The position numbers were made by a program, and so were the translations under genes. 34,118 nucleotides of DNA from Methanolobus sp. Lineage in GTDB: Archaea > Halobacteriota > Methanosarcinia > Methanosarcinales > Methanosarcinaceae. Positions 1 to 34,118 of the stretch are shown in pieces. The notes beneath the pieces are model-generated. The model was not told the DNA's origin and searched no databases. It saw only the letters and a program-made list of their open reading frames with translations. The DNA lies in assembly GCF_016278385.1 (NCBI RefSeq), contig NZ_JADQBY010000024.1, positions 23,304 to 57,421 on the forward strand, read 5' to 3'. Position 1 is the stretch's first letter; the number at the start of each line of letters is the position of its first letter.

Positions 1-458
1 AGGCACAAGAAATACCAGGGTTTGTAATGCCGGAACTAAAAACACCGGAGCAGGCTCAAGAAATGCCAGGATTTGAAATGCCGGAACTAAAGCCACCGGA
101 GCAGGCACAAGAAATACCAGGGTTTGTAATGCCGGAACTAAAAACACCGGAGCAGGCACAAGAAATACCAGGGTTTGTAATGCCAGAACTAAAAACACCG
201 GAGCAGGCACAAGAAATGCCAGGATTTGAAATGCCAGAACTAAAGCCACTGGAGCAGGCACAAGAAATGCCAGGGTTTGTAATGCCGGAACTAAAAACAC
301 CGGAGCAGGCACAAGAAATGCCAGGGTTTGTAATGCCGGAACTAAAAACACCGGAGCAGGCAGAGAAAATGTCAGGGTTTGAAATACCGGAACTAAAACC
401 ACCGGAACAGGCAGAGGAAATGTCAGGGTTTGAAATGCCGGAATTAAAGCCACCAGTA
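1..458 (+). repeat. 51-bp in-frame tandem repeat array
   Basis: Repeat units start at about 27, 78, 129, 180, 231, 282, 333, 384 and 435, a strict 51-bp (17-codon) period, and a partial unit enters from the window edge. Early units are almost identical. The last three (from 333) drift, with QEMPG becoming EKMSG or EEMSG. This suggests recent expansion at the 5' side and an older 3' side. Each unit encodes an acidic and a proline-containing half. Confidence 0.95.
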
Positions 459-812
459 GGTGTGCAGCCTATCAATACAGATGCAACCCAATCCATTTCG
501 GAGTTGCCCCCGATGATGAATACCAAACCCACAAATATGCAGGTAATGCAAACCCCACCCCCTCAACCAGCTGCACCACCTGTTACGCCTTCTGCAAGTT
601 CAGGATCAGACACTAAACCGGATAAACTTGAATCTAACATATTGATGTATATGCCACGTGGGGCTAAAGTAAAAAAAGAAATAATCAAAAGCCTGGTATC
701 ACGCCAGTTCAGCCAGGAAGACATCGATAGAAAATTGCAGGAACTCGTAGCAAGGGAAGTGCTTGTGCTAAAGCAGGAAAACGGCATCGAACAGCTTCAC
801 AGGCTTAAATAG
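3..812 (+). CDS. Repeat protein with C-terminal winged-helix-like domain, 5' end outside window
   Basis: The frame is open from the first bases of the window and the repeat is already running, so the real start lies upstream; the ATG at 27 is only an internal repeat methionine. The visible part has about eight full copies of a 17-residue unit close to MPELKTPEQAQEMPGFV, then a Pro/Thr/Ser-rich linker (about residues 145-200 counted from the ATG at 27), then a compact charged helical domain of about 60 residues that reads like a winged helix (LESNILMYMPRGAKVKKEI onward). No signal peptide or membrane segment is visible. The repeats are nearly identical at DNA level, so copy number probably varies. 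It converges with the zinc protein, ending one base away. The function is not recognised; a DNA- or protein-binding scaffold is a guess from the tail domain. Confidence 0.75.
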   Translation, partial: AQEIPGFVMPELKTPEQAQEMPGFEMPELKPPEQAQEIPGFVMPELKTPEQAQEIPGFVMPELKTPEQAQEMPGFEMPELKPLEQAQEMPGFVMPELKTPEQAQEMPGFVMPELKTPEQAEKMSGFEIPELKPPEQAEEMSGFEMPELKPPVGVQPINTDATQSISELPPMMNTKPTNMQVMQTPPPQPAAPPVTPSASSGSDTKPDKLESNILMYMPRGAKVKKEIIKSLVSRQFSQEDIDRKLQELVAREVLVLKQENGIEQLHRLK

Positions 813-813
813 A

Positions 814-1002
814 TCAGACCAAGCCTGTCCTTTCAGATGACGTCTCAAAAAAAGCACCGCCTGAAGCGCACTGGATGCAAACGCTTCTTGAGTGATCATA
901 ACACCTGTTGCATACAAGCCTCCCGCATATAGCACACGTATTAAGATGTGAGACAGAACCACATATAGGACAAATACCTGCTCTTTCCATTAAATAATAC
1001 AC
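814..1002 (-). CDS. Small protein with four CxxC zinc-binding pairs
   Basis: This 62-residue protein has four CxxC pairs at residues 11/14, 23/26, 31/34 and 42/45, plus His19 and His37, enough ligands for two interleaved zinc sites. The rest is short and basic to neutral, with no membrane segment. Small zinc-finger proteins like this are common in archaea and usually of unknown role; nucleic-acid or protein binding is the usual inference. The GTG at 1002 has a weak GGAT upstream, and a GGTGAT at 1019-1024 (minus strand) lies rather far away. An ATG at 990 would give 58 residues and keep every Cys. It lies downstream of ilvD on the same strand, but a hairpin terminator separates them, so co-transcription would need read-through. 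Confidence 0.72.
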   Translation of the reverse strand: MYYLMERAGICPICGSVSHLNTCAICGRLVCNRCYDHSRSVCIQCASGGAFFETSSERTGLV

Positions 1003-1035
1003 AGGTAATCCGGTTTAAATCACCATCGGTCATGT

Positions 1036-1070
1036 TTAAAAAAGTAAGGAGCAGATCCTTAAGGACCTGC
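1036..1070 (-). terminator. Hairpin terminator after ilvD
   Basis: On the minus strand GCAGGTCC (1070-1063) pairs with GGATCTGC (1058-1051) across a TTAA loop, with one G-U pair. A T-rich run with six consecutive T (1043-1038) follows. It sits just past the ilvD stop and before the zinc protein. Confidence 0.6.
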
Positions 1071-1082
1071 ATTGTTTTGAAA

Positions 1083-2744
1083 TTATTCGATTATCGCACC
1101 TTTGCTTGCAGAACTAACAAATCTTCTGTACCTTGCAAGGTAACCCGTTACTTTCTTTTCCAGAGGGACAAAAGTTTCCCTTCGTTTTTGAAGCTCTTCT
1201 TCAGAGACTTTAAGATCCAGTTTTCTGCCAGGAATATCAATCTCAATGATATCACCCTCTTTTACAAGACCAATTGGACCGCCTTCCTGAGCTTCGGGAG
1301 AGATATGACCTATACATGGACCTCTGGTACCACCGGAGAAACGACCATCTGTGACCAGTGCGACTTTGTCGATTAGACCCATGCCAGCAATAGCTGATGT
1401 AGGAGACAACATTTCACGCATACCCGGACCTCCTTTTGGACCTTCATAGCGAATAACAACTATATCCCCTGCAACGATCTTCTTTGCCAGGATTGCTTCC
1501 ATTGCTGCTTCTTCACTGTCGAACACTCTTGCAGGACCACTGTGCTGAAGCATCTTAGGATCAACTGCAGCCTGTTTGACAACTGAACCATCCGGAGCAA
1601 GACTGCCTTTTAGTATTGCAATTCCACCCTCTTTATGAATAGGATTATCGAGTGTAGATATGATCCTGGTATTTGTTTTTGGATTGATAATAAGCAATTC
1701 ATCAATATTTTCACCAATGGTTTTTCCATTGACAGTCATCTGCTCAGTATTTAATATAGACTTCATGCGCTGCATAATAGCCTGGATGCCACCGGCCCTC
1801 TCGAAATCCAGCATATAGTTCACACCCCCGGGTTTAAGAGAAATAAGATGAGGTGTCGTTTTACTCAAGCGATCGAAATTATCAAGCGTAAGAGTCAGAC
1901 CAAATGCATGTGCAATTGCAGGTAGGTGAAGAGTTGTATTCGTACTTCCACCTATTGCGAGATCAACCATAATAGCATTTTCAAATGATTCCATTGTGAC
2001 CATTGAACGAGGATTAATACCCTCATTTATCAAGGTAACAATACGCCTGCCAGATTCTTTTGCAATCCTTATCTTCTTAGCATCAACTGCATGAGCAGTA
2101 GCACAACCAGGCAGACTCATACCAAGAGCTTCAGTCATACAGGCCATAGTGTTTGCAGTGTACATGCCTGCACATGAACCGGCACCAGTGCATGAACAAT
2201 CTTCCAGTATCTTCAATTTCTGTTCAGATACTGCCTCATTCTGACATTCTCCGACACCTTCAAAAACAGATATGAGATCCCTTGGCTCATCATCCACATA
2301 ACCAGGAGCCATAGGGCCACCAGTTACCACAATAGTAGGAATATTCAGATTTCCTGATGCCATCAAGTGCCCAGGAGTTATTTTATCACACGAAGTTATC
2401 ATGACCATACCATCCAGTTGGTGGCCCTGAAGTACAAGCTCAATAGAATCTTCTATGGCTTCCCTACTTGGAAGTGAATAACGCATCCCCTCATGACCCA
2501 TGGCAATACCATCACATATGCCAATAGTGTGAAACTCAAAAGGAACACCGCCAGCCATACGAATACCAGCTTTTACTGCTTCGGCAACTTTATCAAGATG
2601 GATATGTCCCGGTATCAATTCATTCCATGAGTTTACAACTGCTATGAATGGCTGATCCATTTCATCATCAGTCAAACCTGTTGCTTTCAAAAGAGAACGG
2701 TTTGGTGCACGTTCAAATCCTTTTTTAGTCTTGTCACTTCTCAT
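1083..2744 (-). CDS. ilvD: Dihydroxy-acid dehydratase
   Basis: IlvD dehydrates 2,3-dihydroxy-isovalerate and 2,3-dihydroxy-3-methylvalerate to the 2-oxo acids in valine, leucine and isoleucine synthesis; it is a cytoplasmic Fe-S enzyme. The 553 residues match the family length. Visible signatures are the [14 protein letters not shown] block with Cys119, the [18 protein letters not shown] block with Cys183, 185 and 191, the early [13 protein letters not shown] motif, and the [14 protein letters not shown] block near the C-terminus. The ATG at 2744 has GAGG eight bases upstream. No other branched-chain gene is adjacent, so it appears to be a single-gene unit with its own terminator. Confidence 0.97.
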
Positions 2745-3215
2745 TAGAAAACCTCATTATTTGCATGACTAGTAAATTACTATAATAATAGAGAAGGAGA
2801 TATATAACCAATATGCACAATTATCTAACATAATGAACCATACTATTATGAACTAATCATCATCACACACTCCAATACATTTCATACATGTGAAAGTTAT
2901 GTACGCCACACACATACAAAGGGTTAAGATAATTCATAACCAGCATACAGTAACTTTTTTTATACATAATCCCAGGCATGTTACTGGAAAATACACAAGA
3001 ATAAAATAAAAGAACGAATAAAAGCAATGCCTAGCAAATATTGTAACGTAGCCATATTTTAGTCATAGCCCATAATGGAATAAGCATATCCAGTGAAAAC
3101 TAAGCCACGCATATACAACAAACATACCACATATGATAATTTCAATAACTGATTATACTGATGTGTATATGATAGATAAAATATTATAAAATGTAGATAT
3201 TGAGATGAACATAAC
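2745..3215. other. AT-rich divergent intergenic region
   Basis: These 471 bases lie between the divergent ilvD and radical-SAM genes. I see no convincing open frame, tRNA or strong hairpin. The stretch is very AT-rich with several TATA-like runs (for example near 2800 and 3170-3185) and should hold both promoters. A GAGATGA ribosome-binding site precedes the radical-SAM ATG. Confidence 0.6.
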
Positions 3216-4901
3216 ATGCCGAATACAAAAGCAGTTATTATTGACGGATATGTGGATGAACCAGCTTGTTTTGGTGTGCCGCCCTACATATCCCCTTACA
3301 TTAGATATATTGCAGGTGCATTAAGAGAAAGTGGATTCTCCGAGAATGACATACATTACAGCACCATTGATTCAATTAGAAGTCATCCTGAAAACATAGG
3401 AAATATTATCAAACGCGCCCAACTGGTAATAATTGTTGCAGGCATGACAGTTCCGGGAAAATACCTGCGCTCAACACCAATTAACCTGAGAGAGATAGAA
3501 AGCATATTCAATGCTTCCAGCGGTCTGAAAATACTGGGCGGACCCATCAGACTTGGATTTTCCTTAGAAGGTGGCAAAAAAGCAGAAACTGACCTTTTAG
3601 ATACTGCTGATGTGAGCATAAGCCGAAAGGATATCGAGGCATTTGTTTACGATGTACTTGGAGAAAAAACAAAGAACCCGGAAAACTGCGAACATCGGTT
3701 CAGAACGGTAGAAGAAATTGGAAGGTGGGCGATCAAAGGTGCATTTATCATCAAACAGCACCCGGATTATCCTAATGTTATGTGCGAGCTGGAAACCTAT
3801 AGAGGATGCGGGCGTAACCAGCACTGTTCCTTTTGCACAGAACCATCCTACGGAAGTTCTGACTATCGCCCCGTAAGTGATGTTATTTCTGAAGTGGCAG
3901 AATTATATGAAATTGGTGCCAGATTTTACAGAATTGGAAGGCAGCCAGACATCCTGAGCTATCATGCCAAAGATAAAGGAGGAGACATTCCAGAACCAGA
4001 CCCACAAGCTATCCTGTCCCTCTACAAAGGTATCAGAAATATTGCACCCCAATTAAAAGTGCTGCACATGGATAATGCTAACCCGGGAACAATAGCAAAA
4101 TACCCTGACCTTTGCAAAGAAATATTCAGAACAATTGTACAATATCATACACCGGGAGATGTGGCAGCCCTTGGGATGGAGAGTGCGGACCCAGGCGTTG
4201 TAAAAGCCAACGGCCTTAAGGCAATGCCAGATGAAGTGTTTGAAGCCATCAGAATAATAAACGAAATTGGAAGGACACGGGGAAACAACGGAATGCCTGA
4301 AATGCTCCCGGGAATCAATCTCGTACATGGATTGATGGGAGAATCAAAGAAGACATTTGACCTGAACTACAATTTTCTGAAACATGTCCTTGATTCAGAT
4401 CTCCTGCTTCGCAGAATTAATATAAGGCAGGTAATGGCTTTCCCTGACACTCCAATGTATGGAAATGACGAGCTTGTCAGGAAGCATAAACAGATATTTC
4501 TCAAATACAAAGAGAAAATAAGAAAAGATATTGATTTCCCAATGCTCCAGAAAGTAGTACCCGTGGGAACAATACTCAGGGATGTCAAGTGTGAGATCAA
4601 CGACAGAAAAATGTCCTTTGGAAGACAGATGGGATCGTATCCATTGTTAACAGGAATCCCTGCATGTCTACCAACTGGAAGATTCATGGATATCATAGTA
4701 ACCAGACATGGACACAGATCAATTACAGGAGTGCCCTACCCCCTCAAAATAAATACTGCACCCTTACAACTCATACAGGAACTTCCTGGAATTGGAAAGA
4801 AACAGGCCATCAACATACAAAGAAAAGCCCCATTCTCAAGTAAGGATGACTTTATTAAAAGAACAGGTAATGAAGGAATAATACCATATCTTGACTTTTG
4901 A
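3216..4901 (+). CDS. Radical SAM protein with C-terminal helix-hairpin-helix
   Basis: This 561-residue protein has three parts. The N-terminal Rossmann-like part (1-150) resembles the fold found before radical-SAM cores in B12-binding-type proteins, but I see no DxHxxG cobalamin motif. The core carries the cluster motif Cys198-x5-Cys204-x2-Cys207 (RGCGRNQHCSFC), a spacing wider than the classical Cx3Cx2C. Residues about 516-561 form a helix-hairpin-helix (LIQELPGIGKKQA), as in DNA- or RNA-binding proteins. A GAGATGA ribosome-binding site precedes the ATG. Radical-SAM/HhH proteins of this build occur in methanogens. I cannot name the substrate; modification of a nucleic acid is a reasonable inference from the HhH. 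It converges with the flippase-like gene, eight bases apart. Confidence 0.85.
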   Translation: MPNTKAVIIDGYVDEPACFGVPPYISPYIRYIAGALRESGFSENDIHYSTIDSIRSHPENIGNIIKRAQLVIIVAGMTVPGKYLRSTPINLREIESIFNASSGLKILGGPIRLGFSLEGGKKAETDLLDTADVSISRKDIEAFVYDVLGEKTKNPENCEHRFRTVEEIGRWAIKGAFIIKQHPDYPNVMCELETYRGCGRNQHCSFCTEPSYGSSDYRPVSDVISEVAELYEIGARFYRIGRQPDILSYHAKDKGGDIPEPDPQAILSLYKGIRNIAPQLKVLHMDNANPGTIAKYPDLCKEIFRTIVQYHTPGDVAALGMESADPGVVKANGLKAMPDEVFEAIRIINEIGRTRGNNGMPEMLPGINLVHGLMGESKKTFDLNYNFLKHVLDSDLLLRRINIRQVMAFPDTPMYGNDELVRKHKQIFLKYKEKIRKDIDFPMLQKVVPVGTILRDVKCEINDRKMSFGRQMGSYPLLTGIPACLPTGRFMDIIVTRHGHRSITGVPYPLKINTAPLQLIQELPGIGKKQAINIQRKAPFSSKDDFIKRTGNEGIIPYLDF

Positions 4902-4909
4902 CCGATTTT

Positions 4910-5938
4910 TCAATTCAGATACTTCTTAATAAAATCCGTATCTTTAAGTATTTTGAAACTGACAAATCCACCTACCAGAATATTCATGTAAAATGTGAAT
5001 GCCCTCCAGGCAATGACTGCAATTCCAAGGACAGACGAAGACACAAATAACGAGAATATAGTTGTTCCGGCAAATTCTGCAACTCCACTGCCTCCGGGTG
5101 TGGCAGGTATAAGAATTAAGATCATTATGATTACCTGTGAAGCAAAAACAAGTGCGATATCAGGATGCTGGTTCAAACCCATCAATATTACATATAGCAT
5201 TGAAAAATCAACAAACCAGAAGGCAAGAGTATAAAAAATCCCAAAAACAAGACCTTTTCTGCCCTCATTTAATAATACAGATATACTTTCATGGAAATTT
5301 TCAAGTTCCAAGTCAACCACCATAATGATTTTCTCAAGGGCAGCATCTGTTTTTTTACCAAGCAAAGGTGCTAGCCTTTGCACAAGAAAATATACAACTT
5401 TTTTTGTAGGCGCTGGTTTCCACACAGCATACAATGTAAGAAAAAGTATGAAAACGAGTCCTGCTTCTGCAAAAATAAACATAATATCAAAAATAGGGTT
5501 ATTCAGGACACCACGCACGATATAAATGGAAATGGGTGCCATCATAAGGATAAGTATTCCATCCAGAACCCTTTCACCAAGTACAACTGCAGTTGCCTTC
5601 CCCAGAGGCATCTTTTCACCATGCAGCAAGTGAATCCTAAGAGGTTCACCCCCCAGAGAAGAAGGAGTAATAGATGCTGCAAGAGTCCCTGAAGTTACAA
5701 TTTCAAACGACTTCAGGTAAGTTATATTGTATCCCAGAGCTTTGCAAAGTGAACGTGTCCTCATACCCCATATAATATAGGTAAGAGCGTGCACACATGC
5801 GGCTGCAAACATGTACTGAGGCCTGATTTCCATCAAGGCATTGATGGTTTCTGCGTCAAATGTAAAAAGAATTACAATTAAACCGGAAACAAGGCTTATA
5901 AGTAACGATATAAGAATCCATTTTTTGGTCTTGTTCAT
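4910..5938 (-). CDS. Flippase-like membrane protein (UPF0104 / LPG-synthase TM family)
   Basis: This multi-spanning membrane protein of about 342 residues has several long hydrophobic segments and family blocks TLAASITPSSLGGEPLRI and IPATPGGSGVAEFAG. The family (PF03706, called UPF0104 in archaea) is related to the membrane half of bacterial lysylphosphatidylglycerol synthase; archaeal members are thought to act on lipids or lipid-linked sugars, without proof. I chose the ATG at 5938 because an upstream TTG at 5956 adds only MCRLGA and a purine-rich stretch lies just before the ATG. It follows the sugar nucleotidyltransferase by about 40 bases on the same strand, which supports a role in envelope glycan or glycolipid assembly. 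Confidence 0.85.
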   Translation of the reverse strand: MNKTKKWILISLLISLVSGLIVILFTFDAETINALMEIRPQYMFAAACVHALTYIIWGMRTRSLCKALGYNITYLKSFEIVTSGTLAASITPSSLGGEPLRIHLLHGEKMPLGKATAVVLGERVLDGILILMMAPISIYIVRGVLNNPIFDIMFIFAEAGLVFILFLTLYAVWKPAPTKKVVYFLVQRLAPLLGKKTDAALEKIIMVVDLELENFHESISVLLNEGRKGLVFGIFYTLAFWFVDFSMLYVILMGLNQHPDIALVFASQVIIMILILIPATPGGSGVAEFAGTTIFSLFVSSSVLGIAVIAWRAFTFYMNILVGGFVSFKILKDTDFIKKYLN

Positions 5939-5979
5939 AGCCCCTAACCTACACAAAACTGGCAGACATTACAAATGAA

Positions 5980-7140
5980 TCATCGATAAGATTCATTGAG
6001 AATATCTTCTTTGACACTTGTATTAGATGCAATGGATATTTCAGGCCATATCCTTACATTTGAATGAACTGTAACATCATGTGAAATAATAACATTTGGA
6101 CCAATGACAGTACCATTTTCAAGACTGCAATTATTGCCCACTTTTGTGCCATTATCGATTACAGAACCGGATACATTTGAGTTTTTACCAATAGATACAT
6201 CGTTAAATATGTAAGAAGAAAGAATTCTTGAATCATTATTGATCACACAGTTTGCACCTATTGTAGTATAAGGACCAATCAGTACATTATCCCCTATAGA
6301 TGTATTCTCACCAATGACTATAGGACCTACAATAGCAGAATTTGACCCTACTGATACATTGTGACCAAGAGCCACAGGACCTTTTATCCGCGCATCCTTT
6401 GTCCTGAAATGCCCTTCGATCGTAGTTCCCGGTAAAGCCTCAAGCATCCAGCGCTGAGCCTGACGATATGCCTGCGGACTGCCCACATCTGTCCATCTGC
6501 CCCTTGCAAGAATACCGTTTATTTTTCTCTTTTTGGCAAGTATATCAGGGAAAAGATCCTTTGCAAAATCATACTTTGTGTCTGCTGGTATCCAGTCAAA
6601 AACTTCAGGATCACATACATAGATACCAGTACTTGCAAGATTACTGAAAATCTCACCGGGCCCTGGTTTTTCATGAAAACGGCGTATCCTGTTATTGACA
6701 TCCATGTCAGCAATACCAAATTCCCGCGGATCATCAATGGATAAAAGGCCTATTGTAACAAGCGCATCTGTCATTTCATGAAACCTGTGCATTTCCCTGA
6801 GATTCAGGTTTAATACATGATCCCCACCAAGTACTATGAATGGCTCATCGCGCAGGAATTGTTCAGCGTTCTTTACACCACCGGCCGTACCAAGTCTATC
6901 CTTTTCATAGACGTAGTCAATATGAACCCCGAATATACGTCCATCCCCAAGTTGTTCTTCTATTTTCTCAGCCATGTAGCCAAGAGTGATAACAATATCA
7001 TTAAAACCTTCTTTTGCGAGGTGCTCTATTAAATGTACAACGGAAGGTTTGTTTAAAATAGGAATGCTTGGTTTTGGCCTGGCAAACGTCAAAGGACGTA
7101 GCCTTGTACCTTCACCACCACACATAATACAGGCTTTCAT
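5980..7140 (-). CDS. Sugar-1-phosphate nucleotidyltransferase with left-handed beta-helix tail
   Basis: The N-terminal half (about 1-235) is a nucleotidyltransferase with GGEGTRLRPLT (residues 8-18), then the KP of ARPKP, LGGDH near 100 and the RGRWTDVGSP block. The C-terminal half (about 245-380) consists of hexapeptide repeats such as IVGPIVIGENTSIGDNVLIG, forming a beta-helix as in GlmU or GDP-mannose pyrophosphorylases. It should couple a sugar 1-phosphate to NTP; mannose-1-phosphate guanylyltransferase is most likely, with GlcNAc-1-P or glucose-1-P uridylyltransferase possible. The ATG at 7140 has no good ribosome-binding site, but GATATATGC lies about 25 bases upstream, which would fit a near-leaderless transcript. 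Its neighbours suggest surface glycan synthesis. Confidence 0.88.
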   Translation of the reverse strand: MKACIMCGGEGTRLRPLTFARPKPSIPILNKPSVVHLIEHLAKEGFNDIVITLGYMAEKIEEQLGDGRIFGVHIDYVYEKDRLGTAGGVKNAEQFLRDEPFIVLGGDHVLNLNLREMHRFHEMTDALVTIGLLSIDDPREFGIADMDVNNRIRRFHEKPGPGEIFSNLASTGIYVCDPEVFDWIPADTKYDFAKDLFPDILAKKRKINGILARGRWTDVGSPQAYRQAQRWMLEALPGTTIEGHFRTKDARIKGPVALGHNVSVGSNSAIVGPIVIGENTSIGDNVLIGPYTTIGANCVINNDSRILSSYIFNDVSIGKNSNVSGSVIDNGTKVGNNCSLENGTVIGPNVIISHDVTVHSNVRIWPEISIASNTSVKEDILNESYR

Positions 7141-7202
7141 ATTTTACTATGTAGTAACTTTTTGCATATATCTCTAGCGACTAACTACTTTTTGCGAATA
7201 CA

Positions 7203-7586
7203 TTATTGCAAAAGAGTGATTCCATCGCTGCTCTGAATCACTACTTCGAGTTCACCCTCAAACTCATCCACAGTACCAATAACTAACACATGATCATTTG
7301 CACTTATCTTTGAGTCTACGTCTTTTGCACCATTACCAGAAGGTACAAAGACCTTAACAACTCCAGAACCATAGTCAACATCCATCAAAAGATGATCACC
7401 CGTGTAAGTCATACGTTTTGATAGAACATCCCCTTCAAACCGTACATTTTCACCAGGTAACGAAGAAGAACTAAATCCTTCCGAGATACCAGTAGTTTCA
7501 TCTGAACAAAATGTGGCATATGCTATTGCAAGAGATAGCAAAACCATGCAAAGTAGGATTACTACGATCTTTTCTTCTTTTTCCAT
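7203..7586 (-). CDS. Membrane-anchored OB-fold protein
   Basis: The 127 residues start with a short charged MEKEEK head, one hydrophobic helix (about residues 6-27), and then an extracytoplasmic domain of about 90 residues. The strand pattern (VRFEGDVLSKRMTYTGDHLL, VKVFVPSG, HVLVIGTVDEFEGELEVVI) is that of an OB-fold like the tRNA-anti/RecJ type used in exported archaeal proteins. I chose the ATG at 7586, with GTGG upstream, over a TTG at 7592. It sits between the FKBP lipoprotein (10-16 bases downstream of it) and the nucleotidyltransferase, and is probably co-transcribed with the FKBP. The function is unknown. Confidence 0.7.
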   Translation of the reverse strand: MEKEEKIVVILLCMVLLSLAIAYATFCSDETTGISEGFSSSSLPGENVRFEGDVLSKRMTYTGDHLLMDVDYGSGVVKVFVPSGNGAKDVDSKISANDHVLVIGTVDEFEGELEVVIQSSDGITLLQ

Positions 7587-7602
7587 ATACAAACCACATG
7601 AA

Positions 7603-8139
7603 TTAGGCTTTTTCTATTGAAACAAGCTCTATTTTAAATATCAGGATTTCACCTGCCAGATTATGATTACAATCAACTGTTACATTTTTGTCAGAAATAT
7701 TGACAATAGTTCCTAGTTGATTCTGGTAAGTTACTTTTTGTCCAATTACAGGCGTTACATTGGCAGACTGGAAGTCCTCAACTGGTAGCGGTATCAAAAG
7801 TTCAGGACAATAAGCACCATAAGCTTCCTCTGGAGGAATAGTTACGGTTTTATTTTCACCAACCTCCATCCCAATTACAGCATCATCAAATCCTTTGATC
7901 ATTTGCCCTGCCCCTGCTATAAAAGACAGTGGTCCATAAGATCGATAAGGATTGTAAACATTTTCAGCAACTGCAACTTCCTCAATAGAAGTATCAAACA
8001 CAGATCCATCCTCCAGACTACCAGTATAATTAACAGAAACATAATCTCCGGTTTCAACTGTTTGAGAGTTATCGGAAGAGTCAGTACATCCGCTAACAAG
8101 CAGAGAACATAACAAAATCAGGAACAATATTTTCTTCAT
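7603..8139 (-). CDS. SlyD-like FKBP peptidyl-prolyl isomerase, lipoprotein
   Basis: The 178-residue protein has a lipoprotein signal (MKKILFLILLCSLLVSGC, lipid-modified Cys at 18), then an FKBP core: VNYTGSLEDGSVFDTS, FIAGAGQMIKGFDDAVIGM, and TVTIPPEEAYG. The insert-in-flap region after AYG and the closing DCNHNLAGEILIFKIEL are typical of SlyD-type archaeal FKBPs. It should catalyse prolyl isomerisation and assist folding on the outer face of the membrane. The extra stretch with AVAENVYNPYRSYGP before the FIAG motif is longer than in minimal FKBPs. GGTGAT five bases before the ATG sets the start. It is the first gene of a likely minus-strand unit. Confidence 0.93.
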   Translation of the reverse strand: MKKILFLILLCSLLVSGCTDSSDNSQTVETGDYVSVNYTGSLEDGSVFDTSIEEVAVAENVYNPYRSYGPLSFIAGAGQMIKGFDDAVIGMEVGENKTVTIPPEEAYGAYCPELLIPLPVEDFQSANVTPVIGQKVTYQNQLGTIVNISDKNVTVDCNHNLAGEILIFKIELVSIEKA

Positions 8140-8603
8140 ATAATCACCATCACGTTTTATTAATACACATTCATAATTGAAATATTAATACATCTAGAAA
8201 AAGATACGAAATTATTTTGAGAACTTGTTTGTTTGATTCATCAATGCATATAAATTTTTGTATTTGTTGTTAAATTACTCAAAATAGTCGGCAGTCTTCA
8301 AAAAATTTAGCATCGATATCATGTATCTATGACCGCATCTATGAGAAGCATAGACTAACGATCGAAGATAAACGTCATGTAACCCTTCTTAAATCTCCAG
8401 GGTGCAGCAATGTTCTTAAGCCTACTGATAAGTTATGTTCGCAATATTCTCTCATCCCAGACCATCAGTCACTTTATTAGATAGGGAAATATGAGGCAAT
8501 GTTGTCTGAGATATTGCAATTGACGATGAAGGAGAAGACAGGAAACTACTGAGCATGAGGGATGTAGAATAAAATAAATGGAAAAACGTGTCCGCTTATT
8601 TAA
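8140..8603. other. Gene-poor spacer upstream of the MITE
   Basis: I see no gene here. On the plus strand around 8410-8540 there is interrupted coding-like sequence with scattered stops, possibly a worn relic, but I could not match it to any family. The FKBP promoter should lie at the left edge. Confidence 0.4.
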
Positions 8604-8611
8604 CAATTATT

Positions 8612-8742
8612 GGCTCTGTAGAAAACATATTGAAATCACTATGTATAGCTAAAATTCAACAAAAATAATCACCATTCAGAACAACATACAGAAGTTTTAT
8701 TGACTGCATTATTGTTTGAATTTGGAGGATTTCTACAGAGCC
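8612..8742. mobile_element. 131-bp MITE with 13-bp terminal inverted repeats
   Basis: The left end GGCTCTGTAGAAA (8612-8624) is the exact reverse complement of the right end TTTCTACAGAGCC (8730-8742). The element is flanked on both sides by the same 8-bp target duplication, CAATTATT (8604-8611 and 8743-8750). There is no open frame inside, so this is a non-autonomous element moved by a transposase encoded elsewhere. Intact duplications mean it inserted fairly recently. An 8-bp duplication fits families such as IS1595 or IS6, but I cannot assign it from the ends alone. Related ends occur at 9197 and 34064. Confidence 0.88.
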
Positions 8743-8830
8743 CAATTATTAATGATTTATAAATGCTTAATAATAGTACCTATCAATTTAATAGATTTTA
8801 ACAGGTGCTAATAGTTTGTTTTACACCATT

Positions 8831-9031
8831 CTAGAATGAATCCGAGCTATGTATTACAGAGTGAGATAACAACAAGGGAGACATCAGAAACATGTGATTA
8901 TTTATCTCTCCTGCATTTTGAGCAGACTGCATTAATGCATATTCACTACTCACTTGATTTTCGGATTCCATTCTTCTAACTACTGTTTTAATGTCTTCTT
9001 CTAGCAAGTAGATATCGTTAAAATCAAGCAT
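8831..9031 (-). CDS. Small protein of unknown function
   Basis: This reading frame of 66 residues has an acidic, helical N-terminal half (DFNDIYLLEEDIKTVVRRMES) and a hydrophobic, Ser/His-rich C-terminus. I do not recognise it. The ATG at 9031 is preceded by GGTTGGTG at suitable distance, the best argument for a real gene; a GTG at 9037 adds two residues. It lies between a MITE and a solo element end, so it could be a recently acquired or orphan gene, or a chance frame. Confidence 0.4.
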   Translation of the reverse strand: MLDFNDIYLLEEDIKTVVRRMESENQVSSEYALMQSAQNAGEINNHMFLMSPLLLSHSVIHSSDSF

Positions 9032-9078
9032 TTTCACACCAACCTATGAGTGTAATAAGTTTCTGAAATTAAAAGGAG

Positions 9079-9103
9079 AAACACCGACATTTGTCGGTGT
9101 TTT
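9079..9103 (+). terminator. Perfect hairpin with T tail
   Basis: AAACACCGAC (9079-9088) and GTCGGTGTTT (9093-9102) form a 10-bp perfect stem with an ATTT loop, ending in a short T run on the plus strand. No plus-strand gene precedes it. It lies about 45 bases upstream of the small minus-strand frame, so it could also be a regulatory hairpin or relic. Confidence 0.4.
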
Positions 9104-9749
9104 ATGAAGCACCATCCCAGTGCCAACCACCATATAAAGATATATTGCTGCCAACATATAAACTATATCTTAACAGTGTTACTGAACAATAATTTTGGCT
9201 CTATAGAAAATATCAAACTAAAAACATTTAAAAACTAAAAATTAACCACCAAAGATGTATGATCTTATGTGGGAGTGTGGTGGTTAGTGTAGGAGTTGGT
9301 GGTTTAAAAACAGAATCACACCCCTTTTACGCGGGAATGTTGTTTTAATATAATAAATGTATGATTTTAAGCAGTGTCATTTTTTGATTCAATTTTTTTA
9401 TTATACTAAAAATATATAAAGAATTATTATCAGTAAATACTGTGTTCCTGTTGGGTGAGAAGCTTGAATAAAAGGAAAATAATGAATAATCTATATCTCT
9501 TCTAGAACTTGCCGGCTTGCTACAATGAATTTGTGCAGGATAAAGATATTTAACTGCGGGACAGGAACACTCACTAGTGATACTATTGCTAGCCTGAAAG
9601 AGCAAAAAATAGGTTATGTAACATTAAATCATGAGTATTAACACAACAAGTCATACATGTATGACATGCCGCAGCAAGACGTTTCTTCGAACAGGAAACA
9701 CCAACAACCATACAGAATAAAAATAATAAGACTAGTTTTTATAATTTTA
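9104..9749. other. Gene-poor repeat-rich spacer
   Basis: No convincing gene is visible. It holds the diverged MITE end at 9197, an inverted repeat TAACCACCA (9243-9251) with TGGTGGTTA (9278-9286), a further direct copy TGGTGGTTT at 9297-9305, and a perfect 16-bp palindrome GTCATACATGTATGAC (9651-9666) just before the tRNA-Ala gene. An 86-residue frame at 9345-9605 (minus) has no family features or ribosome-binding site. Confidence 0.5.
9197..9213 (+). mobile_element. Solo diverged end of the MITE family
   Basis: GGCTCTATAGAAAATAT differs by one base from the 13-bp MITE terminus and stays similar just inside (AAAATAT against AAAACATAT). It is preceded by AACAATAATTTT, similar to the flank of the intact copy. 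I found no partner end nearby, so this is either a decayed copy or a chance partial match. Confidence 0.45.
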
Positions 9750-9821
9750 TGGACTGGTCGGGAATTGAACCCGAGGCCTCTACCATGCCAAGGTAGCGAT
9801 CTTCCCCTGATCTACCAGCCC
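9750..9821 (-). tRNA. tRNA-Ala (anticodon GGC)
   Basis: On the minus strand a 72-base cloverleaf folds: acceptor GGGCTGG with CCAGTCC, D stem GATC/GATC, anticodon stem CTACC/GGTAG with loop TTGGCAT (anticodon GGC, reads GCC), T stem TCGGG/CCCGA with loop TTCAATT. The third acceptor pair is G3-U70, the alanine identity element, which agrees with the anticodon. CCA is not encoded. No intron is seen. Confidence 0.96.
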
Positions 9822-10001
9822 AGAATATCAAAACATACATCACATTATCAAACATAAACCTATCGCTGCAAACCTGTGAAGGAAATATACATATTGAATA
9901 AATTATGCTTAAAAAGTCATTTCAAGCGAAATATTAAAGTACCTGTATGCGTATTTGGAGTGTCGCGTGATGAAGAGCATCATGCGAAAGACACGCATTG
10001 T

Positions 10002-10078
10002 GGGCCCGTAGCTTAGCTCGGTGGAGCGCACGGCTGATAACCGTGAGGCCATGAGTTCGAATCTCATCGGGCCCACCA
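10002..10078 (+). tRNA. tRNA-Ile (anticodon GAT)
   Basis: The acceptor stem GGGCCCG pairs with CGGGCCC, the anticodon stem is ACGG/CCGT-like with loop CTGATAA (anticodon GAT), and the T arm is ATGAG/CTCAT with TTCGAAT. The discriminator base is A (10075) and CCA is encoded (10076-10078). It is divergent from tRNA-Ala, about 180 bases away. Its 3' end is duplicated at 10193-10218. Confidence 0.96.
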
Positions 10079-10192
10079 ATTATATTTATGTTTTCTGATG
10101 TTGGTTTTGATTGATTAACTATGTTTTTCTTGTTGGCATTGTGGTGCTGAGCGTAGCGATGCACTTTGATTCGCGCTTCCGAAGCGTCATCA

Positions 10193-10218
10193 GAGTTACG
10201 AATCTCATCGGACCCACA
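10193..10218 (+). repeat. Degenerate duplicate of tRNA-Ile 3' end (att-like)
   Basis: These 26 bases repeat the tRNA-Ile 3' end (10053-10078) with one inserted A, one G-to-A change and an altered last base. The copy has the T loop, the 3' acceptor strand and part of CCA but no 5' half. This is the trace left by an integrase element that used the tRNA gene as attachment site and was later lost. Only about 115 bases, with no integrase gene, remain between the copies. Confidence 0.65.
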
Positions 10219-10638
10219 TTAACTAATTCGAACTGTTTTACAAAATACTAACCATTTTAGATGAAGTTTTGTTATTTATCTTGCATCCACAAATATCCCT
10301 TATTAAAATCTAACTAATTCTATGCCATTATTCTTAAATTTAGAGCCTTTTTATGTTTGCTAGTAATTAATCTCAGAAACGTTAATTAGTAAATATATAA
10401 ATCTAGTGAGTAATATATCATTGAAAATAGATGTTATGGACTTGCTATTCTAATATAAAAAATATTAATATATAATAAATACATATAATATTGAAATACT
10501 ACAAAAAGATACCAGGATTATTAAACGGGATTAAATCCATAGCAATCAATGGATGAAACGTCTTTTGGGTTATTCATCATAAAGACATGAACCCCAAACA
10601 AAACGAAACATATTGTATAAATTACCGGGTGATTTTAT
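10219..10638. other. AT-rich leader and promoter region of the regulator
   Basis: These 420 bases hold no gene that I can see. TATA-like runs are plentiful (10460-10490). Near the right end there are pairable segments: ATCCAT/ATGGAT around 10535-10555, and TTTTGGGTTATTCAT (10563-10577) against ATGAACCCCAAA (10587-10598). The next gene could have a structured leader. Confidence 0.4.
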
Positions 10639-11013
10639 ATGAGAGAGAAAAAACCTAGCGGCATGAATGAAAAAGAGTATGAAATAGTAGAGTTACTGAG
10701 GAAACTAAATATGAATAGACCAGTAGCCCTGACGCTTGCATGCCTCTCATGCGGGGACGAGATAACTTCCCGCGAGATAGAAAAGAACTCCAATCTCAGG
10801 CAACCTGAAGTCAGCATTGCAATGAGATATCTTAACGACAGTAACTGGGTGGAAATCAGAGAAGAAAAGAAAACAAAAGGAAAAGGCCGACCAGTTAAGC
10901 TATACAGACTGACAACACCACTTGATGAGATTGTACAAAGCATTGAACAAAGAATCCTGCTGGAAAGCAGTTATGTGTTCAGTAATATTGAAAAACTTAA
11001 GAGACTTGCTTAG
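10639..11013 (+). CDS. Winged-helix transcriptional regulator
   Basis: This 124-residue protein has a winged helix (about residues 14-90): EYEIVELLRKLNMNRPVAL, ITSREIEKNSNLRQPEVSIAMRYL (recognition helix) and a basic wing KKTKGKGRPVKLYRL. A short helical tail probably dimerises. The fold is that of archaeal TrmB/MarR/ArsR-like regulators common in Methanosarcinales. LACLSCGDE contains two Cys that could sense redox or metal. GGGTGAT before the ATG sets the start, and a strong terminator follows, so it is a single-gene unit. It lies 170 bases before the LeuC/HacA gene on the same strand, but a regulatory link is not shown. Confidence 0.87.
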   Translation: MREKKPSGMNEKEYEIVELLRKLNMNRPVALTLACLSCGDEITSREIEKNSNLRQPEVSIAMRYLNDSNWVEIREEKKTKGKGRPVKLYRLTTPLDEIVQSIEQRILLESSYVFSNIEKLKRLA

Positions 11014-11026
11014 TTCTGTTCTTTTA

Positions 11027-11060
11027 TTTTTGCTGCCACATGCAGCAAAAACTATTTTTT
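11027..11060 (+). terminator. Terminator after the winged-helix gene
   Basis: TTTTTGCTGC (11027-11036) and GCAGCAAAAA (11042-11051) form a perfect 10-bp stem with loop CACAT, followed by CTA and six T (11055-11060). It begins 14 bases after the stop codon. Confidence 0.8.
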
Positions 11061-11185
11061 ACAGGGAGTATTATATTTCCGTATAAGTATCAATTACAAC
11101 TGTTGATTGCTTCTATCGAAGATTTTAAGTTGGAACGGAATATTGTACAATCCCAATTCTCAGTCACACTAATGGAGTTAATCTT

Positions 11186-12427
11186 TTGAGTACTATAAGC
11201 GAAAAAATATTTAGCCGCGCAGCGGGGAAAAAAGCGAAGGCAAATGATTTTGTAATAGCTGATATTGATTTTGCCATGGCACATGATGGCACAAGTGTCC
11301 TTGCTGTAAAAGCTTTCAGAGAAATGGAAGAAGAAAAAGTATGGAATCCTGATAGAATAGTAATACCATTCGATCACCTGACACCTGCAAATACTGATAC
11401 TACAGCAGTACTACAACATGATATCCGCGGATGGATCCAAAAACAGGGAATCAAAAATTTCTATGATGTAGGTGAAGGCATCTGTCACCAACTGCTTCCT
11501 GAGAATGGATTTGCACTACCTGGAAAGCTTATCGTTGGAGCAGATTCACATTCCTGCACTTACGGAGCATTCGGAGCATTGGGTACAGGAGTCGGTGCCA
11601 CTGACATGGCAGAAATATTTGCCTCCGGAAAACTCTGGTTTAAGGTCCCCGAAAGTATCAAAATCACAACAAATGGAAATTTTAAAGAGGGAGTGTATGC
11701 AAAAGACCTTATTCTCAAGATAATAAGCACCCTTGGAGTTGCCGGTGCAACATACAAAGCTGCAGAATTCTATGGAAGCACGATAGATTCCCTATCTATG
11801 TCAGGTAGAATGACCCTTAGTAATATGGCAATTGAGATGGGAGCAAAAGCCGGTATTGTTCCACCGGACAAGACCACTTTTGATTTCCTTGAAGGTATTG
11901 CTGCAGAAGAATACGAGCCTGTATATGCCGATGAAGATGCAGTCTATTCAAAAGAATACAACTTTGATGCTAGCGAACTTGAACCTCAGATAGCCTCCCC
12001 TCATCAGGTAGACAATGTACATGACATATCTGACATCAAACCTACAAAACTTGATCAGGCATTCATAGGCACTTGTACCAACGGCAGACTGGAAGATCTG
12101 GAACTTGCTGCATCTATCCTCAATGGAGAAAAAGTAGCTATCAGGACAATTGTAGTGCCAGCATCACGCAGTGTTCTTATTGAAGCTGTCAGGAAAGGAA
12201 TAGTAGAAACCCTTCTTGATGCAGGCGTGGTTATAGGTTCACCAGGATGTGGACCATGTCTTGGCGGACATATGGGAGTCATAGGCAAAGGCGAAACATG
12301 CATTTCAACTGCAAACCGTAACTTCAAAGGAAGAATGGGGACAGGCGGGCTAATATATCTTGCATCTCCTGCAACCGCAGCTGCTTCTGCCCTCACCGGG
12401 GAGATTACCGATCCGCGTGAGATCTGA
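11186..12427 (+). CDS. 3-isopropylmalate dehydratase / homoaconitase large subunit
   Basis: This aconitase-family Fe-S hydro-lyase subunit (413 residues, usual for the archaeal large subunit) catalyses the isomerisation step of leucine synthesis (LeuC) or of 2-oxosuberate/coenzyme B synthesis (HacA). Methanogens often carry both paralogues and I cannot separate them here. Signatures: [39 protein letters not shown] (first cluster Cys) and [15 protein letters not shown] (other two cluster Cys). The start is TTG at 11186, with GGAG eight bases upstream; no in-frame ATG gives a complete N-terminus. The small subunit is not in this window, so the pair is split. Confidence 0.93.
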
Positions 12428-12464
12428 AGTAATTATTTAACGAGCTATGTGGAGTAGAACTAAA

Positions 12465-12668
12465 ATGGAACTTGATAAACCAAAACTTGAACATCTCATT
12501 GGACACTGGATAGAACACAACGATAGTCACAGCACAAGTTTTAGCGAGTGGGCAGTAAAGATAGAAACTGCAGGTTACAAGGAAATAGCTGAAGACATAA
12601 AGATGGCTGCGGCTAAAATGGATGAGTGTTCTGAGTTGCTGAAAAAAGCTCAGGTCAAACTTGGGTAA
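12465..12668 (+). CDS. Small helical protein with HWIEHNDSH motif
   Basis: The 67 residues are nearly all helical. A conserved-looking histidine block HLIGHWIEHNDSHSTSFSEW (residues 10-29) is followed by two amphipathic helices. The clustered His/Glu/Asp could bind a metal; similar short proteins occur near metal-transport or hydrogenase genes in other microbes, but I recall this only loosely. I chose the ATG at 12465 with GGAG upstream; an ATG at 12447 adds MWSRTK and overlaps that site. It lies 37 bases after the LeuC/HacA gene and 15 before the cohesin-like gene, so all three may be co-transcribed. Confidence 0.72.
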   Translation: MELDKPKLEHLIGHWIEHNDSHSTSFSEWAVKIETAGYKEIAEDIKMAAAKMDECSELLKKAQVKLG

Positions 12669-12683
12669 ATCCGAGAAATCTTC

Positions 12684-13349
12684 ATGCGTAAACAGACATT
12701 TAAAATTGTGGCACGCACAGCATTTATCATGTTTTGTATAGTATATCTGGCAGGATTAGCGACAGCCTCCACACGTATGAACATAACCCCTTCCTCACAA
12801 ACAGTTTCACCTGGCGAAGAATTCACGCTGGAAATTGATATCAACCCCGATACACCTATTGCTGGCGTACAGTTCAATCTGACCTATGACAATGAACTTA
12901 TAACCGTAATCAACATTGAGGAAGATAACTTTTTTGCAAGTGCTGACTCAGCAATAATGTTCAACCCCGGAAGTATTAATAAATCATCAGGCACTGTTTC
13001 GAGGATTTCCAGTTCAGTAGTAAAGGGAAATAGCATCACAGAATAAGGTGTTTTTTGTACAATAAACCTTATAGCAAAATCTGATTATGGACCCTGTGAA
13101 CTTACGATATCGGATATTGTTATAAAAGACACTCAGGGCAATAATCTACCTTCAGTGTCCTTTGATTCAACGATCAATGTCGTTGGAACAGAGCAGGTAT
13201 TTGCAAGCACAGCTGATAACACTGGCATAGGTATGACGAATACAAATACATCCGACTTTAACAAAAATCAAATATCTGGCTGGATCATACTTACTGTCAC
13301 AGCAATTACATTTTTTGCAGTTGCCTACTTCCTTGACAGGAAAAAATAA
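12684..13349 (+). pseudogene. Cohesin-domain surface protein interrupted by an in-frame TAA
   Basis: Read through, this is a protein of about 220 residues: signal peptide (1-29), a cohesin-like beta domain (RMNITPSSQTVSPGEEFTLE, IAGVQFNLTYDNELI), a Thr/Asn linker, and a C-terminal membrane helix (GWIILTVTAITFFAVAYFL) ending in RKK. A TAA at 13044-13046 cuts it inside the domain after GNSITE. The same frame continues at once with GVFCTINLIAKSDYG, the expected next strand, so a single substitution (perhaps CAA to TAA) explains the break. TAA is not recoded in pyrrolysine users, where the recoded codon is TAG. The short product would lack the anchor. Cohesin domains in methanogens are thought to serve surface interactions. 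Confidence 0.8.
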
Positions 13350-13401
13350 AAAAAGGATAAGCGCAAAGGAATTCACTCCCTTTGTACCTACTTTTCAGAG
13401 A

Positions 13402-14646
13402 TTACCTTCCAAGTTCTGCGTGAGCTCTTGCGAGATGCCCTGCTGCCTGTGCACCTATCAGTGATATCTCGCCTGCAAGTACGGCTGAAGCGATTATCTC
13501 GGCAAGTTTTTTCGAATTGGAACCTGGAGGAGTACCTGAGCCACTTACACCCAGCATCCTTAGACAGTCACGCTGTGTTCCCAGGTTTGTGCCACCGCCC
13601 ACTGTACCAATAGCCATAGAAGGAAGAGTGACAGAACAATAGAGATCCCCATACTGAGTCAGCTCCATAGTGGTTATGGCACTACTACCTTCTACAACAT
13701 GAGCAGGGTCCTGACCGCAGGCAATATACATTGCAGCTATTACGTTTGCAGCATGCGCATTATACCCCATAGAACCTGCCCTTGCGGAACCAAGCAGGTT
13801 CTTACGATAATTAACCTCTACCATTGTTTCGGGTTCGCATTTGAGACGCTCCTTTACAAGTGATGCGGGTATTGTCACATCTACCACAGTCGTTTTGCCC
13901 CTTCCAAGAATGTTATTTATTGCTGCAGGCTTTTTATCAGTACACATATTACCGGAAAGAGATACCGGAATAGCACCAAATTCATCTTCTATAAGGCTCA
14001 GGACAGCATCTGTGGCTATAGTCACCATATTCATCCCCATGGCATCTTTGGTATCATAGGAAAAACGTACATACACTGTATTACCTGTAACAAATGCCTT
14101 GACGTCCACCAGCTCACCGAAACGTGTGGTTTCAGATGCCTTGGACTTCATTCTAAAGAGAACATCAGGATCCTGTAACCAATCTGTAAATTCCTTTGCC
14201 CTGATTACATTTTCGAGCCTGAATACCGGAGCCCTTGTCATGACATCCTGAAATATACGGGCATTTGCACCGCCTGATTTTGTGATGACAGAAGAACCCC
14301 GGTTCACACTGGCAACAAGAGCACCTTCTGTGGTTGCCAATGGTAATTGGAATGTAGCATCTGCAAATTCACCATTCACTTTGAGGGGACCAGCGATACC
14401 AAGAGGAATCTGGATCACACCTATCATATTCTCTATATTTCGTTTGCTTGCATCAACTACATCTATTGAAAAATTCTGTATATGATCAAATTTAAATTCA
14501 GAGCTTTCTTCAAGAGCATATCTTCGTATCATGACAGCGGTTTTCTTATCAGTCAGACTGTCAAGCTTGTGAAAAGATATTTTTCCAGAAATAACTCCTT
14601 CCAGCAGTTCTTTTTTTTCCCTGTTTAAATCAGTTCTTGATGTCAT
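13402..14646 (-). CDS. hmgA: 3-hydroxy-3-methylglutaryl-CoA reductase (class I)
   Basis: It reduces HMG-CoA to mevalonate with NADPH, the committed step of archaeal isoprenoid lipid synthesis. Signatures: ENMIGVIQIPLGIAGPLKV, TTEGALVASVNRG with the catalytic Glu, DAMGMNMVT, GTVGGGTNLGTQ, and the C-terminal AGHLARAHAELGR with the catalytic His. The length (414 residues from this start) matches soluble archaeal enzymes, with no membrane domain. I chose the ATG at 14646 because GGGAG lies six bases before it; an upstream in-frame start at 14670 adds MFYSREII and would swallow that site. It is divergent from the KaiC-like gene. Confidence 0.97.
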   Translation of the reverse strand: MTSRTDLNREKKELLEGVISGKISFHKLDSLTDKKTAVMIRRYALEESSEFKFDHIQNFSIDVVDASKRNIENMIGVIQIPLGIAGPLKVNGEFADATFQLPLATTEGALVASVNRGSSVITKSGGANARIFQDVMTRAPVFRLENVIRAKEFTDWLQDPDVLFRMKSKASETTRFGELVDVKAFVTGNTVYVRFSYDTKDAMGMNMVTIATDAVLSLIEDEFGAIPVSLSGNMCTDKKPAAINNILGRGKTTVVDVTIPASLVKERLKCEPETMVEVNYRKNLLGSARAGSMGYNAHAANVIAAMYIACGQDPAHVVEGSSAITTMELTQYGDLYCSVTLPSMAIGTVGGGTNLGTQRDCLRMLGVSGSGTPPGSNSKKLAEIIASAVLAGEISLIGAQAAGHLARAHAELGR

Positions 14647-14943
14647 AATTATCTCCCGTGAATAGAACAAACAGCATCCTGTATCTTTTTTATAAGTTGA
14701 ATTTGGTTACAATAATACAAATAGTTCACGCCCAATTGCTTTTTAGCTCTTGGATAAAGTAAACAATTGAAGCGAATAAATTAAATACGTGATTTTTTAT
14801 ATTAGAATAACATAATAAACAGTATTCGAAAAAGTACAAATAATAAGCATCGTATACTTTTTATTGAAACTAAATATAATAGTTGTATGAACAAGAAGTT
14901 TGGGAATACAATTTAAATTTAAGACGTTTACAGGTGGTTTAAT

Positions 14944-15672
14944 ATGAGAGATGCCGACCCATCAGAGAGAGTGAATTCCGGAATACCCGGACTGGATGAG
15001 ATGTTGCGTGGAGGATTCTTCAAAGGAACTGCAAATGTCGTGTCAGGAAAATCTGGTACAGGTAAAACGATATTTGGAACGCAGTTCATTGCAGAGGGAG
15101 CAAAAAATGGTGAAAAAGTAATGTGTATCATTACTTCAGAAGAGTCAAAGTCTATTGTAAGGGAAATGAAAACTTCCTTCGACTGGAACCTTGAAGAATA
15201 TGTAGAAAAAGGTCTGTTAACCTTTGTTGACATCACAGATCCAAGCCTACGCCTTCAGAAAAGTGTTGAAATTGCTCCATCAGAACTTATCAAAAGCTTC
15301 AAGAAACTAGTTGAAAGCAAAATTGAGGATCTGCAGCCAACACGTATCTTTATTGACTCAGTTGAAGCTCTATTCCTTGCCATTGAATCAAATTATAAAT
15401 TAAGGACACTCATAGACGATGTTTTCGGTGTGTTCCGCAAACATGATGTTACATCTGTTATAACAGTAGGAGCAATGTTTGGACTTGATGAAATGGTAGA
15501 ATATGGTGCAGACTCAGTCATCAAACTGGATCGCATTATTGCCGGAAATAACCTTCAGCGCTCAATCTTCATTATGAAGATGCGAGGATCAGGTACAATA
15601 AACGAAGTCCGCGTACTTAATATTTCAGACAACGGCATGTCTGTGCTTGCACAGTCCCCATACCTTGATTAA
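14944..15672 (+). CDS. KaiC/RadA-like single-domain ATPase
   Basis: This 242-residue RecA-fold ATPase has Walker A GKSGTGKT at 35-42, a Walker B-like TRIFIDSVEAL near 130-140, and the family opening RVNSGIPGLDEMLRGGF. One KaiC domain is present, unlike the double-domain cyanobacterial clock protein. Archaeal single-domain KaiC-like proteins are widespread and often sit near sensors or motility genes; their role is mostly unknown, with signalling likely. GGTGG upstream of the ATG fits as ribosome-binding site, and a hairpin terminator follows. The histidine kinase at 17049 is close but on the other strand. Confidence 0.9.
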   Translation: MRDADPSERVNSGIPGLDEMLRGGFFKGTANVVSGKSGTGKTIFGTQFIAEGAKNGEKVMCIITSEESKSIVREMKTSFDWNLEEYVEKGLLTFVDITDPSLRLQKSVEIAPSELIKSFKKLVESKIEDLQPTRIFIDSVEALFLAIESNYKLRTLIDDVFGVFRKHDVTSVITVGAMFGLDEMVEYGADSVIKLDRIIAGNNLQRSIFIMKMRGSGTINEVRVLNISDNGMSVLAQSPYLD

Positions 15673-15673
15673 G

Positions 15674-15704
15674 TAGTGGCACTATAAGCCACTAACCTTT
15701 CTTT
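15674..15704 (+). terminator. Terminator after the KaiC-like gene
   Basis: TAGTGGC (15674-15680) pairs with GCCACTA (15688-15694) across a 7-base loop, followed by a T-rich run (CCTTTCTTTTC). It starts right after the stop codon. Confidence 0.65.
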
Positions 15705-15715
15705 TCTATCATTCT

Positions 15716-16408
15716 TTAAAATAGGTACCAATCATTGTCATTGGTGTTATCATCCAATTTATTATCATCATCCAGAACAGATGCTTGCATATATTTTCCC
15801 ACCCACGACACAATTGCATCTGAAAAATCCTGAAGGTAGCTGGCTTGATTAAGACTTCCATAAACAAATTTCTTGCTAGGTTGAATTTGTGATTTGATGG
15901 TTTCTTCTTTTGGAACTATTGTTACCTCAATGCCCGACATTTCAACTGCTAATTCCATAGCTTTTCGGAAGTCACCTATGCAATATGCAATACGATGCTT
16001 ATAGTTGTCCCGGGTTTTTTCAAGATACTCTGAGAGCCTCTGACTTTCCATCTTAATGAAGTCACGCTTTACTTTTGCTACATTGCATTTACCAAGCATG
16101 AACTGGTAATCCATAAAAGGATATTCAGTATCAAGTTCCCGGGGAGTTATTCCACATGTCCCAAAAACCACAACATGCACCTGCTCAGCATCAAGCACTC
16201 CAAAAATCACCTTATCAAATATCTTATGGGAAGGACTTTCATGATAGGGTTTTTTCTTTGCACATGGAACAAATATACAAAAATCCCTTGCAGGAGGTTC
16301 ATATTCAGAAAGTATCCACTCATTTGCACGTATCATATCTGGATGGTATAGTATCTCATCCGTATCCAGCGGAAGACTGGAACGTTCATCTTCAGGTATT
16401 ATTGTCAA
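15716..16408 (-). CDS. Free-standing DUF5591-like (ArcS-core-like) protein
   Basis: The 230-residue protein shows the pattern of the DUF5591 domain found in archaeosine synthase ArcS and TGT relatives: EILYHPDMIRANEWILSEY, CIFVPCAKKKPYHESPSHK and VVVFGTCGITPRELDTEYP. Here it stands alone, without TGT, zinc or PUA parts. In ArcS this region carries the Lys-transfer reaction on preQ0-tRNA; PCxxKKPY is the equivalent block. Whether this orphan is catalytic is unknown. The acidic DDDNKLDDNTNDN tail is unusual. The start is probably TTG (16408): no ribosome-binding site is visible, but a TATATATATA box about 25 bases upstream would give a leaderless transcript. It is divergent from the TrmB-like gene. 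Confidence 0.8.
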   Translation of the reverse strand: MTIIPEDERSSLPLDTDEILYHPDMIRANEWILSEYEPPARDFCIFVPCAKKKPYHESPSHKIFDKVIFGVLDAEQVHVVVFGTCGITPRELDTEYPFMDYQFMLGKCNVAKVKRDFIKMESQRLSEYLEKTRDNYKHRIAYCIGDFRKAMELAVEMSGIEVTIVPKEETIKSQIQPSKKFVYGSLNQASYLQDFSDAIVSWVGKYMQASVLDDDNKLDDNTNDNDWYLF

Positions 16409-16430
16409 GGAATGGAAAATTCTGGCAAAC

Positions 16431-16440
16431 TATATATATA
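16431..16440. promoter_or_regulatory. Shared TATA box between divergent genes
   Basis: TATATATATA lies in the 114-base gap between the DUF5591-like gene (minus) and the TrmB-like regulator (plus). For the minus gene the expected start site, about 25 bases away, falls on its TTG, so the message may be leaderless. For the plus gene it leaves a leader of about 60 bases. The symmetric box could serve both directions. Confidence 0.45.
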
Positions 16441-16522
16441 ATTGACGCAAAGCTTAGTCGGTTTTGCGCAAATTCCACAACAAAGCCTTCAAAACGTATT
16501 CTATAAATTGTGAGGAAAAAAC

Positions 16523-16894
16523 ATGGCGAGTTCTATACCTGAAATGCTGAGAGCAGATTGTAAATGTGAAGATATGGCAAAATGTGTTCTTGGCCTGAAA
16601 GAACTTGACATCAATGCCTATAAAACACTGCTTGAGCACGGTGCTATGACAGCAGAAAAACTGGGGGAGATACTCGGACGCGAACGCAGTACAGCGTATC
16701 GTTCATTACAAAATCTTATTTCTGCAGGTCTTGTATACAGGGAAACAAAATCAATTTCCATTGGCGGATACTACTATGAATACGTAGCTATTGAACCTGT
16801 TGTGGTCAAAGATATGATTAAAAAGACAATTGACCAATGGTACCATAAAATGAATGGTCTTATCGAAAACTTCGACAAGGAACTTCTGACTTGA
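16523..16894 (+). CDS. TrmB-like winged-helix regulator with N-terminal cysteines
   Basis: The 123 residues start with a Cys cluster (Cys13, Cys15, Cys21; RADCKCEDMAKC), then a winged helix: LDINAYKTLLEHGAMTAEKL, GRERSTAYRSLQNLISAGLV (recognition helix) and a wing with GGYYYEY. The C-terminal helix IDQWYHKMNGLIENFDKEL probably dimerises. This is the DNA-binding part of a TrmB-type regulator without a sugar-binding domain. The cysteines suggest sensing of redox state or a metal, which is inference. GAGG seven bases before the ATG sets the start. Being divergent, it may control the DUF5591-like gene or itself. Confidence 0.88.
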   Translation: MASSIPEMLRADCKCEDMAKCVLGLKELDINAYKTLLEHGAMTAEKLGEILGRERSTAYRSLQNLISAGLVYRETKSISIGGYYYEYVAIEPVVVKDMIKKTIDQWYHKMNGLIENFDKELLT

Positions 16895-17048
16895 AATGAT
16901 ATATTTAATACCTGTGAATTTCTATAGTTCAAGCAGAATAAGCAGATTCTTTTTATCTTTCCAGTAAATGAACTATATCATTATATGCAATTATCTCAAT
17001 GACTGATATTGACTCAATTAGCAACCAGTACATACAATGAATAGGGAA

Positions 17049-19079
17049 TCAATGTGTTGCCACATCAAGAGGAATTATGAAAGTGAATTGACTTCCTTTA
17101 TCAGTTTCACTCTCAACTGATATATCCCCACCATGCATCTCTATGAATTTTTTTACAAGCGATAATCCAAGACCAGTACCATTGTGCATCCTCGAAATTG
17201 TTGAATCTATTTGCTGGAAAGGGAGGAATAGCTTACCAATGTTCTCAGATGAAATACCGATTCCGGTATCTGATACAGAGAATACACCCTTACCATCCTT
17301 TTCATGAGCCTCCAACATAACATGCCCGCCTTCGGGAGTAAATTTCACTGCATTACTGGCAAGATTAAACAATATTTGTTTAAAACGAATCCTGTCAGCA
17401 TTCAATGATAAATTCTCAGAAGCAATAGAAATCTCAACTTCTATGTTCTTTTTTCTTGCGAGTGGAGAGACAATATTCAGGACATTAGCAAAAATATCCT
17501 TTATACGGAATTCCTCATAATTCAACTCCATTTTTCCTGATTCAACCTTTGAGATATCAAGAATATCATTTATCAAGTTCAATAGATGCTTCCCACTATT
17601 TGAGATATGTTCAAGGGATCTTCGTTGTTGTGCATTAGGCTCACCAAAGGTATCTTCAAGTAAAAGATCAGAATAACCAATTACAGCATTGAGGGGTGTA
17701 CGAAGTTCATGGCTCATGGTTGCAAGGAACTCGCTTTTAGTCCTGTTCGCCTCTTCAGCAGTTATCTTTGCATTAAGAATAGCTTCTTCAGATTCTTTTC
17801 TTTCAGATATATCCTGGAAGTTTTCCAGAATGTACTGGTTTCCTTCTATGAATATCTTCTTGGTATTCTTCAGAATGGGGGTCTTACTACCATTCTTGCA
17901 TTTGACTGCAGTATCCATACCCTGGAACCCATCAAGACCATCCACCCATATAGGGCATTTTTTTGACAATGAGCCTTTCGGACATATGATATCGCATAAC
18001 TGCCCCACAAGTTCCTCTTTTTTGTATCCGGTGATTTCACAGGTCCGTTGGTTCACATCCTCTATCACATAGTCCTTCCCGATGATTATTGTCCCACCGG
18101 GCATGTTATCATATAGACTTTGAATACGCTCTTCATTTTCTTTTAAGGTTCTTTCAGCTTTTTTGCTTTCGGTGATATCATCAAGATATAAAATTACTTT
18201 TTTGTCATCCGCTAAACCTACGTATGCAGTTGAAATCAGGAAATCATGGCTTGAAACAATGCCATTGTCAAGGATATTCATACTTCCTGCAACCTTATGG
18301 CAGTCAACACCTGTTATGAATGTCTCAGCAACAATATTGAGGGCAGAGCATGTCGTACATTTATCATTCGTGCCGCAACCTTCGCCTTTATATGAGTTGA
18401 CACATGAGAAAACATCTCCCACTGCAAAACCAAGATTATCTGCAGATTTTTGCCCTAATGTTTTGACACATATCCTGTTGATTTTCTCCACCCTAAGACT
18501 TTGATCGAATATCAGTATCAAAGTAGGAGCATGATTGTAAGTTATATCCAGTACTTTTCTTTGAATAGCAAGCAAAGCATCTGTTTCATAGATTTCTTTA
18601 GTGGAATGATCATAATCTATTCTGCCAGTATACGGTATGGAAAAATCTGTGTTTTCGAAAAAAGCACTATCATTTACTGAACTGCTAAACATCTTCTGTT
18701 CATCCTTGTTAATTTTCATTGACGAGATAGAAGATACCATACGTATCGTAAAATCAAGTTCACTCTTTTCAAATGGCTCCTTGAGATACCAGGAATTGGC
18801 GAATTGAGACACATTACGGAATAGGGCCATACTACATTTGTTTACTACAAAAACAAAATGAGCAACATTCAATGAATTTAAAACAGAGTTAGAGAAATTA
18901 TCAAATTCCATCCCATCATATGAATAGAAAATAATGTCTGTTTTTTTAACAGATATATTGGAAGGACTTATAATGTCAGATATTGATAATGAAGATACTG
19001 AATAGCCCATTTCTTCAAGTTTAGATTTGAGACTGTAATCCTTTTTTTTACTAAAATTGAGCAATAGTATTTTTTTCAT
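17049..19079 (-). CDS. Cytoplasmic PAS-PAS sensor histidine kinase with Cys-rich PAS domains
   Basis: The 676-residue kinase has no membrane segment. Order: a receiver-like N-terminal domain (about 1-115) that lacks a clear phospho-Asp pattern; PAS1 (about 170-310) with Cys204, 226, 235, 241, 244 and 260, including CGTNDKCTTC; PAS2 (about 318-430) with Cys362, 366 and 375; HisKA with MSHELRTPLNAVIG (His457); and a HATPase with LASNAVKFT, DTGIGIS, FLPFQQ and GTGLGLS. The cysteines suggest redox, metal or Fe-S sensing, as in soluble methanogen PAS kinases; this is inference. There is no receiver partner nearby. The gene appears monocistronic, ending 154 bases from the TrmB-like gene. Confidence 0.93.
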   Translation of the reverse strand: MKKILLLNFSKKKDYSLKSKLEEMGYSVSSLSISDIISPSNISVKKTDIIFYSYDGMEFDNFSNSVLNSLNVAHFVFVVNKCSMALFRNVSQFANSWYLKEPFEKSELDFTIRMVSSISSMKINKDEQKMFSSSVNDSAFFENTDFSIPYTGRIDYDHSTKEIYETDALLAIQRKVLDITYNHAPTLILIFDQSLRVEKINRICVKTLGQKSADNLGFAVGDVFSCVNSYKGEGCGTNDKCTTCSALNIVAETFITGVDCHKVAGSMNILDNGIVSSHDFLISTAYVGLADDKKVILYLDDITESKKAERTLKENEERIQSLYDNMPGGTIIIGKDYVIEDVNQRTCEITGYKKEELVGQLCDIICPKGSLSKKCPIWVDGLDGFQGMDTAVKCKNGSKTPILKNTKKIFIEGNQYILENFQDISERKESEEAILNAKITAEEANRTKSEFLATMSHELRTPLNAVIGYSDLLLEDTFGEPNAQQRRSLEHISNSGKHLLNLINDILDISKVESGKMELNYEEFRIKDIFANVLNIVSPLARKKNIEVEISIASENLSLNADRIRFKQILFNLASNAVKFTPEGGHVMLEAHEKDGKGVFSVSDTGIGISSENIGKLFLPFQQIDSTISRMHNGTGLGLSLVKKFIEMHGGDISVESETDKGSQFTFIIPLDVATH

Positions 19080-19522
19080 CGGTTAACTTCCAACAATTCA
19101 ATTAATCAAATTTTGTGATATTAGTTTATATAAGTATAACCAGAATACCACAAAAGTCATGATTCTTATCAAGTTACTACTATCAAAAAAATAATGCAGT
19201 CCTACAGTTATAAAATTTTCCCCCAACTTAAACAGGAAAGTAACTCCACACAGATTAGATCTTAAATGAAATAACACAACCGAACATTCCGAAAGTAGTA
19301 ACGATGGAGATGTACTAGTTGGCACTGACAATGGAGTAAGCGGTGTAAACTTTATGCATATTGCTACTAATTCTAACTAAGAGAATAAAGAAACAGAACA
19401 CGCAGAAAAAAGAAGGAAAACAGATGATATAGCCAGTATACAAAATATCCTACTTTTTTCTGCAAATTTATATATTAATGGTATAACAACCGTTGGTTTA
19501 CAGTGGAGATTAATGTTTATTA
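19080..19522. other. Spacer with a short coding relic
   Basis: No full gene is present. On the plus strand 19303-19380 reads as an open tail DGDVLVGTDNGVSGVNF ending in IATNSN and a stop, preceded by stops within about 35 codons and without a start. It may be the C-terminal relic of a secreted protein, at low confidence. The histidine kinase promoter should lie at the left edge. Confidence 0.35.
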
Positions 19523-20272
19523 TCAGACACTTATTTTTCTGAACAGATAGGAGCCTACCACCACCATCAGAACTGTGAATCCTGACAGGACTGCAAAGCT
19601 TATTCCAGGGTCTATCTGGGAACTGCCAAGAAGACCATACCTGATGCCTTCAACCCCATACGTAAGAGGGTCCAGTAGTGTAAGGAACCGAACTCCTGCC
19701 GGCAGGCTGTCGATAGGGAATAATGCACCGGACAATCCGAATATCGGGAAGATGACAAAGTTCATTATAAGCTGGAAACCGTGCATATCATCCATTCTTG
19801 AAGCTATAGCAATACCGAAAGCTGTAAAGGAAACCCCAATGAGCAGCATGAAGATAACAGCTATGCCAAATCCAGAAATACTGCTTATGTCAAGACCCAG
19901 GAATAATGAAAGGACCAGTATTATGAATCCCTGTATAACAGCAGTAGTAGCGCCTCCTAAGGTTTGTCCAAGCATTATTTCAAGTCTTGATACCGGAGCT
20001 ACCAGCGTTTCTTTCAGAAAACCGAATTGTTTGTCCCATATTACCTGTATTCCTGCAAACACAGAAGTGAAAAGAACGCTCATGGAAATGATCCCAGGCA
20101 TTATGAAGCCAATATATCCCTGCTCCATACCCGGAATGGCAACTACGGAATTCAGGCCAAATCCAAGGACTAACAGAAGGAATAGTGGCATACCGAGGCT
20201 ACCTACCATCCTGCTTTTTGACCGGAGATACCTCTTTACATTCCTTAACCAGATAGTGTAAACTATATCCAC
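19523..20272 (-). CDS. ABC-2 type exporter permease (DrrB-like)
   Basis: The 249-residue membrane protein has six hydrophobic segments typical of the ABC-2/DrrB family: WLRNVKRYLRSKSRM, then MPLFLLLVLGFGL, the ISMSVLFTSVFAGIQVIWDKQFGFLKETLVAP-type block (residues about 63-95, key WDKQ and LKE), and a final GLSGALFPIDSLP loop. It should form the membrane half of a drug or lipid exporter with the ATPase just upstream. It starts with GTG at 20272. An ideal GGAGGTGAT (20284-20276, minus strand) lies across the ATPase stop, so the two are translationally coupled. Substrate unknown. Confidence 0.93.
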   Translation of the reverse strand: MDIVYTIWLRNVKRYLRSKSRMVGSLGMPLFLLLVLGFGLNSVVAIPGMEQGYIGFIMPGIISMSVLFTSVFAGIQVIWDKQFGFLKETLVAPVSRLEIMLGQTLGGATTAVIQGFIILVLSLFLGLDISSISGFGIAVIFMLLIGVSFTAFGIAIASRMDDMHGFQLIMNFVIFPIFGLSGALFPIDSLPAGVRFLTLLDPLTYGVEGIRYGLLGSSQIDPGISFAVLSGFTVLMVVVGSYLFRKISV

Positions 20273-20276
20273 CCAA

Positions 20277-21260
20277 TCACCTCCTTGCCTTTAGCATCAT
20301 ACGCATCTTGTCTTTGGTACTGGCTTCCTCTTCCCTGATGGTCCTTCCTGTGAAGTGCAGGAATACATCTTCAAGAGTTGGTTTATGAATTGACAGAGAA
20401 TCAATAGGAATACCATTTTCAGATGCTATGTTGACGATTTGTGCAACGTGCTTTTCTGCATTTTGCAAGCCAATTGTGATGGATGAATCATGAAGTTCGA
20501 TATTCTTAATAGCAGGCAGGGATTCGATAGCCGAATACAGGTTATCCCGTCCTGAAGAAACGATAGTAATAACATCACCACCAATATCATTTTTAAGTTT
20601 TTCAGATGTATCCAGGGCTATTATCTCACCTTTGTCTATTATAGCTATCCTTTGGCAGAGTTTGTCTGCTTCTTCCATATAATGTGTGGTGAGGATTATT
20701 GTAATGCCTTTTTCCTGATTCAGTTTCGCTATGTAATCCCACAGGTGATTTCTTGTCTGCGGATCAAGTCCAAGAGTGGGTTCGTCCAGGAACAGTACTT
20801 TCGGCTCATGCAACAAACCCCTTGCAATCTCCAGACGGCGCCTCATACCACCGGAATATGTTTTCACCAGATTGTCCTTTTTATCATCCAGTTCCACCAG
20901 TTTCAGGAGTTCTGCTATCTTTTTTTGCCTTGTGTCCTTGGGAATACGATAGAGCCTTCCATGAAAATCCATGTTCTCGTAGGCCGTAAGTTCCTCATCC
21001 AGACTCTGGTCCTGGAAGACTATGCCTATAGATTTGCGTACATCATCTTCATTTGTCCGGATATCAAATCCATTGACAGATGCTTTTCCAGATGTTGGTT
21101 TTAGCATGGTTGAAAGCATGGACATGGTTGTGGTCTTCCCAGCTCCGTTTGGACCAAGAAGACCAAATACCTCCCCACGCTTTATTTCGAACGAGAGGTT
21201 GTTCACGGCGGTAAAATCACCGAATTTCTTAACTAGATTCTCAACTGCAATTGCATACAT
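20277..21260 (-). CDS. ABC exporter ATP-binding subunit (DrrA-like)
   Basis: The 327 residues include Walker A GPNGAGKTT (36-44), signature YSGGMRRRLEIARGL, Walker B VLFLDEPTLGLDP, and the H-loop TTHYMEEADKLC. After about residue 235 comes the C-terminal extension ending HKPTLEDVFLHFTGRTIREE, typical of DrrA-type drug-export ATPases. It energises the permease encoded four bases downstream. It follows tetR by three bases, so tetR, ATPase and permease form one operon, probably repressed by the TetR protein. Confidence 0.96.
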   Translation of the reverse strand: MYAIAVENLVKKFGDFTAVNNLSFEIKRGEVFGLLGPNGAGKTTTMSMLSTMLKPTSGKASVNGFDIRTNEDDVRKSIGIVFQDQSLDEELTAYENMDFHGRLYRIPKDTRQKKIAELLKLVELDDKKDNLVKTYSGGMRRRLEIARGLLHEPKVLFLDEPTLGLDPQTRNHLWDYIAKLNQEKGITIILTTHYMEEADKLCQRIAIIDKGEIIALDTSEKLKNDIGGDVITIVSSGRDNLYSAIESLPAIKNIELHDSSITIGLQNAEKHVAQIVNIASENGIPIDSLSIHKPTLEDVFLHFTGRTIREEEASTKDKMRMMLKARR

Positions 21261-21263
21261 TTT

Positions 21264-21875
21264 TCATACACCGATGCCTTCGAATATTATATCGATCTTT
21301 GCTGACATATCCCTAGAAAAGGAGGAGTCCGTATCAGAATGGAGCCATATAATAAGTGAGTGAAAATAAATGGCATTCAAGGATTCTGATGCTATTTTCA
21401 GGTCTATTCCCTTCTTAATTTCTCCCTTATCCACACCTTCCCTGAGAAAAACAGAGAGCATATTGATAAAACGCTCTTGCCTTTGATGTCTTTGTTTTTT
21501 CTCGGTTGACTGCTGATCAGAGCTCATAATTAATCGTTTGTGCTCAAAGAATAACAATTTCAGAAGCTCCTTGTCCTTTTCATAGTACTCTGCAACCAGA
21601 ACAAGGAAATTCTTTATTTTCTCTTTTACAGGAGCATTTAAAGACATTTGATTTTCCATTATGCTGAAGATAAACGCTTCTTTATGCTCTTTGAAATAAC
21701 ACAAAAGTGACTCTTTAGTAGGAAAATAATTAAAAAAAGTACCTTTAGCTATACCAGCTTCTTTAGTGATCTCATCAACTGTGGTATTTTCAAAGCCTTT
21801 ATCCTTGAACAATTTGCCGGATACTTCAAATATACGATTTCTTGTATCCTGTTTCTTTTTTTCTCGCAGGGACAT
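21264..21875 (-). CDS. TetR-family repressor of the adjacent exporter
   Basis: The helix-turn-helix is at residues about 8-55: RNRIFEVSGKLFKDKGFENT, VDEITKEAGIAKGTFFNYFPTKESLL. The C-terminal helical domain of about 150 residues is the ligand and dimerisation domain. I chose the ATG at 21875 (204 residues) because GAGGT precedes it; upstream starts at 21893 and 21911 have no such site and run close to the operator. It is the first gene of the tetR-ABC operon and probably represses it until an exporter substrate binds. The ligand is unknown. Confidence 0.93.
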   Translation of the reverse strand: MSLREKKKQDTRNRIFEVSGKLFKDKGFENTTVDEITKEAGIAKGTFFNYFPTKESLLCYFKEHKEAFIFSIMENQMSLNAPVKEKIKNFLVLVAEYYEKDKELLKLLFFEHKRLIMSSDQQSTEKKQRHQRQERFINMLSVFLREGVDKGEIKKGIDLKIASESLNAIYFHSLIIWLHSDTDSSFSRDMSAKIDIIFEGIGV

Positions 21876-21912
21876 GCTACCTCGTTTGTGATACATACTG
21901 ATATAGACCAAA

Positions 21913-21943
21913 TATGACCGCAGTCATAAATGACCAAGGTCAT
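21913..21943. promoter_or_regulatory. Double palindromic operator of the TetR operon
   Basis: Two palindromes lie side by side: TATGACCGCAGTCATA (21913-21928) and ATGACCAAGGTCAT (21930-21943), with centres 16 bases apart. Both share the half-site ATGAC/GTCAT. They lie 38-68 bases upstream of the tetR start, in the gap shared with the divergent AhpD-like gene. Tandem sites of this kind suit two TetR dimers and autorepression. Confidence 0.75.
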
Positions 21944-22080
21944 ATTTAAGGTTTTTGAAACCGGAACAGAAGAAATAATAAAAAAACAAATGTAAACAAT
22001 AAAATATCATACAACCACATTATTATATAACAGTATCAGATTCAGAATATTAGTTATCTGAGAAGAAAGGAGATGAGAAC

Positions 22081-22380
22081 ATGGAAGGACACCCACTGAA
22101 TATCATACAGGAAAAAGACAGTCAATTTTTCAATATTATAGAAGGAGTACGCGAGAACGCACTTTCTGAAGGTAGCATACCAATGAAGTACAAATTCCTC
22201 ATAGCCCTGGCACTTGATGCAGACCACGGTGCAGAAGATGGTGTAAAAGTTCTTGCGATGCAGGCAATGGAAGCAGGTGCAACAAAAGAGGAAATCATGG
22301 AAACAGTACGTATTGCAAATTTTATTGGTGGTATCGGAAGCGTCTATACTGCAGCTAATGGCCTTAGAGAGATACTGTAA
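22081..22380 (+). CDS. AhpD-fold / carboxymuconolactone decarboxylase-like protein without catalytic Cys pair
   Basis: The 99-residue all-helical protein has the CMD-family pattern: IPMKYKFLIALALDADHG, MEAGATKEEIMETVRIANFIGGIGSVYTA. The usual CxxC with following His is replaced by DADHGAEDG, so the peroxidase/disulfide chemistry of AhpD is unlikely; the protein has no Cys at all. A binding or other catalytic role is possible. GGAGATGA before the ATG fits the start. It is divergent from tetR across the operator, so the repressor may also control it. Confidence 0.87.
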   Translation: MEGHPLNIIQEKDSQFFNIIEGVRENALSEGSIPMKYKFLIALALDADHGAEDGVKVLAMQAMEAGATKEEIMETVRIANFIGGIGSVYTAANGLREIL

Positions 22381-22394
22381 GGACAAAAGAGGAA

Positions 22395-22413
22395 CAGCAT
22401 TTCAAAAATGCTG
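22395..22413 (+). terminator. Hairpin after the AhpD-like gene
   Basis: CAGCATTT (22395-22402) pairs with AAATGCTG (22406-22413) across CAA, 14 bases after the stop. No strong T run follows, so terminator function is uncertain. Confidence 0.35.
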
Positions 22414-22535
22414 ACCCTCATTTACCTGCGGAGCAACTATCGCACCCCCAGAATTCTTTGTTGAGATAATTTGGGATTTACTCATCATCTGATTCATAGT
22501 AAACTATGTCTGCATAAATATGCTTTAAACTCGTC

Positions 22536-22568
22536 AGTAAAAATCATACAAATATTACATGTATGATT
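22536..22568 (-). terminator. Terminator after tspO
   Basis: On the minus strand AATCATAC (22568-22561) pairs with GTATGATT (22549-22542) across an 11-base loop, followed by T residues (22543-22538). It lies about 50 bases beyond the tspO stop. Confidence 0.45.
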
Positions 22569-22616
22569 AAACATCATAAGAAGGCATACCCTGTATAGAA
22601 AGAAACCATATGTTAT

Positions 22617-23103
22617 TCAGGAATTCAATACCCATATTGAATAATTGAGCCAGAATGCGAAGGATACCCATAAAAGATATGGCACAAGAAGAAAACCTGC
22701 AATCCTTGATATTCTGTAAAATAATACAATTGTCAACGCAATAGCCAGCCACAAAAATACTATTTCAATAATACCCAGCAAAGGAGATTGCAGTCCAAAA
22801 AACAAAAAGTGACCAGAGAAAATTTAGAAGTAATTGGCCAGTAAATGCCGATAATGCAGTTTTGATTCCCGAAGAATGCAAGCCTTTTTTCCAGATAATA
22901 TAGAGTGCAATACCCATTAAAAGATTAAGCAAAGGCCATACAATTGAAAAGCTCCAGTTCGGTGGGACAAAAGATGGTTTTGTAAGTGAAACATACCATG
23001 AAGGAATAGCACTATAAGTAAATAATCCGCCCAATATACCCGTAAACTGACATATTGCAATTGAAATAAGAAGTTTTTTCCAGTCGACCTGCTCCCAATT
23101 CAT
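22617..23103 (-). pseudogene. tspO: TspO/MBR homologue with a +1 frameshift
   Basis: The first frame gives 112 residues of a TspO-type membrane protein: YSAIPSWYVSLTKPSFVPPN, WSFSIVWPLLNLLMGIALY, LNFLWSLFVF. It then runs into WTAISFAGYY and a stop at 22765. The rest of the family sequence, FFGLQSPLLGIIEIVFLWLA up to VPYLLWVSFAFWLNYSIWVLN, continues in the next frame to 22617. The shift falls in the T5-G-T6 run around 22795-22805; removing one T gives SLLFFGLQSP. So this is a complete five-helix TspO (tetrapyrrole/cholesterol-binding family) broken by one base in a homopolymer, either real or a sequencing error. Confidence 0.88.
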
Positions 23104-23409
23104 AAACCCATATCCAATTACACATTCATACTGAATATTAGATATATGTATTATTCATACATGGGATATCATTACAAAAACATACAGATAATACAAATAT
23201 GATTTATCATAAAATAGCATAATTGAGGATTTGAAATAAATAGATCTTTAAGCGACAAACATAGAAGTAACCAGAAAACTGCAATCATTACCATAAAGGC
23301 AAACAATCGTACCAAGCCAGCTAAGATAGCACATAATGTGGATACACAAGCACATATGTATGAGGATATATTATTGGATATATATATAATATATAACATA
23401 CGAGCCCAA
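23104..23409. other. Spacer with a hydrophobic reading frame
   Basis: The minus strand has a hydrophobic stretch (ILAGLVRLFAFMVMIAVFWL, about 23255-23320) in a frame that overlaps the end of the YihY-like gene and lacks a start with a ribosome-binding site. It could be a membrane-gene relic; I do not call it a gene. Confidence 0.3.
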
Positions 23410-24243
23410 TCACACTGATTCTGAATATACACCCATAAATTCTGCCATGAAAGTAACGATGATGGAAGACATGTATATCCACATAAAAACAACAAGTATG
23501 GAACCTATTGTACCATATACTGTTGTAATGTTGCTGTAAAATAGATAGACACCTATGATATATTTTCCCATCGTAAGTAGAATAACAGTCAGTAAAGCAC
23601 CTATAAATGCATGCTTTAGATCAGGTGTGGCTTCAGGAAGCACCCTGAATATATACATAAAAAGTGCAATCAGAGTGAGGAAATTAATTCCAAAGCTTGT
23701 AAGCTCAACAAGAACTGTGGGAATTGAAAATACTACTTGCAAGTTGTCAGATATAACGAAGAATACAACTTCAAATAAAGTGCTTATCGGAACAAGCAGT
23801 CCAAAGACAAAGGCTGCAACAAAGGCTGAAAACCTGTTGAGTACAAGCTGATGGAGCCAGCTTCTGCTGGATGGCTTTGTACCCCACATTTTATTGATCA
23901 TTTTCTGGAGCTGATGAAAAATATTGCCAGCACTCCATATATAAATAAAGAAACTTATGATAATACTTAAATTAAAAGATGTATTTACAGAAAGCTGAGT
24001 AAAGAGAGAATTTAACGCTTTTATTACAAAATCATCTGCAAATAAGGATACGTCCGTAATTATGGCAGCCTCGATAATCTGTTGTTTCAGGAAGATACTA
24101 CCTATGAACAGAGCAAAGAGAAGAAGAGCAGGCAGGCCTATTATTGCATGGAAAGAAAGAGCTGCACTATTCGTGATACCATCATCTTCTATCCACTTAT
24201 CAAGGATTTTTCTGAAAAACGATGTACTCTCTGCTACCATCAT
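23410..24243 (-). CDS. YihY/BrkB family membrane protein
   Basis: The 277-residue inner-membrane protein has about six hydrophobic segments. Family landmarks: the opening FFRKILDKWIEDDGITNSAA and LSFHAIIGLPALLL, the motif NIFHQLQKMINKMWG, PEATPDLKHAFIGALL and the closing TVYGTIGSILVVFMWIYMSS. YihY proteins were once mis-named ribonuclease BN; they are probably transporters of unknown substrate. The start is one of two consecutive ATGs (24243 or 24240) without a clear ribosome-binding site. It is divergent from the AI-2E-family gene by 90 bases. Confidence 0.93.
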   Translation of the reverse strand: MMVAESTSFFRKILDKWIEDDGITNSAALSFHAIIGLPALLLFALFIGSIFLKQQIIEAAIITDVSLFADDFVIKALNSLFTQLSVNTSFNLSIIISFFIYIWSAGNIFHQLQKMINKMWGTKPSSRSWLHQLVLNRFSAFVAAFVFGLLVPISTLFEVVFFVISDNLQVVFSIPTVLVELTSFGINFLTLIALFMYIFRVLPEATPDLKHAFIGALLTVILLTMGKYIIGVYLFYSNITTVYGTIGSILVVFMWIYMSSIIVTFMAEFMGVYSESV

Positions 24244-24333
24244 TTAGAATTATGCCTAATAGCATTTAGATGTTTTTAAACCAGTACTCGTATAGTACAA
24301 ATCAGATAAAATCCTTAAATACAATGAACAATC

Positions 24334-25386
24334 ATGAGAGAAGTAATGAATAGTTCAAGTAAGATGCCTCAAGCATTACTGATACTTGGTTTACTGGCAG
24401 CAGTACTTATCTATGCACTATACCCATATATTAATGCTTTTTTTGGGGCGTTTATCCTGTACGTGGTTTTCAAGCCTCTCTACATTTACATGACAAGCAG
24501 GTTGAAGGTAAATCGAAGTATTGCAGCCTTTGGAATAATAGTACTTACGATCATTTTGATAATAATACCTCTGTACATACTCATAACAATTGTAATTTTC
24601 CAGATGCAGAGCATCCTTTTTGACACAAGTTCTATCCTTCAATATTTAGACTCTGCCAGCCTTTACATCAACCAGTTGCCCCTTGATAAGCTCCCAGTTG
24701 AGATCAGTATACGGGATAAAATTACAGAAGTAGTAGCAGCAGCAGCAAATTTCTTTAGTATCATGCTTGTTAATGCTATACAAAGCCTAGGACAAAGGAT
24801 TATAGAATTTATAATTATGTATTTTCTCCTGTACTATCTGCTTGTAGAAGTAGGAACACATTCTTCGGAGAAATTCAAAAAAGCAATACCTTTTAGCAAG
24901 AAGAACAGAGATATACTTCAGAACGAATTCAAGTCGATTGTAAATGCGACACTGATAAGTTCTGGAATAATTGCCCTTGTACAAGGATCGTTGCTTACCA
25001 TTACTTTTCTTTTGCTTGGCGTTGAGGGAGCATTCCTTTGGGGATTTGTTGCAGTATTCCTGTCATTCCTTCCAGCAGTAGGTGCAACACTAATATGGAT
25101 ACCTGCCGTGATAATCCAGTTGATCCAGCAGGATTATTTCATAGCCGTGGGAATTCTAGTAGGAGGAATTATCCTCAGTTCCGTCGATAATTTACTAAGA
25201 CCAGCAATACAAAACAAGGTAGGAAGCATCCATCCCCTTGAATCAATTATTGGAGTTATAATCGGACTAAACCTCTTCGGTCTGCTGGGAATTGTGATAG
25301 GACCCCTGTTAATATCATACGTAGTGCTCATGGCAAAAATGTTTAATGAGGAGTACCTTTCTGAAATTGAGAATGACGATCATTAG
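24334..25386 (+). CDS. AI-2E family (PerM/UPF0118) membrane transporter
   Basis: The 350-residue protein has about eight hydrophobic segments. Landmarks: ALYPYINAFFGAFILYVVFK near the N-terminus, a soluble helical section, LLGVEGAFLWGFVAVFLSFL followed by PAVGATLIWIPA, and IGLNLFGLLGIVIGPLL near the end. The family includes AI-2 exporters and Na+/H+ antiporters; the substrate here is unknown. The ATG at 24334 is used; an ATG at 24346 with GAGAGAAG just before it is an equally good start and removes four residues. Confidence 0.92.
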   Translation: MREVMNSSSKMPQALLILGLLAAVLIYALYPYINAFFGAFILYVVFKPLYIYMTSRLKVNRSIAAFGIIVLTIILIIIPLYILITIVIFQMQSILFDTSSILQYLDSASLYINQLPLDKLPVEISIRDKITEVVAAAANFFSIMLVNAIQSLGQRIIEFIIMYFLLYYLLVEVGTHSSEKFKKAIPFSKKNRDILQNEFKSIVNATLISSGIIALVQGSLLTITFLLLGVEGAFLWGFVAVFLSFLPAVGATLIWIPAVIIQLIQQDYFIAVGILVGGIILSSVDNLLRPAIQNKVGSIHPLESIIGVIIGLNLFGLLGIVIGPLLISYVVLMAKMFNEEYLSEIENDDH

Positions 25387-25555
25387 AAATGATACATTCA
25401 GATTTCCTTGAACACTTTTGCCAGTAATTCACAACGAACATAAATCGAGAAGTCAGAAAAATCCGGCACCTATATGCGATAATGGGAATGGTACCTTTTT
25501 AGGACAAGGCCTTTATCGTAAGATAAATCATTACCGACGAGTCCTTTCCTTTCTG

Positions 25556-26299
25556 TCAAACCTGAGGCCTTATAGTTCCAGAGTGAATACCGCATTCTTT
25601 CTTGGTAGCCTCTTCCCACCACCAACGTCCTTCACGCTCATGCTGTCCCGGCAGAACAGGTTTGGTACATGGTTCACAGCCAATGCTGACATACCCCTTC
25701 TCATGAAGCTCATTGTATGGAACATCATTTTTCATGATGTATTCCCATACCTGTTTGGAGGTCCAGTTTGCCAGAGGATTGAACTTTATGAGTGTCCCAT
25801 CACCAAAAGCAGAATCGACCTCGACCACAGGAACAGCCGCACGTGTGTTAGGACTCTGATCCTTACGCTGGCCTGTTATCCATGCAGCTCTAGTGCCCAG
25901 TGAGCGTCTGAGAGGATCGACCTTCCTGACATCACAACACTCACCATGCCCATCCCTGTAAAATGAGAACATACCCTTTTTCAGGACCAGTTCCTCAGTC
26001 TTATCCCTGTTGGCAAAGAAAATCTCCAGTGGAATATCATAATGATTACGCACCACATCAAAATATTTGTATGTTTCCGGGTGCAGACGACCTGTATCCA
26101 GAGAGAAGACACTCACATCCTGCCTGATCTTTGTTGCCATATCAATAAGCACCACATCCTCGGCACCACTGAATGCAATGGTAATACCACTTCCAAATCT
26201 GTTGAGAGCATACTCAAGAATTTCCTGCGGAGAACTGTCACTATACCCTTCAGCTAATTGATATACCTCTTTTTTTAATTCCGCGTTTTGTTCTGGCAT
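25556..26299 (-). CDS. cysH: Adenylyl-sulfate (APS) reductase, Fe-S type
   Basis: The 247-residue enzyme reduces APS to sulfite for sulfur assimilation. Visible: the PP-loop-like [23 protein letters not shown], the Cys121-Cys122 pair ([15 protein letters not shown]), [13 protein letters not shown], Cys208-x2-Cys211 (IGCEPCTKP), and the catalytic tail KKECGIH (Cys236). The CC...CxxC set binds a [4Fe-4S] cluster and marks APS rather than PAPS specificity. The architecture is that of bacterial assimilatory CysH, and methanogens generally do not assimilate sulfate, so transfer is likely. No sulfurylase gene is in the window. A sulfite-reductase-like remnant lies just upstream on the same strand. 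Confidence 0.95.
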
Positions 26300-26386
26300 A
26301 ATTTGTTTTCCTGTTAATTGGATCGAATATGTATATTATAAATGGACACTATATAATATAAAAATAACCTGCAGCACAGATATATA

Positions 26387-26552
26387 CTACTGATGCAGGA
26401 ACATGTACTTCAACACAATGGTCTTGAATCCCTCATAGCCTGCGCGCTGAATGGTATCCCTGAAACGTTCACCTGATGTTGCTTCGTTTTTGAAGAACTC
26501 CGGGGATCTTTCGATTATCCTAAAGAGAGAGTTCTCACCTACAAGTATCAAA
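26387..26552 (-). pseudogene. C-terminal remnant of a nitrite/sulfite reductase-like protein
   Basis: Minus-strand translation ending at a TAG (26387-26389) reads ILVGENSLFRIIERSPEFF then KNEATSGERFRDTIQRAGYE and GFKTIVLKYMFLHQ. The GERFxDTIxRxGxExFK pattern is the usual C-terminal tail of siroheme nitrite/sulfite reductase 4Fe-4S proteins, and ILVG followed directly by the tail helix looks like an internal deletion. There is no start codon and stops lie just upstream; the cluster cysteines are gone. It lies about 90 bases upstream of cysH on the same strand, so it is probably the sulfite-reductase partner lost from a sulfate-assimilation pair. Confidence 0.55.
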
Positions 26553-26660
26553 ATGTATATAAATTATAAGCACAATTCACAATCGTGAATTTACAATAGT
26601 GAAAATATCTTGCCATAAATGCTCATGGGAACTTATACATTAAATTTATAAAAAGGAGTG

Positions 26661-26994
26661 ATGAATATGAGGGATCGTTTTTGTTGATAGCTACGTAGAA
26701 AAAATACACATAAAGAAAAACGCAGAATCATCGAAAGACAAACACCTGAGAAAAACAATTGAAGGACTGCCACCTTCAGCAAAACTCGTCTTTAAGGTGC
26801 TTGAATACGGAGGCCTCCTGACGCAAAAGGAGATAGCTGAGCAAAGTTACCTCTCACCACGCACCATCAGGTATGCACTTAACAGACTAAAGGACGAGGA
26901 TTTCCTACAGGAAAGATTCTATTTCAAGGATGCGAGACAAAGCCTGTATGGTTTGAAAAACGTACCATATATAAATGAGGCTTTGATGAACTAA
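26661..26994 (+). pseudogene. Winged-helix regulator with an out-of-frame start
   Basis: A clear GGAGTGATGAATATG start region (ATG at 26661, second ATG at 26667) opens a frame that stops after eight codons. From 26671 a second frame is open to the end, giving GIVFVDSYVEKIHIKKNAES, a linker, and a winged helix IEGLPPSAKLVFKVLEYGGL with QKEIAEQSYLSPRTIRYALN (recognition helix) and a basic wing. Removing one base in ATGAGGG would join the start to the full protein of about 110 residues. Only a GTG at 26797, inside the first helix, could start the open frame. So it is frameshifted, mis-sequenced, or has lost its normal start. Confidence 0.65.
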
Positions 26995-27535
26995 AGTCAA
27001 CAAGTAAATACAGGAATTATGAACATGCTTGCGAAAGAGTTTAAACTGGTAGTCACCTGATACATGATTGCAGTGAGAAGCTCAATCAGATTGTAAAAGA
27101 CTATAATTAATCCTGAAACTTGCGGAAAGGTCCTGACAATAAACCATAGATATGTGATTACCAGGTCTGGCGACTTTTCCACAAACTCTTTTTTAAATAA
27201 ATATTTTCCTCTTATTAGTTTCTAAAAAAGGTGACTGGATGGACAGAATAGCAATAATTCATCCTGTATATCAAAGCACCAGCCAATCATAAAGATATTT
27301 CGGCCCACACACCACAGTGGACCTAGTTTTTGTTTTTATCGATTAACATGTGTATTTGTATTTTTAGAATTTACAGAATAATAACAATGAAATAAATAAT
27401 ATATGCACTTCCTGATTACTTTGTGAATTATCATCAACAACATGTTTTAGAAAATATATATCAGAGAACTAAGAATTCAGATACTTATTACCTGCTACAA
27501 AAAACAGGCAACATTTATAGAAATCCGGAGAGTGG
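26995..27535. other. Spacer with fragments
   Basis: No clear gene. At 27239-27292 (plus) a GGTGA-preceded ATG opens a frame, MDRIAIIHPVYQSTSQS, that stops after 17 codons: a possible gene start left by a deletion. A hairpin GGCCCAC/GTGGACC (27302-27308 and 27317-27323, one mismatch) followed by T runs (27327-27337) looks like its terminator. On the minus strand 26997-27182 a 61-residue hydrophobic frame is possible but unsupported. Confidence 0.4.
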
Positions 27536-28249
27536 TTGCAAGTGCTATCAAGAGAAAGTATTATTAAAAGAGCGATAGAAGCTATTATGACACTTAATGA
27601 CACCATGGCACAGAGTGTTGCTATGGAAGCACTTGAAGCAGGAATTGAACTGGAGTATGTTCTTGAAGAGGGATTCTATGCGGGCATCATCAAGATAGAA
27701 GAAATGTTCAAAGACGGAAAAGTGTTCCTACCCCACATGATCGCAGCCGCTGAGGCTATGAAAGCCAGAATCAATACACTAATGCCCTCAAAAGAAGCCA
27801 CGGATTATGGCATGAAATATAAAGGCACTATTCTTATTGGAACTATTGAAGGAGACATACATTCAATTGGTAAGGACATCGTTGCAACATCCCTTCAGAT
27901 AGACGGATACGAAGTCATCAATCTTGGTGTAGATGTACCAGTGGAGACCTTCATCGAAAAAACGATGGCTATATGCCCGGATGTTGTAGCTACATCTGCA
28001 TTGATGTCAATAACAATGACCAACCAGTTGACCCTTGAAAAAGAACTAGCAGAAGCAGGCATTCATGATTCCCTGAAAACAATGGTTGGTGGTACCCCTT
28101 TAACCCTTGAATGAGCTCAGGCAATTGATGTGGATATCTACGGAAGTAATGCAGCGGATGTCGTTAAAAAATTGAATGCTATTTTAGGATCTAAAAAGAG
28201 AAGTGGATGCCCTTCAAAGGAACTTCTTGCTGTCAATGTCTTCCATTGA
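27536..28249 (+). pseudogene. Corrinoid methyl-carrier protein truncated by TGA
   Basis: This is a homologue of MtbC/MttC/MtmC-type corrinoid proteins, which carry a methyl group between methylamine-type methyltransferases and the CoM methyltransferase. The N-terminal helical cap (1-90) includes YAGIIKIEEMFKDGKVFLPH. The B12 domain has the lower-ligand motif Asp107-x-His109-x2-Gly112 (GDIHSIGK) and VATSALMSITM. After GGTPLTLE a TGA (28112-28114) intervenes, and the same frame continues AQAIDVDIYGSNAADVVKKL to 28249. Relatives have Trp before that Ala (QEWA), so TGG to TGA is the simple cause. The short 192-residue form lacks the last helix of the B12 fold. It starts with TTG at 27536 with GGAG five bases before. 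No partner methyltransferase is near. Confidence 0.85.
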
Positions 28250-28826
28250 TAGTAATATTTACCCATATTACGTCTTCAATTCAACTTTTCACCAACAAAA
28301 TAAGATGCTGAGTTGCAATGCAACTCCTTGATAAGAATGTGGAACAAAATATGCTGAAGAACAGAACGTGAACATGAAAGCATTTTTGTGGGAGAGATGA
28401 TGTTAGGGAGTGAGTACAGAGGGTGTCTGTCCACGTTCTGTTTATTTTGATTTGTTTTTACTTCAGCAGTTTTCCGATGAATACATCGTACCACCAACCA
28501 GTCTTCAAAACCCAGATAATAGGTTTTGTGACTATAATTAATACTATCAAAACATATTATATAAATATATCTATGGCACAGTATATAATAAGAATCATAA
28601 TTATGAGATATTGAATTTCAAATGATAATAGTATGTTGAAAACATGATATGAAGATAAATTGAATGCATACAAGAAAGATCAAGTTAAAATCAGAACACG
28701 AAGAAACTCAAAAAGTAAAATGAAACAATAAGAACTCGCAAAAAATACATCCATAGCCTACGCTTGGAAGGTTGCTAATAAAAAAAGATATGTGTTTGAC
28801 CTTGCGGCCAAACATTTATAATTTGT
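28250..28826. other. Spacer with an inverted repeat
   Basis: No gene is visible. AACAGAACGTG (28360-28370) and CACGTTCTGTT (28432-28442) are exact inverted repeats 83 bases end to end, which could be a small folded RNA or a decayed miniature element; no flanking duplication is obvious. The rest is AT-rich up to the end of rps15. Confidence 0.4.
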
Positions 28827-29285
28827 TTATCTAGTAATCAGCATCTCAGCAGTTTCTGGCTTGTACTTCCAGTCAGCTGGGAGAACCTTTGTAGACTGGT
28901 AGTATTTAACCAATCTTCTTATCTTAGCTTCAGTATTCTGAAGGGAACGCTTGTTGTGTACATCCTTGTGGTTGTAACCCATGTGTTTCCTCATTCTGAT
29001 TGCCTGAACGATAAGGTTGTAGAGATCCTCAGGTACAGCGAATTTTTCACCGTTTTCTCTGAGAATCTTTGTTATTTTTTTACCGGTTGCGATCTTAACA
29101 TCAGGTACTCCGTATTTGTCCCTGAGTACCATACCAATCTCGCTTGTGCTAATTCCCTGCTTCCACAGGTCTGTTACTACAATTGTCACTTCGTCGCTGG
29201 TCATGGTTGACCATGCAGGTGCTTCTGTACGAAGTGGTTTTGTTGGGCCGGATTTACCTTTCTTCCGGGTATGCATTTTTGCCAT
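28827..29285 (-). CDS. rps15: 30S ribosomal protein S15 (archaeal uS15)
   Basis: The 152-residue protein has the archaeal/eukaryotic uS15 layout: a basic start [18 protein letters not shown], the [20 protein letters not shown] helix, and the S15 core with [20 protein letters not shown] and RRLVKYYQ. It binds 16S rRNA in the platform of the small subunit. A strong AGGAGG six bases before the ATG sets the start and suggests high expression. It lies 197 bases downstream of the pilin-like cluster on the same strand with its own AT-rich promoter region. Confidence 0.98.
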
Positions 29286-29482
29286 AAGCTTCCTCCTGAT
29301 AATTGTAAGTTAAATTCGATTTAATGTATAGGTTTAGATACTTGATTTACCAGATTGTTGAACTTGGGAGACAATCTGATAATATGTTAATGTGATTGGC
29401 GAAGTGCTTCCTATGAATACCATCATCTAATATATATGTTATGATTGATGGAATTGCTTCTGTGAAAGCCATTTTTAAGATA

Positions 29483-30712
29483 TTACCATATCATGAGTAC
29501 AATGTCTGCACCTGCCGGATTCGCTGTCCTGTATATTGCATCGAGCTGGGTGTTGGCAAGATCCAATCTTGTGCTGCCACCCGTTGCGTTACACATTAAT
29601 GAAATAGTCTGATTTATTTCATCGGCCCTGTAATCCCTGATATGAGATGATATCTGTTCCGTATTCGTATCTGTTATTGATGTATTCATACTTTCCACCA
29701 GATCTAAACCGATGCTTTGAACATCCGGGTTAACTTCTACATTCAACCCGTACAATTGCTTTGTGTAATTCATGCATCCAAGGGCACTCTGTATTACAGG
29801 ATTGCTGTATGTTGTATCATCCGGACCGGCAATACAGGACAATTGCTCACTGTTCACCGACACCTCTGTGCCACTGATAGAAGATAAGTAATCATACGGG
29901 AATACGATCTCTGTGAGAATAACTGAAGAACCCTTTGAGGCAATCTCAATACTGTTGTTGAACATGTCGTGCAGTTCTTTGTCAGGATTTGGAGAACTTA
30001 TCGCAGCATCGATGCTGTTTTCGGAAAAAGGTTCACCTATCTCAGCCCGTGTGAAAGAAAAGGTAAGTGGTAACGTGATCCTTGCCTTTTGTTTAACAGC
30101 ATTTACAGGTGCTTCTTCTCCGATTATTATATCGCTCTGTACCCGGTATCCCGCAACAGGCTGCCAGTGGGCTTCAAATCTGTAATTATACCTCTGCCCA
30201 ATAGTTCTCTCAAGATGGTCTTCTATCTGGTTTTCAGTTTCAATACTTTGCATTTGTGTCATGGGATTAAGAGGTTTTTCAGTGCCATTATCCACCTGAT
30301 ACAGACTCAGTACCAGACTTTCTGCCACCAGGTCGGAAAATGTACGATGATGCTGTTCCTTTGTAAATATGGTTTCTTCGGCATTTTCAAGGATGGAATT
30401 TTCTAAGAGGTTCACATCTATGCCTGCAAGCTCCGTGGGCTTTAATGTGTATTCGAATTCGTCCACAGTACTACCCATAATAGTATTCATAAGGCAAGTA
30501 CCCATATCCTGTGCCGATGTATAGGATGCTGAACGATATTGTTCATCTGCTGTAAGTGTCGGCATAAGAATCACTGCGGAAATTGAGATAAGTACAAGGA
30601 AAATAATAGCATCAATACTAGATGAGAATGCTTTCTCATCCCTGAATATCTCTGTCGAATTGATTCTTTTACCGATGAGTGCAGATTGTTTTGCTGGTCT
30701 CAATAGTCTCAT
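29483..30712 (-). CDS. Anchored secreted protein of the pilin-like cluster (largest member)
   Basis: The 409-residue protein has a basic cytoplasmic head (1-40), one hydrophobic helix (about 36-54: DAIIFLVLISISAVILMPTL), and a large outside domain. The domain has long helical and beta segments, few Cys, many Ser/Thr/Asn, and no recognised enzyme motif. The short N-terminal anchor with a long exported domain resembles minor pilin-like or pseudopilin-like proteins of archaea. It is the last of four such genes, about 30 bases after its upstream neighbour, with GGAG six bases before the ATG. Function unknown. Confidence 0.8.
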   Translation of the reverse strand: MRLLRPAKQSALIGKRINSTEIFRDEKAFSSSIDAIIFLVLISISAVILMPTLTADEQYRSASYTSAQDMGTCLMNTIMGSTVDEFEYTLKPTELAGIDVNLLENSILENAEETIFTKEQHHRTFSDLVAESLVLSLYQVDNGTEKPLNPMTQMQSIETENQIEDHLERTIGQRYNYRFEAHWQPVAGYRVQSDIIIGEEAPVNAVKQKARITLPLTFSFTRAEIGEPFSENSIDAAISSPNPDKELHDMFNNSIEIASKGSSVILTEIVFPYDYLSSISGTEVSVNSEQLSCIAGPDDTTYSNPVIQSALGCMNYTKQLYGLNVEVNPDVQSIGLDLVESMNTSITDTNTEQISSHIRDYRADEINQTISLMCNATGGSTRLDLANTQLDAIYRTANPAGADIVLMIW

Positions 30713-30744
30713 AATTCGCTCCGTTTTTTACCTTATCGCTAGTT

Positions 30745-31254
30745 TCACTCCCACCTGTTCTGCATGATCTTCACAGTGATGGTTCCGGGAACACACCTTG
30801 CACTGCTTCCAAGTTCTATGACAACCGGGATGGATGATGCAATAACATCCCTGCCATCCCGGGAAACTGTTCCTTCTGCAATTGTCCACTGGTAGTTTCC
30901 ATCATCGGTTACTGCTTCAACATAAAAATCCAGATTTGGAGAAAAACGCTGAAAGAACATGTAGCGTTCTTTGTCTGCCGAAGGATCAACTATTCGGTCA
31001 AGTTCTTCAGCAGAAATCAGTTCAGGTCTGCTTCCCTGAAAAGAGGGGGAGGATGCAATATCCTTTGCCATCATGGCAGCCTGCTCATAGCTCTCAAGAG
31101 CTTGAGAATTATCATTGAATGCAATAAATGTCTTTGACAGGATAGCCGCAAATACCACAAATCCAATAACGACCATTGCAGTTGCTATTATATCGTTGTT
31201 AGGTTCAAGAAAAGCACTATCATCACTGATAAACGAGGACATATTCAAGTTCAT
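30745..31254 (-). CDS. Small anchored pilin-like protein
   Basis: The 169 residues have a short head, a hydrophobic helix (about 19-45: NDIIATAMVVIGFVVFAAIL), a helical stalk with NSQALESYEQAAMMAKDIAS, and a beta-rich outside domain ending with VPGTITVKIMQNRWE. A long N-terminal helix continuing into a stalk and a small beta head is the plan of type IV pilin-like proteins; no classical prepilin cleavage site is obvious. Its start overlaps the end of the upstream gene by 32 bases, so they are co-translated. Alternative start: ATG at 31242, better spaced from GAGGTG. Confidence 0.78.
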   Translation of the reverse strand: MNLNMSSFISDDSAFLEPNNDIIATAMVVIGFVVFAAILSKTFIAFNDNSQALESYEQAAMMAKDIASSPSFQGSRPELISAEELDRIVDPSADKERYMFFQRFSPNLDFYVEAVTDDGNYQWTIAEGTVSRDGRDVIASSIPVVIELGSSARCVPGTITVKIMQNRWE

Positions 31255-31906
31255 TCACCTCACTTCCATCTGTAACGAACACCGATGCCCTTTCAATACG
31301 GACTTCCTTACTGGTGTTCAAATAGAATTCTTCTGTTGCCGTAATTGCCAGATATTCAGTAATATCAGTGTAGGGGAATACTGAATTAACAGGATGGCTA
31401 CGATCTCCATTAGCACCTAATTGCCCGTTGAGCAGAATTCTGAGCTGAATTGGACTGAAAGGAAGAGTTTTGTAGCTTAATTGCCGGGCAGCAGAAATGT
31501 TGTGCCCGTTATCTGCAAAGGTGCAAACAACATACTCACCGGAAACTGAGATATCCATCTTATCATAATCAATAAGCTGCCCTGAATATGCATCAAAGCT
31601 GTATGTTTTCACACCGTCCCTAGTGATCGAATGTATACTTCCTGCAGCATCAATATTTGATGCAAGGTCAATAGCAATTACTTCCAATTCATCTTTTTTG
31701 ACCAGGTCAGATGAACTACCTGCCAGACCGTATACTGCAGCAAGTATGATCACAGTTGCAAGAATGAGTGCCGTCTTTGACAGAATCAGGTCAACCCAGG
31801 CATCAGTATTATTTAACAGGTACCTGAAAGTACCTGAACCGTTTTTTTGTGAAACAGCATTCTCCCGTGAAAAAGATGCTATTTCAACTTTTATCCGTTT
31901 TTTCAT
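31223..31906 (-). CDS. Anchored pilin-like protein
   Basis: The 227 residues have a basic head (1-37), a hydrophobic helix (about 43-67: SKTALILATVIILAAVYGLA), then a helix LVKKDELEVIAIDLASNIDA and a beta-rich outside domain. It overlaps its downstream neighbour by 32 bases and starts 12 bases after its upstream neighbour ends. The head carries no signal-peptidase site, so it stays anchored. I do not recognise a named family. It belongs with the other three by topology and arrangement. Confidence 0.78.
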   Translation of the reverse strand: MKKRIKVEIASFSRENAVSQKNGSGTFRYLLNNTDAWVDLILSKTALILATVIILAAVYGLAGSSSDLVKKDELEVIAIDLASNIDAAGSIHSITRDGVKTYSFDAYSGQLIDYDKMDISVSGEYVVCTFADNGHNISAARQLSYKTLPFSPIQLRILLNGQLGANGDRSHPVNSVFPYTDITEYLAITATEEFYLNTSKEVRIERASVFVTDGSEVNELEYVLVYQ

Positions 31907-31917
31907 TACGGATGTGA

Positions 31918-32400
31918 CTAATTACTAAGTACAATAAAAATTTTTCCATTTTGATCGCGAACACTTTCCATGGTTATTGTGTGAGAACCCGGATAGAGGA
32001 TAAAACAACCGTTAAGTGAAGCATTAGAATAAAATGCAGCAGACTCACCTATTGTCTGCTTATCGTCGATCTCAAAATAGTAGTTTTGGGAGTCAGAAGG
32101 CCAGTTATTTTCCTGCCCAGGTATTGCACCCATTACCAGTTTAGTATTGGAAGGAATATCTACATCCAGTGCAATAATACTACCGGCACCCTTTGATGAC
32201 ATCTGCTCGGCATGCGACCCGATATTAGAAATAACAGCTTTGACAGCGTAGCTTTCCTCATTCTCAAGAAGTGAATGAATCCCACTGGAAAGCAGAAGTA
32301 GCAGTGCTGCTATGGCTATAACCGCAACCACCATTCTCATGGGTAGGGCATCTGCTGCCCTTTCATCATTCAGTATTCTGTGCAGGTATTTTTTCATCAT
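31918..32400 (-). CDS. Anchored pilin-like protein, first of the cluster
   Basis: The 160 residues begin with a short basic head ([18 protein letters not shown]), a hydrophobic helix (about 22-44: [20 protein letters not shown]) and a stalk with [19 protein letters not shown], then a beta domain ending with [16 protein letters not shown]. Charged DERA/DDRA-type heads just before a hydrophobic helix recur in archaeal type III prepilin-like proteins. Its ATG overlaps the hisS stop (ATGA, 32400-32397), so translation is coupled to hisS. A second ATG lies three bases on. Confidence 0.8.
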
Positions 32401-33632
32401 TTACATGTGAGTTTTTCAATTACCTCATCGATGGTCAGGAGTTCCTGCTCACCACTGCTCATATCCTTCAAAGTGACCTTTTCGGCTTCAACTTCCTGTT
32501 CACCGATTATAACCACGTGTCTGGCACCGATATTATTTGCATGGGAGAGCTGAGCTTTGAAGTTCCTCTTCATAAGATCATTGTATACCGGCATGTGAAG
32601 ACGGAGTTTCGTTGCAACCTTTACAGCATCCAGACGGGTACTGTCCTTGGCGATGATTACAACCGGCTTATCGTCAGGTGCTTCCAGTTCACAGACTTCC
32701 ATTATCCTGTCAAAACCAAGACCAAATCCTGTGGATGGAACATCTCCCCCACCAAAGAGCTGGATCAGCTGGTATGAACCTCCACCACAAACCTGATTCT
32801 GGGCACCAAGCCCTTCTGCATATATCTCAAAAACCGTACCGGTGTAGTAGTCAAGTCCCCTGGCGATCCCAAAATTAATAGTATACTCTACGCCGTAGGT
32901 ATCCAGAAGTGTAAGAAGTTCCTGGAAGGTTTCTATTTCAGGAATGTTGCCCACCAGTTCCCGTGCCTTTGTAACTGCCCCTTCGCCTGTCAGACAGATC
33001 AGTTCAAGAAGTTTCATCCGCAGGTCGGCAGGTGCATTGATATCTTCAAGGAAGTCATTGAGTCCTGTATCATCTTTTTTGTCAACAAGCCTCATTATCT
33101 TACTCTGGTGCTCTGTTTCCAGAACGCTAAGAAGGTGCCTGATGACCCCCAGATTATTGACGTGAAGGTCACCTTTGATCCCAACTGATTTTAGCATCTC
33201 GCTTGCCAGTGCAATTGCCTCAGCATCAGCATCAGCTCTCTTGCTACCAATAAGCTCCACACCGAACTGCCAGAACTCTCTAAAACGTCCTTTCTGGGGT
33301 CTCTCATACCGGAAGCAGTTCTCAAAATAGAATAGCTTCAATGGCTGCTGGTATGCCTGCATCTCGTTGACGTACATCCTCATGACCGGAGCCGTCAGTT
33401 CCGGGCGCAGAGTCATTTCCCTGTCACCTTTGTCTTTGAAATTGTAAAGTTCTCCTACTATCCCTTCACCAGATTTAAGTGTGAAAAGTTCCAGATTCTC
33501 AAATGTGGGAGTAATTATCTCATTGAATCCCCAGTTCTTAACGACCTGACGCAATATGCTCTCGACATATCTTCTCTTCTTTGTATCCTCAGGGAGGAAA
33601 TCACGGGTGCCTCGTGGTTTGCTGATTTTCAT
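32397..33632 (-). CDS. hisS: Histidyl-tRNA synthetase
   Basis: The 411-residue class II synthetase charges tRNA-His. Motifs: [15 protein letters not shown] (motif 1 region), [15 protein letters not shown], motif 2 [18 protein letters not shown], the histidine-A motif [14 protein letters not shown], and motif 3 [12 protein letters not shown]. The C-terminal anticodon-binding domain spans about 325-411. The length is typical of archaeal HisRS. The ATG at 33632 has AGGT upstream. Its stop overlaps the start of the pilin-like cluster, so hisS is probably the first gene of that operon. Confidence 0.98.
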
Positions 33633-34063
33633 TTTGTGTCAACCTGATAAATGTGATTATAAATTTATGAATTATTATGAACTATAGTATGAATGAGTTC
33701 TCAGGCAATCAATGATTGTCTGAATTATCTGAACAAATGTTTACAGCTTTTAACTTAAGTATGTCTGCTAGTATAAAGGTAGTATATTTTACAGTTTCGA
33801 TTAATTGTCACTTATTTCTATTTGTAATCTGGCTTTTTGTACATTTTGAATATTCTACGAGGTTCTCAGACATCTACATCCGCCACATTATTTTTTACAT
33901 CCGCAGTTGTCTTTTATAAATACAACAAATGAATATCCGTGCCAGACTATTATTTTTTCCATCATTACACAATAAAATGATAAAGTTTATATATTGTTCT
34001 GTCATGTCCTGACCAGCTAAAATCAGCTGAAAAACAGGTTTACTTATGAAATCATTGAATTTG
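33633..34063. other. hisS leader and gene-free AT-rich spacer
   Basis: No gene that I can support. A hairpin TCAGGCAATC (33701-33710) with GATTGTCTGA (33714-33723; one G-U pair, AAT loop) stands about 70 bases upstream of hisS and could act in its leader. The rest is AT-rich; a 67-residue minus-strand frame near 33895-34098 runs into the element end and looks accidental. Confidence 0.45.
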
Positions 34064-34118
34064 GGCTCTGTAGAATTCCTCATTTTGACAACAAGCATAA
34101 CCTTGACATACCTGTCAA
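34064..34118 (+). mobile_element. Terminal repeat of a mobile element related to the MITE, cut by window edge
   Basis: GGCTCTGTAGAATTCCTC (34064-34081) matches the inward-read right end of the MITE (GGCTCTGTAGAAATCCTC, reverse complement of 8742-8725) at 17 of 18 bases, and resemblance continues weakly inside. The element continues beyond the window, so I cannot say whether it is another MITE or a full insertion sequence that supplies the transposase. Confidence 0.65.

Follow-up and report, generated by a model that had tools for sequence, protein, structure and literature searches.

Sets of minor pilins are known from bacteria, where GspH-I-J-K form one and FimU-PilV-PilW-PilX, together with PilY1, another. 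Among the archaeal type IV pilus (T4P) systems, the subclade 4F described by Makarova, Koonin and Albers in 2016 (PMC4858521) is marked by Cys-rich ATPases, a coiled-coil protein, an S-layer-like protein and a stand-alone PilA. The archaeal prepilin peptidase follows a rule of G, A or S at position −1 of its cleavage site and a charge at position −2 (PMC4371748). An operon of the Halobacteria runs DUF7310-DUF7311-ATPase-TadC-DUF7283-DUF7285-DUF7284-DUF7286, in which DUF7310 is a coiled coil, the ATPase is Cys-rich and DUF7286 is a giant protein. Our literature search found no paper naming DUF7284, DUF7285 or DUF7286, and none combining hisS, pilin and Methanosarcinales.

Here, we analyse four genes behind hisS in a Methanolobus genome, within a window of 34,118 nucleotides that is part of contig C21. 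We consider it very probable that their products, P4, P3, P2 and P1, are minor (non-major) pilins of an archaeal T4P whose motor is encoded in trans, because the processing-site pattern, the predicted fold of P4, the DUF family matches, the co-occurrence with a motor and the joint decay agree. An earlier, sequence-only reading of the same DNA had taken the four as a set of minor pilins or pseudopilins serving a surface structure that it left unnamed. The set gains support from the processing site, the P4 model, the gene order and the motor co-occurrence; the structure can in fact be named with fair confidence, as an archaeal T4P, probably of subclade 4F (PMC4858521).

Four prepilin-like proteins between hisS and rpsO

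The four genes are transcribed after hisS in the order P4, P3, P2 and P1, with spacings from hisS onward of −4, +11, −32 and +32 nt (Table 1). Each product has a short N-terminal head, one strong hydrophobic helix and an outer part, and the head is basic in P4, P3 and P1 and not basic in P2. Strand, spacing and helix topology are all as the sequence-only reading had given them. The overlap of hisS and P4 suggests translational coupling; it recurs in many Methanolobus genomes, others having a small gap instead.

Table 1. Features around the pilin block and at the contig end (positions in the window)
Feature	Positions	Strand	Remarks
hisS, histidyl-tRNA synthetase	32397..33632	minus	TIGR00442, E 1.4e-121; heads the presumed transcript
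P4, prepilin-like, 160 aa	31918..32400	minus	First pilin gene; 4-nt overlap with hisS; DUF7311 counterpart
P3, prepilin-like, 227 aa	31223..31906	minus	Orthologues hold this position at almost every locus
P2, prepilin-like, 169 aa	30745..31254	minus	Motif [RKS][GA]xxEP (alignment A5); counterpart of haloarchaeal DUF7285
P1, large prepilin-like, 409 aa	29483..30712	minus	DUF7284 family
rpsO, ribosomal protein S15	28827..29285	minus	Downstream boundary; named from its own sequence
Terminus of repeated (insertion-sequence-like) element	34064..34118		GGCTCTGTAGAA motif; contig end upstream of hisS

That the four proteins are pilin-like is strengthened by a prepilin-type processing site conserved in all four families. 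Scoring the site in alignments of 42–46 orthologues per family, we found G or A at a fixed position directly before the hydrophobic helix, usually preceded by D-E-R/K/S. The residue is G or A in every P4 and every P1 orthologue that has a residue there (41/41 each), in all 46 P3 orthologues, where it precedes an invariant W37, and in 43 of 44 P2 orthologues, the one exception being S. G, A or S at −1 directly before the helix, the pattern of a class III signal peptide, is present in all four families. The −2 residue is R or K in 33 of 44 P2 orthologues and mixed in P4, P3 and P1, with S frequent; a charge is missing there in many P3 and P4 orthologues and in the P2 of the window, which has S. 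One Peptidase_A24 gene in the genome (51.8 bits, cut-off 26.5) encodes a prepilin peptidase.

A pilin fold of helix plus beta head had been proposed as a check on the sequence-only reading, and we made AlphaFold (AF2) models of P4 and P1. The P4 model (mean pLDDT 86.9) combines a long helix (residues 19–70) with an all-beta head, a predicted pilin layout. The P1 model (mean pLDDT 76.5) is not a simple helix-plus-beta structure: its helix (32–80) is followed by a sheet, a helical region (222–397) and a last strand (402–408), and its outer part is mixed alpha/beta. Foldseek searches and VIA second looks with both models gave no significant match to a solved pilin, the best rows being unrelated, and the P4 model matched an archaellin in the helix alone, below significance (Z 2.6, 47 residues, rmsd 1.3). 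Because of these searches we do not take the apparent helical insertion before the last strand of P1 as a sign of GspK homology. The heads of the four proteins diverge fast. In Pfam and NCBIfam searches with single proteins P1 alone among the four scored above cut-off, and a PDB sequence search with P4 as the only query returned nothing relevant.

Haloarchaeal counterparts and a motor in trans

P1 matched PF23955 (DUF7284) at E 2.3e-12 and 47.8 bits (cut-off 27). In family-level comparisons by hhalign, P1 aligned with DUF7284 (97.9%, E 5e-13), P2 with DUF7285 (95.9%, E 6e-9) and P4 with DUF7311 (93%, E 2.4e-7), and these profiles pair one-to-one, with no cross pair scoring. P3 had no detectable sequence similarity to haloarchaeal DUF7283 in the profile comparison, and the two share only a position, in most loci; in one haloarchaeal locus (L104) DUF7283 is placed after DUF7286.

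Given the one-to-one matches and the shared position, the order P4-[ATPase-TadC]-P3-P2-P1-DUF7286 is thus colinear between the haloarchaeal operon and the methanogen locus, with profile matches for P4, P2, P1 and DUF7286. The two differ in that the haloarchaeal operon has its motor genes between P4 and the P3 position, whereas the methanogen block has none, and in the dissimilarity of P3 and DUF7283.

Secretion ATPase, TadC and prepilin peptidase are all lacking from the window, as the sequence-only reading had noted, and a genome-wide search places the matches on other contigs, with five clear and two weaker secretion ATPase loci. On contig C33, an ATPase of 857 aa whose N-terminal part is rich in Cys, the trait of subclade 4F, is followed by a 648-aa TadC-like protein; this ATPase has 10 Cys before residue 226, and the haloarchaeal counterpart that we read has 5 in its first 85 residues. 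Against the ATPases of the haloarchaeal operon it scores 247–300 bits, against 67–104 for four other ATPases of the Methanolobus genome that we compared, and in a tree it joins them at 100/100. A MinD-ATPase-TadC-TadC locus, suspected at first, was dropped as the motor after this comparison of bit scores and tree favoured C33. The partner secretion ATPase and TadC are found in trans, on C33.

We file the system in subclade 4F because the Cys-rich ATPase, the coiled-coil protein, the S-layer-like protein and PilA fit its description; it probably belongs there, being placed by that published description and not by a tree. Shared with 4F are the Cys-rich N-terminal extension of the ATPase, TadC, several euryarchaeal-type pilins, a frequent S-layer-like protein and, in Halobacteria, a coiled-coil protein (here DUF7310). 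By contrast, in Methanosarcinaceae the genes for the ATPase and TadC are separate from the pilin genes, which stand behind hisS, and DUF7286, instead of closing the operon, is divergent in Methanolobus. The machine is of a known kind; our analysis contributes the family assignments, the placing of the motor in trans and the evidence from joint loss.

Gene order, co-occurrence and joint loss

The order hisS-P4-P3-P2-P1-rpsO is found throughout Methanolobus and in most of the Methanosarcinaceae examined. Methanococcoides-like genomes and other family members keep the order from hisS to rpsO with small changes, and in Methanosarcina-like genomes hisS lies about 0.3–4 kb from the block, with rpsO still next after it; rpsO keeps its position even in loci with the pilins deleted. 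As the orthologous genes, all four, keep their order from hisS to rpsO genus-wide and in most of the family, the arrangement is not a product of chance. The relatives named among our loci also include Ca. Methanoperedens, ANME-2 and ANME-3. Ca. Methanoperedens, ANME-2 and a further family (f14) keep P4-P3-P2-P1 without hisS, and many of their loci have DUF7286 immediately after the block; the link to hisS is therefore a local arrangement. The conserved unit is the pilin block, and the hisS linkage is lineage-specific. Gene order in relatives, suggested earlier as a check, is thus conserved and not random, and the picture of a pilin set riding on a housekeeping gene holds within Methanosarcinaceae and fails as a general statement, hisS being missing from the block outside the family.

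In three loci (L036 6892-8228, L050 1784-2116 and L047 4201-5396) single pilin genes are apparently truncated or have a split frame, although the rest of the block is intact; either a sequencing error or early decay may be the cause.

DUF7286 is a surface protein of about 1360 aa with the same N-terminal motif as the pilins, and in relatives it lies upstream of hisS in divergent orientation. In the present genome the last ~60 bp of the window are found again at the ends of several other contigs. The end of contig C35 (the end of L175) bears DUF7286, with a similar terminus right at its N-terminal head. From these matching termini at the window end and the DUF7286 contig end, a mobile element therefore probably lies between DUF7286 and hisS, and it may disturb the start of DUF7286. 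Elsewhere in the window, positions 8612-8742 hold two further exact copies of GGCTCTGTAGAA, inverted and about 120 bases apart, which are perhaps a short non-autonomous element; a one-mismatch copy lies at 9197.

Among 40 relatives, the C33-type TadC occurs in 27 of the 27 that bear P4 and, without P4, in G004 alone. Across 295 genomes of the phylum, DUF7284 is present in 72, TadC in 76 and both in 69 (Fisher p 4e-55, uncorrected for descent). The FlaI/TadA-type ATPase and the TadC whose absence from the window the sequence-only reading had remarked on lie elsewhere in the genome and co-occur with the pilins. DUF7286 is present in most pilin-bearing genomes, and its family profile finds none in G004–G007. 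The laboratory strain Methanosarcina acetivorans encodes both DUF7284 and DUF7286.

In Methanolobus strains without the pilins, the motor and DUF7286 are likewise missing or damaged. Of the pilin block G004 retains, between hisS and rpsO, only the C-terminal 29 residues of P1; its DUF7286 is gone, and its ATPase (L177 5694-7619) is 5'-truncated, with the first ~218 residues missing, and adjoins an intact TadC. G007 has fragments of P4, P1, TadC and DUF7286, the last missed by the family profile and recovered in a closer search; its motor locus gave no match for the ATPase. In G005 and G006 the pilins, DUF7286 and the motor are all gone, with no remnants. In G289, an inserted stretch of roughly 1.1 kb (L185 3896-5034), which carries a transposase-like gene, interrupts P1 at the codon corresponding to residue 165. 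Presence of the pilins and motor varies within other genera of the family too (g12 and g16), and several separate joint losses are therefore likely; that they are spread over more than one genus speaks against common descent as the whole explanation.

Assembly, alternatives and a possible tip complex

On the minor-pilin reading, Sec would insert each precursor into the membrane and the genome's single prepilin peptidase would cut after the G or A, just before the hydrophobic helix. The C33 Cys-rich ATPase and TadC would then assemble the mature helices, probably around a major pilin of PilA type that is encoded apart from them, and the four pilins with DUF7286 would make up the filament's tip or its priming portion. 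Family relations, the cleavage-site pattern, gene order, co-occurrence and joint decay are read directly from the genomes; processing, assembly, a tip role and a function of P1–P4 in adhesion or cell contact are our inference.

It is scarcely credible that the four are common single-pass membrane proteins that have nothing to do with pili and were brought to hisS only by operon drift. The fast-diverging heads and the want of a significant match to a solved pilin would suit such proteins; a cleavage motif conserved in four families, the pilin topology modelled for P4, the haloarchaeal operon with its ATPase and TadC, and co-loss with the motor speak against them. Very unlikely, too, is a partnership with a different T4P motor, at the MinD-ATPase-TadC-TadC or PilB3-like loci, with C33 not specific to the block. 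Pilin sets can indeed be common to archaeal motors (PMC4858521), and few or no pilins lie beside those loci, but it is the C33 motor whose relative is encoded within the haloarchaeal pilin operon and that co-occurs and decays with the pilins.

A pseudopilus-like device for secretion or for the membrane envelope would be a short stack of the four pilins, moved by the ATPase and TadC; DUF7286 would be its cargo or a partner at the surface, and there would be no PilA filament. Four distinct single-copy pilins, one of them large, resemble a pseudopilin set in number, the giant partner protein fits, and no major pilin was recognised beside the block in the loci that we read. Against this, a major pilin of the PilA family (arCOG02981), in most cases encoded by a solitary gene, is linked to subclade 4F (PMC4858521), and the Methanolobus genome carries PilA-type genes, with four Pilin_N matches elsewhere; we regard such a device as unlikely.

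Within the minor-pilin reading, four different single-copy pilins and a pilin-headed giant together suggest a priming or tip assembly. We tentatively raise the possibility that P1–P4 and DUF7286 are a five-part tip or priming complex, an archaeal and perhaps convergent counterpart of the bacterial minor-pilin/PilY1 and GspHIJK tips, with its supply tied to the hisS transcript in Methanosarcinaceae. Likeness to the bacterial sets lies in four different minor pilins, one much larger, and a giant surface protein, and is by analogy alone, as our searches found no sequence or fold match.

The analysis gives names and a likely role to DUF7284, DUF7285, DUF7311, DUF7286 and the unnamed P3 family, and joins a pilin block to a distant motor in methanogens and methane-oxidising archaea (Methanoperedens and ANME-2). 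Archaeal minor-pilin roles become testable in Methanosarcina, which has genetics, and surface filaments in methanogens and methane oxidisers may matter for cell contact.
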